From the NCBI GenBank assembly GCA_030429345.1, contig JAUIFJ010000012.1:1-64000 (forward strand): a stretch of DNA of 64,000 nucleotides, read 5' to 3'. How positions within the stretch are numbered: the first letter of the stretch is position 1; every line of letters starts with the position of its first letter. The stretch is from a bacterium. Lineage in GTDB: Bacteria > CAIWAD01. Under the pieces are notes generated by a model. That model saw only the letters and a list, made by a program, of their open reading frames with translations. It had not been told where the DNA came from and did no database searches. The position numbers were made by a program, and so were the translations under genes. Shown one piece after another: positions 1-64,000 of the stretch.

Positions 1-75
1 TTTTATCGTGTCATGATCGTGGCGTGCCCCTCCGTAGGGGTCGTTCGCGAACGACCCTTACCTATGGGCGGGCCT
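1..75. repeat. Palindromic intergenic repeat past the 3' end of pepN
   Basis: Noncoding edge of the window. It holds a perfect 20-bp palindrome, GGGTCGTTCGCGAACGACCC, at 38-57, preceded by the smaller dyad 'cccctccgtagggg'. On the minus strand it lies just past the pepN stop and could act as a transcript-end hairpin, although no clear U-tract follows. The same palindrome, with one compensating base-pair change, recurs at 34238-34257. That favours a dispersed repetitive palindrome family. Confidence 0.6.
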
Positions 76-2715
76 CTATCGTAATGCCAGGTCCGTGATC
101 TCTTTCACCTTGGAAGGTAGATCCGGCGTTCCGTGGAGCTCCTCCACGGCGGCACGCATGGCCTGCCGATAGCTCTCCCCGAAGCGCTTGAAGCCGCTCA
201 GATAGCGGGCCAGGTTCGCGGCCACGTAGGCATTGATCCTTGCCACCTCGGCCACCTGCCCGGCAAACCAGCGATACCCGGCTTCGCCCTCCTCGTGAAA
301 GGCCAGGCCATTGCTGGCAAAGGTGCGCAGCAGGGCGCGCACGCGGTTGGGATTGGTCGGGACCCAGCTTTCGTGCCGCATCAGCTTCGTGATCCGTTCG
401 CGCGCTCCCGGAAGGCGGCTGCCGGCCTGCAGCGCCAGCCAGACATCGACGACTTCCGCATGATCCCGGAAGCGCTCGTAGAAGCCGGCGCAGAGCTCTT
501 CGTGATCCTCCAGCTCCAGGTTGAGCAGTACGGAAAAAGCCGCCTGGCGATCGCTCATGTTGTCCGCATCCCGGTATTGCTTCCGGCAGCGATCGATGTC
601 CCGGGGACGGGCCGAGCGGGCCAGCAGATTGAGCGCGCTGTTGCGCAGGCTGCGGCGTCCGTGCTGTTCGACATTGAAGGCCCAGGCCTCGACGACAGCC
701 AGCTCCGTGTACAGCTGTTCCAGCTCCGGCCGCAGGGCCTCGGCCAGCAGGCGGGTGCAGTCCAGGCGCGCCTTCTCCAGGGCCAGGGGATCCAGCTCCT
801 GCAGACGCGCCCCCAGGGCCGCAGCGGTGGGCAGCGCCAGGAAGCGGGCCTTGAGGCCGTGATCCAGTTCGCGATCATGCAACACGACGCGCAGGCCACG
901 GGCAATGCCTTCGTCCAGAAGGGGCCGCTCGCCCTGCTGCAGGGCTTCCATGCCCTTCAGGGTCCAGGCGCCGAGCAGCTCCTGGCCGATCTGCCAGCGG
1001 TTGACCGGGTCCGTATCACAGGCCAGCAGCAGCTCCTGCTCCTCGCGCCGCAGGTCGTCCTGCAGGAGCACGGGAGCGCTGAAGTTCCTCAGCAGGCTGG
1101 GAACGGGCGGCTCCTCGCCCCGGGGAAGCCCTTCGATGCGCAGGCACTCCTTCGCCTCGCGCATCACGTGCAGGCTGCCGCCGTCGGCCGCTTCGTCGAT
1201 ACCCGGCAGGGCAAGCTCCCGTCCTTCACGGTCGAAGAAGCCCAGGCGCAGGGGGATCACTAGCGGTGGCAGCTCCGCGCCGCCCTGGTGATCGGCCATG
1301 CGCTGCTCCAGGTGCAGCTCCAGTACTCCCTGCTCCGCCTTCCATTCGCGGCGACAATACAGGCGCGGAGTGCCCGGACGGGAATACCAGCGGCGGAACT
1401 GCTCCAGATCGATGCCGGCGCTCTCCTCGACCAGCGCCAGCAGGTGCTCGCAGGTCACGGCCTGTCCGTCGAATCGGCTGAAGTAGAGGCTCATCGCCTT
1501 CTGCCAGGCCGCGCCGCCGATCATCGTGTGCAGCATGCGCAGGACCTCGGCGCCCTTCTCGTATACGGTGACCGTGTAGAAGTTGTCGATGTCGGCGACC
1601 TCGTCGGGGCGGATCGCGTGCGCCAGCGGACCGGCATCCTCCGGGAACTGGTGCTCGCGCAGGTACTGGGCGTCGAAGATGCGCTTCTGGGCGCGGGAAT
1701 GGGTGTCGGCGGTGAACTCCTGGTCGCGGAGAATCGTCAGGCCCTCTTTCAGCGTCACTTCGAACCAGTCCCGCAGCGTGACACGGTTTCCGCTGAAATT
1801 GTGGAAGTATTCGTGCGCCACGACCCGCTCCACGTAGAGCAGGCGGTCGTCCGGCGTGGTCTCGCGGCTGGCCAGCAGGGCGGCGGCGTTGTAGACATTG
1901 AGGCTGGTGTTTTCCATGGCCCCGGCATTGAAGTCGGCGACGGCGACAATGTTGAAGCGGTCGATCGCGTACTCCAGCCCGTAGACCTTTTCGTCCCAGG
2001 CCATCGACTTGGACAGGCTGTCGAGGGCGTGCCGGCACTTGCCCAGGGCCTGGCCTTCGGCGTAGATCCGCAGTGTGACCCGGCGGCCGCTGCGTGTGAC
2101 AAAGTGGTCCTCGAGGAATTCCAGGTCCCCCGCCACCAGGGCGAAGAGGTAGCAGGGTTTCGGAAAGGGATCGACCCAGACCGCCTCGTGGCGGCCGTCC
2201 TGAAGGTCCCGTTCGCCGGCCGGATCCCCGTTGGAGAGCAGCACGGGGAAACGGCGCTTGTCGGCGCGCAGGGTGACCTTCATCGTCGAGAGGATGTCCG
2301 GCCGGTCGGGGAAGAAGGCGATGCGGCGGAAGCCCAGGCTCTCGCACTGTGTCACCAGGAGGTTTCGCGAGACATAGAGTCCTTCGAGGGCCGTGTTCTC
2401 CGACGGCCGGCAGCGGCTGAAGACGCGCAGCTCGCAGCTGCCGGGGAGTCTGGCAACGCGCAGCAGGCCCTTCTCCGGGTCGTACTCCAGGCATTCCGCC
2501 GGCAGCTCGCGGCCGTCCGCCTCCACGCGGTCCAGCTGCTGCTCCACTCCGTTGAGGAGCAGCGCTTCTTTCGGGTCGCCCTGCCGCCTGAGGCTCAGCC
2601 GGGCCTCGACGTGCGTCTCTTCTGGATCCAGGTCCAGCAGCAGTTCCAGGTGGGGAACCGTCCAGGCGGGCGGCGTGTAGTCTTCCCGGCGAAGCTTCTG
2701 TACAAGGTGGGGCAT
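76..2715 (-). CDS. pepN: Aminopeptidase N (M1 family zinc metallopeptidase)
   Basis: Cytoplasmic zinc aminopeptidase that removes N-terminal residues from peptides; about 879 aa from the chosen start. The exopeptidase motif GAMEN lies near residues 265-269. The zinc site HEYFH is near 301-305 with the downstream glutamate in LKEGL near 324. The long C-terminal helical region matches the proteobacterial PepN subtype. An ATG at 2739 would add eight residues, but the ATG at 2715 has AGGA at good spacing and begins the conserved N-terminus (MPHLVQKLRR). It is divergent from the Nfu gene across about 125 bp. The family call is secure; only the exact start is uncertain. Confidence 0.95.
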   Translation of the reverse strand: MPHLVQKLRREDYTPPAWTVPHLELLLDLDPEETHVEARLSLRRQGDPKEALLLNGVEQQLDRVEADGRELPAECLEYDPEKGLLRVARLPGSCELRVFSRCRPSENTALEGLYVSRNLLVTQCESLGFRRIAFFPDRPDILSTMKVTLRADKRRFPVLLSNGDPAGERDLQDGRHEAVWVDPFPKPCYLFALVAGDLEFLEDHFVTRSGRRVTLRIYAEGQALGKCRHALDSLSKSMAWDEKVYGLEYAIDRFNIVAVADFNAGAMENTSLNVYNAAALLASRETTPDDRLLYVERVVAHEYFHNFSGNRVTLRDWFEVTLKEGLTILRDQEFTADTHSRAQKRIFDAQYLREHQFPEDAGPLAHAIRPDEVADIDNFYTVTVYEKGAEVLRMLHTMIGGAAWQKAMSLYFSRFDGQAVTCEHLLALVEESAGIDLEQFRRWYSRPGTPRLYCRREWKAEQGVLELHLEQRMADHQGGAELPPLVIPLRLGFFDREGRELALPGIDEAADGGSLHVMREAKECLRIEGLPRGEEPPVPSLLRNFSAPVLLQDDLRREEQELLLACDTDPVNRWQIGQELLGAWTLKGMEALQQGERPLLDEGIARGLRVVLHDRELDHGLKARFLALPTAAALGARLQELDPLALEKARLDCTRLLAEALRPELEQLYTELAVVEAWAFNVEQHGRRSLRNSALNLLARSARPRDIDRCRKQYRDADNMSDRQAAFSVLLNLELEDHEELCAGFYERFRDHAEVVDVWLALQAGSRLPGARERITKLMRHESWVPTNPNRVRALLRTFASNGLAFHEEGEAGYRWFAGQVAEVARINAYVAANLARYLSGFKRFGESYRQAMRAAVEELHGTPDLPSKVKEITDLALR

Positions 2716-2840
2716 GGTTCGTTCCTGTTTTCGATACATGGCAAGGGGGATACGCGTCGCGGGATCGATGCGGGCGGGACCGGCTTGGCAATCCCCCGGA
2801 ATTCCGCATCTTCCCGATCCAGAACTGCAAGGAAGGAAGG

Positions 2841-3380
2841 ATGGACCTGAGCCTCAAGTACCAGCCGACGCCGAATCCCAATGCGTTGATTTTTCACTGC
2901 CCGGAAGAACTGAGCCGCGGCGGTCCTGTGCAGCTGCAGAAGGACACGCCGGCTCCCCCTCCTCTGGCAGAGGCGCTCTTCGCCCTGGAGGGCGTGGAAA
3001 GCCTCTTGCTGGACGGAAAGCGGCTGACCCTGAGCAAGCGCAGCGAACGTCCCTGGGGGGACCTGCTGCCGGAAGCGGACAAGGTGCTGCGGAAGGTCCT
3101 GCCCGACCATCAGCCCCAGGAAGCGGGAGCGGGAGAAGACCCGGAAATCGACGCGGCAGAGCTGCAGAAGATCTCGAGTCTGATCGACGCGCACATCCGC
3201 CCTTTCCTGCAGAACGACGGCGGGGACTTGAGCCTGCTCGGCCTGAAGGGGAAGGTGCTCAGCATTCGCTACCTGGGCGCCTGCGGCTCCTGCCCCGCCG
3301 CCTTCGGCGGAACCCTGCAGGCCATTCGCAAGGTGCTACAGGAGCACTACCGCGAAGACATCCAGGTGATCCCCGTCTAA
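2841..3380 (+). CDS. Nfu/NifU-type iron-sulfur cluster scaffold or carrier protein
   Basis: 179-aa protein with an N-terminal Nfu-type domain (PTPNPNALIF) and a C-terminal NifU domain of about 75 residues. The latter carries the cluster-binding CxxC (CGSC) at Cys148 and Cys151. Such proteins bind and deliver [4Fe-4S] clusters to client enzymes. Clients are plentiful in this window, including aconitase, HydG and HydF, though any specific pairing is inference. The start has an AAGGAAGG ribosome-binding site directly upstream. It is divergent from pepN. Confidence 0.9.
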   Translation: MDLSLKYQPTPNPNALIFHCPEELSRGGPVQLQKDTPAPPPLAEALFALEGVESLLLDGKRLTLSKRSERPWGDLLPEADKVLRKVLPDHQPQEAGAGEDPEIDAAELQKISSLIDAHIRPFLQNDGGDLSLLGLKGKVLSIRYLGACGSCPAAFGGTLQAIRKVLQEHYREDIQVIPV

Positions 3381-3613
3381 CAGTCGCTATCACGATCAGA
3401 ATTGCCAACAATCGCTATCGGGATCGCTATCGCTATCGCTATCGATGCAAGGAAACAGGAAAAAGCATCCTCGCGACAGCGCAGAAAATGTGTCCCCCCT
3501 GGAACGATTTACCTTCACAGGGCAAGCCCGCTATCGATAGCGATAGCGAAGTTGTAACACACAAAATAAACTGGGTGGGGGCGAGGGGAGCTCCGACCGA
3601 ATACGGAGAGACC
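3381..3613. repeat. CGCTATCG iterations with facing inverted copies
   Basis: No gene seen. Around 3386-3447 the octamer CGCTATCG and its overlaps are iterated, ending in three consecutive 'cgctat' units. At 3530-3551 the complementary orientation appears (GCTATCGATAGCGATAGCG), itself containing the palindrome CGCTATCGATAGCG. Transcribed, the two blocks could pair across about 85 nt. The same octamer builds the perfect hairpin at 6876-6907. It may end the Nfu transcript or be a dispersed repeat. Confidence 0.6.
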
Positions 3614-4042
3614 ATGTTCCTGCTTTTTCTTGTCCTGCACCTGTTGGGCGCCGTCATCTGGACCGGCGGCCACCTGACGCTTGCCCTGACCGCCCTGCCC
3701 GCCGCCCGCGCCCAGTCTTCCACGGAGCTATTGAAGAGCGCCTGGCGCCGCCTGGACAAGCTGGCCCTGCCCTTCCTGGGCCTGCAGGTGCTGAGCGGCC
3801 TCTACCTGCTGCACCGGCTCGTACCCGACCCGGGCCAGTGGTTCAACATGAAGAGCCCGGTGACACATGTCTTCATGACCAAGCTGCTGCTGCTGGTCTT
3901 CACCCTTGCCGTGGTCGGCTGGAGCCATGCCAAACGGAAACAGGCCCCGGCGGATCAGCCCGGCGCCCTGGCCGCGCCCCTGTGGACGGTGACGATCCTG
4001 GGCATCCTGCTGATCGTGGCGGGGGCCGCCTTCCGGATCTAG
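3614..4042 (+). CDS. CopD-like four-helix integral membrane protein
   Basis: 142-aa protein of four predicted membrane helices, matching the CopD-like family: N-terminal LHLLGAVIWTGGHL, helix 2 around ALPFLGLQVLSGLYLL, helix 3 KLLLLVFTLAVVGW, helix 4 at the C-terminus. Relatives are linked to copper handling or redox membrane functions, but no substrate is proven. I chose the ATG at 3614 because GGAG precedes it; the same frame is open much further upstream, but that stretch shadows the Nfu gene. It converges on the minus-strand metallophosphoesterase with a 4-bp overlap at the stops. Confidence 0.75.
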   Translation: MFLLFLVLHLLGAVIWTGGHLTLALTALPAARAQSSTELLKSAWRRLDKLALPFLGLQVLSGLYLLHRLVPDPGQWFNMKSPVTHVFMTKLLLLVFTLAVVGWSHAKRKQAPADQPGALAAPLWTVTILGILLIVAGAAFRI

Positions 4043-4896
4043 CTTTTCGGCGGACCGTCCAGCACGGGCAGGAAACCGCGCTCCGGTACGGCCTGTAACA
4101 CGGCCTGCGGCCGGGGGCAGCCGTACTCGGCGGCGGCCGTGAAGACGACCAGATTGGGCCTCGGACTGTAGACGCCGCTGCTGTGCGTATGGCCGCAGAG
4201 CACGGTCAGCCGACAGGCCGGCCTTTCCGCGGCAAAGGCCAGCAGGACGTCTCCCGCGGCCTGGCAGCTGAACCAGGGCAGCCAGTCCGCGTTCGAGATC
4301 GCGCCCTCATGCCAGCTGGCTCCCTTGAAGGGAGGCACATGGAGTACGACGAGCAGCTCGTCCACGGAAGCCGGGCAGGCCTCCAGCTGCTCCTTCAGCC
4401 TCGCGCCGGCCTCGCTGCCCAGGCGGCGCAGGACCTGGACCCGTTCCCGGCGGGAAAGCTCCTGCAGGTCCTCGATCAGGCGAAAGTCATTGAGGAACAC
4501 AGGCGAGGTCATTGGATTGCCCAGGCGGGCATCGCCCCAGCCATCCACTCCCACGATCGCCGTCTTCTCACCGAAGAGCAGGGGTTCCGCCTCGTTCAGG
4601 TAGACCAGCAAGGGCAGGGTTTGACACAGGTCCCGGATCTCCCGGCGGACGCCGGCGATCGAGCCGTGGTAGTAGTCGTGGTTTCCGAGCACGAAGTACA
4701 GGGGTCGCTCGACGATCCGGACGAAGTCCGCCAGGCAGGTCGCCAGCGACCGCGCCTGGCTGATGTCCCCGGACAGCAGCCAGGCCTCGAGGGACCGTTC
4801 TTTCAGGCGATGGAAGAAGGCTTCGCGTTCCTCGTGATCCAGGAAATCCAGGTGGATGTCGGAGAGCCAGCCGAATCGCAGGGGGCCTTCAGCCAC
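4039..4896 (-). CDS. Calcineurin-like metallophosphoesterase translationally coupled to selD
   Basis: 285-aa cytoplasmic protein with the five metallophosphoesterase blocks: SDIHLD near residue 12, GDIS, GNHDYY, a histidine in VVLHVPP, and GHTHSSG near the C-terminus. These bind a dinuclear metal centre; the substrate is unknown. It starts at a GTG whose eight bases (GTGGCTGA) overlap the end of selD, so the two genes are almost certainly one transcript and translationally coupled. A role in selenium metabolism would be inference from position only. Confidence 0.88.
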   Translation of the reverse strand: MAEGPLRFGWLSDIHLDFLDHEEREAFFHRLKERSLEAWLLSGDISQARSLATCLADFVRIVERPLYFVLGNHDYYHGSIAGVRREIRDLCQTLPLLVYLNEAEPLLFGEKTAIVGVDGWGDARLGNPMTSPVFLNDFRLIEDLQELSRRERVQVLRRLGSEAGARLKEQLEACPASVDELLVVLHVPPFKGASWHEGAISNADWLPWFSCQAAGDVLLAFAAERPACRLTVLCGHTHSSGVYSPRPNLVVFTAAAEYGCPRPQAVLQAVPERGFLPVLDGPPKS

Positions 4897-5953
4897 GGAC
4901 TATTTCCAGCCTCTTCTTCCCGTCGCCGGCCAGGACCTGCCCGATGCGTGAGACAGGCACATCCGCCTCGCGCAAGGCCTTCTCGGCCTCCTCCGCCGCT
5001 CCCTCTGGCAGGGCGACCAGCAGGCCGCCGCTGGTCAGGGGGTCGACAAGCAGCTCGCGATCAATGCGGTCAACGGAGTCCTCGACCTTCCACCAGGACT
5101 GGACCAGCAGACGGTTGGGGCCGTTGGATCCCGTGCTCACTCCGGCCTCGTACATCTCTCGCGCCTCGGCAAGCACGGGCACGCGCCCGGCATGGATCCG
5201 CAGACAGACTTCGCCCTGGTTGCTCATCTCCATGGCGTGGCCCGCCAGGCCGAAACCCGTGATGTCCGTGCAGGCATGGACCGGAAAGTCCTGCAGCACC
5301 TCGCAGGGAACGCGGTTCAGCTCCGAGGCCTGCTCCAGGCAGGCCTGCATGGCGGACTGTGATACTTTGCCCTTCAGGTTGGCATTGAAGAGCACCCCGC
5401 TGCCCAGTTTCTTCGTCATCAGCAGGATGTCTCCGGGACGGGCGCCCACGTTGCGCCAGATCCGCTCCGGGTGCACGATGCCGGTCACGGCGAGGCCGAA
5501 CTTGGGCTCCTCGTCCATGATCGTGTGTCCCCCGACCAGCTGGGCTCCCGCCTCGGCGATCTTGATCGCCGCTCCGCGAATGATGTCGTGCAGGATCTCC
5601 TCGGGCAGCTTGTCCGAGGGAAAGGCGACCAGGTTGAGGCAGGTCAGTGGCCGCCCTCCCATGGCGTAGATGTCACTCAGCGAATTGGCCGCCGCCACCT
5701 TGCCGAAGATCTCGCCGTCATCGACGGGCGGAGTAATGAAATCCGCCGTGTTGACGAGCGCACGCTCCCCGTCCAGACGGTAGACGCCGGCGTCGTCGCT
5801 GGTCTCGAAGCCCACCAGCAGGGCCGGATCCCGCGGAAGATCAAGCTGTCCGAGGGCTCTCGCCAGTCCGACCGGACTGAACTTGGCAGCTCAACCGCAG
5901 GTCTTGGCCAGGCTGGTCAGCGTGGCCGCGCCCGCCAGTTTCTTCCAGAACAT
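4889..5953 (-). CDS. selD: Selenide, water dikinase (SelD), itself a selenoprotein
   Basis: SelD makes selenophosphate from selenide and ATP, the selenium donor for Sec-tRNA. Read from the ATG at 5953 the protein is 354 aa. Codon 21 is an in-frame TGA (5891-5893) in the context T-C-G-U-A-A-K. This matches the family's catalytic Cys/Sec followed three residues later by lysine (here Lys24). Downstream come ETSDDAGVY, TADFITPPVDD and GGHTIMDEEP, typical of SelD. A gene begun after the TGA would lack the catalytic residue and the conserved N-terminal segment. A hairpin follows the TGA at bacterial-SECIS spacing. The gene itself terminates on TGA, so UGA is read both ways in one message. Confidence 0.93.
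5864..5893 (-). promoter_or_regulatory. Bacterial SECIS-like hairpin in selD
   Basis: Counting the U of UGA as base 1, CAGTCC (15-20) pairs with GGACTG (25-30) around the loop GGTC (21-24). G-U in the loop falls at 22-23, within one base of the position in E. coli fdhF, where SelB contacts the loop. The element is inside the coding sequence, as bacterial SECIS elements are. Confidence 0.75.
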
Positions 5954-5979
5954 GCATCGCCTTTTCGTGCTGAATTGAA

Positions 5980-5994
5980 GTTCCCCGGGGGAAC
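5980..5994. promoter_or_regulatory. Dyad in the selD / flavin reductase divergent region
   Basis: GTTCCCC-GGGGGAAC is an almost perfect inverted repeat between the divergent selD and ferredoxin reductase-like starts. It lies where an operator could affect both promoters. No regulator family is assigned. Confidence 0.3.
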
Positions 5995-6049
5995 AGGATT
6001 TGTTTGTCTATTGTAAGTTTGTGCGGTTACAGCAAGAAGCGGAGAGACC

Positions 6050-6841
6050 GTGAACGACGTCAACGCCACCCTGATCAAGCACCAGAACCTCAATGAAGGC
6101 CTGGGCATTCTCCACGTCCGCCCCGACGGGGGCTTAAGCCCCTTTCACGCGGGCCAGTTCATGATGGCCGGGCTGCCCGATCCCCTGGACGAGCAACCCG
6201 CCAAAGAGCAGGCGCGACCGCAGAAAGTCCTGCGCCGCGCCTATTCCATTGCCAGCTCGCCGTCCCAGAACGGCCACGTGGAATTCTTCGTGGTCCGCGT
6301 GGACGGCGGTCGTCTGACTCCCATGCTCTGGGACTTGAAGGAAGGGGACCGCCTCTTCCTCGACAACCGGGGCCGCGGGCATTTCCACCTGGAAGGGCTG
6401 GACCTGTCCGGCGACGCTCTGCTGATGCTGGCCACCGGCACCGGCCTGGCGCCCTTCGTGGCCATGATACGCGAGTTCCGGCAGAAAGGATTCCCGCGCC
6501 GCGTGATCCTCGTGCATGGCGTCCGTCACCGAGGGGACCTGGGCTACGAAGAAGAATTCCGCTCCCTGGCCGCGGAAAGGAGCGACTTCGAGTTCCTGCC
6601 GGTGACCTCCCGCGAGGACGCTCCGCCCGAAGGCGGTCTACGCGGACACCTGCAGCAGATCCTGGACCCGGAAAGCTTCAAGAACCACTTCGGCGAGGCG
6701 CTTGCTCCGGCGCATATGCGGGTCCTGCTCTGCGGCAACCCTGCCATGATCGAGAATTCGGTCTCCCGCCTGGGCCTGCTGGGCTTCACCCGCCACAGCA
6801 AAAAAGAACCCGGCAACCTGCATTTCGAGAAGTACTGGTAA
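6050..6841 (+). CDS. Ferredoxin/flavodoxin-NADP(+) reductase-like flavoprotein
   Basis: 263-aa FAD- and NAD(P)-binding reductase of the FNR superfamily. The FAD-binding motif RAYS is at residues 63-66 (RAYSIASS) and the pyridine nucleotide motif GTGLAPF near 130-136. The C-terminus (HFEKYW) resembles bacterial Fpr, which ends in an aromatic residue stacking on FAD. It likely shuttles electrons between NADPH and ferredoxin or flavodoxin. The start is GTG at 6050 after GGAGAG. Divergent from selD and convergent with the YjbR-like gene. Confidence 0.85.
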   Translation: MNDVNATLIKHQNLNEGLGILHVRPDGGLSPFHAGQFMMAGLPDPLDEQPAKEQARPQKVLRRAYSIASSPSQNGHVEFFVVRVDGGRLTPMLWDLKEGDRLFLDNRGRGHFHLEGLDLSGDALLMLATGTGLAPFVAMIREFRQKGFPRRVILVHGVRHRGDLGYEEEFRSLAAERSDFEFLPVTSREDAPPEGGLRGHLQQILDPESFKNHFGEALAPAHMRVLLCGNPAMIENSVSRLGLLGFTRHSKKEPGNLHFEKYW

Positions 6842-6875
6842 GCCTTCTTAAAACCATAGCCGCCTTCACTCAAAA

Positions 6876-6907
6876 AATCGCTATCGCTGCGCGCAGCGAT
6901 AGCGATT
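6876..6907. terminator. Perfect 32-bp palindrome, probable bidirectional terminator
   Basis: AATCGCTATCGCTGCG and its exact complement meet head to head between two convergent genes. An A-run precedes it on the plus strand, giving a U-tract for the minus-strand transcript. It is built from the CGCTATCG octamer also iterated at 3386-3551. Confidence 0.7.
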
Positions 6908-6916
6908 AGAGGGGGG

Positions 6917-7273
6917 TCAGTCGGCCTTCAGTACTCGCTGGATCTTTTTGGGCAGGCCTGCGACGATCAGCTCGTAGCTGTGATGCATCAGCTCGAGCAG
7001 CATCGCGTCGTCCACGCTGCCGTCCTGGATCACCGTGTTCCAGTGGACCTTGCTCATGTGATACCCCGGAAGGACTCCGCTGTGCTGCTGGCGCAGCATG
7101 ATCGCCCTGTCTGGATCACATTTCAGGTTGACGCGCAGGGGGCTGGCCTTCAGCACCAGCAGGGCGAACATCTTCCCGCCGACCTTGAAGACCAGCACAT
7201 CCTCGCCGAAGGGCAGGCCTTCCGTGACACCGGGCAGGGCCATGCAGTGGCCGCGGAAGGTGCTGCCGTCCAT
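6917..7273 (-). CDS. MmcQ/YjbR-family DNA-binding-fold protein
   Basis: 118-aa protein of the MmcQ/YjbR (CyaY-like fold) family. It has the N-terminal LPGVTEGLPFGEDVLVFKVG, a central strand region with FALL and LKCDPDRA, and the typical end HMSKVHWNTVI...SYELIVAGLPKK. Function in the family is poorly defined. The ATG at 7273 has a GGGAGGAG site, and the gene begins 15 bp after the saccharopine dehydrogenase stop, so it probably shares that transcript. Confidence 0.8.
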   Translation of the reverse strand: MDGSTFRGHCMALPGVTEGLPFGEDVLVFKVGGKMFALLVLKASPLRVNLKCDPDRAIMLRQQHSGVLPGYHMSKVHWNTVIQDGSVDDAMLLELMHHSYELIVAGLPKKIQRVLKAD

Positions 7274-7288
7274 GCTCCTCCCTGTATC

Positions 7289-8650
7289 CTAGTAGAGTTC
7301 GGGGGCCGCGCTGGCCTTGCGCACCGAATGCTCGAAGGTGATGCCTTCGCTGGCAAGGGCCTCGAGGATCGGCTTGTAGATGCCCGGGTGAATCGGGATC
7401 AGCACGCCGCGCTCGAGGATCTCCTCCTTGAGGATCATGCAGACCGCCAGCGCCGCCGGCAGACCGACGGTGCGTGACATGGCTGTGAAGCCGCCCGCCT
7501 CTCCCTTGTGCACCATGGTCGAAACGCGCAGTTCGCGGCGCTTGTCCTCGTACTCGACTTCCATTTCGTGTTGCAGGACCACCATGTCGCACTCGTCCTC
7601 GTGGAGCACGAGTTTCTTCTGCAGCAGGTCGATCAGCATCGCCGCCGCCGTGTCGCCCTTGCAGCTGACCTTGTCTTCCGAGAAGAGGCCGAGCCACTTC
7701 AGGTTCTGCATGATGTGTCCGGTCGGGCTGATGTTCAGCAGCCGCGACAAGCGGGTCGGCAGGTTGCGACCCGGCAGGTTGAGCGGCAGGAACATCTCGA
7801 CCACTTCGGCATAGCTGCGCTGCTGCAGGTCCGGAATGTGGATCGTCTCGTCGGAGAGGCCCAGGGAGACGATCTGCCTCCAGGTGCCGGCGAAACCGGG
7901 GTAACGCAGCGTGGCGCGAACCATGGTGCGCACATCCTTCAGGCCAAGCACCTCGGGATAACTGAGCGAGTCGCGATTGGAATAGGCTTCCATTTCGCCC
8001 AGGCCCTCCACGTCCACGTGCCAGGTCTGCTCGAAGATGCGCTGGCGGGGCACGATCTTGACATGGCCGTGTTCCAGGTACTGGGCACCCTTCTCGCCAG
8101 CCATCACCACGTTGCGGGGATTCCAGGTGATCGCGTATTTCAGCGGATTGCTGATCGATTCCGGAGCCGGCACTCCGCTGCCGTAGCTCCAGAAACTGAT
8201 CACCTTGCCCTTGTCGGCGCGGATCGATTCGATCATTTCCATGGAGCTCATGTGGTCGATTCCAGGATCGAGACCGCATTCGGCCAGCAGGAGCAGTCCC
8301 TTTTCCCTGGCGACGTCGTACAGCGCCTTGAGTTCGCGGCTGGCATAGGAGGCGGACACCATGTGGCTGCCGCAGGCCAGGCAGTCTTCGGCAATCATCA
8401 GCTGGAACTGGGGCGCCAGCAGGCTGACGACCACATCGGCGCCCTGGATCAGCTCCCGGCGCTGCGCCGCGTCGTTGACATCGAAGGCCAGGGTCTCGCC
8501 GTTGGGATGATCGCCCACGCGGCGCCGGGCCATTCCTTCGTCCAGATCCGCCACTGTGACACGCCAGTTCTCCTTGCGCGCCTGCTCAAGCAGGAAGTGG
8601 ATCAGGTAGGGGGAACTCATCCCCGCTCCGAGCACAAGAATCGACTTCAT
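7289..8650 (-). CDS. Saccharopine dehydrogenase, glutamate-forming (SDH half of LKR/SDH)
   Basis: 453-aa NAD(P)-binding oxidoreductase that in this family splits saccharopine to glutamate and 2-aminoadipate semialdehyde. A Rossmann motif opens the protein (ILVLGAGMSSPYL), followed by VVVSLLAPQFQ and AECGLDPGIDHM. The C-terminal domain matches the SDH part of bifunctional animal and plant LKR/SDH. The partner LKR gene is 92 bp upstream on the same strand, so the two steps are encoded side by side as separate polypeptides. This favours lysine degradation, although the reverse direction cannot be excluded from sequence. Confidence 0.88.
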   Translation of the reverse strand: MKSILVLGAGMSSPYLIHFLLEQARKENWRVTVADLDEGMARRRVGDHPNGETLAFDVNDAAQRRELIQGADVVVSLLAPQFQLMIAEDCLACGSHMVSASYASRELKALYDVAREKGLLLLAECGLDPGIDHMSSMEMIESIRADKGKVISFWSYGSGVPAPESISNPLKYAITWNPRNVVMAGEKGAQYLEHGHVKIVPRQRIFEQTWHVDVEGLGEMEAYSNRDSLSYPEVLGLKDVRTMVRATLRYPGFAGTWRQIVSLGLSDETIHIPDLQQRSYAEVVEMFLPLNLPGRNLPTRLSRLLNISPTGHIMQNLKWLGLFSEDKVSCKGDTAAAMLIDLLQKKLVLHEDECDMVVLQHEMEVEYEDKRRELRVSTMVHKGEAGGFTAMSRTVGLPAALAVCMILKEEILERGVLIPIHPGIYKPILEALASEGITFEHSVRKASAAPELY

Positions 8651-8742
8651 GATTGGATTCCCGCAATACAGGGTGAACCGGGACCACGACTGGGGTTCCC
8701 GGGTGATTGTCTACAAACGGTCCGGCAGCGGACCCTCGCCCT

Positions 8743-10044
8743 TCAGGGCTTCAGGAACTCCGCCATGTAGGCGTAGTCCGGCGTCAGCTGCCCCTTGTGC
8801 AGGATCAGGGACCGCTTCAGGGCCAGAGGCAGGTCCAGCTGCTCGAAGGGAAGATCCAGGTCGGCGCGCACGAGGTAGGGAATCAGGGTCGAAAGGGCGG
8901 CCGAGAAGGTGTCGGAGCTTTCCCGCGGCAGCTCGCAGGGCAGGTTGTCCACGGCCATGATCACCAGGCCCTTGCCGTGTACGCCATCGTGGACCGCGCC
9001 GCTTCGCGGGTCCACCGTGTAACAGGGCTCGTCGCTGGGCGTGGCCTTGACGCTCCACTCGATCGAGCCTTCGATGTCGATGCTGATGTCGCCGATGACC
9101 CGCAGGCGCGGTTCGCCGGCGGACCACAGGGAGGCCACCAGTTCGCGTGTGACAAGCCGCGGGAACTCTTCCGTCCAGAGAATGCCGTTGACCAGGATCG
9201 ACAGCCGCGGCAGCACCCGGTCCATGTTGGACTCGTACTCTTCCGGGTGCGACCAGTAGCGCTGCTCGTCCCAGGCCTCGCCGTCCTTGCGGCGGAACAT
9301 GTGCTGCTGGCTCAGCTCGATGGCGTAGAGCACGCGGTCGCTGAAGCCCTCCTCTTCCAGGCGCAGCAGCTGTTCCAGGTCGATGTGCTCCACGGGCAGC
9401 TCCTCGAGCACGCTCTGGGCGCCTTTCGAGACATTGCCGAAACCGGTGAAGCCGACCACCAGCGGGCCTGTCTCACGGCCCAGTCCCTTTTCGCGGATCT
9501 CGTTCCCCAGGGAGCGCAGCTCGTGCCGCGCCGCGTCCAGGCTGTCGTACTGCCAGGCGCTGCGCACGCGGTCGAGCAGGGTTTCGCGCCCTTCCTTCTC
9601 CAGCCGGTCGGCGTAGGCGCGCAGGGTGTCGAGCATGCCGGCATAGCCCGCGTGCCGGCCGAAGAAGACCAGCCGGCGGCCCTCGTCGTCGACGATGCGC
9701 TCGTAGTCGAAGAGCGAGATGCCCTGCTCCATCATGCGCCTCAGCAGGCCCATGTTGTAGCTCTGGCCCTTGATGGTGTGGGAGAAGAAGACATAGGCCT
9801 TGTCGCGGTAGATCTGCTCCAGCGGCACTTCCTTGACCGCCAGGATCAGGTCGCAGTCGCGGAAGTCCTCCTGCAGCAGGGCGCCCGCCTCTTCGTATTC
9901 GTGATCCGGGAAGACGCGGATCGGAGAGGGCTGGACGACGAACTGTGCATCACAGATGGACTGCAGCTCGGCGACCGCGTCCGGAGTCAGCGGCGTGCGC
10001 CGTTCCCAGCGGTTCTTGTCTTCTCGGCGGATGGCGATGCGCAT
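8743..10044 (-). CDS. Lysine-ketoglutarate reductase-like protein (LKR half of LKR/SDH)
   Basis: 433-aa protein of the alanine dehydrogenase/transhydrogenase N-terminal superfamily. It matches the lysine-2-oxoglutarate reductase (saccharopine-forming) half of AASS-type enzymes rather than alanine dehydrogenase. Evidence is FDYERIVDDEGRRLVFFG followed by HAGYAGMLDTL, the nucleotide motif VGFTGFGNVSKGAQ, GDISIDIEGSIEW and VDNLPCELPRESSDTF. The ATG at 10044 follows AGGAAG; an upstream ATG in the same frame (10155) lacks conservation. The SDH gene follows. Function is well supported by the pair; cofactor preference is not determined. Confidence 0.85.
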   Translation of the reverse strand: MRIAIRREDKNRWERRTPLTPDAVAELQSICDAQFVVQPSPIRVFPDHEYEEAGALLQEDFRDCDLILAVKEVPLEQIYRDKAYVFFSHTIKGQSYNMGLLRRMMEQGISLFDYERIVDDEGRRLVFFGRHAGYAGMLDTLRAYADRLEKEGRETLLDRVRSAWQYDSLDAARHELRSLGNEIREKGLGRETGPLVVGFTGFGNVSKGAQSVLEELPVEHIDLEQLLRLEEEGFSDRVLYAIELSQQHMFRRKDGEAWDEQRYWSHPEEYESNMDRVLPRLSILVNGILWTEEFPRLVTRELVASLWSAGEPRLRVIGDISIDIEGSIEWSVKATPSDEPCYTVDPRSGAVHDGVHGKGLVIMAVDNLPCELPRESSDTFSAALSTLIPYLVRADLDLPFEQLDLPLALKRSLILHKGQLTPDYAYMAEFLKP

Positions 10045-10189
10045 GGATGGCTTCCTGGAGGTCTTCGATGGTCTGGATTCAAGGCGCCAATCTAGCAGTT
10101 TGGCGCTTTGGAACAGCCTTCCAGCCAAGGAAGGCTGCCCGTCGAAGAGGCGCAATGCCGATCCCTGCAGGAACCACGCAATGTCCGGA

Positions 10190-10663
10190 TCAGCGAAGCG
10201 CCCCGTCCAGTCCCAGACGGGACCGCAGGCTGCCGATCTGCCCCGCGTGATAACTCTCGTGCAGGCTGAAGAGAACCAGCGCCCGGTGGAGCGGCTGTTC
10301 CTGGATCGGCCCCAGGCTTACCTGCTGCAGGAGGGTCTTTTCCGGCAAGGCGCCGAAGAGTTCCATCAGCCCGGATTGGCTGTCCTCCAGCGCCTGCTGC
10401 AGGTCTGCCAAGGGTCGCGGCGGGTTGGACTCCGGCTGTGAGCCACGGGAGTATGCCTTGTCCCTGTCCGGGTCCAGCGGTGCCGATGAGCCCAGGAAGT
10501 GCAGCAGCTGGCTGCGGCTGTAGAGGATGTGTCCCAGCAGCCAGTTGGCGGAGTTGCCTCCTCCTTCCGGGGAGCGCCGGGCAAGCTCTTCGTCGAAGCC
10601 TTCCAGGTTGCGTGTGAGGACAAAGTGATTGAAGCTGTAGCAGGCGGACAGCGTTTCGCGCAT
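10190..10663 (-). CDS. DinB-like four-helix metalloprotein
   Basis: 157-aa DinB superfamily protein. Metal-ligand histidines are visible in NWLLGHIL and in LHESYHAGQIG near the end. DinB-like proteins are four-helix bundles; some are thiol-dependent transferases, others uncharacterised. The ATG at 10663 follows GAAGGAAAA. Upstream codons in the same frame have no conserved sequence. No close functional link to neighbours is evident. Confidence 0.78.
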   Translation of the reverse strand: MRETLSACYSFNHFVLTRNLEGFDEELARRSPEGGGNSANWLLGHILYSRSQLLHFLGSSAPLDPDRDKAYSRGSQPESNPPRPLADLQQALEDSQSGLMELFGALPEKTLLQQVSLGPIQEQPLHRALVLFSLHESYHAGQIGSLRSRLGLDGALR

Positions 10664-10808
10664 GGGCGGTTTTCCTTCTTTTCCGCAAGGTCGCAAAGAA
10701 GCGCGGCCATCCGCCATGCTTGCGAGCGGACCCACGCGCAAGACGGCCGGTTCAACTGAGAACAGGGTCCTGGCGAAATCGATCAGTCCAAAGCGAAGTG
10801 GACCGACA

Positions 10809-11204
10809 CTACTTCTCCACAACCGTTCGCATAATGAATTCCGGCGCCGCCTGGATCGCCTTCTTGACCGCGCACTGGGCGGCCACCCGTTCCAGGGTCT
10901 TGTGCAGGTTCTGCGGCAGGCTCTCCGGCACATAAATCGTGGTACGGAAGGCCTTGACGCTGCGGTCCTCGTTGCGCTCCATGCTCAGGCCCAGCCGAAT
11001 GCCCGTCGGGTCGATGCCCTTGTTGGCGCAGTAGGCCTGCACGTAGAAGCCGGCGCAGGTGCCGATCGAGGCCAGGAAGAGCGCGAAAGGCGCCGGTGCG
11101 CTGTCTTCCCCGCCGCCCTGTTGCGGCTGATCGGTGGCGATCTCGTGGCCTCCCAGTTCCATGCTGACCTTTGTGCCGCCGCCCAGGCGAATCTGCCATT
11201 CCAT
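10809..11204 (-). CDS. OsmC/Ohr-family protein
   Basis: 131-aa OsmC-family protein. Family members reduce organic hydroperoxides or handle reactive sulfur through two cysteines; candidates here are the Cys in SIGTCAGF and that in AAQCAVKK. The ATG at 11204 follows an AAGGAG site. It is divergent from the RND efflux operon. The intergenic region carries the motif shared with the ArsR-linked DUF302 promoter, so it may belong to the same stress regulon. Substrate unknown. Confidence 0.8.
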   Translation of the reverse strand: MEWQIRLGGGTKVSMELGGHEIATDQPQQGGGEDSAPAPFALFLASIGTCAGFYVQAYCANKGIDPTGIRLGLSMERNEDRSVKAFRTTIYVPESLPQNLHKTLERVAAQCAVKKAIQAAPEFIMRTVVEK

Positions 11205-11266
11205 ATAGACACTCCTTGTCTCTATTGCCTGCGAGGAATTGCCTCACAGGTACTTGCATATTCCAT

Positions 11267-11297
11267 TTCGGTTATTAAATTACCGAATAGTTATATA
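11267..11297. promoter_or_regulatory. Probable ArsR-type operator in the osmC / RND intergenic region
   Basis: ATTACCGAATAGTTATATA (11279-11297) matches 16 of 19 bases with 21318-21336 beside arsR. An overlapping dyad, TTCGGT (11267-11272) and ACCGAA (11282-11287), is also present. The position, just upstream of the TolC start and within the divergent OsmC promoter, suits a repressor site. Confidence 0.6.
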
Positions 11298-11318
11298 AGA
11301 GTCAACCAAGGAGGAGCC

Positions 11319-12668
11319 ATGCGCTCACGGATTCCGGCCCTGTGGATCGTCGCCCTGCTGCTGGCAGCGGCCCTTCCCGGAGCCGCTCTGGACCTGGAAG
11401 AGGCGGTCGCCACCGCCGAGCAGAACAGCCTGCGCCTGGAAGCTTCCGGCGCTGAAGCGAAGGCCGCGCGGCAGACCGCCCGCCAGGCCCTGTCCCACCT
11501 CTTTCCCCAGCTCGAAGTGATGGAGATCTTCGATCGCACCACCAATCCGGTGCAGAGCTTCGGCATGACCCTGAACAAGGAACAGTTCGATCCCATGGCG
11601 ATGCAGTTCCCGGACCGGATCAACGAACCGGATCCCGGCACCACATGGATCACGCGCGTGGAAGCCCGCCTGCCGCTTTTCGCCGGCGGACGCATCACGA
11701 CGGGCATTCGCCAGGCGAACCTGATGGCCGAAGCCGGAGAAGCGACACACGCCCACACCCTGGAAGAGGTGCGTGTCGAAACCATCGGCAGCTGGCTCGA
11801 CCTGGCGCGCGCCCGCGAATACGTGTCCCTGCTGGAAAAGGCCCGCGCGACGACGGAAGCCCATGTGCAGCGCGCCCGCGCCTATTCCGAAGAGGGCTTC
11901 CTGGTCCGCAGCGAGCTCTTGCGCGCCGAGGTCTACCTCTCGGAAATGGACGACATGCTGACCCGCGCCCGCCAGGGCGCGGCCATGGCCCAGGCGGCTC
12001 TCAACCTGCGCATGGGCCTTCCCCAGGAAACCGCCCAGCATCTGGGCCGCACGCCCGATCTGCCTGCCGTCGAAGGGGAACTGAACGAACTGGTCGCAGA
12101 GGCGCTCGCGGCGCGGGGCGACCTGCGGGCGGCGCGCCTGCAGAGCCGCGCCGGCCGCCTGCAGGAACGCAGCGCCCTGGGCGACTGGCTGCCCGAAGCC
12201 GGCCTGCTGGCCCGCCACGACTGGTATGACGAGGACTTCGGCGGCAGCGAGGCCGGCAGCTGGACCGTGATGGGCAGCCTGAGCTGGACATTCAACCTGG
12301 GCGGCGGCCAGTACTGGAAGCAGAGCGCCGCCGGACACCAGGCGCGCGCCTGGGAAGCGAAGGTCAGCCATTTCGAGGAAGGCGTCCGCCTGCAGGTGCG
12401 CCAGGGATTGAGCGAATACGAGCTGGCCCGCGAGCGCAGCCGGACCTCGGCCCAGGCCCTCGAGGCGGGCCGGGAGAACCTGCGCATCCTGGAAGAGCGC
12501 TTCGAGCAGGGCGTAGCCTCGACCCTGGACCTGCTCGACGCACAGACCGCCCTGCGGGAGCTGGAAACCCGCGAACTGGTGACACGCCACGAGGCCCTCG
12601 TCGCCGCCTACCGCCTGCGCCTGCTCAGCGGCCAGGCCGTCCTGTCGCACAAAAAAGAAGGAGAATAG
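11319..12668 (+). CDS. TolC-like outer-membrane efflux channel protein
   Basis: 449-aa outer membrane efflux protein with an N-terminal signal peptide (RSRIPALWIVALLLAAALPGA). Two TolC/OEP repeats of long helices are seen; the C-terminal half contains the typical RFEQGVASTLDLLDAQTAL. It forms the exit duct for the adaptor and RND pump that follow, the adaptor starting 2 bp after this stop. The ATG at 11319 has a strong AAGGAGGAG site. The upstream motif shared with the DUF302 promoter implies ArsR control. Confidence 0.9.
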   Translation: MRSRIPALWIVALLLAAALPGAALDLEEAVATAEQNSLRLEASGAEAKAARQTARQALSHLFPQLEVMEIFDRTTNPVQSFGMTLNKEQFDPMAMQFPDRINEPDPGTTWITRVEARLPLFAGGRITTGIRQANLMAEAGEATHAHTLEEVRVETIGSWLDLARAREYVSLLEKARATTEAHVQRARAYSEEGFLVRSELLRAEVYLSEMDDMLTRARQGAAMAQAALNLRMGLPQETAQHLGRTPDLPAVEGELNELVAEALAARGDLRAARLQSRAGRLQERSALGDWLPEAGLLARHDWYDEDFGGSEAGSWTVMGSLSWTFNLGGGQYWKQSAAGHQARAWEAKVSHFEEGVRLQVRQGLSEYELARERSRTSAQALEAGRENLRILEERFEQGVASTLDLLDAQTALRELETRELVTRHEALVAAYRLRLLSGQAVLSHKKEGE

Positions 12669-12670
12669 AA

Positions 12671-13755
12671 ATGTTCCGTGTACCCACCCGTCCCCTGATC
12701 GGCTGGCTTGCCCTGGCGCTCGGCCTGGGGCTGTCTGCCTGCGGCGGCCACGAAGCGACGGATGTCGCACAGCAGCCGGAAGCCCTCAGCGCTCCCGTGA
12801 TCCAGGTGCAGGTCGAGAACCGGCAGCGACTGATTCCCGTGCAGGGACTGGTCCAGCCCCTGAAGCGCAGCGCCCTGATGGGCCGCAGCAGCGGTCCGGT
12901 GGAGGCGATCCACGTGCGCGCCGGCGACATGGTGCAGGAAGGGCAGCTGCTGCTGGAGATCGAGGAGGAAATGAACCGCGGCATGCTCGACCAGGCCCGG
13001 GGCGCCCTGGCCCAGGCGGAAGCGGCCCGCACCCTGGCGGAACAGAACTACCAGCGCTTCCAGCGCCTCTTCGAGCGCGAGGCCTGCAGCCAGCTCGAAC
13101 TGGACATGGCGCGCATGCAGTACGAACAGGCCGAAGGCGCTGTCACACAGGCCCAGGGCGCGGTGGCGACGGCCTCCAGCGTCAGTTCGGAAAGCGAGAT
13201 CCGCGCGCCCTGGGACGGCGTCGTCGTCGACCGGCTGGTCGAGGTCGGCGACCTGGCCGCTCCCGGCCGCCCGCTGCTGATGCTCGAATCGACCTCCGGC
13301 AGCCGGCTCTGGATCACGGTCCGCGAAAGCGACGCCCGCTGGCTGAGCGAGGGGCTGCAGATCGAATGCGCCCTGGACGCCCGCCCGGAGCTGGGACGGA
13401 TCACGGGCAGCGTGGCCGAGATCGTGCCGGGAGCCGATCCCGCCACGCACACGCGCATGGCGCGCATCGACCTGCCGCTGGCCGACCTGGCCTCCGGCCT
13501 GAGCGGCCGCGCCTGGATTCCCGCCGAACACGCCGAGGAGCTGTGGATTCCGAAGGACGCCGTCTACAGCAGCGGAGGCATGCACCTGGTCAGCCTGGTC
13601 GACGAGGAAGGGCGCATCCGCAACCGCGCCGTGCGCACCGGCCGCAGCCAGGGCTCGCAGATCGAGATCCTGAGCGGCCTGCCGGAGTCGGCGAGCCTGG
13701 TTTCTCCCCTGCCGCGTCCCCTGCCCGAGGGCGCCCCCATGAAGGAGAGCCGCAA

Positions 13756-13759
<4 letters not shown>
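12671..13759 (+). CDS. RND periplasmic adaptor (membrane fusion) lipoprotein
   Basis: 362-aa HlyD/AcrA-type adaptor. A lipoprotein signal ends in the lipobox LSAC near residue 24. A biotinyl-lipoyl-like half (VEAIHVRAGDMVQEGQLL), a coiled-coil hairpin rich in Ala/Glu/Gln, then the second lipoyl half (SEIRAPWDGVVVDRLVEVGD) and beta-barrel follow in normal order. It bridges the inner-membrane pump and TolC channel. Its stop overlaps the pump start by 4 bp (ATGA), a sign of coupled translation. Confidence 0.92.
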
Positions 13760-17091
<3,332 letters not shown>

Positions 17092-17115
17092 CACATGCCA
17101 CTGAAAGGAACAAAA

Positions 17116-17331
17116 ATGAAACTGCATCAAACCCTGAGACTGCTGGCGGGCTCAATGATCCTGCTGACCGTCTTCCTGACCGTATACGTCCATCCGTCCT
17201 GGATCTGGCTCGGCGCCTTCGTCGGCCTCAACCTGGTGCAGAGCGCTTTCAGCAAGACCTGCCCCGCCATCTGGTTCTTCCGCCGGATGGGGATTCGTGA
17301 AGAAGGCGCCAACAGCGCGGGGAGCTGCTGA
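17116..17331 (+). CDS. DUF2892-family small inner-membrane protein
   Basis: 71-aa protein with two hydrophobic helices and the SAFSKTCPAIWFFRRMG segment typical of DUF2892 (YgaP membrane domain-like) proteins, including the conserved Cys-Pro. The ATG at 17116 follows AAAGGAAC; an ATG 21 nt earlier is less well placed. These proteins often sit beside rhodanese or efflux genes; the exact role is unknown. It begins 24 bp after the RND pump stop and is surely in that operon. Confidence 0.8.
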   Translation: MKLHQTLRLLAGSMILLTVFLTVYVHPSWIWLGAFVGLNLVQSAFSKTCPAIWFFRRMGIREEGANSAGSC

Positions 17332-17417
17332 TGGACCTGCTGCACCTGCTGCTCGTCGTCGGCATCTGGCTTTTCCTGCAGCATTGGCTGCTGCCGAAGA
17401 TGGGTGTGCCCACCTGA
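17331..17417 (+). CDS. Putative 28-aa membrane microprotein, last gene of the RND operon
   Basis: The start ATG overlaps the DUF2892 gene's TGA in a TGATG junction. The 28-residue product (MDLLHLLLVVGIWLFLQH, then WLLPKMGVPT) is almost entirely one hydrophobic helix. Coupling and a position before the operon terminator favour a real small protein. Its shortness prevents a homology call, and a chance ORF remains possible. Confidence 0.5.
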   Translation: MDLLHLLLVVGIWLFLQHWLLPKMGVPT

Positions 17418-17523
17418 AGCAATCCCGATCCCGCCGGTCGGCGGAAGGAGAAAGGCGAGGAGGGTTGGACCTCCGTTGATTTCCGCAAGACGAAGGATCC
17501 GAAGGATTCCGAGTCCTGAATGC

Positions 17524-17556
17524 AAGGGCCGTCCCGAAAGGGACGGCCCTTCTTTT
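17524..17556 (+). terminator. Rho-independent terminator after the RND operon
   Basis: AAGGGCCGTCCC and GGGACGGCCCTT form a perfect 12-bp stem with a GAAA tetraloop, followed by CTTTTC. It separates the efflux operon from the SDR gene starting 14 bp later. Confidence 0.85.
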
Positions 17557-17569
17557 CTACCTTTGACCC

Positions 17570-18364
17570 ATGAAGGACACACACTCCAGAGGCTGGGCGC
17601 TGATCACCGGCGCCGGACGCGGGCTGGGGCGCGCGCTGGCTCTGCGCGCCTCCTCCGCCGGATACCACACGCTGCTCTGTTCGCGGGACCCGGACTCCCT
17701 GAAAGAGCTGGCCCGCGCATGCCGCAAGGAAGACGGCCTGCAGAGCCTGGCCCTTCCCGTGGACCTGGCCACTCCCAACGGCGCCGAGATCCTGCTGCAG
17801 GAATGCCGCCGCCGACGCATCCATCCCACGCTGCTGATCAACAACGCCGGCATGGGCAGCGCCGGTCCCTTTCTGGATTCCGACGAGATCCGCAACAGCG
17901 AGCTGCTGCAGCTCAACACGCACAGCCTGGTCGTGCTTTGTCGCGGCTTCCTGCCGGCCATGCTCGCCGACGGCAAGGGCGGAATCCTCAACGTGGCGAG
18001 CACGGCGGCCTTCGCCCCCGGGCCCGGCAGCTCGCTGTATTACGCCAGCAAGGCCTTCGTGCTCTCCTTCAGCCTGGCTCTGGCGGAAGAGCAGCGGGGC
18101 AACGGCCTGCGCATCTGCTGCCTCTGTCCCGGTCCCATGCGGACCGCCTTTCGCGAAGCGGCGGGCAGCGCTCCTCTCTCCGGCGCGCGCCTGCGCCTCT
18201 TGCAGGATGTGGACAAGGTCGCGGACATCGCCTGGCGCGGTCTGGAAAAGGGGCAAAGCCTGATTATTCCTGGCCGCCGGAACCGCTGGCTGCTGCGCGC
18301 CTCCCGCCTGCTTTCGCCCGTCCGCCTCGCACGCTTCACGCGCGAAGGCCTTCCGCGGCCATGA
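17570..18364 (+). CDS. Short-chain dehydrogenase/reductase
   Basis: 264-aa classical SDR. NAD(P)-binding TGAGRGLG is near residues 13-20, NNAG near 91-94, the catalytic serine in NVAST and the Tyr-x3-Lys in YYASK near 157-161. The C-terminal (VADIAWRGLEKGQSLIIPG) resembles the DltE/YqjQ-like SDR branch. Substrate unknown. Its stop overlaps the PHP-domain gene by 4 bp, so the two are coupled and may act on one pathway. Confidence 0.85.
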   Translation: MKDTHSRGWALITGAGRGLGRALALRASSAGYHTLLCSRDPDSLKELARACRKEDGLQSLALPVDLATPNGAEILLQECRRRRIHPTLLINNAGMGSAGPFLDSDEIRNSELLQLNTHSLVVLCRGFLPAMLADGKGGILNVASTAAFAPGPGSSLYYASKAFVLSFSLALAEEQRGNGLRICCLCPGPMRTAFREAAGSAPLSGARLRLLQDVDKVADIAWRGLEKGQSLIIPGRRNRWLLRASRLLSPVRLARFTREGLPRP

Positions 18365-19851
18365 CGCGCTGGCCCTACGCCGAGCTGCACTACCGCCCCG
18401 CGGGTCGCGGCGCGCTCTTCCTGCCCTGGCCCGCCCTCTACGCGGATGTTCCCTGCCGTCTCACGCCGGGCGAGGACCTGCCCCTGCTGATCAGCGTGAG
18501 ACACGCCGATCGCTGGCCCTGCCGGCTGCATTCCCTGCGGCTGCTGCTCGTGGATCCGGAAGGGCGGCTCAGCGAACGGGCCATTGAAGGGGAATGGCGG
18601 CTTGGGAAACACATGGAGGCGCTCGTCCCCGCGCGCATCCCCCTGCCGCGCCCCGGCTCCTGGGAGTTCCTGCTGGACGGCGTGCTGGAGGCCGACGGGC
18701 GACGCCTCCCCTTTCGCAACCAGAGCAGCCCCGCCTTTCCGGAAGAGAGCCTGCGCTGCGAGGTGCTGGCAGTGCCGGACCCCGGCCTGCCCGGCCTGCG
18801 CTGGGGGGACTGCCAGGTGCATGGCTCCGCGACCCGCGACATGGTCGAATTCGGCGCGCCCCTGCCCCTGCTGAAGGAGGCCGCGCGCGCGCTGGCCCTG
18901 GACTGGTTCTGCCTGACGGATCACAGCTACGATCTTGTGCGCGGGCAGCGGGACACGCAGCGCGACCCGGCCTTTCCCCGCTGGCGGGAACTGCAGCAGG
19001 AAAGCGCGGAGCAGAATGCCGCCGGCGGACCGCGCGCGCTGGTCGGCGAAGAGCTGAGTTGCGCCGGTCTGCGAGGCGGTGTGCTCCACCTGCTGCTCCT
19101 GGGGCAGCGCACCCTGCTGGAAGGAGGCAGCGACGGAGGAGGCCGATTCCCCTGGTCACGCCCCGAACACGGCCTGCGCCAGGCCCTGGATCTGCTGGAT
19201 GGGGAGGCGTTGGCGATCGCCTCGCATCCGGGAGAAAAGCCCTCCCTGCTGGAACGCGCCGTCCTGCTGCGCCGCGACTGGCGCGGAGAGGACCTGCGCC
19301 AGCTCGAGCACTGGCAGATCTGCAACGGCGGTCATCGGGAGGAATGGCGACGCGGCCTGCGCCAGGCGATCCGCCTGTGGGGCGAGGGCCGGCGCGGCCT
19401 GCTGCTGGCGGGGAACGACAGCCACGGCTCCTTCAGCATCAACCGCGAAGTCCGCATTCCCTCGCGCAGCGTGATCCAGCACCGGCGCCATCTTTTCGGC
19501 AACTGGCGCAGCGGCATCTTCCGGCAGCCGGGCCTGGAACTGGCCGCCCTGCGCAGCGGACCGGTCCTGCTGGGGAACGGTCCGCTGCTCTGGTTCGGAA
19601 GCGAGGAAGGGCCCTGCGGAGCGGATCAGGCCGCCTGCCGCCTGCGCTGGCAGGTACCCGAACGCTGCGGCCGGCCGATCGAGGTGGATCTGCTGCAGGG
19701 GGACGGAAACGGCGAAAGCGTGATCCAGCGAATGGTGGACGCACCTGCACGCGGTGAGTTGTCGCTGCCCGGCATCCGCAAGGACGGCTGGCTGCGAGCC
19801 GAGCTGCGCTCGCCTCGCGGGGAAGCCTTGACGAATCCGCTCTGGAATTAG
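18361..19851 (+). CDS. PHP-domain metal-dependent hydrolase-like protein
   Basis: 496-aa protein. The N-terminal ~140 residues look like a beta-rich accessory domain. A PHP-like fold then begins with WGDCQVHGSATRDMVEFG near residues 147-164, continues with LTDHSYD, ASHPGEK and GNDSHGSF, and ends in a beta-rich tail. The classical HxH is replaced by QVH, with other metal ligands in order, so catalytic status is uncertain. It is coupled to the preceding SDR by an ATGA overlap. Similar proteins are annotated as PHP or CehA/McbA-like; function unknown. Confidence 0.65.
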   Translation: MTRWPYAELHYRPAGRGALFLPWPALYADVPCRLTPGEDLPLLISVRHADRWPCRLHSLRLLLVDPEGRLSERAIEGEWRLGKHMEALVPARIPLPRPGSWEFLLDGVLEADGRRLPFRNQSSPAFPEESLRCEVLAVPDPGLPGLRWGDCQVHGSATRDMVEFGAPLPLLKEAARALALDWFCLTDHSYDLVRGQRDTQRDPAFPRWRELQQESAEQNAAGGPRALVGEELSCAGLRGGVLHLLLLGQRTLLEGGSDGGGRFPWSRPEHGLRQALDLLDGEALAIASHPGEKPSLLERAVLLRRDWRGEDLRQLEHWQICNGGHREEWRRGLRQAIRLWGEGRRGLLLAGNDSHGSFSINREVRIPSRSVIQHRRHLFGNWRSGIFRQPGLELAALRSGPVLLGNGPLLWFGSEEGPCGADQAACRLRWQVPERCGRPIEVDLLQGDGNGESVIQRMVDAPARGELSLPGIRKDGWLRAELRSPRGEALTNPLWN

Positions 19852-20188
19852 TAGACCTCACGCAGAGACGCAGAGACCTTTGGGAGTGGTTGGTTCGTTG
19901 CGCCTGATCGTTTATCTGAGTCTGTTCATTTCAGTCGCCCCGCGAAGGCGGGGGCCTATCTGCTTGGGCATCCCGCTTCGTTTCATAGAGCCAGCAGGCC
20001 AGCTGCGTGAACCTGCATTCTCTCCGGCAAGGAATGGTGTCGCGGGAATCTGCCGGCAGGCCCTGCCACCGTGGGCCCCCGCCTTCGCGCGGGCGACTGA
20101 ATCGTTCCCGGGCGATGGCGACTGAATCGATGTCGGGCCAACCATTGTATGATCTGCTTTTCTGCGTCTCCGCGTGAGAACACAAAGG
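19852..20188. repeat. Intergenic nested inverted-repeat element
   Basis: No credible gene. The outer ends are inverted copies (CTCACGCAGAGACGCAGAG on the left; its near-complement TCTGCGTCTCCGCGTGAG on the right). Inside, TTCAGTCGCCCCGCGAAGG and the reverse form of TTCAGTCGCCCGCGCGAAGG face each other about 160 bp apart, each followed by CGGGGGCC. This layout resembles a repetitive extragenic or MITE-like insertion. No target-site duplication was identified with confidence. Confidence 0.6.
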
Positions 20189-20776
20189 CTATCGCGCAGC
20201 AAGCCACTCGGCCAGGGCCTGCAGGGCGCGGCCGCGGTGGCTGATTTGGTTCTTGGCCGGAAGATCCATCTGGGCGAAGGTCCGTCCCGTGTGCTCCGCC
20301 TCGAAGACCGGATCGTAGCCGAAGGTGCCGTTGCCGCGCGGCGCTTCCGTGATCCAGCCTTCGCAGGCTCCGCAGAGGCAGGTTTCGTGCCCCGGCCCCA
20401 CCACGGCGATCACGGTCTCGAAGCGTGCTCCGCGCTCCTCGCGGGGCCTTTTCCCCAGTTCCCGCAGCAGCTTGTTCACGTTGTCCGAGTAGCTGGCGCC
20501 GGGACCGGCATAGCGCGCGCTGTAGACTCCGGGAGCGCCGTCCAGCGCTTCGACCAGCAGGCCGGTATCATCGGAGACGGCTTCGCGTCCCGTATGGCGG
20601 AAGAGTGCCCGGGCCTTGAGCAGGGCATTCTCCTGCAGGGTGCTGCCTGTCTCCTCGGCCGGAACGAAGTCGGGCCAGGCGCTCTGGGCCTGCAGGCGGT
20701 AGCCCAGCGGCTCCAGGGCGGCGCGGAACTCGAGCAGCTTGTCCGCGTTGCCGCTTGCCAGGCAGATGTCCTTCAT
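20189..20776 (-). CDS. rdgB: RdgB/HAM1 non-canonical purine NTP pyrophosphatase
   Basis: 195-aa house-cleaning enzyme that hydrolyses dITP, ITP and XTP to monophosphates, keeping deaminated purines out of DNA. Motifs are ASGNADKLLEF at the N-terminus, SDDTGLLVEALDGAPGVYSARYAG in the middle, and NGTFGYDPVF plus ISHRGRAL toward the end. The ATG at 20776 has a strong AGGAGG site. Length is normal for the family. Confidence 0.93.
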   Translation of the reverse strand: MKDICLASGNADKLLEFRAALEPLGYRLQAQSAWPDFVPAEETGSTLQENALLKARALFRHTGREAVSDDTGLLVEALDGAPGVYSARYAGPGASYSDNVNKLLRELGKRPREERGARFETVIAVVGPGHETCLCGACEGWITEAPRGNGTFGYDPVFEAEHTGRTFAQMDLPAKNQISHRGRALQALAEWLAAR

Positions 20777-20826
20777 CGAAGACCTCCTTCTGTGATCCGG
20801 ATTCCGCACCAAGTGTAGTACACGAA

Positions 20827-20860
20827 AAGAAGGGGCGGAATGTTCTTCCCGCCCCTTGCA
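20827..20860 (-). terminator. Terminator after arsR
   Basis: On the minus strand AAGGGGCGG pairs with CCGCCCCTT around a short loop and is followed by CTTTTC. It lies between the arsR stop and the rdgB start. Confidence 0.75.
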
Positions 20861-20897
20861 TGCGTTCGTGGATGCCTGCTGAAACCTGGCGGCGGAT

Positions 20898-21248
20898 TCA
20901 GTTCCTGCCGCCGGGCAGGCCGTCCAGCAGCGCGCTGTCCTTGTCCACCTGCCGGCGCAGGCAGTCGCAGACCGCATCGCAGATCTGGAAGACGATCGGA
21001 TCCTTGATCGAGTAGTAGCTGTTCAACCCTTCGCGGCGCGCCTTGACCAGCCCCGCCTGGCGCAGGACGGCCAGGTGCTTGCTGACATTGGCCTGGCTGC
21101 AGCCGCCGGCCTGTCCGACAAGATCCGTCACACAGCACTCCTCGTTCTTCAGGCAGTGCAGCAGTTTCAGCCTCAAGGGGTCCGACATGGCCTTGAGCAC
21201 AATGGTGATCTTGTCGTAGAAGTCGTCGTCGGGCTTGAAATCGTCCAT
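20898..21248 (-). CDS. ArsR/SmtB-family transcriptional repressor
   Basis: 116-aa winged-helix regulator. LKAMSDPLRLKLLHCL begins the DNA-binding domain and QANVSKHLAVLRQAGLV is the recognition helix region. Seven cysteines (32, 38, 39, 50, 90, 94, 96) suggest sensing of metal, metalloid or reactive sulfur through thiols. The adjacent Cys38-Cys39 sits near the ArsR/CadC metal-binding helix. The ATG at 21248 follows GGGAGGA. It is divergent from the DUF302 gene, and the 19-nt site between them recurs upstream of the RND operon, so both are likely targets. Confidence 0.88.
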   Translation of the reverse strand: MDDFKPDDDFYDKITIVLKAMSDPLRLKLLHCLKNEECCVTDLVGQAGGCSQANVSKHLAVLRQAGLVKARREGLNSYYSIKDPIVFQICDAVCDCLRRQVDKDSALLDGLPGGRN

Positions 21249-21317
21249 GGATCCTCCCGCGCCGGTACCGTCGGCGCTCCGGGTCGGCACCTTGCTCGAA
21301 CCCGGACTGGTTCTTAC

Positions 21318-21336
21318 ATTACTAAATAGTTATACA
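21318..21336. promoter_or_regulatory. Probable ArsR operator beside arsR
   Basis: ATTACTAAATAGTTATACA lies in the arsR-DUF302 divergent region and contains the small dyad ACTA-AA-TAGT. It matches 11279-11297 at 16 of 19 positions. It probably overlaps the DUF302 promoter. Confidence 0.6.
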
Positions 21337-21368
21337 TAAAGCAAGCAGAAGACTGCCAAGGAGTGATC

Positions 21369-21779
21369 ATGAGCGAAACCGCCCTTCCCCCTTTCGCCAA
21401 GCGCACAAGCCTCTCCCTGCCCTGGGACGAAGCCCTCGGGCGGGCCGTTGCCTCCCTGAAAGACGAAGGCTTCGGCGTGCTGACGGAGATCGATGTGCAG
21501 GCGACCCTCAAGGAAAAGCTGGACCTGGACCGCCCCCGCTACCGCATTCTGGGGGCCTGCAATCCTCCGCTGGCGCACAAGGTGCTGGAAGCCGAACCCC
21601 TGGTGGGCGTGCTGCTTCCCTGCAACCTGGTTCTGTGGGAAGAGGGTGACCGGATCGTCGTCGCGGCCATGGAGCCGCGCATCATCGGACAGATGGTCGA
21701 CAATCCCGTACTCGCCGAGGCGGCAGGCAAGGTCAGCGAAATGATGGACCGGGTGCTGAAGCGGCTGGAAGAAGCCTAG
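21369..21779 (+). CDS. DUF302-domain protein
   Basis: 136-aa cytoplasmic DUF302 protein: DEALGRAVASLKDEGFGVLTEIDV, then YRILGACNPPLAHKVLEAEP, then LLPCNLVLWEEGD. Two conserved cysteines (in LGACN and LLPCN) may be functional. The family is uncharacterised but often appears with sulfur or metal stress genes. The ATG at 21369 follows AAGGAG. It is divergent from arsR and overlaps the yceH stop by 4 bp in convergent orientation. Confidence 0.82.
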   Translation: MSETALPPFAKRTSLSLPWDEALGRAVASLKDEGFGVLTEIDVQATLKEKLDLDRPRYRILGACNPPLAHKVLEAEPLVGVLLPCNLVLWEEGDRIVVAAMEPRIIGQMVDNPVLAEAAGKVSEMMDRVLKRLEEA

Positions 21780-22414
21780 TCGAACTGCCTGCGGAAGGCG
21801 GCGAAGCTCTCGCGCATTTCCCGCAGTTCCTCCCGAAGCGCCTGCACTTCATGCTTGAGATCCTGCAGAGGATCCTCCTGCTTGGCAATCGCTTGAGTAG
21901 TTGATTCCTCGCTCTCGTCTTCTGCTGTGAGAAGCTGTCGCCAGCGGCGTTCGCTTTGTCCCGGCCTCCGTTCCAGCTGGCGGATCAAGGGGCTTTCGCC
22001 GCCAGCCAGGGCATCCAGCACCTGCTGCAGCTCGTCGATGGATCCCGGTTCCACCATGCGCGCGCAGCGGCTGCGCAGTTCGCCGGGAGTCTGCTCGCCC
22101 CGCAGGAGCAGTTCGCCCAGCAGGGCCAGGGGCAGATCCTTGAGCTCGTGCCGCTGGCCGAGGCGCTCGTGGAACTTGAGGCTGCGCTGGCCCTCGCCAC
22201 TCTGCGCCGCCACCAGCTGTCGCGCGCGCAGGCTTTGCAGCGCGGCTTCGACCTGCACCTCCTCCAGTTCGAGCACAGGGTGCCGATTCGTCTTCTGGTT
22301 GCAGGCCGCCAGCAGGGCGTTGAGGGTCAGGGGGTAGGCGGCGGGAGTCGCCAGCTTCTTCTCGATCAGGCAGCCCAGCACGCGGCTTTCGATCCGGTTG
22401 AGGGAATGAGGCAT
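21776..22414 (-). CDS. yceH: YceH/DUF480-family winged-helix protein
   Basis: 212-aa protein with tandem winged-helix DUF480 domains, recognised from ESRVLGCLIEKKLATPAAYPLTLNAL split across the first 30 residues and LKFHERLGQRHELKDL near 80. It ends in a coiled-coil tail (LQDLKHEVQALREELREM) typical of YceH. Proposed roles include DNA or protein interaction; molecular function is not established. Length is normal. Confidence 0.85.
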   Translation of the reverse strand: MPHSLNRIESRVLGCLIEKKLATPAAYPLTLNALLAACNQKTNRHPVLELEEVQVEAALQSLRARQLVAAQSGEGQRSLKFHERLGQRHELKDLPLALLGELLLRGEQTPGELRSRCARMVEPGSIDELQQVLDALAGGESPLIRQLERRPGQSERRWRQLLTAEDESEESTTQAIAKQEDPLQDLKHEVQALREELREMRESFAAFRRQFD

Positions 22415-22596
22415 AAGGATGATCTTCCAGATTTCGGAACTGTCTCAAGCTGGATTTGACCTTTGTCAATCTCTGTGCTCAGGCAATGAGTATATAGGGA
22501 AGTGTATGGCCTCTTGCCTGTGGCACTGGGCGCAATCGACCACAACAGCGAGTTCAAAAGCGGCAGCGACCCGCACCGGCGAGGCGTGACGGCAGC

Positions 22597-23007
22597 ATGA
22601 AGAAGAAGACCTGGCGGAACATTCACAAGTACGCCTTCGGCTATTACAAGCTGGTCAGCCTCTTCATCAGCGTGCTGATGCTGATCATCTGTTTGACAGG
22701 GATCTTGTACAACCATCACCACGACCTGGACTTCCTGCGCAGCTGGCGGGTGCCGACGGTCGTCCTGCCGGATGGCTACCAGGAACGGCTGGATCGCACG
22801 CGCGCGGCACAAGGCATGACGGAGCTCTTTCCGGAGGAAGCCAGCAGCGTGCCGATCATGTGGCTGGTGATCGACCTGCACAATGGGGTCTTCTTCGGTG
22901 AGACCTTTGGACGATTTTTCTACGATGCCATCGCCTTGAGCCTGGCGGTGCTTTCACTGAGCGGCATCGTGCTCTATTTCCAGATTCGAAGCAAACACAG
23001 ATTCTGA
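22597..23007 (+). CDS. Short PepSY-associated-type transmembrane protein
   Basis: 136-aa protein with two membrane helices (about residues 19-38 and 107-129). It has the PepSY_TM-like start KKKTWRNIHKY and a long periplasmic segment ending in VIDLHNGVFFG before the last helix. Full PepSY proteins carry four helices, so this is a short version. Relatives occur with iron or other metal transport. It precedes the secreted Cys-rich protein by 13 bp, likely the same transcript. Confidence 0.65.
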   Translation: MKKKTWRNIHKYAFGYYKLVSLFISVLMLIICLTGILYNHHHDLDFLRSWRVPTVVLPDGYQERLDRTRAAQGMTELFPEEASSVPIMWLVIDLHNGVFFGETFGRFFYDAIALSLAVLSLSGIVLYFQIRSKHRF

Positions 23008-23020
23008 AAAGGACAAGATC

Positions 23021-23488
23021 ATGCGCAAGACACGTGTACTGCTGATTCTTCTGCTGGCGGGCCTCTTCTCCACCCTGCAAGCCGCGGACTATACGCTCAG
23101 CCAGCTCAGTTCGAAGATCGACAGGGTGCAGAACCAGGAAATCGTGCTGACCGGCAATGTGCTCGGCTGCTGCAAGAGCGGCTGCAAAATGTGGGTCGGC
23201 GAAGGCGAGTATCACGAAGGCGATCCCTTCATCCTGGTGCGCGCCAAGGACGACGCCTTCAAGTTCGACACCAAGGCCTCCGGCAAGACCGTCCGCGTCA
23301 CCGGCTACGCCGTCGGCCAGCTGATCGACGCCTGCGCCAACGAAGGCGAGAAACACGCCGAGAACGGCGAGAAGGACGAATGCGCCACTCCCGCCCAGCA
23401 GGCCGGCGCCAAGACGGAGACCGCCAAGGCCGAGCCGGCAAAGGAAAAGGAAATGACCTTCTTCGCTACCAAGGTCGAATACAACTAG
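23021..23488 (+). CDS. Periplasmic Cys-rich OB-fold-like protein (DUF4920-like)
   Basis: 155-aa exported protein with a signal peptide of about 21 residues. The central domain reads like an OB fold: a GNVLGCCKSGCKMWVG cysteine cluster, then PFILVRAKDD and ASGKTVRVTGYAVG. This resembles DUF4920-type domains. The C-terminal third is low complexity (Ala, Glu, Lys, Thr). The CCxxxC cluster suggests metal or heme-linked chemistry, but the function is unknown. It follows the PepSY-like gene. Confidence 0.55.
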   Translation: MRKTRVLLILLLAGLFSTLQAADYTLSQLSSKIDRVQNQEIVLTGNVLGCCKSGCKMWVGEGEYHEGDPFILVRAKDDAFKFDTKASGKTVRVTGYAVGQLIDACANEGEKHAENGEKDECATPAQQAGAKTETAKAEPAKEKEMTFFATKVEYN

Positions 23489-23505
23489 CGTATTCCGACA
23501 GACGA

Positions 23506-23546
23506 CAAACAAGAACGCCCCCGCATCGCGGGGGCGTTCTTGTTTG
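23506..23546. terminator. Bidirectional terminator
   Basis: A near-perfect long stem (AAGAACGCCCCCGC / GCGGGGGCGTTCTT, loop ATC) with flanking T- and A-rich ends, between convergent genes. Confidence 0.88.
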
Positions 23547-23584
23547 GAGGTCGTTCCGGGTGCAGCCAGTCCGGGTGCGCAACC

Positions 23585-24172
23585 CTATTTCAATTTCCGC
23601 GCCCCTTCCAGCGCGCTGGGCGTCGTGGCCAGTTTGCGTCCCGGCAGGAAGAGGCCGCCGGAGGCGAAGCGCACGTCCTCGACCGTGTAGAAGGCCTTCG
23701 GATTGTACTCGGCGATCTTGCCGGTCATCCAGGGCAGCTGGCTGCGGTTGATCACGCTGAAAAGGATGTGCACGGGCCCCTGCGCCCCCTCGGCGTCCAC
23801 GACCGTGACGCTGAAGCCTTCCCCGCGCAGCACGCCGACCAGGCCCTCCGCCGTGCGCGCCGTGACGATACGCACGACCACCTTCCCCATGGCCAGGCGG
23901 TTCTCGATGACGATGCCCAGGTAGTTGCCCAGGGCGAAACCGAGGGCGTAGGCCGCCATGTGCACCGGATTGTCCAGGTGCTGGAAGACCTGGCGGATGG
24001 CAAGCAGCCAGACCAGGATCTCGAAAAAGCCCAGCGCCGGGGCCAGCAGCTTCATCCCCCGTGAGACAAGAATGATGCGGATCGTTCCCAGGCTCACGTC
24101 GATCACGCGGGCCACGATGATCAGCAGGGGCAGGATCCCCCAGGCGTAGAGCGGGCCGTCGAAGAGTTCCAT
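23585..24172 (-). CDS. DUF2179/UPF0316 membrane protein
   Basis: 195-aa protein with three N-terminal membrane helices (WGILPLLIIVARVIDVSLG, then LLAPALGFFEILVWLLAI) and a cytosolic C-terminal domain with the DUF2179 pattern (GEGFSVTVVDAEG, FSVINR). Such proteins belong to the YitT/YebE-like UPF0316 group; function unknown. The ATG at 24172 follows GGAGG. Confidence 0.85.
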   Translation of the reverse strand: MELFDGPLYAWGILPLLIIVARVIDVSLGTIRIILVSRGMKLLAPALGFFEILVWLLAIRQVFQHLDNPVHMAAYALGFALGNYLGIVIENRLAMGKVVVRIVTARTAEGLVGVLRGEGFSVTVVDAEGAQGPVHILFSVINRSQLPWMTGKIAEYNPKAFYTVEDVRFASGGLFLPGRKLATTPSALEGARKLK

Positions 24173-24233
24173 TGCGCCTCCGGTTTGCTGCAGGGCAAGA
24201 TAGGCAGGTTTTACGCAGCGGGGCAAAAAGCGA

Positions 24234-24266
24234 AGGCGGCGATCCCTTGACCGGAGACCGCCGCCT
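24234..24266 (-). terminator. Terminator after tnaA
   Basis: Read on the minus strand, AGGCGGCG and CGCCGCCT form a stem followed by TCGCTTTTTG, just past the tnaA stop. Confidence 0.7.
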
Positions 24267-24286
24267 GCTTGGATTTTCCTGAAGGG

Positions 24287-25657
24287 CTAGACCTCCGCGA
24301 AGGTCGCCGTGAAGTGGGGCAGCACGGCGGGCCGATCGACGAACTTGAGGCCGCGGATCTCGTGGCGCATCTCGTAGAGCTCCGTGATCGCCTCGATCAC
24401 GTAGTCCATGTGGCTCTGCGTGTATACGCGCCTGGGAATCGCCAGGCGGACCAGGTCCATCACCGGCCAGCGATCCTCTTCCTTCTCTGCCTCCGGATGC
24501 CCGAACATCACATTGCCGATCTCGCAGGCGCGCACGCCGGCGTGGCAGTAGAGGGCCACGGAGAGCGACCAGCCCGGGAACTGCTCGTTGGACAAGTGAT
24601 CACAGAAGGCCCGGCCGTCCAGGTAGACGGCGTGGCCGCCGAAGGGCGTCAGCAGGGGAACGCCCGCCGCCTCCAGGTGCCAGCCCACGTAGGCCGTCGA
24701 GCGGATGCGGTACTGCAGGTAGTCGGGGTCGAGAATCTCTCGCAGGCCGACGGCCAGGGCGTCCAGGTCGCGGCCGGAGAGGCCGCCGTAGGTCGGGAAT
24801 CCTTCGGTCAGGATCAGCAGGTTGCGCACCTGCGAAGCCAACTCGCCGTCATTCAGGGTCAGCACGCCGCCCATGTTGCCGAAGGCGTCCTTCTTCATGC
24901 TCATCATCGCGCCGTCGGACAGGCTGAAGAGCTCGCGGGCGATTTCTTCCGGCGGATGGCCCTCGTAGCCCGCTTCCCGCTCGCGGATGAACCAGGCGTT
25001 CTCGGCGAAGCGCGCCGCGTCGAGCAGCAGGGGCACATGGTATTTGTCACACAGCGCGCGGGCGCCCTTGAGATTGGCCATGCTGACCGGCTGGCCGCCG
25101 CCGCTGTTGTTGGTCACCGTGACCAGCACGAAAGGCACGCGCCCCGGATGGTGCTTCAGGCACTCTTCCAGGGCTTCCAGGTCGATGTTTCCCTTGAAGG
25201 GGTGCTCGCTCCGGACCTTGCGCGCCTCGGGGATCGGCAGGTCCAGGGCCCGGGCGCCGGTGTGCTCGATGTTGGCCCGCGTGGTGTCGAAATGCGTGTT
25301 TCCCGGCACGATGGAATCCGCCTGCAGGCAGGTGCTGCAGAGCAGCTTCTCCGCCGCGCGCCCCTGGTGCGTCGGGATCACGTGCTTGTGTCCGAAGATC
25401 GAACGCACCGCTTCCTCGAAGCGGAAGAAGCTGCGCGCCCCGGCATAGCTCTCGTCGCCGCGCATCACGGCAGCCCATTGCTCGCTGCTCATCGCCCCGG
25501 TGCCGGAGTCGGTGAGCAGGTCGATCTGCACATCCTCGGCGTGCAGCCGGAAGGGATTGAATCCCGCCTCGCGAATCAGCTGGCGGCGTTCAGCGGCGGT
25601 CGTCAGCCGGATCGGCTCGACGCTCTTGATGCGAAAGGGTTCGAAGACCGTCTTCAT
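24287..25657 (-). CDS. tnaA: Tryptophanase (tryptophan indole-lyase)
   Basis: 456-aa PLP enzyme of the beta-eliminating lyase family, cleaving tryptophan to indole, pyruvate and ammonia. The PLP lysine is in MKKDAFGNMGG (Lys255/256). Two residues that separate tryptophanase from tyrosine phenol-lyase favour tryptophanase: isoleucine in ACEIG near 379 rather than arginine, and histidine in LPHFTA near 447 rather than phenylalanine. The nearby IPRRVYT is more lyase-like, so specificity is likely but not certain. It lies downstream of the cytidylate-kinase-like gene, and no TnaC leader fits in the 55-bp gap. Confidence 0.85.
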   Translation of the reverse strand: MKTVFEPFRIKSVEPIRLTTAAERRQLIREAGFNPFRLHAEDVQIDLLTDSGTGAMSSEQWAAVMRGDESYAGARSFFRFEEAVRSIFGHKHVIPTHQGRAAEKLLCSTCLQADSIVPGNTHFDTTRANIEHTGARALDLPIPEARKVRSEHPFKGNIDLEALEECLKHHPGRVPFVLVTVTNNSGGGQPVSMANLKGARALCDKYHVPLLLDAARFAENAWFIREREAGYEGHPPEEIARELFSLSDGAMMSMKKDAFGNMGGVLTLNDGELASQVRNLLILTEGFPTYGGLSGRDLDALAVGLREILDPDYLQYRIRSTAYVGWHLEAAGVPLLTPFGGHAVYLDGRAFCDHLSNEQFPGWSLSVALYCHAGVRACEIGNVMFGHPEAEKEEDRWPVMDLVRLAIPRRVYTQSHMDYVIEAITELYEMRHEIRGLKFVDRPAVLPHFTATFAEV

Positions 25658-25712
25658 CCGTGTCCTGCAGCTTCGTGTCCGGAGCCCGTCCCGGGGACGG
25701 CCTGCGGAAGGT

Positions 25713-26432
25713 TCATGGTTGTCTCTTCAGCCAGCCGCGCCGCTGGAGCAGATGCAGAATCTGCTCCTGGACCTCCGCGGGCGCCAGCCGGGCACAGTTC
25801 AGAATCAGATCGCTGTCCTGGGCCAGGTCGCCGGGGCGATCGAAGTACTGTTCCAGGTACTGCCGACGCTCCCGGTCGCGACGCCGCACGAGAGCGTGCG
25901 CCAATTCACTCTCCAGGCCGTGCAGCTCGCGCACCTGCTCCACACGCCATTCGAAAGGGGCCACGATCCTCAGGTGCAGGCCCATCGGCAACTCGCGTGT
26001 GACAAGATGCGCCCCGCGGCCGACGAGCACGCAGTATCCTCTTTTTGCCAGCCGTCGAATGGCCGAGGTCCAGCGCCGGAAAACGAAGAGCTCTTCCGGC
26101 CTCACACCGAAGGTCGTATAGAGGTAGCCCTTCAGATCGTCCCCGTGATGCCCGACCGTCGCCTCGAAAAGGGAGGCGTCCAGCCCCGGGCTTTCCTCCA
26201 TGGCCTCGAAGACGCGCCGGTCGTAGACGCTCCAGTGCTCCTCTTCGGGTCTTCCCGCATTCAACTCTTCTACCAGCTGTAGCCCCAGGCGGATTCCGGG
26301 ACAACCGAAATCCCGTGAGACAGTCAGGAAGGGGGCTTGCGGCTCCGGCTCTTCCTGCAGGCGTTCCTGCAGTTGCCGCAGGCGGGCCTGGCGCGCCAGC
26401 AGCTTTTCCAGGTTCAGTTCCCAGTGACTCAT
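25713..26432 (-). CDS. Cytidylate kinase-like family protein
   Basis: 239-aa protein of the cytidylate kinase-like (Cytidylate_kin2) family. LTVSRDFGCPGIRLGLQLVE is a diverged P-loop region; LAKRGYCVLVGRGAHLVTRE and the Arg-rich RRRDRERRQYLEQYF match the family. True CMP kinase is normally a different, shorter protein, so substrate is uncertain. The ATG at 26432 follows GGAGAG. An FNR-like site lies about 110 bp upstream, and tnaA follows after 55 bp. Confidence 0.75.
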   Translation of the reverse strand: MSHWELNLEKLLARQARLRQLQERLQEEPEPQAPFLTVSRDFGCPGIRLGLQLVEELNAGRPEEEHWSVYDRRVFEAMEESPGLDASLFEATVGHHGDDLKGYLYTTFGVRPEELFVFRRWTSAIRRLAKRGYCVLVGRGAHLVTRELPMGLHLRIVAPFEWRVEQVRELHGLESELAHALVRRRDRERRQYLEQYFDRPGDLAQDSDLILNCARLAPAEVQEQILHLLQRRGWLKRQP

Positions 26433-26539
26433 GCCTCTCTCCTCCGGCCGGCTCGCGGCCAGGCTTTCGGCCCCGTAACGGGCCTCTGGGGATTCGGCGA
26501 CAGCCACCAAATGGATCGCAAATTGCGCCTGTTGCCCGC

Positions 26540-26553
26540 TTGACGCGGATCAA
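26540..26553. promoter_or_regulatory. FNR/CRP-like site upstream of the cytidylate-kinase-like gene
   Basis: TTGACGCGGATCAA matches the FNR consensus TTGAT-N4-ATCAA at 9 of 10 positions. It overlaps the hydF stop and lies upstream of the next gene. Binding protein and function are inferred. Confidence 0.5.
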
Positions 26554-27791
26554 ACGAGCGCCTGCGGAACTTGGTCCTCGAGCAGGGTCCCGCTTTCGGG
26601 AAAGGGCGCCAGGACCCGCTCCAGCAGCCCATGAAGGGCCGCGATTACCGTTCCGAAATTGCCCAGCGGAACCCGGGCCTCTTCGCAGATCGCCTGGCGC
26701 CTGCGCAGCTCCGCCGGATTCAGCGTGCAGGCTCCGCAATGGACGGCCAGGGCCAGGCCGGCTGGATCCGCGGGAAAATCGTGTCCGCGGCAATGCTCGA
26801 AGCGCAGGCGGACACCGTTGCACTCCTCGAGCCAGCGGGGGAGTTTGACCCGCGCGATGTCCTCTTCGGTCGGATGGTGGGCGCAGGCTTCGGCGATCAG
26901 CACCCGGTCGCCTTCCCGCAGTCTGCGGGCAGCCCGTGCTCCGCGGGCAAAGCCGGCCAGGTCCCCCTGCAGCCGGGCAAAGAGCACCGAGAAGGTGCTC
27001 AGGGGAACACCTGCCGGTGTATCACGGGCGACGGAGGCCAGGGCCTGCGAGTCGCAAAGCACCAGCTGTGGGGGCTCCCGCATGCAGTCAAGGGCCGCCG
27101 GCAGGTCGGCCGTGTCCGTCGACAGGGCCAGGGCGCGGCGATCCAGCAGTTCCCGCAGGACCCGCGCCTGGGGCATGATCAGCCGGCCCGCCGGGGCCGC
27201 CGAATCCTGGGGCATGACCAGCACCACACGATCCCCGGCCTGGACCAGGCCCTCCAGCGGACTGAGTTGACGTGGTGCGCGTGCCAGCAGGAAATCGGCC
27301 ACTTCCTGCCGCAGCTTCTCCAGTCCTTCCGGACGGCGTGAACTGACAGCCAGCGGCTGCAGACACTGCGCGGCCAGTTCGCCGACCGCCGATGGGTCCG
27401 GGCCTCCCCGGTCCGCCTGGCTGAAGAGCGGCAGGACGGGCAGGCCGCGTCGGCGGCAGGTGGCCAACAGGTCCTGCTCTGCCCGGCCCCAGACGCCCGG
27501 CGGAATCAGCAGCAGCACGAGGTCCGCACTCTCCAGCGCTTTCCAGGTCCTGCCGGCGCGCTTCCCCCCCAGGGGACTGTTGTCTTCCAGGCCGGCCGTG
27601 TCGATCATCAATACCGGACCGAAGGGGCGCCACTCCATTCCGCGGCGCACGGGATCCGTCGTCGTGCCGGGCGTGTCCGCGACCAGGCTTGTCTCACGCC
27701 TCGTCAGGGCGTTCATCAGGGCGGACTTGCCGGCGTTGCAGCGGCCCGTCAACACGATGTGGGGCCGCATGCTGTTGGGAGTGTGTTGCAT
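26550..27791 (-). CDS. hydF: [FeFe]-hydrogenase maturation GTPase HydF
   Basis: 413-aa HydF, the scaffold on which the 2Fe subcluster is assembled before transfer to the hydrogenase. The N-terminal GTPase domain has LTGRCNAGKSALMNALT, DTPGTTTD and DTAGLED. The C-terminal cluster domain has CAHH near the EDIARVKLP segment and HCGAC, fitting the HydF CxH...HCxxC pattern. The ATG at 27791 follows GGAAGAG. hydG lies 70 bp upstream on the same strand; hydE and the hydrogenase subunits are not in this window. Confidence 0.93.
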   Translation of the reverse strand: MQHTPNSMRPHIVLTGRCNAGKSALMNALTRRETSLVADTPGTTTDPVRRGMEWRPFGPVLMIDTAGLEDNSPLGGKRAGRTWKALESADLVLLLIPPGVWGRAEQDLLATCRRRGLPVLPLFSQADRGGPDPSAVGELAAQCLQPLAVSSRRPEGLEKLRQEVADFLLARAPRQLSPLEGLVQAGDRVVLVMPQDSAAPAGRLIMPQARVLRELLDRRALALSTDTADLPAALDCMREPPQLVLCDSQALASVARDTPAGVPLSTFSVLFARLQGDLAGFARGARAARRLREGDRVLIAEACAHHPTEEDIARVKLPRWLEECNGVRLRFEHCRGHDFPADPAGLALAVHCGACTLNPAELRRRQAICEEARVPLGNFGTVIAALHGLLERVLAPFPESGTLLEDQVPQALV

Positions 27792-27861
27792 GGCTCTTCC
27801 GGCGCGTGAAGCATGGCGGCACTCGCGATGCCGACCACCGTGGTCCACCTGCCCGTTCCCT

Positions 27862-29280
27862 CTAGAAGTACAGATCCCGGACTTCCGTCTCACGCAGTTC
27901 CTCCAGCCGCAGGACCAGCTTGCGCTTGAGCGGGCCTTCTTTCATCTCCTTCAGGGAGCGGGCGATGCAGCTCTCGCCGGCCTTGCGCGTCTGGGGGCCG
28001 GCATAGTCCTGCAGGTACTCGCAGAGCGTCAGCAGCCCGTTCGGGGTGCAGTACTGCTCGATGAAGCCGGGAATCGCGTACTCCATGAACTCCTCGCCGG
28101 TGCGGCCCACGCGGTAGCAGGCCGTGCAGAAGCTGGGAATGTGGTCATGGGCCAGCAGGTCGTGGATCACCTCGTCCAGGCTGCGCATGTCGCCCAGTTC
28201 GAACTGCTCGCGGTCCAGGTGCTGCACCGCCCGTTCGCGCGTGTAGCCGCCCAGCTCGATGCAGCTGCCGGCGTCGATCTGTGAGACACCCAGCTCGAGC
28301 GCCTCGCGGCGCACGCGGGCCGATTCGCGCGCGGTGACGATCAACCCGGTGTAGGGGACGGCGCAGCGCAGGATCGCCGTCAGGCGCAGGAAGTCCTCGT
28401 CGCCGACCCGCCAGGGAAAGGCCTCCTTCAGGCCCGAGGCCGGCTGAAGGCGCGGCACGCTGATCGTGTGCGCTCCCACTCCGTAGCGTTCCAGCAGGTA
28501 GCGGCTGTGGGCAACCAGTCCGAGCACCTCGCCCCTCCAGTCGGAAAGGCCGAAGAGTACGCCGATGCCCACGTCCTCGCAGCCCGCCTCGAAGGCGCGG
28601 CTCAGGCTGTCCAGCCTGTACTGGTAGTCCCCCTTGCGGGTCTGCGCCGGATGCACGCGGGCATAGCTTTGCGGGTCGTAGGTCTCCTGAAAGATCTGCC
28701 AGGTTCCGATGCCCGCCTGAACGACTTCGCGGAAACCGTCGTGATCCATGGGAGCCGCGTTGATGTTCACGCGCCGGATCTCGCCCCGGCCTTCACGGAT
28801 CCTGTAGACGGATTCCACGGTTTCGGCGATGTAGCGGGCGTCGTAGTCGGGGTGCTCGCCGAAGACCAGGATCAGCCGCTTGTGCCCCTGTCGCTGCAGC
28901 GCGCGCACCTGGGCTTCCAGTTCCTCCGGTTCCAGGCTTTGGCGCTGAGCCTCGCGATTGCTTCGGCGGAAGCCGCAATAGCTGCAGTCGTTGACGCACT
29001 CGTTGCCGACATAGAGCGGAGCGAAAAGCACGATCCGGTTTCCGTATACGTCGCGCTTCAGTTGCCGCGCCGTGGCGAGAATCCTGTCGATCTGGCGCGG
29101 CTCGGATGCGCGCAGCAGGCAGGCGGTCTGTTCGAGATCCAGGGGGGTCCTGGCAAGACTTTGCTGCAGGATCTCTTCCAGTCGCGCGTCCTCGACCGCG
29201 CCCTGTTCGGCCAGCAGATCCGGGATCCGCGCCTCGGCAATGAAGTCCCGCGAGTTCCGGGACAAACGACCCTTCTGCAT
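27862..29280 (-). CDS. hydG: [FeFe]-hydrogenase maturase HydG (radical SAM tyrosine lyase)
   Basis: 472-aa radical SAM enzyme that cleaves tyrosine to make the CO and CN ligands of the H-cluster. The radical SAM cluster motif CX3CX2C is at Cys95, Cys99 and Cys102. The C-terminal auxiliary-cluster motif CX2CX22C is complete (SFCTACYR ... EQYCTPN), which separates HydG from ThiH. It starts at an ATG after AGGAGG. Tyrosine chemistry and the adjacent tryptophanase hint at amino-acid fermentation with H2 evolution, as inference. Confidence 0.95.
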   Translation of the reverse strand: MQKGRLSRNSRDFIAEARIPDLLAEQGAVEDARLEEILQQSLARTPLDLEQTACLLRASEPRQIDRILATARQLKRDVYGNRIVLFAPLYVGNECVNDCSYCGFRRSNREAQRQSLEPEELEAQVRALQRQGHKRLILVFGEHPDYDARYIAETVESVYRIREGRGEIRRVNINAAPMDHDGFREVVQAGIGTWQIFQETYDPQSYARVHPAQTRKGDYQYRLDSLSRAFEAGCEDVGIGVLFGLSDWRGEVLGLVAHSRYLLERYGVGAHTISVPRLQPASGLKEAFPWRVGDEDFLRLTAILRCAVPYTGLIVTARESARVRREALELGVSQIDAGSCIELGGYTRERAVQHLDREQFELGDMRSLDEVIHDLLAHDHIPSFCTACYRVGRTGEEFMEYAIPGFIEQYCTPNGLLTLCEYLQDYAGPQTRKAGESCIARSLKEMKEGPLKRKLVLRLEELRETEVRDLYF

Positions 29281-29328
29281 AGCGCCTCCTGATTTGTTAA
29301 TAATTTCACATGAAGCAAGTCCTTCGCC

Positions 29329-29342
29329 TTGCGTCAGATCAA
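29329..29342. promoter_or_regulatory. FNR-like site upstream of hydG
   Basis: TTGCGTCAGATCAA matches TTGAT-N4-ATCAA at 8 of 10 positions, about 50 bp upstream of the hydG start and in the shared region with the rubrerythrin-like gene. Confidence 0.45.
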
Positions 29343-29448
29343 GCGGGGACGCTTTTTCAGGAGGCATTTTCGGGCACCGCCAAAGGGTCGCCAGAAACCG
29401 CGGGACGCGAAAGGAAAAAGGGTTCTCCTTCTTTCATCGCCCCGTCAC

Positions 29449-29462
29449 TTGACGAAAGGCAA
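29449..29462. promoter_or_regulatory. Weaker FNR-like dyad upstream of the rubrerythrin-like gene
   Basis: TTGACGAAAGGCAA keeps the TTG...CAA arms but matches only 7 of 10 consensus positions; about 58 bp upstream of the start. Confidence 0.3.
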
Positions 29463-29519
29463 GAACACGATCCGCGGGCGCTCTAACTTGGGTGCACCTT
29501 AGCAAGCATGGGAGGAAGC

Positions 29520-30044
29520 ATGGCCGTCAAGGAACTCCACTTCAATTCGGTGGAAGAGATTTTCAAGTACGCCATCACGGTGGAAAACCGCGGATTCGAG
29601 TTCTATCGCAATGCCGCCGAGCGCACGAGCAATGATACCGCGCGCCAGTTCTTCGAGGAGTTTGCCGAGGAAGAGCGCGAGCACAAGCGCGTGCTGGCCG
29701 AACTCTACAAGACCTGGAAGGCCGAAGGGAAGTGGAAGGATGACGTCCTGCGCGAGGAACACAAGCACGGCATGGACATCCACGACCCGATCATCGGCCA
29801 GGCCATCCGCAAGGGACTGGCCAGCGACAGCTACGACACGACCGCCGTGGACATTGCCATCGTGCTGGAGAAAGAGGCCAGCGCCTTCTACAGCACGGCT
29901 GCCGACCGCGTCGAGGACCCGGAACTGCAGCGCATCCTGCGCTGGCTCGCCGAGTGGGAAGACGACCACCTGCGCTACATGGTGGAACTGAACGAGAGCC
30001 TGCGCGAGACCTATTGGAACGACAACAACTTCTGGCCCTTCTAA
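29520..30044 (+). CDS. Rubrerythrin-like ferritin-superfamily protein
   Basis: 174-aa four-helix di-iron protein. Glutamate-rich motifs are seen in ENRGFEFY, EEFAEEEREHKRVL, EKEASAFY and EWEDDHLRYM, giving the two E-x-x-H-type metal sites. There is no rubredoxin domain, so it is the short type. Relatives detoxify peroxide or handle iron under low oxygen. The ATG at 29520 follows GGAGGA; an ATG 12 nt earlier lacks that spacing. Divergent from hydG. Confidence 0.85.
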   Translation: MAVKELHFNSVEEIFKYAITVENRGFEFYRNAAERTSNDTARQFFEEFAEEEREHKRVLAELYKTWKAEGKWKDDVLREEHKHGMDIHDPIIGQAIRKGLASDSYDTTAVDIAIVLEKEASAFYSTAADRVEDPELQRILRWLAEWEDDHLRYMVELNESLRETYWNDNNFWPF

Positions 30045-30187
30045 GGGGCGAATCCGCATCTGTGTTTTCCGCGGCCGGCCTTGCCGGCCGCGTCTGCTCC
30101 ATCCACTTCTGATCCCTCAACGGTTGATTGCCATTTCAGACAAGCTTTGATTCCTTTGCCCAGTCGCCCAACAAGCCGGAGACCCAG

Positions 30188-31882
30188 ATGAAACCTTTGC
30201 TGCTCGCGCTGCTACTCGCGCAGGCCGGACACCTCCATGCCGAACACGCCATCGGTTCGACCCCGGCGGATTTCAGTGGAACACCGACCCGTCCCCAGGA
30301 ATTCGGAAACAACTGGTCGCTGTCGGACCACCAGGGAAAGGTGGTGCTGGTCAATTTCGGCGCCATCTGGTGACCGGGCTGCAATTCGGAGTTTCCGCAT
30401 TTACAGAACGACTTTGAAAGCGCCTACCCGGAAGAATTCTTCGAGCTGGTCCACGTGGATGTGGACAATCGCCCGGCCTCCGGCCTGAACAACCACTGGG
30501 CCCATGACAATCCCACCTTTCCCGTGCTGACCGGCGCCGCGGGCATTTTCGGCGCCTGGGGCACGGGCTACATTCCCCATACGACCATCCTGGACCCCCA
30601 GGGCGTGGTTCGCGGCAACTGGGTCGGCTGGAGCAGTTCCGCCGGCAACGCCATGCACTCGGTGATCCAGGCCTGGCTGCCCGCACCCGCGGAGCCGGAA
30701 GTCGCGGCGCTGCATTTTTCCGGCGACGCCAACAATGATGCCCACCCGGATCCCGGCGAGCTCTTGCAGCTGGAACTCGTGCTGGCCAATCCGGCCGGCC
30801 TGCAAGGCGCCCAGAACCTGAGCTGCAACCTTGAAACCGCCGGCCCCTGGCTGACGGTGACCCAGGCCCAGACCTTCGCGGACCAGCTGCCCGGCGGCGG
30901 CCAGACAGCCTGCGCACCGCTGCTGGTACTGCAGGTCGATCCGGCGTCTCCGCGTCACACGGCCCAGCTGCAGTTCAGCTGGAGCGCGACCGGAGCGCAG
31001 GGCGAAGCCCTTTCCGGAAGCTTCAGCGCGCCGCTGGACGTCGCGCGGCACCCGCTGCTCGTCGTCGATCGTGATCCAGCCTACGACGAGGCCGGTCCCG
31101 TGATCGCCGCCCTGGACCAGCTCGGCCTTGCCTACGACCTGTGGACCGGCGGCTGCGCGGACCAGCCGAGTGATTCGCTCAAGTCCTGGAACACGGTGCT
31201 CTGGCTGGGCGGCCGACAGTTCCCCGCCCTGGACGAGGCCGACCTCTTCCAGGCTCGACTTCATGTCTCACAAGGTCGTCGGTTCTTCCTGTCCGCACAG
31301 CATCTGCCGTCCGCGGCAGCCGACCTGGCGGAGATCTTCGCCATCCAGGAGGGCGCATTCGCCCCGGGACCGATCCTGAGCGGCGTGCCCGGATCGCCCT
31401 TCGAGAACGGCTTCTGCCAGCTCAACACACCCGGCGGCGCGCAGAACAGCATTCATCCCAACGAGCTGCTCCTGCTGGAAGGGGCCGAATCGCTCTTCGA
31501 CTGGGCCCCCGGACCGGGAGCCGCGCTTGCCGGAAGACGAGACGCGACGGGACGGGCGCTCTGCGCGGCTTTTCCCCTGGAGGCTGTCGGCACGCAGATC
31601 GAAGGCTGGGTCACCATTCCGGAGCTGCTTTCGGAATGCCTTGCCTGGCTGGACCAGCCTCAGGAACTGCCTGCGCCGCATCTTGAGATCCAGCGCCTTG
31701 CGGACGGGAGCCTGCGCCTGCAATGGAACAGCATCCCTGGCGCAGCGGGCTATCATGTCTGGACCGGGACGCATCCTTTCCAGGTCGGCTCCTTGCTCGA
31801 CACGACGCCGGATACCACGTATACACTCCCCGCGCCTTCTGCCGGCATGGCGGGCTACCGCGTGGAGGCCAGCATCGACTAG
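30188..31882 (+). CDS. Secreted thioredoxin-like selenoprotein with C-terminal FN3-like domain
   Basis: 564-aa protein read through an in-frame TGA at 30371-30373. A signal peptide (KPLLLALLLAQAGHLHA) is followed by a TlpA/thioredoxin-like domain whose active site is W-U-P-G-C: Sec62 and Cys65, a UxxC in place of CxxC. The reading frame continues without a break to the TAG at 31882, passing through an Ig-like middle region, a LLVVDRDPAYDEAG segment and a fibronectin-like end. A SECIS-like hairpin follows the UGA. A paralogue with the same arrangement follows at 32089. A nonsense mutation is unlikely because the domain is intact on both sides. Role presumed disulfide or selenosulfide exchange outside the cytoplasm. 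Confidence 0.88.
30371..30401 (+). promoter_or_regulatory. Bacterial SECIS-like hairpin in thioredoxin-like gene 1
   Basis: CGGA and TCCG (30387-30390, 30394-30397) pair around the loop GTT, with AAT/ATT outside a single T-C mismatch. G-U in the loop is 21-22 nt from the first base of UGA. Weakest stem of the four. Confidence 0.65.
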
Positions 31883-31913
31883 CCTGGGTCGCAATTCACT
31901 TCTGCACCCTTCG

Positions 31914-31947
31914 AAAACCCTTTGCAGCCGCGAAGGGTTTTCTTTCC
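31914..31947 (+). terminator. Terminator after selenoprotein 1
   Basis: AAAACCCTT and AAGGGTTTT form a stem with a 10-nt loop, followed by CTTTCC. It implies that the second selenoprotein has its own promoter or is reached by readthrough. Confidence 0.65.
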
Positions 31948-32088
31948 TTTCCCTTCGCCAACCCCTGGCCGGATTCAGCGGCGCCGCCCTCCCCTGTGCC
32001 TGCTGAACCTATCGTGGGCATCGTCCTGCGTGTCCCGACATTCCATGCACACGACGCAAACCCTTGTACACAGCTCAGAGGTTACTTG

Positions 32089-32802
32089 ATGAAAAGCCTG
32101 ATTCCGGCCCTGCTGCTGGTTCCCCTGCTGGCAGCCCGGGCCGAGTACCCCGCGGGATCGACCCCGCCCGATTTCACTGGAACGACAACCCAACCAGGCC
32201 TCTACGGCCCGGAGTGGACCCTCTCCGATCAGGCCGGCAAGATCGTGCTGCTGCATTGGGGCGCCTGGTGGTGACCGCCCTGCAATGCGGAGTTTCCGCA
32301 GCTGCAGAACCAGATCCGCGAGTTCTATCCGGAGGACGTGCTGGCCATCGCTCATGTGGAGATCACGACCCAGAGCGCCTCTTTCCTCAATAACCACTGG
32401 GGGCAGTACGATCCGACCTTTCCGCTGTTGACCGGCCTGGACAATCTCTGGCCGGCCTGGACCGTCAACGGGCTGCGTCCGCTGGTGACGATCCTGGATC
32501 CGCAGGGCGTGGTCGTCGGCAACTGGACCTCCTACACGGAGAGCCACATTGACGACTTCCGCACTGCCATCGACTCGCTGCTTCCCCTGGAGGCACCGGT
32601 ACTGTCCATCGAGCGCATGGCCAATGGCATGCTGCGGCTGCACTGGACGGAAGTGGAAGGAGCCGGCAGCTATCGTCTGCTGCAGGCAGCCACTCCCTGG
32701 CAGGAAGGCATCGAGCTGATCCAGACTCCCCTGTTCGAACATGTGCTTGCCGCGCCCGCGCCCGGCCGCGGCTGGTTCCAGGTGGAAGCCCTGGCCCCCT
32801 GA
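32089..32802 (+). CDS. Secreted thioredoxin-like selenoprotein, short paralogue
   Basis: 237-aa protein read through an in-frame TGA at 32272-32274 to a TGA stop. It has a signal peptide (KSLIPALLLVPLLAARA), a TlpA-like domain with W-U-P-P-C (Sec62, Cys65), then NNHWGQYDPTFPLLTG, LVTILDPQGVVVGNW and a short FN3-like tail. Sec occupies the same residue number as in the upstream paralogue, and the two share NAEFPQLQN/NSEFPHLQN after the active site. The larger insert of the first protein is missing. The UGA is followed by the strongest SECIS-like hairpin of the set. The ribosome site (AGAGG) is modest. Confidence 0.9.
32272..32307 (+). promoter_or_regulatory. Bacterial SECIS-like hairpin in thioredoxin-like gene 2
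   Basis: TGCGGA pairs perfectly with TCCGCA around a GTT loop (32286-32300), with an outer CTGCA/TGCAG helix. G-U lies 21-22 nt from the start of UGA, the same as in the first paralogue. Confidence 0.78.
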
Positions 32803-32825
32803 GTCAACACGCATCCAGGCATTCT

Positions 32826-32858
32826 GCCCTGCCCTCCACCTGGAGGGCAGGGCTTTTT
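32826..32858 (+). terminator. Strong terminator after selenoprotein 2
   Basis: GCCCTGCCCTCCA and its exact complement with a two-base centre, followed by TTTTT. Confidence 0.92.
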
Positions 32859-32897
32859 CAATCCGTGAACAAATTCGACTGAATTCTGTAATCACTC

Positions 32898-32942
32898 TTG
32901 ACGACAACACTTTCAGCTGTTATCATATCGCCTGACGACAAC
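32898..32942 (+). promoter_or_regulatory. Promoter and possible autoregulatory repeat of the TrmB-like gene
   Basis: TTGACG (32898-32903) and TATCAT (32921-32926) are separated by 17 bp, a good vegetative promoter. TGACGACAAC occurs twice as a direct repeat (32899-32908 and 32933-32942), on the -35 and just after the -10, as an autorepressor site might. Confidence 0.65.
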
Positions 32943-32952
32943 CGAGGAGAAG

Positions 32953-33852
32953 ATGTCAGACAAAGACATTACAGATGCCCTGATCGCCCTGGGCGCTCGC
33001 GAACAGGAAGCCCGCTTCTACCTGGAACTGGTGCGCCGTCCGGAATTGACCGCCGGCGACCTGCACCGCATCACCGGCGTCAATCGTCAGCGTACCTACG
33101 CCCTGCTCAATGAAATGGTCGCCCGCGGTTTCTGTCGCGAGCGGACGGGCGAAAAGCATCGCTACTACCGCGCCCATCCTCCGCAGCAGCTGCTGGAGCG
33201 TCTGGAGCGCGAACTCGCTCAGCAGAAGGACCGAGCGCGCCGCACCTATGGCCTGCTCGAGGAGATCTACGCCGACAACCGGGACCCGGAAAGCGGCGGC
33301 GAGCTGGTGCAGGAAATCCGCGATCCGGAGCAGATCAATGCCGCCTTCCTGCGGCTGAATCGCGAAGCCCGGGAAGAGATCCTCAGCTTCAATCGCAGCC
33401 CCTACTCCAGCAATGATCCCGGCTTTCACGAAGAGCAGCTGCGCGTCGGCGAGGAATGCCTGGCCCGCGGCGTGCGCTTCCGCACCCTGAACATGATGGA
33501 ACCCGACCAGCTTCCCTGGCTCTATCCGGCGATCAAGCAGATCGACGAACGGGGGGATCGCGACATCCGCGTTTGCGAATACCTGCCGCTGAAGCTCTTT
33601 CTCTTCGACCGCCAGACCGTGATGCTGGCCCTGCCCGTCGCCTCCAGCGATTCGGGCATGCAATGCCTGATCCTTTCGGAACCGGGAGTGGCCAAGGCCT
33701 TCCTGATGCTCTTCGAAATGGAATGGGCCCGGGCAATGAGCCTGGAGGAATGGGACCGACAGTTCGCCTACCAGCCCCCCGGCGAAAACGGCAAGGAAAA
33801 GAAAGCCACCGCCATCAACCTGGCAAGGCAGGAAGAGGGCGGCGGCTCCTAG
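32953..33852 (+). CDS. TrmB-family transcriptional regulator
   Basis: 299-aa protein with an N-terminal TrmB winged helix (ALGAREQEARFYLELVRRPEL then NRQRTYALLNEMVARGF), a short coiled coil, and a C-terminal PLD-like sensor domain (REEILSFNRSPYSS). It ends in a charged tail. TrmB regulators in bacteria and archaea often sense sugars or small metabolites. The ATG follows CGAGGAGA. Its target may be itself and possibly the selenoproteins just upstream; the latter is only inference. Confidence 0.85.
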   Translation: MSDKDITDALIALGAREQEARFYLELVRRPELTAGDLHRITGVNRQRTYALLNEMVARGFCRERTGEKHRYYRAHPPQQLLERLERELAQQKDRARRTYGLLEEIYADNRDPESGGELVQEIRDPEQINAAFLRLNREAREEILSFNRSPYSSNDPGFHEEQLRVGEECLARGVRFRTLNMMEPDQLPWLYPAIKQIDERGDRDIRVCEYLPLKLFLFDRQTVMLALPVASSDSGMQCLILSEPGVAKAFLMLFEMEWARAMSLEEWDRQFAYQPPGENGKEKKATAINLARQEEGGGS

Positions 33853-34318
33853 AAATTCGGAAGGGACGGTTCCGATGTTGCGGGACAGGGATCCGGCCCG
33901 AAAAGCAGAAGCTCCCTGCTGAAGGGAGAGCACAGGGAGCTTCCTCGCATTCCCCCCCGATGGCAATCGCGATCGGGGGGTTCCGCTTTTTTCGTGCCTG
34001 ATTATAGCAAGGTTCCGCGTGTGAAGCAGGGCGAAAAGACCCAGGCAGGAAACGCCGGCGAGGCAGCAGGTCTTGGCATGTCTTCCGGCGCCGTTGCCCT
34101 GGTGTCGTATACATCCGGCCTGGCAATTTCGAGGGCGATGTGCCCGGCCATCCGCCCGATCGTAGAACGGGCGTATCACCGGCTGTGAAGGGGTCGAATA
34201 CCGTGTGACACCGAAGGTGGAATGGTGGGAGGCGCAGGGGTCGATCGCGATCGACCCTTGCGAGGTGGCGATAAAGGCCGGAAGAGCCGCGTCGCCTTCG
34301 CGACGATGCTTGAAACGG
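33853..34318. other. Gene-free region with hairpins and a palindromic repeat
   Basis: No coding signal. It contains a stem AGCTCCCTG/CAGGGAGCT (33910-33941), the terminator at 33953, and the palindrome GGGTCGATCGCGATCGACCC at 34238-34257, the compensated copy of the palindrome at 38-57. Further GC-rich dyads precede the tRNA operon terminator. Confidence 0.6.
33953..33994 (+). terminator. Terminator after the TrmB-like gene
   Basis: CCCCCCGAT pairs with ATCGGGGGG, followed by TTCCGCTTTTTT. Confidence 0.8.
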
Positions 34319-34346
34319 AAAACCCGTCGCGTTCGCGACGGGTTTT
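34312..34346 (-). terminator. Terminator of the tRNA operon
   Basis: On the minus strand, AAAACCCGTCGCG forms an extended stem with CGCGACGGGTTTT just past tRNA-Glu, followed by TTTCCGTTTC. Confidence 0.8.
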
Positions 34347-34350
34347 CCAG

Positions 34351-34422
34351 TGACCCCTAGGGGAATCGAACCCCTGTTGCAAGAATGAAAATCTTGAGTC
34401 CTAACCACTAGACGAAGGGGCC
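34351..34422 (-). tRNA. tRNA-Glu (anticodon TTC)
   Basis: GGCCCCTTCGTCTAGTGGTT start, acceptor paired with AGGGGTC, anticodon stem CAAGA/TCTTG around loop TTTTCAT, and a normal T arm. CCA is not encoded. Last gene of a four-tRNA operon. Confidence 0.95.
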
Positions 34423-34437
34423 GGGAATACGATCAAG

Positions 34438-34512
34438 GGTGGAAGAAGGGACTTGAACCCTCGACCTCCTGGGCCACAACCAGGCGCTCTAACCAGCTGA
34501 GCTACATCCACC
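34438..34512 (-). tRNA. tRNA-His (anticodon GTG)
   Basis: Cloverleaf with loop TTGTGGC in the anticodon arm. A G at position -1 faces C73, the hallmark of histidine tRNA. One T-T mismatch is seen at the sixth acceptor pair. CCA is not encoded. Confidence 0.92.
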
Positions 34513-34526
34513 ATCTGTGAGAACAA

Positions 34527-34600
34527 CGCGCCCGGAAGGACTCGAACCTTCAACCTACGGCTTAGAAGGCCGTTGCTCTATCCGGTTGAGCTACGGGCGC
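34527..34600 (-). tRNA. tRNA-Arg (anticodon TCT)
   Basis: Acceptor GCGCCCG pairs with CGGGCGC; anticodon loop CTTCTAA gives TCT, which reads AGA/AGG. Discriminator G73. CCA is not encoded. Confidence 0.93.
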
Positions 34601-34634
34601 CGCACAGGGACTCGGGTAGCTTTCGTGCCCGGAA

Positions 34635-34708
34635 TCGGGGCGATAGGATTTGAACCTACGACCTCCTGCTCCCAAAGCAGGCGCGCTACCGGGCTGCGCA
34701 ACGCCCCG
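34635..34708 (-). tRNA. tRNA-Pro (anticodon TGG)
   Basis: Acceptor CGGGGCG pairs with CGCCCCG; anticodon stem CCTGC/GCAGG around loop TTTGGGA gives TGG. First gene of the tRNA operon, next to its promoter. Confidence 0.93.
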
Positions 34709-34728
34709 TTGCTTGCAAAAGAATCCCG

Positions 34729-34757
34729 AATGTAGGCAGTTTTCCCCTTCCTGCCAA
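34729..34757 (-). promoter_or_regulatory. Promoter of the tRNA operon
   Basis: On the minus strand TTGGCA and TACATT are separated by 17 bp, about 20 bp before the tRNA-Pro 5' end. Confidence 0.75.
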
Positions 34758-34861
34758 TAAGGGAAGGCATTTTTCTTTCGTGGTCACCGACGCAAAAAAT
34801 GCAGGCACACTGCAGGCCGCAATCCCCAGGAAAGCTCGTGTGATGCGTGAAGAAGAGTGGA

Positions 34862-34889
34862 GAAAAAATGGCGCACATTGGTGTGCGCC
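34862..34889 (-). terminator. Terminator after the HU gene
   Basis: GGCGCACA and TGTGCGCC form a stem with a four-base loop, followed on the minus strand by ATTTTTTCT. Confidence 0.88.
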
Positions 34890-34916
34890 ATTTTCAGTTC
34901 TGGATAAAGCCGGAGG

Positions 34917-35201
34917 CTACACGCCGTCCTTGTAGGCCTTGCCGGGACGGAACTTCACGGTCTTGCTGGCCTTGATCTTGATCTTCTCGCCCGTGCGGGG
35001 ATTGAAGCCATTGCGGGACTTCCGCTTCTGAATGTCGAAGCTGCCGAAGCCCACCAGGCGGACACCGTTCTTGGTGTTCTTCTTGATGCCTTCCAGCACG
35101 GCTTCCACCGCGTTCTTGGCATCGGTCTTCGTCAGGTCCGTCTTCTTCGCGACGAACTCGATCAGATCACCCTTGTTGAACGGTCCTTTAGCGGCTGCCA
35201 T
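34917..35201 (-). CDS. hup: HU-family DNA-binding protein
   Basis: 94-aa nucleoid protein. It has the N-terminal helices (NKGDLIEFVAKKTDLTKTDA), the GVRLVGFGSF turn, and the DNA-binding arm with RNPRTGE-like NGFNPRTGEKI and the proline that intercalates in DNA. It binds and bends DNA without strong sequence preference. Length is normal. The ATG at 35201 follows CGGAGGA, and a clear promoter lies upstream. Confidence 0.95.
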   Translation of the reverse strand: MAAAKGPFNKGDLIEFVAKKTDLTKTDAKNAVEAVLEGIKKNTKNGVRLVGFGSFDIQKRKSRNGFNPRTGEKIKIKASKTVKFRPGKAYKDGV

Positions 35202-35261
35202 CTTGATCCTCCGGAAGTGGGGTGTTGGTTGACGACCCGCGCCCTTGCGTGTCGTACACCA

Positions 35262-35291
35262 AATATAGACGCTGCGAAGCCCCTATTGCAA
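35262..35291 (-). promoter_or_regulatory. Promoter of the HU gene
   Basis: TTGCAA and TATATT with an 18-bp spacer on the minus strand, about 60 bp before the start codon. Confidence 0.65.
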
Positions 35292-35378
35292 GGGAAAAAC
35301 CAACTTTTTTGCAGCGTCTCACGACGGGAAGCGGCTAGGGAAGCGATCCCCCAGCGTGTGTCAGCCCGGAATCCGCTG

Positions 35379-35633
35379 CTAGAGCGAAGCTTCACCTTCA
35401 GAGAGCATCTGGCGTCGGTCGATTCCGCTGCGGCGATCCCGGATTCCCTGCCGACGATCCGCGCCGGAGCGGACACGCTCCAGGCTTTCGCGGTCGACCA
35501 GGTCCCACTTCCCTTCCTTGAGCACGCCCACCTTGCCGACGAAATTTCCGTTGCCGGAAACGATTTCGCCGCTGACAAGGCGGAAGCGCTTGTCCAGGGA
35601 TTCGCAGTCCTTGACCACTTTGTAGGAATACAT
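35379..35633 (-). CDS. Hypothetical 84-aa protein with repeated DRR motif
   Basis: Small protein that I do not recognise. The first ~50 residues look like a beta-rich fold (YSYKVVKDCES, FRLVSGEIVSG, FVGKVGVLKEGKWDLV). The tail repeats Asp-Arg-Arg three times (ADRRQGIRDRRSGIDRRQ), a spaced basic motif. DRR-type patterns also occur next to PilZ-like domains, but no such domain is here. The ATG follows GGAGG, supporting a real gene. Confidence 0.6.
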   Translation of the reverse strand: MYSYKVVKDCESLDKRFRLVSGEIVSGNGNFVGKVGVLKEGKWDLVDRESLERVRSGADRRQGIRDRRSGIDRRQMLSEGEASL

Positions 35634-35762
35634 AGATCCTCCATGATTCGAACCGGCGCCAGGCCGGGGGGGGGTGTTCAGGTACCGAATGGATGCCGGC
35701 TGAAAGGCATTCCACTAATAAGCGTCGACTTTCCGAGCAATTCAAGCACAAACAGTCGCTTG

Positions 35763-36437
35763 CTAATTCTGTATGAGATACAGGATGTACCCTGTTTCCC
35801 GGCGAAAGCCCAGCTCGTCCTGAAAGCGGGACTTGTCTGCCTGCCGCAGCAGCCGCACGGACTCTGCCCCCTGGCAGGCGTGCCGGAAAAGGATCTTCCC
35901 CAGTCCACGGCCGCGAGCATCCGGGCACATTGTCCAGGCTTCCAGCTGCAGGGTCTGCTCCTTTTCAAAGGCCTGCAGAATGACCCCAAGCAGCTCACCA
36001 CCGGATTCCAGTCCGAGCCAGCTGCCGCATGCCTCCAGAAGCCGGGATTCCGCCTCGCTGAAAAAGCCGCCCGCAGCAATCCGGGAGGAGTTCTCCAAGG
36101 GGCGGACGACAAGACTATCGTCCTGCGACAAATTCGACTTAAGGATAGAACGGGAAAAATCCGCACGAAAGCAATGCCAGGTTTCAAAGCTGTTGCAAAG
36201 CGGAAGGGGAAGGAAGCCGGGATCCAGCTCCTCCGCCAGCAGCAGCTGTCGGATCTCCGAAAGATTCCAGCCCTGCACCACGGGCGCGAGACATGCCGTA
36301 TTCCGCCACCAGGCGTGCAGTTGGGCTCCCCAGCGGAACCAGCCCCAGTCGGGCCGTCCGTCGGCGCAACTCCACGACTTTCCCGGGCGCCGTCCGCGGG
36401 CCCAGTCGAGCTTGTGCGCCAGGAGCCGGTCCTTCAA
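35763..36437 (-). CDS. GNAT-family acetyltransferase
   Basis: 224-aa protein. The C-terminal half is a GNAT fold: ELLGVILQAFEKEQTLQLEAWTM... with the acyl-CoA loop PDARGRGLGKILF (motif A) and a final FRRETGYILY strand. The N-terminal half is unfamiliar and tryptophan-rich. Substrate unknown. Its start overlaps mazG by 4 bp, so it is co-translated with the mazG-rlmB genes. Confidence 0.75.
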   Translation of the reverse strand: MKDRLLAHKLDWARGRRPGKSWSCADGRPDWGWFRWGAQLHAWWRNTACLAPVVQGWNLSEIRQLLLAEELDPGFLPLPLCNSFETWHCFRADFSRSILKSNLSQDDSLVVRPLENSSRIAAGGFFSEAESRLLEACGSWLGLESGGELLGVILQAFEKEQTLQLEAWTMCPDARGRGLGKILFRHACQGAESVRLLRQADKSRFQDELGFRRETGYILYLIQN

Positions 36438-37303
36438 GTCCTTTCCTGGCGCTTGGCCTCGTCCCAGTAGCGATCCATCTCCTGCAGGCTGGCATCGGAG
36501 AGTTCGCGCCCTTCTTCGGCCAGGCGGCGCTCCACATGCTGAAAGCGGCGCTGGAACTTGTCGTTGACCTGGCGCAGTGCGTCTTCCGGGTGGATCTTCA
36601 GGTACCGCGCCACATTCACCAGGCTGAAGAGCACGTCCCCGTATTCCATTGCCGAGGCTTCGCGGTCCCGGCGGTTCAATGCATCACGCAGTTCGCCGAC
36701 TTCTTCCTCCAGCTTCTGGATGGCGCCGTCGATTTCTTCCCACTCGAAGCCGACGCCGGCCACTTTCTCCTGCATGCGCTGGGCACGCAGCAGGGAGGGC
36801 AGCTGGGCCGGCACCCCGTCGAGCACGCTTTTCCGCTCGCCGTCATGGTTCTTTTCGCGGGCCTTGATCTGCTCCCAGTTTCGCAGCACCTCTTCTTCGC
36901 CCTCCACCTCCAGGCCGGCGAAGACATGCGGGTGGCGGCGGATCAGCTTGTTCGAGATCTGCTCCATGGGCTCGGCGGCTTCCCAGTCGCCGTCCTCTTC
37001 GCTGATCTCTGCCTGGAAGAGCACATGCAGCAACAGGTCGCCCAGCTCTTCGCGCAGCTCTTCGGGGCGACCGCTGTCTATGGCGGCCAGCACCTCGTAG
37101 CATTCTTCCAGCATGTAGGGCTTCAGGCTCTCGTGGGTCTGTTTGCGGTCCCAGGGACAGCCGCCCGGCTTGCGCAGGATCTTCAGAATGCTGAGCAGAC
37201 GGGCGAAAGCGCGTCCGGCGTTTTCCACCTGGCGCTTCTCGCTGTCGTTCAGCCGCTCTTCTAGTTCCTGCAGGCTCGGCAGGCGGCCTCCTTCCCCACT
37301 CAT
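36434..37303 (-). CDS. mazG: Nucleoside triphosphate pyrophosphohydrolase MazG
   Basis: 289-aa MazG, which hydrolyses NTPs and dNTPs to monophosphates and pyrophosphate. Two MazG domains are seen: the first with GGCPWDRKQTHESL, LEECYEVLAAID and EELGDLLLHVLFQA; the second with GFEWEEIDGAIQKLEEEVGEL and YGDVLFSLVNVARYL. These carry the EExxE plus ExxD metal sites. Overlaps the rlmB stop by 4 bp. Confidence 0.93.
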   Translation of the reverse strand: MSGEGGRLPSLQELEERLNDSEKRQVENAGRAFARLLSILKILRKPGGCPWDRKQTHESLKPYMLEECYEVLAAIDSGRPEELREELGDLLLHVLFQAEISEEDGDWEAAEPMEQISNKLIRRHPHVFAGLEVEGEEEVLRNWEQIKAREKNHDGERKSVLDGVPAQLPSLLRAQRMQEKVAGVGFEWEEIDGAIQKLEEEVGELRDALNRRDREASAMEYGDVLFSLVNVARYLKIHPEDALRQVNDKFQRRFQHVERRLAEEGRELSDASLQEMDRYWDEAKRQERT

Positions 37304-38097
37304 GCCTTCGTCCCTTTCTCCGGCCTTGCCAGCCAGTGGTAGATGATGATTCCCGCCGCGACGCTGACATTGAGGCTGTCCACGCGCCCTCGCAGCGGAA
37401 TCGCCAGGAATCCGTCCAGCCGTTCCTGGACCCTTTTCGCCAGCCCGCGCCCCTCGCTGCCCAGCACCAGGCAGACCGGCCGCCGCGCTTCCTGTTCACT
37501 GAACACCTGCCCCAGCTGCGCGTCCAGGCCCAGGCGCTGAATGCCTTTCTTCCCCAGCTGATCCAGGATCCAGGGGCTGTCCGGCACTCGGACCACGGTC
37601 TGCCAGGCCATCGCTCCGGCGCTGCTGCGGTAGACGGCCGCTCCCAGCGGAGCCGACCCTTTCTCCGGCAGGAGCACCGCGTCGACCCCGGCGCCGTGGG
37701 CGCTGCGCAGGATCGCTCCCAGGTTGTGGGGATCCTGCACTCCGTCCAGCAACACGAGGCACAGGTCATCCAGGGCTTTGCCGCTGAGCAGGTGCTGTTC
37801 CAGGAAGCTCTCCCAGTCGGGCATTTCCGGAAGCTCCATGCGCAGGGCGACTCCGCGGTGATCTCCGCTGCCGACCCGGCGATGCATGCGGGATTCGTCC
37901 AGCACTTCGCAGGGCAGGCCGCGGGCTGCGGCCAGGGAACGGATCCGCTCCAGGCCCTTGCCGGAGCTGCCGCGACGCAACAGCAGTTCCCGTGCCGGGA
38001 GATTGGCCTTCAGCGCCTCGAGCACCGGCTGGCGGCCGCTGAGCCAGAAGCTGTCATCCTGTGGTTTCGAGGATTGCTGCGGGGGGTTGTGTTTCAT
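37300..38097 (-). CDS. rlmB: RlmB-type SPOUT rRNA 2'-O-methyltransferase
   Basis: 265-aa TrmH/SpoU-family enzyme. An N-terminal L30e-like substrate-binding domain begins at FWLSGRQPVLEAL. The SPOUT domain shows its three motifs: LDGVQDPHNLGAILRSA, CLVLGSEGRGL and SLNVSVAAGIIIY, which build the SAM-binding knot. In E. coli RlmB modifies G2251 of 23S rRNA; this exact target is assumed from family. The first gene of the rlmB-mazG-GNAT operon. Confidence 0.88.
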   Translation of the reverse strand: MKHNPPQQSSKPQDDSFWLSGRQPVLEALKANLPARELLLRRGSSGKGLERIRSLAAARGLPCEVLDESRMHRRVGSGDHRGVALRMELPEMPDWESFLEQHLLSGKALDDLCLVLLDGVQDPHNLGAILRSAHGAGVDAVLLPEKGSAPLGAAVYRSSAGAMAWQTVVRVPDSPWILDQLGKKGIQRLGLDAQLGQVFSEQEARRPVCLVLGSEGRGLAKRVQERLDGFLAIPLRGRVDSLNVSVAAGIIIYHWLARPEKGTKA

Positions 38098-38234
38098 GAT
38101 CGAAGGTAGTCACTGTGCGGGGGATTGCCATTGCCCGGCTGCCGAATGTCGCGAAATTGCTAGACTCCGAATGCGGTCGTGCGCGGACTGCCGACCGCTC
38201 CTCACTGTTCCCGCCTGCTGGAAGGAGAGCCTGA

Positions 38235-40940
<2,706 letters not shown>

Positions 40941-40961
40941 TTCCAGAACGACACCGCCCAG

Positions 40962-40995
40962 GGCGCTCTTCCCCGCGGAGAGCGCCTTTTCTTTT
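40962..40995 (+). terminator. Terminator after acnA
   Basis: GGCGCTCT and AGAGCGCC form a stem followed by TTTTCTTTTT. Confidence 0.88.
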
Positions 40996-41018
40996 TCCAA
41001 GGCATTCCCGGGAGATCC

Positions 41019-42188
41019 ATGGCCGTCTTCGCCCTGATCGTGTCCGTATTCCAGCTGGCGCTGGGCAGCTATTTCTGTGCCCGCCTGCTGCCGCCGCTGC
41101 TGCCGGGCAAGCTTCCGCTGATCGCGGTCTGGCTGGTCTTCCAGCTGCTGCTCTTCCTGCCGCCGGCGGATCTGCTGCTGCGCGGCCAGGGCATTCACCT
41201 GCCGCTGCTGTTCGAACGGGCCGGCTGGGCCGCCCTGGGCCTGGCCACCATGAGCCTGGGCTTCCTGCTGCCCCGGGACGGCCTGCTGCTGGCGGGCAAA
41301 CTGGGCGCATGGATCACTCCCGCGGGCAGCAGCCTGCGCCAGCTGCTGGAGCGCGGGATCCAGCTGCTGGGAAGCGCGGGCGGCACGGCGGCCCTGCTGG
41401 GGTTGATCCTGCTCGCCTTTTTCACCGGAGTCCACACGGCCAGCCGCTTCGACCGCGTCAAGGAGGTCCGCGTTCCGGTGAGCGACCTGCACGAGGACCT
41501 GCGCGGGCTGCGCATCGTGCAGTTCAGCGACCTGCACATCAATCCCTTCATACGACGCAGGCAGGTGCAGCAGGTGGTCGATCGAATCAACCAGCTGGAG
41601 CCGGACATCATACTCTTCACCGGCGACCTGGCCGACGGCACCGTGGCCGAAATGCGCCCGCACGCGGCTCCCCTGGCCGATCTGGATGCCCCGCTGGGCG
41701 TCTGGGCGGTGACGGGCAACCACGAATACTACCATGACCTGCGCGCCTGGGTCGATGAGTTTCCGCGCCTGGGCATGCCCCTGCTCTTCAACGAGCATCG
41801 CCGCATCGCGGTCGGCGAGGCGGAACTGGTCATCGCCGGGGTGCCGGATGTGCGCAGCCACCGCGGAGCGCACGATCCCGCCGCGGCACTGGCCGGAAGC
41901 GAGGACGCCGACTATCGCATCCTGCTGGCGCACCAGCCGGCCAGTATTCTGCAGCTTCCCCGCGGCGCTTGCGACCTGGTCCTTTCCGGCCATACCCACG
42001 GCGGCCAGTACTATCCCTTCCGCGGACTGACCGGCCGCTTCAATCCCTACCTGAAGGGCCTGCATCGCCATCAGGACAGCTGGATCCATGTCAGCACGGG
42101 AACCGGATTCTGGGGACCGCCGCTGCGCCTGGGCGTCCCCCCGGAAATCACCCTGCTGCAGTTCGAGGAAAAGCCCGCCAGCCCCTGA
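41019..42188 (+). CDS. Membrane-anchored metallophosphoesterase (YaeI/YkuE-like)
   Basis: 389-aa protein. Four hydrophobic helices occupy the first ~145 residues (AVFALIVSVFQLALGSYF; LPLIAVWLVFQLLLFLP; AGWAALGLATMSLGFLL; AALLGLILLAFFTGVH). The C-terminal catalytic domain has FSDLHI, FTGDLAD, TGNHEYYHD, a histidine in LLAHQPAS, and SGHTHGGQYYP. The family hydrolyses phosphodiesters, in some cases lipid-linked (UDP-diacylglucosamine-like). No partner gene is evident. Confidence 0.88.
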   Translation: MAVFALIVSVFQLALGSYFCARLLPPLLPGKLPLIAVWLVFQLLLFLPPADLLLRGQGIHLPLLFERAGWAALGLATMSLGFLLPRDGLLLAGKLGAWITPAGSSLRQLLERGIQLLGSAGGTAALLGLILLAFFTGVHTASRFDRVKEVRVPVSDLHEDLRGLRIVQFSDLHINPFIRRRQVQQVVDRINQLEPDIILFTGDLADGTVAEMRPHAAPLADLDAPLGVWAVTGNHEYYHDLRAWVDEFPRLGMPLLFNEHRRIAVGEAELVIAGVPDVRSHRGAHDPAAALAGSEDADYRILLAHQPASILQLPRGACDLVLSGHTHGGQYYPFRGLTGRFNPYLKGLHRHQDSWIHVSTGTGFWGPPLRLGVPPEITLLQFEEKPASP

Positions 42189-42256
42189 TTGCCCGTTGGG
42201 GCCGCCGTGTGAATTGTTATTCTTTCCTGGTTTACCAGAATTTCCAGGGAGGATTC

Positions 42257-45200
42257 ATGCACCCAGCGCGCTTGCTTTTATGGACGGCGGTTCTGGCCGG
42301 GGCGGCCCGGGCCGAACTGCAGATCGACATTGATCCGGACTCCTTCGTCAACTCGGCGCCGGTCACCATCCGGGCCGATATCGGCCTGACGCCCGGCACC
42401 TGGTACGAGGCCAACGTGACCGGCCCCAGCGGCTTCCCGCCCATGTATCACGCCGTCTGGGCCAACGACGACGACATTGGCAGTCCCACGCCCGTGAATG
42501 CCTTCGAGATCGACTACGGCTGCGACACGACCACCTTGACTCTCCAGCCCTTCTCGGTCTTCTATCTTCCCGGCCCCGCAGTGCCTCCCGGCGGTCCCAC
42601 CGACTTCGGCACCATGGAATGCGTCGAGCAGAACGAGGCTCCCGGAGCCTTCGCCCTGCTGGCGCCCGCCGACGGATCCACCGGGGTCAACGAACCGGTG
42701 AGTCTCAGCTGGGAAGCCAGCGTCGACCCCGACGAGGACCCGGTGAGCTACAACCTCTACCTGGGAACCACCCCGGATGGTCTGTATGACGAGGCTCTCG
42801 AGACGGGCATCACGGCGACCAGCTACGACTGGAGCGGCGGCAGCCCCGGCGTGACCTACTACTGGGGCATCGGCGCGACGGACGGCGAGCTGGAAACCCA
42901 GGTCGAGGGCTGGTGGGACTTCACCCTCTTCGATCCCGGCAGTCCTCCCGAACTCGCGCCCCTCGAAGACGATTCCGTCAACGAGGACACCGTATACGAA
43001 CTCTACCTCTGGGCCACCGACCCGGACCAGGACGAACTCAGTTTTTCGGTGGTGAGTGACAATCCCCAGGTGGCGGTCAGCTGGGAAGGTCCGGTGGAAG
43101 GGAACGACATCGACCTGAGCCTGACGCCCGCCGAGGACTATTACGGATCGGCCCTGATCACCGTGACCGTGGAAGATCCCCAGGGCAACTCGGACAGCGG
43201 CAGTTTCACCCTGGCCGTGAACAATGTGAATGATCCGCCGGATCCCTTCGACCTGCTGAGTCCGGACGACATGGCCGTGATTGCCGACGAGGATCTGGAG
43301 GTCACCTTCAGCTGGGAGGAAGGCAGCGATCCGGACCCCGACGAAGGTCCGGCACGCACGACCCAGTTCTGGTACTCGCTCTATGTCAGCGATTCCCAGG
43401 AAACCCTGTGGCAGAGTTCCGTCGCCAGCTGGATCGAGGAAACCAGCTACACCTGGACTCCGCAGGAAGCCGACAGCGGCCCCTGGTACTGGGGCGTGAA
43501 GACCTGGGACCCCTCCGAGGCCGGCACGCAGTCCGACGTGCGCAGCTTCACTCTGGATCCCCCGCCCTCTTTCGGTGAACTGCCCAGCCCCCAGAGCAGC
43601 GAGGACCAGTCATCCACCGAGTACATCTGGGCCAGCGATCCCCTGTTTGATGTGTTGACGCTGGACGCGACGACGACGAATCCCAATGTGAGCCTCCAGG
43701 TCGACACTCCTCTCGAGTGGAATGACATGGAGATCACGCTGACTCCGGACGAGGATTTCTACGGCGATGTGGAGATCCAGGTCACGGCGACCGATCCCGG
43801 GGGCAACGAGGCGGTCGACACCTTCACCTGGACGGTGCTCAATGTCAATGATCCGCCGGACCCCTTCGATCTGCTGGCCCCGGCCGACGAGGCCGTGCTG
43901 AGTGACGAGACGGTGATGCTCAGCTGGGAAGAAGGCAATGACCCGGACCCCACCGAGGAGGAACCCAGCGTCTTCTTTACCTATACCGTATACCTCTCGA
44001 ACGATCCGGATGATCTGACAGGAAACGACGGCTATCCCTACGAGTCCGCGATCGTTGCCGAAGACATCGGCACGGCCTTCCATGAAGTCACTGTCGAGGG
44101 CGCGGGCCCGTGGTACTGGCGCATTCGGACCACCGACGACCACCAGACCTATACGATGGGCGCGCAGGTCTGGAGCTTCGGCATCGACTTCCCGCCCGTC
44201 ATCGAGCCCATCGAGGATGTCGGCTCGCTGGAGGAAGAGGATGTATACGTCTATGTCCAGGCCTCCGACCCGCTTGACGACCTGCTGAGCTACACGGTGG
44301 AAAGCGACACTCCCCAGGTGCTGGTCGAATACCAGGGGCCCGTCGAGGGAGCCGAGCTTGAGATCCACCTGACGCCGGCCGTGGACTGGAGCGGCCAGGC
44401 CGGGATCACGGTCACCGCCGAGGATCCCGCCGGCGGCACGGACGTGGAGACCTTCACGTATACAGTGACCGATGTCAATGATCCGCCCTACGCCTTCGAC
44501 CTGATCAGCCCCGCGGACGAAGCGGTCTTCAACCAGGTGCAGGTGCCGCTGAGCTGGGAAGCCGGCGACGATCCCGACGAGGGCAGCAGCTTCACCTACA
44601 CGGTGCACATCAGCCTGGACCCGGAAACGGTGATGGACAGCGTCTACGTGGAAGGCATCGCCTCTCCGGAACAGGTTTTCACGGCGACGGATTTCGGGCC
44701 CTGGTACTGGACCATCGAAACCTTCGACGACCAGGGAGAGAGCACCTTCGCCAACGAGGTGCGCAGCTTCCTGATCGAGCTGCCGCCTTCGCTGAACGCG
44801 ATCAACGACCTGCAGACCGACGAGGACACACCGCTCAACCACTTCGTCACCGCCAACGATCCCGAGGGCGGCGCCCTTCTCTTCGAGGTGGAGAGTGACA
44901 ATCCCAATGTGACGGCCGCTTTCGCCGATTCCCGTGACACGGAGTTGCTGGTGCTGACTCCAGCCGCGGACTGGTCCGGCATCGCGGAGATCACGGTTAC
45001 CGTCACCGACGACCAGGAACTTACGGCGAGCGACAGCTTCCAGCTGACCGTCAACCCGGTCAACGACGCCCCGACCCTGGCCGACCAGGACCTGCTGACC
45101 GACGAGGACACTCCCCTGGCCCTGTCCTACAACGGCGAGGATCCCGAAGACGATCCGCTGAGCTACAACATTGTCACACCGCCGGTCAACGGCACGGTCG

Positions 45201-47260
45201 ACAACGACACCTACACGCCTTTCGCCGAGTTCTTCGGCTTCGACTCGCTGCAGGTGGTCGCCAACGACGGAAGCCTGGATTCCAATCCGGCCTGGTTCCG
45301 CATCACGGTCACCAGCATCAACGACGCCCCGCTGCTCAGTCTTCCGGAGAGCTTCGACTTCAACGAGGACGAAAGCCTGCTCGTCGACCTGGAAAGCTAT
45401 GTCAGCGACGTGGACGACAACCAGTGGTCCTATGATGTCAGCTGGAGCAACTTCCAGTTCGACGCCGTCCTGGACGGCTCCGAGGTCACCTTCAGCGCCA
45501 ACGCGGACTGGAACGGCAGCGTGGAGGTCGTGGTCAGCGTGGACGACGAACTGAACCGCCTGGTGGCGACGGACACGACCATGGTCAATGTGCTGGCGGT
45601 CAACGACCCGCCGGAAAGCGCGGATTCGGAATGGACAACTTCCGAGGACACCACCGCGGAAGTGCCCTTCCAGGCCGCCGACATCGACAGCGGGGAGCTG
45701 AGCATCGTCCTGGGCCAGGGGCCCTTCAACGGCAGCTACGACGAAGGAATGTATACGCCGGCCGCCGAGTTCAGCGGCATGGACTCCCTGTCCTTCACCG
45801 CTTTCGACGGCGAGTTCTCCTCCGCCGAGTCCTGGGTCCGGATCACGGTGACGGCCGTCAACGACGCCCCGGGCATCGATCTGCCCGAAAGCATGAGCTT
45901 TGCCGAGGACAGCACGGTGGTGATGGACCTCTCTGCCTTCATCAGCGACGTGGACAACAGCGAGCTGGCCCTGAGTGTCACGGGACAAGGCAGCCTGGAT
46001 GTGAGCTTCTCCGGCCTGGAAATGACCATCGTCCCCGAAGCCGACTGGTTCGGCGAGGAGGAGCTGACGATCACCGTCGACGACCAGGTGAACCGCCTGA
46101 CGGCCAGTGACGTGATGACCGTGATCTACACCGCGGTCAACGACGCGCCGCAGGCCTTCGACGTGATGCAGGACATTCCCGAAGACACGCCGACGGCATT
46201 GGCCTTCAACGGCCTGGACATCGAGGAGGATCCCCTGCAGTACGAGATCGGCCTGCAGCCCAGCCACGGCACGGTCGTCGACGGCGTCTACACTCCTGCC
46301 GCCGACTATTTCGGTCCGGACACGCTGAGCTACACGGCCAACGACGGCGCCCTCTCCTCCGCCGAGGCATTCGTCTACATCACGGTGCTGGCCGGAAACG
46401 ACTGCCCCTTCCTCGAGCTGCCGCCCGACGACCTGGAGGGCGTCGAGCAGCCCGAGGACTGGACCTATGTGCTGCCCGGCGAAACAATTGCCGGCTGGTA
46501 CACGGATCCCGACGGCGATCCCCTGACGGCCGACTCGGTCTTTGTCGAGGTGTCGGCCTTCTTCAGCGGCGTGCTCACGGTGGACTTCATGGTTACGGAT
46601 GGAAGCTGCGAGGTCAACGGGTCCGTCGACCTGGTGATCGATGCCCGCAACGACGCTCCGATCGTCGAACTCTGCGGCCCGCTGGATTGCGGCCCGATCG
46701 AGGACCTGGAGGCCTTCGCCAACGCCTGGAGCGAGGTCGGCCTGAGCCTGCTCGACCATGACGGCGACGAGATGAATGTCAGCTGGTTCGTCGACGGCGA
46801 GCTTGTCTGCAGCCAGCAGCGCGACAGCCTGGAGACCTGCCTGCCGACCTGCCTGGACCTGGCTCCCTGGTGGACGGAGGATCCGCAGAACATCACCGTG
46901 CACTACGAGGTCAGCGACGACAGCGTGACGATCAACGAAGGCGGCGCGGACTGTTCCTGGTACCTGGACTTCCTCGACGTGGTCGAGGTCCTGCCCACGG
47001 AATTCTACCTGGCGCAGAACTACCCCAATCCCTTCAACCCGAGCACGATGATCCGCTTCGGCCTGCCCCACCTGCAGCACGTGCGGGCCGCTGTCTACAA
47101 CCTGCAGGGCCGCCGCGTGGATGTCCTGTTGGACGAGACCCTGCCCGCCGGACACCACGAGTTCAGCTGGCAGGCCGGCGACCTGGCCTCCGGCGTCTAC
47201 ATCCTGGTAATGGACACCGGCCGCGAGGTCAAGCGCCAGAAGATGATGCTGCTGCGCTAG
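42257..47260 (+). CDS. Giant secreted cadherin/Ig-repeat protein with C-terminal sorting domain
   Basis: 1667-aa extracellular protein. A signal peptide (HPARLLLWTAVLAGAARA) is followed by about five FN3-like modules beginning PPDPFDLL(S/A)P or variants, alternating with cadherin-like domains ending in a Val-Asn-Asp-Pro motif. The second half is a tandem run of cadherin-like repeats each starting NDAP and containing EDTPLAL or EDSTVV. Aspartates suggest calcium binding. The C-terminus (YPNPFNPSTMIRFGLP ... RQKMMLLR) is a FlgD-like/T9SS type A sorting domain. Function is probably adhesion or surface scaffolding. The ATG at 42257 follows AGGGAGG. Confidence 0.88.
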   Translation: MHPARLLLWTAVLAGAARAELQIDIDPDSFVNSAPVTIRADIGLTPGTWYEANVTGPSGFPPMYHAVWANDDDIGSPTPVNAFEIDYGCDTTTLTLQPFSVFYLPGPAVPPGGPTDFGTMECVEQNEAPGAFALLAPADGSTGVNEPVSLSWEASVDPDEDPVSYNLYLGTTPDGLYDEALETGITATSYDWSGGSPGVTYYWGIGATDGELETQVEGWWDFTLFDPGSPPELAPLEDDSVNEDTVYELYLWATDPDQDELSFSVVSDNPQVAVSWEGPVEGNDIDLSLTPAEDYYGSALITVTVEDPQGNSDSGSFTLAVNNVNDPPDPFDLLSPDDMAVIADEDLEVTFSWEEGSDPDPDEGPARTTQFWYSLYVSDSQETLWQSSVASWIEETSYTWTPQEADSGPWYWGVKTWDPSEAGTQSDVRSFTLDPPPSFGELPSPQSSEDQSSTEYIWASDPLFDVLTLDATTTNPNVSLQVDTPLEWNDMEITLTPDEDFYGDVEIQVTATDPGGNEAVDTFTWTVLNVNDPPDPFDLLAPADEAVLSDETVMLSWEEGNDPDPTEEEPSVFFTYTVYLSNDPDDLTGNDGYPYESAIVAEDIGTAFHEVTVEGAGPWYWRIRTTDDHQTYTMGAQVWSFGIDFPPVIEPIEDVGSLEEEDVYVYVQASDPLDDLLSYTVESDTPQVLVEYQGPVEGAELEIHLTPAVDWSGQAGITVTAEDPAGGTDVETFTYTVTDVNDPPYAFDLISPADEAVFNQVQVPLSWEAGDDPDEGSSFTYTVHISLDPETVMDSVYVEGIASPEQVFTATDFGPWYWTIETFDDQGESTFANEVRSFLIELPPSLNAINDLQTDEDTPLNHFVTANDPEGGALLFEVESDNPNVTAAFADSRDTELLVLTPAADWSGIAEITVTVTDDQELTASDSFQLTVNPVNDAPTLADQDLLTDEDTPLALSYNGEDPEDDPLSYNIVTPPVNGTVDNDTYTPFAEFFGFDSLQVVANDGSLDSNPAWFRITVTSINDAPLLSLPESFDFNEDESLLVDLESYVSDVDDNQWSYDVSWSNFQFDAVLDGSEVTFSANADWNGSVEVVVSVDDELNRLVATDTTMVNVLAVNDPPESADSEWTTSEDTTAEVPFQAADIDSGELSIVLGQGPFNGSYDEGMYTPAAEFSGMDSLSFTAFDGEFSSAESWVRITVTAVNDAPGIDLPESMSFAEDSTVVMDLSAFISDVDNSELALSVTGQGSLDVSFSGLEMTIVPEADWFGEEELTITVDDQVNRLTASDVMTVIYTAVNDAPQAFDVMQDIPEDTPTALAFNGLDIEEDPLQYEIGLQPSHGTVVDGVYTPAADYFGPDTLSYTANDGALSSAEAFVYITVLAGNDCPFLELPPDDLEGVEQPEDWTYVLPGETIAGWYTDPDGDPLTADSVFVEVSAFFSGVLTVDFMVTDGSCEVNGSVDLVIDARNDAPIVELCGPLDCGPIEDLEAFANAWSEVGLSLLDHDGDEMNVSWFVDGELVCSQQRDSLETCLPTCLDLAPWWTEDPQNITVHYEVSDDSVTINEGGADCSWYLDFLDVVEVLPTEFYLAQNYPNPFNPSTMIRFGLPHLQHVRAAVYNLQGRRVDVLLDETLPAGHHEFSWQAGDLASGVYILVMDTGREVKRQKMMLLR

Positions 47261-47285
47261 CCGCGACACGCATCCTGCGAAAACG

Positions 47286-47318
47286 AAAGCCCCCGGTCCT
47301 GTGGACCGGGGGCTTTTT
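47286..47318 (+). terminator. Terminator after the cadherin-repeat gene
   Basis: AAAGCCCCCGGTCC and GGACCGGGGGCTTT with a TGT loop, followed by TTAT. Confidence 0.9.
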
Positions 47319-47343
47319 ATTCAAGAGTCCGCCGCATCCTGCG

Positions 47344-47533
47344 GCGGCTCTATGCAGCGACCCCTACGGGGTCGTTGCACCGACCGCGTAGCGGTCGCTG
47401 CATAAAACCGTCGCTGAATGCGACGGATCACACAAACACAACAGCGGCTCCATGCTGCGACCCCTACGGGGTCGTTGCACCGACCGCGTAGCGGTCGCTG
47501 CCTAGAACCGTCGCTGAATGCGACGGATCACAC
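47344..47533. repeat. Two 90-bp direct repeats at 100-bp period, each with three hairpins
   Basis: Copies at 47344-47433 and 47444-47533 match at 86 of 90 positions. Each holds GCGACCCCTACGGGGTCGTTGC, CGACCGCGTAGCGGTCG and CGTCGCTGAATGCGACGG as successive dyads. The first dyad resembles the sequence at the window start. It lies between convergent genes and no ORF fits. Confidence 0.85.
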
Positions 47534-47546
47534 CACTCCACTCCCC

Positions 47547-48677
47547 CTACAGCGCGAAGCTGATGCCCGTGCTGAAGGCGTTGTACTTGGCGAAGCTGTA
47601 GTCGAAGTTCCAGTTGACCAGCGCCAGGCGAATGTTGGCGCCAATGGAGAAGCGCGTCGTGTTCTCGCTTTCCAGTTCCAAAGAGATCGACTCGGTGTAG
47701 ATGCCGTCCGGTGCGGCGGCGCTGACCGGCACGGGAACCTGCAGGGTGTAGCCTACATCCATGCTGGCATCCTCGATCAGGAAGCCGGCGTAGGGAGTCA
47801 GGTTCAGGAAGCGCCAGCCGAACTGCTTGCTTGCCGTCAGACCATAGGCCGTGGCCTTGCTCTTGAAGAGCGTGCCGACTTCCATGGTCTGGGTGAAGAA
47901 GCTCAGGGCCAGGTCGACCGGCAGCTCCTTCTTCATCCACACCGCCGGATTGTGCTGAATGCCGAAGCCCGTATACGAGTATTCTCCCAGATCCTCGTTC
48001 AGCTCGACGGCGGGCAGCATGCGCAGCGTGAACTGCGTGCCGAACACGGTGCCCAGGGAGATCTGCGGCACGGTCAGCGGCAGCACGTTGACTTCCGCCA
48101 GGTCGCCGAAGCCGCCGAAAGGAAGCTTCACATCCATTTCGTCTACATAGAAAGTGGTGTCCAAGCCAGCCACATTCACGTCAAATCCTTGACCACCAAA
48201 ATTGACTGTTATGGAATCTTCCATCGCGCCGACTACCGTAGCACCACTAATTCCGACTGAGTGTTCCTGTGCTGTAATAGCATCGATGAGTTGATCTTCG
48301 ATGAGGGGCCATAGAGCGGGATATGGGCTTTCACTTTCCAACGGCTCAACCAAGAATGCTGCCTCAGATTCACTGAATCGGAAGTCACCGGTCACGGAAA
48401 AGTGATCCGCGTCCGTCGGAAAGAAGGACCCCATGATGACCAAGCCGGCCTCGAAATTGAAGCCGACTTTCTTCGCCTGGGGCGCGCGACGGAACCAGCC
48501 CGAGTTGAGGTTGGCGCCGAAGGCGCTCGAGATCGGCGCCACATAGGCTGCCGCGGCGTCGCCGGTCAGGGTTTCCAGGGTTTCTTCCAGGGTCCGCTCC
48601 TCGGCGGAAAGCCCCACCGCCATGCCCAGCAGCAGGCCCAGGCACGCAATGCCGCGCCCTGCCATCTTCTGTACCAT
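47547..48677 (-). CDS. Outer-membrane beta-barrel protein (DUF6588-like)
   Basis: 376-aa protein with a signal peptide, then SSAFGANLNSGWFRRAPQAKK and alternating hydrophobic/aromatic strands ending in the barrel-type terminal FSTGISFAL with a final leucine. This resembles DUF6588 and other FCB-group membrane barrels. The ATG at 48677 follows AGAGG. A patch at about 48170-48380 (residues around 100-170) is notably AT-richer than the rest, suggesting an exchanged extracellular loop. Ligand unknown. Confidence 0.7.
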   Translation of the reverse strand: MVQKMAGRGIACLGLLLGMAVGLSAEERTLEETLETLTGDAAAAYVAPISSAFGANLNSGWFRRAPQAKKVGFNFEAGLVIMGSFFPTDADHFSVTGDFRFSESEAAFLVEPLESESPYPALWPLIEDQLIDAITAQEHSVGISGATVVGAMEDSITVNFGGQGFDVNVAGLDTTFYVDEMDVKLPFGGFGDLAEVNVLPLTVPQISLGTVFGTQFTLRMLPAVELNEDLGEYSYTGFGIQHNPAVWMKKELPVDLALSFFTQTMEVGTLFKSKATAYGLTASKQFGWRFLNLTPYAGFLIEDASMDVGYTLQVPVPVSAAAPDGIYTESISLELESENTTRFSIGANIRLALVNWNFDYSFAKYNAFSTGISFAL

Positions 48678-48784
48678 TTCTTGCCTCTTCCGTTGGTGAG
48701 TGCCGCTTCCCGCGGCAGAACCTGACACTTATCGACCGCCTGGCCGTCCATGTCCAGAAGGTAGGGCATCGGGATCATGCTCAA

Positions 48785-48802
48785 ATACGAGGATCTTCGT
48801 AT
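48785..48802. promoter_or_regulatory. Dyad between barrel and propeller genes
   Basis: ATACGA-GGATCT-TCGTAT, a 6-6-6 inverted repeat in a divergent intergenic region. Possible operator; no regulator assigned. Confidence 0.3.
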
Positions 48803-48883
48803 GGCAGGCCCGTCGTGCAAGCTCCTACTTGGGGCGCATCATGGAAACCAGCACGGTTTCCTCGCAACAGAATGGAATGCCCC

Positions 48884-50116
48884 ATGAAAACTGCACTCGG
48901 ACTGCTTTGGCTGGGCTTCTGCCTGCCTGCCGCCCATGCCGACTGGGAGGCCGTGCACGATGGTCTGGAGAATCTGGAACTGCGCGCCCTGGTTGCGTAT
49001 GCGGACACGGTGATGGCGGGAACGGCCGACGGCATCTTCCGCAGCCAGGACGGCAGCAGCTGGACGGACATCAGCGGCAACCTGGCCATGCGCGATGTCC
49101 AGGGCTTGTGGGGCGGCGGCGCACCCCGCGTGCTTTGGGTCGCCACTTTCGATGGCGTTTACCAGACCGTCAACCACGACCACTACGACAACAACACCGG
49201 CAGCGGCCTGGGTACGGCGGATGCCCACTACTACTGGTTCGGCGACACATCGGAGGAAGCCACCGAATGCGCCGTCGGAACCAATGGCGCAGGTCTCTAT
49301 GTTGGCGCGGACTGGGGCGGCCCCTGGACGGCGCGCAACAACGGCCTGACCGGCGATGCCCTGGTGGTCAACAACATGAGCGGCTACTCGGACGACGACT
49401 TCGACGGAGCTTACCTCTGCACCGAAGGCGGCCTCTTTCTCTCGACGGACAACCTGGCCAGCTGGAGCTCCCTGAACCGCAACCTGAGCGGCGACCAGCT
49501 GCATGTCAATGCCGTGCTCGGTTTCGGCACGGTCGAGATGATCGCCACGGACGCAGGCTTTCTCTACAGCCTGGAAGGTGCGGACTGGGCGCCCCTCGTC
49601 GAGGATGACGGGGTCTTCAATGTCTTCGCCCTGTACCCCATGCAGGGAATCGGCCTGGCCTTCGGCACGAACGGCTATGTGACCTTCGACAACTTCAGCT
49701 ACATCCCCGTCGACATGGGCGGCGTCAGCGGCGGCCTGGTGACCTGCGCCACGGTTACTTCCACGCATATCTATGTCGGTACGGAAACCGGCGGCGTCTT
49801 CCGCACGCCGATCGACGCGGTCTCGGTCGGCGAACAGGCTCCCCGCCCCGAAGGCTTCCGCCTGGCGCAGAACACGCCCAATCCCTTCAACCCTGTGACA
49901 CGGATTCCCTACGAGCTGGCCCATCCCGCCCGTATACGGCTCCAGGTCCACGACCTGCTCGGCCGCCGGGTGGCCCTCCTCGACCAGGGCCTGCGCGAAG
50001 GCGGCCGGCACCAGCTGAATTTCGACGGCAGCGGCCTGGCCAGCGGGATCTACTTCTATTCCCTGGAAGTGGATCACGAGATCCGCGCCACGCGGCGCAT
50101 GCTGCTCAGCAAATAG
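48884..50116 (+). CDS. Secreted beta-propeller-like protein with C-terminal sorting domain
   Basis: 410-aa exported protein. A signal peptide precedes repeated blade-like segments (GTADGIFRSQDGSSW, TEGGLFLSTDNLASW, ATDAGFLYSLEGADW) typical of BNR/sortilin or YCF48-like propellers. The last ~75 residues are a FlgD-like/T9SS type A domain (NTPNPFNPVTRIPYEL). No catalytic motif recognised. The ATG at 48884 is chosen because it begins the signal peptide; codons upstream are not conserved-looking. Confidence 0.8.
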   Translation: MKTALGLLWLGFCLPAAHADWEAVHDGLENLELRALVAYADTVMAGTADGIFRSQDGSSWTDISGNLAMRDVQGLWGGGAPRVLWVATFDGVYQTVNHDHYDNNTGSGLGTADAHYYWFGDTSEEATECAVGTNGAGLYVGADWGGPWTARNNGLTGDALVVNNMSGYSDDDFDGAYLCTEGGLFLSTDNLASWSSLNRNLSGDQLHVNAVLGFGTVEMIATDAGFLYSLEGADWAPLVEDDGVFNVFALYPMQGIGLAFGTNGYVTFDNFSYIPVDMGGVSGGLVTCATVTSTHIYVGTETGGVFRTPIDAVSVGEQAPRPEGFRLAQNTPNPFNPVTRIPYELAHPARIRLQVHDLLGRRVALLDQGLREGGRHQLNFDGSGLASGIYFYSLEVDHEIRATRRMLLSK

Positions 50117-50229
50117 TCCCGCCCTCTCATGGGCGGCAACCGGCGGCGGGAATGGTCTACATTCCTTGCGGGGAAACAGTCGGTTGCCGCCCTCTTCCAG
50201 GCCACTACAGTCTGTTTTTCGAAAACGAG

Positions 50230-50255
50230 AACGGGGCCCCGCAAGGGGCCCCGTT
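50230..50255. terminator. Bidirectional terminator
   Basis: AACGGGGCCCC and GGGGCCCCGTT with a GCAA loop between convergent genes; T-rich on the minus-strand side. Confidence 0.8.
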
Positions 50256-50291
50256 CGTGTTGGAAGAGGTGGTCCAGCACCTGTGGCAGGG

Positions 50292-51878
50292 TTACTTGAC
50301 CAGTGTCAGGGACTGAATGCTGCGCTGGCGATTGCTCTCCAGCAGGGCGATGTAGCGGCCGCTGGCCAGTCCGGAAGCGTTCCAGACCAGGCTGTGGCTG
50401 CCGGCCTGCAGGCCGCCTTCATACAACACGCTGACCAGCTGGCCCTGCAGGTTGTATACGGCCAGGCGTGCATCGCCGGACTGCGCCAGCTCGAACCTGA
50501 GGCTGGTGGTCGGGTTGAAGGGGTTGGGATAGGCCGGGTTGATGTGGACGCCGTCCGGACGGCTCAGCTCCTGGCCGACCGACGTCAGCTGGCCCAGCTC
50601 GATCGCGACATCGCCGGCTCCCGGCGCGTCCACGGTGGCCCAGGCGCCCAGGGTGCTGTTGGCCAGCGTTCCCGTGGCCCAGACCGTGTAGGTGGTACCG
50701 GCCATCAGCTCGACCGGCTCGAAGGCAAGCACCACGTCCTGGGTGCCCGCCAGGCGGACTTCCAGGTCGTAGGCCATCGGCATCACCGGCGTATACATGG
50801 CGGATTCGTTGAATTCGATGTCGCCGAAGAGCACGGTGCCGTCGGCCAGAGTGATGTCGACTGCCGGGGCATCGGCACCGGTGTGCACGAAACGGACCCA
50901 GGCTTCGTCAGGGTCGGTGAGGCGCGTGTCGCTCAGGACCACGGGGCCGAAGCTCTCGTCGGCCAGCAGGCCGGTGGCGGCCACGGTGGTGGCGCTGCCC
51001 GCGGCGAAGTCGAGGGTGGCGTCGATCACGGGATCGGTGGTCGTGCCGGCGACGAAGACCTGCACGTTGCGGCTGCCGGCCATGATGTCCAGGTAGGGAC
51101 TGAAAGCGGGATAGCTCACGTCGCTGAGCACTTCCGCGCCGTCCAGCCAGACATCGACGGCGGGAGCGTCCTCGCTCAGGTGCGCCACGCGCAGGCTGGT
51201 GCCCAGCACGCTCAACTCCTGCGCCTCATCCCCCGGGCCCGGGGCGTCTACGGTCGCCCAGGCGCCCAGTGTGCCGTCGGCAAGCGTCCCTTTGGCCAGA
51301 ACGGAATAAGTCGTGCCCTGGTCCAGGGAAACCGGCTCGAAGGAAAGTACGACGTCCTCTGTCCCCGCAATGCGGACCTGCAGGCTGTAGCTGCCGGGGT
51401 GCACGGGGGTATAGTCGATAAACTCGTTGAACTCGACATCCTCGAAAAGCACCGTGCCATCCGCAAGGGTGATGTCTACGGCGGGGGCGTCCGCCGCCGT
51501 GTGGACAAAGCGGACCCAGGCCATTGAAGGATCGGTGTCGCGCGTATCACTCAGGACCAGAGGACCGAAGCTGTCGTCGGACAGCAGCCCGGTAGCGGCC
51601 ACAGTCGTTGCGCTGCCTTCAGCGAAATCGAGGGTGGCGTCGATCACAGGATCCATCGAAGTACCCGTGGCGAAAACCTGCACCTGGTGCATGCCGGCAT
51701 CGATATCCTGATAGCCGCTGAAAGCGCCGTAGGGCACATTGTTCAGGACAACGGAACCATCCAGCCACACATCCACGTTCGGGGCGTCCGGGCTTACATG
51801 AGCAACGCGCAGATCCGCACCCTGGGCCGCCAGAGGCAATGCCAGACCTGCTACAAGAAATGCTTTCCAGTTCATCAT
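50292..51878 (-). CDS. Secreted protein with tandem DUF4397 domains and C-terminal sorting domain
   Basis: 528-aa exported protein. Two large homologous units (about residues 21-225 and 230-440) each read LRVAH(V/L)SxDAPxVDVWLDG, VATG(L)-type strands and WVRFVHT.ADAPAVDITLADG, the DUF4397 pattern. The units remain very alike even at DNA level, indicating a recent internal duplication. It ends with YPNPFNPTTSLRFEL and LTLVK, a T9SS type A-like domain. Function of DUF4397 is unknown. A good promoter lies upstream. Confidence 0.85.
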   Translation of the reverse strand: MMNWKAFLVAGLALPLAAQGADLRVAHVSPDAPNVDVWLDGSVVLNNVPYGAFSGYQDIDAGMHQVQVFATGTSMDPVIDATLDFAEGSATTVAATGLLSDDSFGPLVLSDTRDTDPSMAWVRFVHTAADAPAVDITLADGTVLFEDVEFNEFIDYTPVHPGSYSLQVRIAGTEDVVLSFEPVSLDQGTTYSVLAKGTLADGTLGAWATVDAPGPGDEAQELSVLGTSLRVAHLSEDAPAVDVWLDGAEVLSDVSYPAFSPYLDIMAGSRNVQVFVAGTTTDPVIDATLDFAAGSATTVAATGLLADESFGPVVLSDTRLTDPDEAWVRFVHTGADAPAVDITLADGTVLFGDIEFNESAMYTPVMPMAYDLEVRLAGTQDVVLAFEPVELMAGTTYTVWATGTLANSTLGAWATVDAPGAGDVAIELGQLTSVGQELSRPDGVHINPAYPNPFNPTTSLRFELAQSGDARLAVYNLQGQLVSVLYEGGLQAGSHSLVWNASGLASGRYIALLESNRQRSIQSLTLVK

Positions 51879-52233
51879 CTACTCCTGCGAATTGGGTTTG
51901 ACCTTCGATCTGCGAACAGAATATGAACATGAAATCTATCTGTCAAGGTTTCGTCTAAATTAATTCTGGACAGACTGTCATCATTTCCGATAATTCTTCC
52001 CATGAAGGAAGATTTTAATAACTAGTTCGCGCGCTTCTAAACTTATAGTATGGGATCCGCGCTGTGCATCAGGGCAATCAATCGATTTGTTCATCTTTTG
52101 TCGCATTTATGGAGGAGTAGGCCGGAGGGCTGCATTGGCCTGTTTGCCATGGTGGGCAGCTATGTCGCAATGCTGCAGACAGCGACAGTCTTGACCGATA
52201 CAAGGGGCATCAACTCAATTCGGAGGATGGATC
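51879..52233. other. AT-rich divergent intergenic region
   Basis: No gene seen. It separates the DUF4397 and chemoreceptor genes and is AT-rich at 51895-52050, consistent with promoters. I found a convincing promoter only for the minus-strand gene. Confidence 0.7.
51918..51946 (-). promoter_or_regulatory. Promoter of the DUF4397 gene
   Basis: TTGACA and TATTCT with a 17-bp spacer on the minus strand, 40 bp before the start codon. Confidence 0.8.
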
Positions 52234-54165
52234 ATGTCTGCTGCATTCCGGGGAATCGCCGGACGAGTGCGCTTCTTTGCCCTTGCCATGTCCGCGCTGA
52301 TCCTGCTGCTGATCGTCGGTGGCGGCGCGACCTGGAAGAACCAGAACAGCACCACGTCCATGCTGCAGGAGCACCTGAACCGCTTACTGGGGGCGGACCT
52401 GGAAACCCTCGAGCTGGTTTCCGACCTGCAGCTTCATGTATCACGCCTGGCGCAGGACTTCCTGGTCCTGGGCGCGACAGCGGATGCCGAGGTGGAAAGG
52501 TCCCTGCAGGGGCAGCAGGCGGCCTTCGAAGACAAGCTGGGCCAGCTGGGTGTGTACGCGAAGGCCCACGGACAGAAGGATCTGCTGACGCTCCTGGATC
52601 AGGTGGAGCACAAGTTCGCCTCCTTCCTGGCGCTTGGAGCACAAGGCGGCTCACAGGTTGAGGACCAGGCTTCCGTCATCGATGCCGCACATATCCGCGC
52701 GATCCAGCAGAACACGCAGGGGATCCAGTCGACACTCCAGCAGATGGAGCAGGTGGCGCACACGGAACTCCAGCGGGGCGGCGCGGAGCTGGGAGATGTC
52801 TTCCAGTCCATGTTGCAGGGCAGGCTGATCCTGGTCGGGATCATCCTGCTGAGCGGCGTGGGCGCCTTCGGGGCGATCTGGCTCTGCACGATCCTGCTCT
52901 CGCGCTTCCTGGTCACACCGGTTACAGCCCTGACCGAAACGGTGCTGGCCTTCAGCCGCCAGGAGTACGACCACGAAATCCCCTGTCTCACGCGCAAGGA
53001 CGAGATCGGCGAGATCGCCCGCGAACTGGGCGTACTCGGCAAGCGCTCGGAAGAAGCGCAGCGCCTGCAGCAGCAGACCCTGGAGGAGCAGGAACGGCGC
53101 CTGGAGCAGGAACGGCTGCAGCGCAAGGCCCTGGAGGAAGTGGAGAACCAGAAGAACCTGGTGCAGGAGGAACAGCGCAAGCGCGAGGAAGAGGAAGCCG
53201 CCGCCCTTCGCTTCAAGCAGGAAGTGCATCACATTCTGGAATGCCTGGAAAGCATCCGCTCGGGGAACCTGCAGACCGTGCTCGACCTGAGTGTGGAAGG
53301 CGACCTCGGGAAGATTGCCGAGGGCATCGATCAGTTGCAGCAGACGCTGAAGGACAGCATGGGCCTGATCTCCGGCAACTCTCTGAGCCTGTCCGGAGCC
53401 AGCAGCCAGATGAAAGTCGTCTGCGAAAGCCTCGACACCCAGGCCGGGCAGAATACCCATCGCGCGGAAGAGGTCAACCAGCGCTATGGCGAAGTCAGCA
53501 GCCGCATTCGCAGCGTCTCCGGATCCACGGCCGAGCTGGCGAACAGCATTCGGGAAATCGCGCGCAATGCCGCGAACGGACAGTCTGTCGCACAGGACGC
53601 CGTCCGCTCGACACAGACAGCCAACCAGACCATCAGCAGCCTGCACAACTCCAGCGCCGAAATCGAGTCGGTGATCAAGACGATCACGGCGATCGCCGAG
53701 CAGACGAACCTGCTGGCATTGAACGCGACCATCGAGGCGGCGCGGGCCGGAGAGGCGGGCAAGGGATTTGCCGTCGTGGCCAACGAGGTGAAGGAACTGG
53801 CCAAGGAGACGGCGATTGCCACCGAGGACATCGGACGGAAGATCATCGCCATCCAGACCGACACGGCGCAGGCGGTCAAGGCCATCGGCTCGACGACGGA
53901 GACCATCGAGGGCATCCACGCCATCCAGACCAGCATCGCCGCCGCGGTCGAGGAGCAGAGCGCGACCACCGCCGAGATCAACAACCAGATCGAGGACGTC
54001 AACCGGCTCGGAGATGAGATCCTGGATCACACGAAGAACGTGGTCGAGGCCGCGCGCCAGACCCAGGGCCAGGTGCACACCATCGTCGATGCCACCGATT
54101 CCCTGGAAGGGATCAGCATCGAGTTCGGCACGCTTGTCTCACGGTTCCGCTTCGAGAACCGCTAG
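52234..54165 (+). CDS. Methyl-accepting chemotaxis protein
   Basis: 643-aa transmembrane receptor. TM1 is at about residues 13-31 and TM2 about 197-220, flanking a helical periplasmic sensor. A HAMP domain follows ([20 protein letters not shown]), then an unusually charged coiled coil ([20 protein letters not shown] onward), then the cytoplasmic signalling domain with the conserved hairpin tip [20 protein letters not shown]. It relays ligand binding to CheA; no CheR/CheB methylation pentapeptide is visible at the C-terminus. Ligand unknown. The start follows GGAGGA. Confidence 0.93.
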
Positions 54166-54171
54166 CCTGGG

Positions 54172-55953
54172 CTACTTGAGAAGCAGAAGGCTGCGCGTCC
54201 GGCGTTCTCCGCCCGCGCGCAGCTCGATCCAGTAGCGTCCGCTGGATAGCCCGTCCAGCTCAATCGGCTGCTCATGGAATCCGGCGGGCAGCTGCCCCAG
54301 GTCGAGCTGCAGGCGCATCGCCCCGCGCAGGTCGAAGAGTCGGAGCTGCACCGGCAGCGCGCGCACCAGCGTGAAAGGCAGCTGCACGCGCCCGTTGAAG
54401 GGATTGGGATAGGGCGCGGCAAGACTCAGCAGCGCCGGCCGGGTCGGCCTGTCGTCCCCGCCTTCGACCCCCGTCTCGACGGGGGTGAAAACGACCTCGA
54501 ACACGCCGCCGCTTCCCGCGGGCAGGTCCACCAAAAGGGTCTCGGCGTCAAAGGCGCTCCAGGGCTCGCCCTCGTGCATCACGGACAGGATCTCCAGGCT
54601 GCCCGCCTCGTGCGCGATCGGCGAGAGGCGCACGACCCGCGGCTCGTCGGAGTGCTCGAAGCGATAGAAAAGGCGCGCCTCTTCCCCGTGCAGCAGCAGG
54701 CTGCTGTAGAGATAGGTGTAGTAGCCCAGCTCCATGGAATGGTAGCCCGCCTTGTAGCCGTTGCCCTTCGTGGTTCCCCAGGTCTCCTCGCCACGCCGTG
54801 TGCGGTCCGCGTAGACCTCGCCGTAGACGTGATCCACGAAGTGCTCCATGAAGAAGGCGCTGCTGCCCTGGGCCATCTCCAGGTAGTCCGGCGAAGGATC
54901 CAGCCCCTGCAGCATCAGCCCGGCCATGACTCCCTGCTCCATCTGCCACCAGGCCTTGGTGGTGTCCGGATTTCCCCACATCAGCATCTCGCCGCTCAGG
55001 CGGTTGTAGTCCTTGTAGGGACCGCCGTAGTCATGGTCATAGCCGTTGTCCCACACCTCATCGAAGAGGGTCCGCGCCGCGTCCAGGTACTCCGGATTGC
55101 CGGTCAGCCGGTAGACGCGGCCCAGGCACCAGGAGGTCTTGAGCACGTGTCCCATGATGGTCATGGTCTCGCCGTTGTCCACGTTCCAGTCCGCGTCGAA
55201 GACCTCGGCGAAACCGATCGCCTGTCCGGGCATGGAGCCGACCAGGTGGTCGATCATCTGCCCGCAGAGCTCCTCCAGGCGCTCGAGGCTCCCGGGATCC
55301 AGCCCCATCAGCTGGCTGAGCAGGACATGGGTCGTGACCGCGTCCACTGTGGCGTTGAAGCTCTTGCCGACGGGGTTCAGGCCCGTGCGTGAGACATTGT
55401 CGTAGTAGCCTTCAAGGCCGGGACGATCATCCCAGAAATGCTCTTCGAGCCAGGCGGATCCTTCTTCCACGGCCTCCAGCCAGAGTTCGCCCGCCGTGGC
55501 CTCGATGGCGGCGGCATAGCCCAGCAGGGCATAGTGCTGGTCGAAGGCGTTCTTCCCGGCCCAGGGATTGACGGGTTCTCCCTGGCTGTCGAGCTGGGAA
55601 AACCAGCCACCGTATTCCTCGTCCCAGCCGTGTTCGGCGAGCCAGGCCAGGCCCTGCTCCGCGCGGTCCAGCCAGGCCTCGTTCCCCGTGAGCATGAAGG
55701 CCCGCACATAGCCGTAGGCGTTGCGGGCCTGGGTCAGCATGTTCTTGGCGCTGCCCGTCGGCTGCCCCTGGCGGTTGACGTCCGTATACCAGCCGCCTCC
55801 CTGGGCGTCCCAGGAATCCTCCCAGAACACGGCGCAGCTGTCTACATAGCCGATGTTGAGTTCCGGATTCGTGATGTAGGGACTGCTGAACTGGGCCCGC
55901 GCAGGCAGGACGCCGCTTGCGGCCAGCAACAGGAAAAGAAGGATGCGATGCAT
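54172..55953 (-). CDS. Secreted AGE-type epimerase or glycosidase-like protein with sorting domain
   Basis: 593-aa exported protein. After the signal peptide the region of about residues 40-430 is an (alpha/alpha)6 barrel of the N-acylglucosamine 2-epimerase type: GGGWYTDVNRQG, NMLTQARNAYGYVRAF, WLAEHGWDEEYGGWFSQLD, KTSWCLGRVYRLTG, and KAWWQMEQGVMAGLML. The last ~75 residues carry YPNPFNGRVQLPF and LLLLK, a type A sorting domain. It probably acts on carbohydrate outside the cell; the reaction is not determined. The start has GAGG. Same strand as the Sec-peroxiredoxin and GH31 genes. Confidence 0.75.
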   Translation of the reverse strand: MHRILLFLLLAASGVLPARAQFSSPYITNPELNIGYVDSCAVFWEDSWDAQGGGWYTDVNRQGQPTGSAKNMLTQARNAYGYVRAFMLTGNEAWLDRAEQGLAWLAEHGWDEEYGGWFSQLDSQGEPVNPWAGKNAFDQHYALLGYAAAIEATAGELWLEAVEEGSAWLEEHFWDDRPGLEGYYDNVSRTGLNPVGKSFNATVDAVTTHVLLSQLMGLDPGSLERLEELCGQMIDHLVGSMPGQAIGFAEVFDADWNVDNGETMTIMGHVLKTSWCLGRVYRLTGNPEYLDAARTLFDEVWDNGYDHDYGGPYKDYNRLSGEMLMWGNPDTTKAWWQMEQGVMAGLMLQGLDPSPDYLEMAQGSSAFFMEHFVDHVYGEVYADRTRRGEETWGTTKGNGYKAGYHSMELGYYTYLYSSLLLHGEEARLFYRFEHSDEPRVVRLSPIAHEAGSLEILSVMHEGEPWSAFDAETLLVDLPAGSGGVFEVVFTPVETGVEGGDDRPTRPALLSLAAPYPNPFNGRVQLPFTLVRALPVQLRLFDLRGAMRLQLDLGQLPAGFHEQPIELDGLSSGRYWIELRAGGERRTRSLLLLK

Positions 55954-56009
55954 GTGAACCTCGAAGTGGGAAGCGCTTGCCTCAGTCTGCGCCTTGTCCA
56001 GGCGGCCCG

Positions 56010-56684
56010 TTATTCCTCGGCCCCGGCGGCGATCATGCTGCGGGCAGCCTGCAGCAGCAGTTCCGGCTGCAGGCGGACCCGGTAGTCCGGATTGGCGTAG
56101 ACGAAATGAAGGACCCCCTCGCGATCCACCAGGAACACGGCCGGTACTGGCAACTGGTGATGATCACGCCCCGAATCGGCCTCCAGGTCGATGTCGAAGG
56201 ACTCCTTGTACTTTCGAACCAGGCTCTCCTCCACCTGGAAGGCAATGCCCATGGCGCGCGCCGCACGCATGTCGCTGTCGGAACACAGCAGGTAGCCCAC
56301 ACCCTCCTCGACTGCTGTATCACGCTGTTTCCCGGGGCGATCCGGGCTGACGGCGATCACCTGGCAACCCAGGGCAAGCAGTTCGTCCTCGATCTCCTGC
56401 AGCTCTCCCAACTGGAGAGTGCAGTAGGGTCACCAGCCGCCGCGGAAGAAGACGAGCACGGTCGGCTTCTTCGCCCACAGGCTGTCCAGGAGTACCTCCG
56501 AGCCATCGGCGAGCCGCAGCTGCAGAGCAGGGATCTGCGTACCGACCAGGCGCGGGCAGATCTGCTCCGCCGAATCGGCGACGGGGTGCTGCCCAGTACT
56601 CAGTGCCCTTGCCGCGAAGGGCATGAGCAGGAATCCCAGGGCGACAAGAAGTCGAATGGAACCCAGCGACACCTTCATCTTCAT
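56010..56684 (-). CDS. Exported peroxiredoxin-like selenoprotein
   Basis: 224-aa protein read through an in-frame TGA at 56430-56432 to TAA. The signal peptide (MKMKVSLGSIRLLVALGFLL) is followed by an AhpC/TSA-type domain. Its active site is FFRGGW-U-PYC: Sec85 and Cys88, the peroxiredoxin-like UxxC arrangement. After it come VIAVSPDRPGKQRD, SDMRAARAMGI and VPAVFLVDREGVLHFVY in order, so the frame is intact on both sides. The ATG at 56684 follows AAAGGA; an ATG 36 nt further upstream would precede the signal peptide and is less likely. A SECIS-like hairpin follows. It sits between two glycosidase-like genes on the same strand. Confidence 0.9.
56403..56432 (-). promoter_or_regulatory. Bacterial SECIS-like hairpin in the peroxiredoxin-like gene
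   Basis: CTCTCC (bases 14-19 from UGA) pairs with GGAGAG (25-30) around loop AGTTG, with G-U at 21-22, the same place as in the thioredoxin-like genes. Confidence 0.75.
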
Positions 56685-56796
56685 TTCATTCCTTTCGTCC
56701 GAAGGCAGGTACTGCGGCATCCGCGCCTATCTGGGCCATCGATGCCCGGCCAGTCGGAATACTGTATCACCGTGGCCCGGGCTGCCCCTCGGCAGG

Positions 56797-59496
56797 CTAG
56801 TTCACGATGAGCAGCTTGCTGCGGGCCACGGCGCCTTTCTGGCGCGCCTCCAGAAAGTAGGGTCCGCTGGGCAGGGAGTCCAATCGCAGACGCAGGTGCG
56901 TTTCTCCCGCTCCCGCGGCCACTCCTTGTTCCAGCACGCGGCGGCCGGCAAGGTCATAGAGGCGAATGCCGATCGGCGCGTCGCTTGCGTGATACAGAGT
57001 CACCTCCAGCTGGCCATTCGCGGGATTGGGCCGCGGTTGTCCCAGGCGGAAGTCCCCGGGAGCCTTTGCAAGCCTCCCTACGGGGACCTCCAGGGCCGTG
57101 GCTCGCAGCTCCAGGGCTTGCCCGGCAGGAGCCGGAAACTGCACCCACAGCTCCTCCTCCGCCGGGAGATAGCACCAGCCGGATGGCAGCTGGAACAGGG
57201 TCTCCAGGTCCTCGACGGCCTCGAGCGGCGCACCCTCCAGGCTGGGCAGCGAAGGAGCGCTGCGAATGCCCCGCGTCCGCAGCCGGATCATCCGCGTCTC
57301 CGGCTGGCCGGCGAAACTTCCCTGGCGCGCCTCGGCACGAAAGACCAGGTTCCCTTCGGCGTCGGTCTCCTGCCGGAAGAGCCGTTCGCTGAAGGCGCCG
57401 TCCAGGTAGGCCCGGCTCAGGCCGTCGTCCTCGTAGAGCCGGAATTCGCCGCTGCTGCCGCGCGCGGGGAAGCACTCGACCACCAGGGTGTCGGGCAGGC
57501 GGTCCGGACGCAGCTGGGATGCCGTCTGCGACACAAGCAGGGCGCCCGCCCGCAGCAGGTGGGGCAGCCGATCGAGCGGCGCCTCCAGCTGGGCCAGCTG
57601 GCGCCCCTGGTGGAACTGGCCCGTTTCGCGATCGAACCACTGCCCCTCCGGCAGCCAGCAGCTTCGTGTGACAGCTCCCGGATCAACCACCGGCGCCGCC
57701 AGCAGGTCTTCGCCGAGCAGCCAGGCGTTCTCTTCCCCGTGCAGGGGGTCGAAGTCCGGGTCGCTCCACCACAGCGGCCGGACCGGCGGCGCTCCGCTGT
57801 GCTGCGCCTCGCGGGCCAGCGTATACAAGGTCGGCAGCAGCTCCTGGCGCAGGCGGATCGCCTTCGAGACCGCCGCCTCCGCCATGGCCCCGAAGCCCCA
57901 GGGCTCGGTGGGCAGGTCGTCGACGCCGTGGGCGCGCATCACGGGCGAGAGCGCGCCGGCCTGCAGCCAACGCGTATACAGCTCCGCGTCCGCGCCTCCG
58001 CAGCAGAAGCCGCCCAGGTCGCTGCCGTGCCAGGAAAAGCCGGAGAGCCCCATGGCCAGCAGCAGCGGCCCCTGGGCCTGCAGGCCGCCCCAGCTGCGCG
58101 CCACGTCTCCCGACCAGGTGAAGGTGCCGTAGCGCTGGCTGCCGGCCCAGCCGGAGCGGCTCAGGCTTAGGAAGCGACTGTCGGCCTGCTCCTCGTGATG
58201 CTCGGCCAGGGCCCGTGTCCAGAGCAGGTTGTAGACATTGTGCACCTGCGCCGCGCTGCCGCCGGCGTGCACCATTCCGGCAGGATGCCGTTCCGGCTCG
58301 CCCAGGTCGGTCCAGAAGCCGGCGATGCCCTGGTCGCGCAGACTCGTGTGACGCTGGGCCCACCAGGTGGCGGCGTCTGGCAGGCTGAAGTCCATCAGCA
58401 CCGCGTCACAGCCGCAGGACCACCAGTTCTCCAGCCGCCAGGGATCGCCTTCCGGCGTCTGCGCCAGGTAGTGCGGGGCGCTGCCGGCGAGCACCGGGAA
58501 GAGCTGGCTGTTCTGTGTGACATAGGGCTCCGTGATCAGCATGGTGCGCACGCCCAGCTCGAGGAAGTCGGCGATCATCGTCTGCGGGTCGGGAAAGGCG
58601 GCGGGATTCCAGGCCAGGTCGCCCATCTGCTGGAACCAGTAGAGGTCCAGGATGATCGCGCCCAGCGGCAGCTCGCGCTCGAGAAAGCCGTCCACCAGCT
58701 CGCGGGCCTGGTCCTCGTTACGGTAGCCGTACTTGGACTGCAGGAAGCCCAGCGCCCAGCGAGGCGGCAAGGGCGGCCTGCCCGTTGCCCAGGTCCAGGC
58801 TTCCAGCTGTTCGGGCACCTGCGGATCGCAGAGCAGCAGCAGACGCATGGGGCCTTCGGGAAGGGCAAGCCGGAAGAGGTCCTCGCTGGAGGCGGCGCAA
58901 TCCACCTGGCTGCGGGCCGGATTGTCCAGGGCCAGGGCGCCGAGCCCCGGCAGCAGGAAGAGCGGGACATTGATGTTCATGGGGTCGGGCGCCTGGGACC
59001 AGCCGCCGGCCTGGGTGTTCCACAGCTCGAAAGCTCGGCCGCGCAGGTCGCCCCCCCTTTCGCCGCTTCCGTAGACACGCTGCCCCGGCGGCAGGCGGAA
59101 GCCGATGCTGCCGGCCCCGCCCTCCTCGAATGCGAAGCGTTCCTCCACTGGCTGCTCGAGGCTGCCCGTGTTTCCCAACCATTCCAGGCGCAGCGGCTCC
59201 TTGTGCACGATCACTTCGCCCTCGGCCCCGACCAGGCGCAGGCGCTCCTCCTCGACGATCAGGCTCCAGCCGCCGGGCTGGGGATCCTGCAGCAGCACAT
59301 GGCTGCTTTCGGCCGGCTGGGACTCGCCGGGAAAACACTCCACCAGCAGCAGGTCCTCGCGCAGGCTCTGCAGGCGCAGGGCGCCGGGATCCGCCTGGAT
59401 CTCGACTCCGGCCGGCAGTTCCTGGTGCAAGATGTAGGAGCCCCACTGTTCCGCCTGCAGGGAGGCGGTCAGCAGGAGCAGCAGGATCAGGGGCAT
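56797..59496 (-). CDS. Secreted GH31-family alpha-glycosidase with C-terminal sorting domain
   Basis: 899-aa exported glycoside hydrolase. After the signal peptide and N-terminal beta domain, the TIM barrel shows IILDLYWFQQMGDL, the nucleophile Asp397 in GFWTDLGEPE, the acid/base Asp464 in WSGDVARSW, and the substrate-side HGSDLGGF. The C-terminal beta domains follow (ALLVSQTASQ, LVVECFPARG), and the end is a degenerate type A sorting domain (QPRPNPANGQLEVTL ... LLIVN). GH31 members cleave alpha-glucosides, alpha-xylosides or sulfoquinovosides; specificity is not assigned. The ATG at 59496 follows CGGAG. Likely co-transcribed with the Sec-peroxiredoxin. Confidence 0.9.
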   Translation of the reverse strand: MPLILLLLLTASLQAEQWGSYILHQELPAGVEIQADPGALRLQSLREDLLLVECFPGESQPAESSHVLLQDPQPGGWSLIVEEERLRLVGAEGEVIVHKEPLRLEWLGNTGSLEQPVEERFAFEEGGAGSIGFRLPPGQRVYGSGERGGDLRGRAFELWNTQAGGWSQAPDPMNINVPLFLLPGLGALALDNPARSQVDCAASSEDLFRLALPEGPMRLLLLCDPQVPEQLEAWTWATGRPPLPPRWALGFLQSKYGYRNEDQARELVDGFLERELPLGAIILDLYWFQQMGDLAWNPAAFPDPQTMIADFLELGVRTMLITEPYVTQNSQLFPVLAGSAPHYLAQTPEGDPWRLENWWSCGCDAVLMDFSLPDAATWWAQRHTSLRDQGIAGFWTDLGEPERHPAGMVHAGGSAAQVHNVYNLLWTRALAEHHEEQADSRFLSLSRSGWAGSQRYGTFTWSGDVARSWGGLQAQGPLLLAMGLSGFSWHGSDLGGFCCGGADAELYTRWLQAGALSPVMRAHGVDDLPTEPWGFGAMAEAAVSKAIRLRQELLPTLYTLAREAQHSGAPPVRPLWWSDPDFDPLHGEENAWLLGEDLLAAPVVDPGAVTRSCWLPEGQWFDRETGQFHQGRQLAQLEAPLDRLPHLLRAGALLVSQTASQLRPDRLPDTLVVECFPARGSSGEFRLYEDDGLSRAYLDGAFSERLFRQETDAEGNLVFRAEARQGSFAGQPETRMIRLRTRGIRSAPSLPSLEGAPLEAVEDLETLFQLPSGWCYLPAEEELWVQFPAPAGQALELRATALEVPVGRLAKAPGDFRLGQPRPNPANGQLEVTLYHASDAPIGIRLYDLAGRRVLEQGVAAGAGETHLRLRLDSLPSGPYFLEARQKGAVARSKLLIVN

Positions 59497-59625
59497 GAGC
59501 GACTCCGGATTTGCTGCCCAAGAAGGCATTTCCGCATCAGGCTCTGCGTGCTTGACATGATTGACGGAAACCACCTTATATACAACCCCGGCAACCCCAC
59601 GAAAACCGACTGGAAGACTCAGACC

Positions 59626-61710
59626 ATGAAGACATGGATTCCGCTGCTCTGCGCCCTGGCTGGCCTGCTGCAGGCCCAGGACAGCCATCTGACCCTGGCC
59701 GGCGCCTGGGAGAAGGGCGCCTGCCAGGCGGCCAGCGCCCGCAACGACAGCCTGCTCTATGCGGGCAACGGGCACTTCATCGAGCTGGTGGATGTGCGCG
59801 ACTGGTCGGTGCTGCAGCGTTTCTCAACGCCCTCTTTCATCCAGAGCCTGCTCTTCGAGGATGGCCGGCTGCTGTTGTGGCAGGAGGACAGCCTGATCAC
59901 CTACGACGCCGCCTTGCCCGGAAGCCTGGATCGCCTTGCGGCATGGCCCGAGCCCTGTTCCAACAGTGGACTCGCCGACCTGGAGGGCAGCCTGTTCAGT
60001 GCGATCCACGAAGACACGCTGCGAGTGTGGGACATGTCGGATCCAGGCGCTCCCGACCTGCTCAGCACGACCCTGCTGCAGCAAGCCAGTACGCGGATCC
60101 TTGGCCAGGACAGCCTGCTCTGCGTACTCCACGACAACAGCCTGGATCTGTGGAGCCTGGCGGATCCGGCTTCGCCCGCCCTGCTGGGGGAAGTGCCGGG
60201 GCTGGCCACCTATCCCGCCATTGCCCGGGACGGCGATCGTCTGCTGGTCGAGAGCGAGGACAGCCTGAAGATCTATGACCTGGCCGACCCGGAGAATCCG
60301 CAGCTCGAAGGCGCTTTCGAGCTTCCTGGATTTGTGATACACAGCTGCCTGTCGGGAAACCGGGCCGCCGTGTCGACTCCCTACACGCAATACCTGTACA
60401 GCCTGATCGATCCGACCGCTCCCGGCCTTGTGGACAGCCTGGACCAGCCGAGTGGCGGACTGCTGCATTTCGTCGGGAACCGCCTGTGTCTGGTCTACCA
60501 GACGAAACAGCAGAGTTGGCGCACCAGCCTGCAGGACGGGCTGGTCGAGCCGGCGACACGCTGGATGGGAGGCAATGCCGCCGGGCTGCATCTGGCCGGT
60601 GACCGGGCATTCGCCGGCTTCAACCAGGCCGGCTTCGCGATTCTCAGCCTGATCGCGCCCGGCGAGCTGAGCGAGCTCTTCGAGCGCCAGGACCCGGAAA
60701 CCGGCGTCCGCGCGCTCGACGGATGGAGCACGCGCCTCGTCACCATTGACGGCAATGCCCGGTTCCGACTCCTGGACGCAAGCGGGCCCGGAGTGCCCGT
60801 GGAGCTCGGCGCCATGGATCTGCCGGCAGTCCCCGAGCTCTTCGTGGACGGGATCAACGCCTGGTGCATGGATGACGACAGCCTGCGCATGATCCGGCTG
60901 CTCGGGCCCTTCGCGCCGAGCCAGGCCGTCGTACTGCCTCACGGCTTGAGTGGCAGTTTTCAATATCCGACCAGCCTCTTCGGCGATTCGGGCAGGCTGA
61001 TCCTGACCAGCTCGGGCTTTCCGGACGAATTGCTGAGCCTCTACGATACGAGCGATCCCGCCAACCCGCAATTCCTCGGGGACTGGATCGTGCCCAATGA
61101 GGTGGGCCACCTCTTCAGGGGCGACCTGGAAGGATCGATGGGCGTGCTGCTGGGCACTTCCGGCATCCTGCTCTTCGAGTGGGACGAAGGCGCGCCCCAG
61201 ACCCGCGCGCTGATCGATGTGAGCGTCGGCGACCTGCCCGACTGCGCCCGCCTCGACGGGGAGCGGTTGTGGCTGGGCAGCTACAGCGGCCTGCGCCTCT
61301 ACTCCATCGCCGATCCGGAAGAGCCGATCCTGGCCGGCTACTGGCCCACCCCCGGGTCCCTGGTCAACCTAGAGGTGCAGGCGGACCGCGTCGTCGGGCT
61401 CGGCCCGACGGGATTGTATCACTGGGGCCGCATCGACACGGATCTCGACCTGGCTATTGCGCCCGTGCTCTCTCCGCAGGCGACGATCGAACTGAGCTGG
61501 AATCCGCTCTCCTTCGCCAGCGGCTACGCCATCTACAGCCGGTCGCCGCTGGAGGGCGCCTGGATCGCCCGGGCGCTTGTGATACAGGACCACTGGATGG
61601 AGACTCCCTTCGGCAGCGCGCCGGCGAAGCGCGAATACCGGGTGGTTCCTCTCGCTCAGGCCCCGAACGAAATGCAACACACGAACTCCCGAACCAGGAG
61701 TGCCCGATGA
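59626..61710 (+). CDS. Secreted LVIVD-like beta-propeller protein, paralogue 1
   Basis: 694-aa exported protein. After the signal peptide (KTWIPLLCALAGLLQA) the chain is a series of ~45-residue blades, each with a (D/I)SDP or LADP(E/A)xP motif (WDMSDPGAPDLL, WSLADPASPALL, YDLADPENPQLE, YSIADPEEPILA), as in LVIVD propellers. The last ~90 residues are FN3-like (IELSWNPLSFASGYAIYSRS). No catalytic motif. Its stop overlaps the next paralogue by 4 bp. The end lacks a recognisable sorting domain. Confidence 0.8.
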   Translation: MKTWIPLLCALAGLLQAQDSHLTLAGAWEKGACQAASARNDSLLYAGNGHFIELVDVRDWSVLQRFSTPSFIQSLLFEDGRLLLWQEDSLITYDAALPGSLDRLAAWPEPCSNSGLADLEGSLFSAIHEDTLRVWDMSDPGAPDLLSTTLLQQASTRILGQDSLLCVLHDNSLDLWSLADPASPALLGEVPGLATYPAIARDGDRLLVESEDSLKIYDLADPENPQLEGAFELPGFVIHSCLSGNRAAVSTPYTQYLYSLIDPTAPGLVDSLDQPSGGLLHFVGNRLCLVYQTKQQSWRTSLQDGLVEPATRWMGGNAAGLHLAGDRAFAGFNQAGFAILSLIAPGELSELFERQDPETGVRALDGWSTRLVTIDGNARFRLLDASGPGVPVELGAMDLPAVPELFVDGINAWCMDDDSLRMIRLLGPFAPSQAVVLPHGLSGSFQYPTSLFGDSGRLILTSSGFPDELLSLYDTSDPANPQFLGDWIVPNEVGHLFRGDLEGSMGVLLGTSGILLFEWDEGAPQTRALIDVSVGDLPDCARLDGERLWLGSYSGLRLYSIADPEEPILAGYWPTPGSLVNLEVQADRVVGLGPTGLYHWGRIDTDLDLAIAPVLSPQATIELSWNPLSFASGYAIYSRSPLEGAWIARALVIQDHWMETPFGSAPAKREYRVVPLAQAPNEMQHTNSRTRSAR

Positions 61711-63734
61711 TCACGAAATGGATGCTTCTGCTGCTGGCCTCGGCGGCCCTGGCACAGGACACGCAACTGACCGGCGCGGGCGCCTGGGAGCACGGGGACT
61801 GCCACAGCTTCGAATTCCGCGACGACAGCCTGGCCTACATGGGCAACGGCCACATGATCGACCTGGTCAACACGGCCAGCGGCCTGGTCCTGGAACGCTT
61901 CCGCACTCCCGAAGAGGTGGGCGCCCTGCGCTACGAGGACGGCCTGCTGCTGAGCTGGGGCCACGACAGCCTGCGCTTCTGGGACGCCACCCTGCCGGGC
62001 ACGCTGGACTGGCTCGCCTCCTGGGAGGATCCAACCTCGACCAGCGCGCACACGGCGCAGGAGGGACGTCTCTTCTGCATGAGTCGCGAGGATTCGCTCT
62101 ATGTGCTCGACATTGCCGACCCGGCCCTGCCGGTTCCATTCTGGCGGGGCGAGCTGCAGGAAGGCAGCTACTGGATCGACCTGGAGGACAGCCTGCTCAG
62201 CGTGCAGCGCACGGACGCGGCCCTGGACCTGATCGACCTCTCCGACCCTTTCAATCCCGCGTTTCAGAGCACGATCACGGGACTGCACGAATACCTGCCG
62301 CAGCCGGCCCGTCGCGGCCAGTACCTGCTGGCGCTGATGGACAGCCTGCGGCTCTACTCGCTGGCCGACCCGGCCTCTCCCCTGCCCCTGAGCGCCCTGC
62401 CGCTTCCCGACTCGCTGGCCATCGATGGCCTGGACATGGGGGGCGGCAAGGCGGCCTGCACCGATTTCGACGGCTTCCTGGTCTTTGACCTGTCGAATCC
62501 GCTGGATCCGCAGCTCAGCCATTTCCAGGAAGTCTACGCCGGTTTCGAGCTGCCGCGCCTGCGGGCGGACCGCCTGGTCGTCGCCGGGCGCAACAAGTGC
62601 CGGATGCTCGACCTGGATTCGGCCGGCCTGCCGCTGGACGAGCGGCTAGTATACACCGGCTCCAGCGCTCCGCAGGGTCTGCACACGGTCGGTTCGCATG
62701 CCCTGCTGGGCCTCAACATCGCCGGCATGGTCACGGTCGACCTGAATGCCCCGGGCGGGCCCCAGGAAGTGGGCGACCGCGGCAGCTGGCCCGTCGTGCG
62801 CGCCCTGGACGGGCAGGGAAACTGGCTCGCCATCGCCAGCGACGGGGACGGCCTGCAGATCCTCGACGCCAGCGATCCGCTGAATCTGCAGACCGTCTGG
62901 ACCGCTCCCTCCTCCCCCTTCGACGACTTCCGGGTCGACAATGGACTGCTCTTCGGCTGGAACACGGATTCGCTCTTCGTGCTCGATCCCTCGCCGCCGA
63001 ACTCCCCCGTGCTGCGGGATGCCCTGCCCCACTCAGGCTACTACATCTCGGACATCGCTTTGGGCGACGGCGTACTCATTGCCAGCTACGTCTTCGACGA
63101 CGAGGTCGAGTTCTTCGACATCAGCGATCCGGAGGCGGTCACCTCGCTGGGCCCCTGGACGCCGGCAGGCCTGGATGGACCGCGCGGGGGCGACATAGAT
63201 GGCGGGCACGGGGTTCTGGCAAGCTATGACAGCCTCCTGCTGTTCAGCCTGGCGAGCGGCCAGCCCGAGCTGCGCAGCGCCCTTCCTGCAGAGGAGTTCG
63301 TCTTCCTGGAGGCCGTCTGGGACGGCGAGCGCCTCTTCGCAGCCTCCAGCGCCGGCCTGCACGTATACGCCGTGCCACGGTTGACGACTCCCATCGAGCT
63401 CGCCTTCTTCCCGACGCCGGAAGGCCTGCGGCAGCTGCACGTGGAAGAGGACCGCGTCCTGGCCCTGGGCACCACGGGGCTCTTCAGCTGGAGCCGCGCG
63501 GACACGGACCTGGACCTGCGCATCACGCCGGTCCTCGACGGGGCGGACACCATCGAGCTGAGCTGGAACCTGCAGTCCTTCGCCGCCGGCTATGCCGTCT
63601 ACAGCCGCCTGCCCTACACGGGCCCCTGGGTCGAAGTGGCCCAGGTGACACAGGACCGCTGGACGGAAGCGCCCTTCGGCCCGACGCCGACGCTGCGCGA
63701 ATACCGCGTCCTGCCGCTCGGCGAGCTGGACTGA
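61707..63734 (+). CDS. Secreted LVIVD-like beta-propeller protein, paralogue 2
   Basis: 675-aa paralogue of the preceding gene, with the same plan: signal peptide (MITKWMLLLLASAALA), N-terminal GAWEHGDCHSFEFRDDSLAY matching GAWEKGACQAASARNDSLLY of paralogue 1, blade motifs such as LDIADPALPVPF, YSLADPASPLPL and FDISDPEAV, and an FN3-like end (IELSWNLQSFAAGYAVYSRL). Translation is coupled through ATGA with CAGGAG just upstream. A tandem duplication is evident. Role unknown, possibly structural or ligand-binding at the surface. Confidence 0.82.
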   Translation: MITKWMLLLLASAALAQDTQLTGAGAWEHGDCHSFEFRDDSLAYMGNGHMIDLVNTASGLVLERFRTPEEVGALRYEDGLLLSWGHDSLRFWDATLPGTLDWLASWEDPTSTSAHTAQEGRLFCMSREDSLYVLDIADPALPVPFWRGELQEGSYWIDLEDSLLSVQRTDAALDLIDLSDPFNPAFQSTITGLHEYLPQPARRGQYLLALMDSLRLYSLADPASPLPLSALPLPDSLAIDGLDMGGGKAACTDFDGFLVFDLSNPLDPQLSHFQEVYAGFELPRLRADRLVVAGRNKCRMLDLDSAGLPLDERLVYTGSSAPQGLHTVGSHALLGLNIAGMVTVDLNAPGGPQEVGDRGSWPVVRALDGQGNWLAIASDGDGLQILDASDPLNLQTVWTAPSSPFDDFRVDNGLLFGWNTDSLFVLDPSPPNSPVLRDALPHSGYYISDIALGDGVLIASYVFDDEVEFFDISDPEAVTSLGPWTPAGLDGPRGGDIDGGHGVLASYDSLLLFSLASGQPELRSALPAEEFVFLEAVWDGERLFAASSAGLHVYAVPRLTTPIELAFFPTPEGLRQLHVEEDRVLALGTTGLFSWSRADTDLDLRITPVLDGADTIELSWNLQSFAAGYAVYSRLPYTGPWVEVAQVTQDRWTEAPFGPTPTLREYRVLPLGELD

Positions 63735-63829
63735 ACACGAGGACTCCTGTGAGACACCTTCTTCCCCCGCTGGCGCTCGCGCCCGGAATGGGCTAGTTCC
63801 AGGCCGGGGCGGAATAGCCTCCGGGAACC

Positions 63830-64000
63830 TCAGGGCGCCGTGCGGCAGGGACGGAAGCCGATCCCGGAAAATGCGCCGCTCGATCCCGGCAGGTTGTGAT
63901 TGCGCTTGGCGCAGTTCACGTACAAAGCGCTGCTGTTAAAGCCACCACCACGATGCACACGGTGTGAGCCGGCCATCGCCCCGTGTGGATTGATTTCCGG
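63830..64000 (-). CDS. Formylglycine-generating-enzyme-like (FGE-sulfatase/SUMF1) protein, 3' end only
   Basis: Partial gene running off the window edge; only the last 56 codons before a TGA are present. They read GSHRVHRGGGFNSSALYVNCAKR and end SGIGFRPCRTAP, matching the family's C-terminal R(V)xRGGSWxx...xR-x-GFRxxR pattern with a Gly for the usual Ser-Trp. Whether it is a true sulfatase-activating enzyme or one of the many FGE-domain relatives cannot be said without the rest. Confidence 0.7.
   Translation of the reverse strand, partial: PEINPHGAMAGSHRVHRGGGFNSSALYVNCAKRNHNLPGSSGAFSGIGFRPCRTAP

Follow-up and report, generated by a model that had tools for sequence, protein, structure and literature searches.

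An in-frame TGA at the active site of a probable exported thioredoxin selenoprotein with a large C-terminal region

Does a TGA inside a long reading frame end the protein, or is it read through as selenocysteine (Sec)? The question is raised by a locus (gene A, 30188–31882, forward strand) in the window, the stretch of 64,000 nucleotides of bacterial DNA analysed here. The frame of gene A runs from an ATG at 30188 through 61 codons to a TGA (codon 62, 30371–30373), and then through 502 sense codons to a TAG (31880–31882), so that readthrough would give a protein of 564 residues, Sec included. The TGA takes the place of the first, nucleophilic Cys of a thioredoxin active site (FGAIW-U-PGC), and Cys65 (30380–30382) supplies the other redox residue of the U-P-G-C motif. 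In the original prediction the TGA replaced the leading Cys in the active site of a TlpA-type thioredoxin (W-U-P-G-C), with the frame open for more than 500 codons to a TAG; the codon count and coordinates agree with it, as does the TGA column found in homologues. Truncation by normal annotation had likewise been foreseen: the sole product of mechanical ORF calling on gene A is a 475-residue ORF with a GTG start at 30455, and a standard annotation would therefore mangle the gene.

The product begins with a hydrophobic, signal-peptide-like segment (residues 1–18, 30188–30241, MKPLLLALLLAQAGHLHA), in whose sequence no lipobox Cys was seen. A ResA/TlpA-like thioredoxin domain follows (residues 20–165, 30245–30682), which matches AhpC-TSA with 42.5 bits (cut-off 26), both PF00578 and PF08534 being above their cut-offs. 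The domain has ResA and DsbE matches in the PDB, and its model overlays on 3gl3_A (Z 20.7, rmsd 1.8, 140 residues aligned). The thioredoxin fold, the U-x-x-C after the first strand and the E-x-P motif (EFP after UPGCNS) are all present, which places the domain in the TlpA/ResA-like thiol-disulfide oxidoreductase superfamily. Against the model for ResA proper (NF002854) gene A scores 49.4 bits, below the cut-off of 170; judged by this score, it is a relative of ResA and not ResA itself.

The conservation of the TGA was followed in homologues. A scan of the genome contigs with gene A alone as query gave no match, and an alignment was needed as query. In the codon alignment the TGA column is filled in all 9 homologues, and in relatives pN is smaller than pS on either side of the TGA. 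TGA-bearing copies amount to 14 genes in six genomes: the window's own genome (4.24 Mb, 98% complete) has three, A, B and a further copy C, with one TGA each, and five related genomes (G001–G005) have eleven, together with three copies that carry Ser instead. One of these genomes, G004, presumably belongs to the same class as that of the window. More widely, about 40 homologues with the same TGA occur in Delongbacteria-, KSB1- and Neomarinimicrobiota-type genomes, and a single alignment column holds the TGA in homologues down to some 25–30% identity; named matches include Candidatus Delongbacteria BS150m-G50, KSB1 BS750m-G25, LaPlata_bin-1558, SulCav_PC08 and several Neomarinimicrobiota. In the phylum to which homologue L096 belongs, 245 genomes gave 31 best matches, 28 of which contain a TGA; it was read at the active-site position in 23 of the 28, and then in four more. 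For the C-terminal part of gene A compared with paralogue C, pN (0.58) is close to pS (0.60), a result that can be read either as saturation or as weak constraint.

A homologue search for Cys or Sec at this position, proposed with the original prediction, thus turned up the TGA repeatedly, together with Cys forms at four loci (L095, L113, L121, L125). There are also Ser paralogues (L068, L071, L072; G-Q-T-A-S-Q-P-C), in which the second Cys is kept while TGA and hairpin are lost. A tree built from 77 domains unites the Sec genes of the family found in the window, and of its closest relatives, in one supported group, inside which the Ser genes are nested as a single branch (100/100); Sec genes cluster much more strongly in this tree than when the labels are shuffled. 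Sec, Cys and Ser forms make up a well-defined natural series within the family, in which the SECIS hairpin is gained or lost in step with the residue. Some copies are irregular. A Neomarinimicrobiota-type homologue (L115:1648) has an adjacent pair of in-frame TGAs, W-U-U-P-C. Another copy (L076:1500-1660) breaks at the active site, by decay or misassembly, and was kept out of the analysis. A TGA in the tail of L099 and L101 was considered as a second Sec and rejected, as homology ends at that TGA. In a distant genome, a small single-domain ResA-like protein (L077:976-1464, W-U-P-T-C) carries Sec among ordinary Cys proteins and shares the GGAGUUUCC hairpin core with the Sec-thioredoxin genes; this is perhaps an independent gain of Sec.

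Bacterial SECIS elements are constrained to have a G in the first two positions of the loop, a distance of 16–37 nt from the UGA and an MFE of −7.5 or lower (PMC13188914). The hairpin of gene A (30374–30406, forward strand) is in line with this: it lies directly 3′ of the TGA and has the core GGAG-NN-UCC, its apical loop (GUU, 30391–30393) is 17 nt after the UGA, and its MFE is −10.0. Over 21 sequences, 89% of the cells of the seven-pair helix are paired, and the covariation score is 0.438, whereas shuffling gives 0.114 (0/500) and sliding the helix gives no more than 0.088; a version with 12 sequences was run as well. Pair 17–27 is C-G, U-A or A-U in 21/21 sequences, with both sides changed in 7, and is never broken. 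Several Sec genes have a CGAG variant in which the pairing register is shifted by one, and these were left out of the 21-sequence set. The GGAGNNT core, counted at wobble positions, occurs in 33 of 41 Sec genes versus 1 of 30 Cys relatives, rows that are related to each other and not independent, so that the Fisher value should be taken as a rough indication; the hairpin itself is missing in the Cys and Ser relatives. Against synonymous shuffles, hairpins are significant (p<0.05) for gene B, G4a, G4b, L096, L100, L101 and G36; that of gene A is not extreme (p = 0.14), and the case for gene A therefore rests on comparison. Among the codons in its hairpin are TTT (14% of Phe) and TTA (0.3% of Leu). 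An Rfam search with E up to 5 returned nothing credible across genes A and B.

Gene B, a tandem paralogue 0.2 kb downstream of gene A (32089–32802, forward strand), encodes 237 residues that comprise a Sec-thioredoxin (W-U-P-P-C) and an FN3-like tail. Its TGA is the same codon 62 (32272–32274), followed by a SECIS-like hairpin (32275–32307, −16.3 kcal/mol, z −3.5) and, after the gene, by a terminator-like hairpin (32826–32853), all on the forward strand. Two more TGA genes lie on the reverse strand of the window. One is selD, for selenophosphate synthetase (4889–5953, start codon uncertain; 341 bits, cut-off 125), whose in-frame TGA (5893–5891, C-G-U-A-A-K) indicates that SelD is a selenoprotein itself. 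The other encodes an exported peroxiredoxin-like protein (56010–56684; TGA at 56432–56430, G-W-U-P-Y-C), with a SECIS-like hairpin (−18.5 kcal/mol, z −2.65) in a layout much like that of gene B. The original prediction mentioned none of these three genes. The rest of the Sec machinery is present in the same genome: a tRNA-Sec (54 bits, cut-off 47; ARAGORN anticodon tca), selB (307 bits, cut-off 242) and selA (499 bits, cut-off 268), the last two close together on one contig (C87). Among nine genomes bearing Sec-thioredoxin genes, selA is above cut-off in seven.

These observations bear on how UGA62 is read. If the TGA were a genuine stop, A and B would be decaying pseudogenes or would encode peptides of 61 residues, with the downstream frame separate or untranslated. 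TGA is indeed an ordinary stop here, ending 17 of the 42 likely genes of the window, and gene callers give only the 475-residue ORF. Against this stand the same codon in the catalytic column of genes from several phyla, the covarying hairpin, a selection that persists beyond the TGA together with the codon-position composition (GC of 0.66/0.44/0.74 before and 0.71/0.51/0.80 after, which are alike), and the terminator-like hairpin (31913–31942, forward strand) about 30 bases past the TAG and not after the TGA; we consider a genuine stop very improbable. Reassignment of UGA in this genome (for example to Trp or Gly), or plain low-level readthrough, would also account for a frame that stays open past the TGA. 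The 17 genes that end in TGA show that the code is not reassigned, the Sec machinery is complete, and the in-frame TGAs of the window with homology support (A, B, SelD and the peroxiredoxin-like gene) are all at a redox Cys or a known Sec position, so that we give this explanation even less credit than a genuine stop. Gene A is thus very probably a selenoprotein, an exported oxidoreductase with a thioredoxin domain, acting in thiol-disulfide (or related peroxide or persulfide) redox reactions, and with C-terminal domains for binding or anchoring. The central claim of the original prediction, that an exported TlpA/ResA-type thioredoxin carries Sec as the first residue of its active site, has strong support from the conserved TGA, the SECIS hairpin, the Sec machinery and the Cys homologues.

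For a selenoprotein of this kind we can propose the following mechanism. SelB and Sec-tRNA-Sec would decode UGA62 as selenocysteine by means of the downstream hairpin, to yield the 564-residue protein, and the signal peptide would direct its export. Outside the cytoplasm Sec62 would attack and Cys65 resolve, in thiol-disulfide exchange (or related peroxide or persulfide reduction) at the U-P-G-C motif; for location, redox direction and substrate, as for Sec insertion and export, this is what we infer. The C-terminal domains may bind, anchor or place the thioredoxin head in the envelope or at the surface, near a partner, and gene B would be a shorter tandem version of the same design. It is less likely, though worth weighing, that Sec is inserted in a domain that works mainly as a peroxidase, as a polysulfide or persulfide reductase, or as part of a selenium-carrying surface protein. 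Peroxide reduction is a frequent role of Sec, a rubrerythrin-like gene (29508–30044) adjoins gene A, and the PF00578/PF08534 match is above cut-off; but the motif is W-U-P-x-C, the closest relatives of known structure (ResA, DsbE/CcmG, TlpA) act as thiol-disulfide oxidoreductases, and the PxxxTxxC motif of peroxiredoxins is not at the site.

The C-terminal part of gene A was modelled with a mean pLDDT of about 80, the FN3-like tail being of lower confidence. A large C-terminal fusion had been predicted and is there; its description as Ig/FN3-like is too narrow, since the model adds a beta-sandwich and a GATase1-like domain before the FN3-like tail, all on the forward strand. The beta-sandwich (about residues 171–285, 30698–31042) contains a conserved loop, D-x-N-x-D..PDPGE (residues 180–191), that possibly binds Ca. 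The alpha/beta domain with a GATase1-like fold (about residues 288–490, 31049–31657) is best matched by 5xb7_B, a GH42 enzyme (Z 17.4, rmsd 2.8, 182 residues aligned), followed by 3soz_A (STM1381, Z 16.4–17.2) and IFT52 (5fmr_A, Z 16.3). It matches GATase1 enzymes in fold alone: at the nucleophile turn the alignment reads S-A-Q or S-S-Q in gene A and its aligned relatives, and because the catalytic Cys is missing, the domain more probably serves in binding or as a scaffold than as a catalyst. The FN3-like tail (31682–31879) recurs 0–6 codons from the stop in other proteins of the genome (L006, L008, L009, L014, L019), and is perhaps a sorting or anchoring module that replaces a type IX secretion (T9SS) tail.

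The sorting domain of T9SS type A cargo, TIGR04183, is absent from the hits of genes A and B, and surface export is therefore less certain for these two than for their relatives. It is above cut-off in copy C (35.1, cut-off 23) and in homologues from G001, G004, G005 and L096, and the T9SS channel SprA is present in 6 of 6 genomes tested, that of the window among them. Homologues keep the Sec head and vary the remainder, which may be a T9SS tail, a MAM-like region (in two) or, in L096, a thrombospondin/dockerin-like region, assigned partly by eye. We see an even chance that these genes represent a large unannotated class of FCB-type cell-surface selenoenzymes, in which Sec-thioredoxin heads are borne by scaffolds that are exported by the type IX route or anchored in the envelope and whose C-terminal domains (GATase1-like, MAM-like, thrombospondin-3/dockerin-like) can replace one another; such heads would carry out redox chemistry outside the outer membrane. 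We know of no electron donor in that location; if several of these proteins truly exit via T9SS, the question arises of what reduces the selenothiol beyond the outer membrane, and to what end.

The Sec-TlpA core is already known. A 2026 catalogue of 119 families/subfamilies lists a Sec-TlpA "thiol-disulfide isomerase-like protein" (cd02966, UxxC) that shares with gene A a TlpA/ResA-type thioredoxin domain, a UxxC with Sec first and a bacterial SECIS; it is described there with the cd02966 domain only, without fused beta-sandwich, GATase1-like or T9SS parts, and neither the architecture of gene A nor its phyla appear in that catalogue (PMC13188914). The view that exported Sec-thioredoxins are uncommon has to be qualified in the light of this entry, and of related proteins that are frequent in Neomarinimicrobiota. 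The Omp28-related selenoprotein NF045500, or GOS_C (PMC2398784, PMC13188914), is likewise a thioredoxin-like UxxC selenoprotein, from marine bacteria; homologue L096 matches its C-terminal region only (profile 257–377, 126.9 bits, cut-off 200), and the NF045500 model is not among the hits of genes A or B with E up to 1. NF041054, the WAxxUGC ResA-like selenoprotein, also has Sec in a ResA-like thioredoxin domain, but gene A scores 18.5 bits against it (cut-off 300) and has the motif W-U-P-G-C, not U-G-C. ResA, CcmG/DsbE and TlpA have the same fold and active-site position, with Cys where gene A has Sec and without such a large C-terminal region. The top Foldseek match, the C-terminal half of mycobacterial DipZ (2hyx, 5cyy), also joins a TlpA-like thioredoxin to a further domain, but is a Cys enzyme whose whole-length overlay with gene A is poor (rmsd about 21). 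As gene A is below the cut-off of every specific model searched, we count the fusion as a variant of the known Sec-TlpA. In the literature library searched, no paper links Delongbacteria and selenocysteine or Omp28 and selenoprotein, and for selenoprotein with type IX secretion there is one match, which looked unrelated from its title and abstract. The sources read seem to contain no description of the fusion, of a T9SS link among its relatives or of a distribution over these phyla. Because gene callers split these proteins, an exported selenoenzyme class that is apparently abundant in uncultured phyla is largely invisible.

Upstream of gene A (26550–30044), HydF-like and radical SAM/BATS-domain genes of the hydrogenase maturation type lie on the minus strand, and the rubrerythrin-like gene, on the plus strand, is just upstream. 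Such neighbours suggest anaerobic or microaerobic life, and envelope oxidant defence in a host of this kind is plausible.
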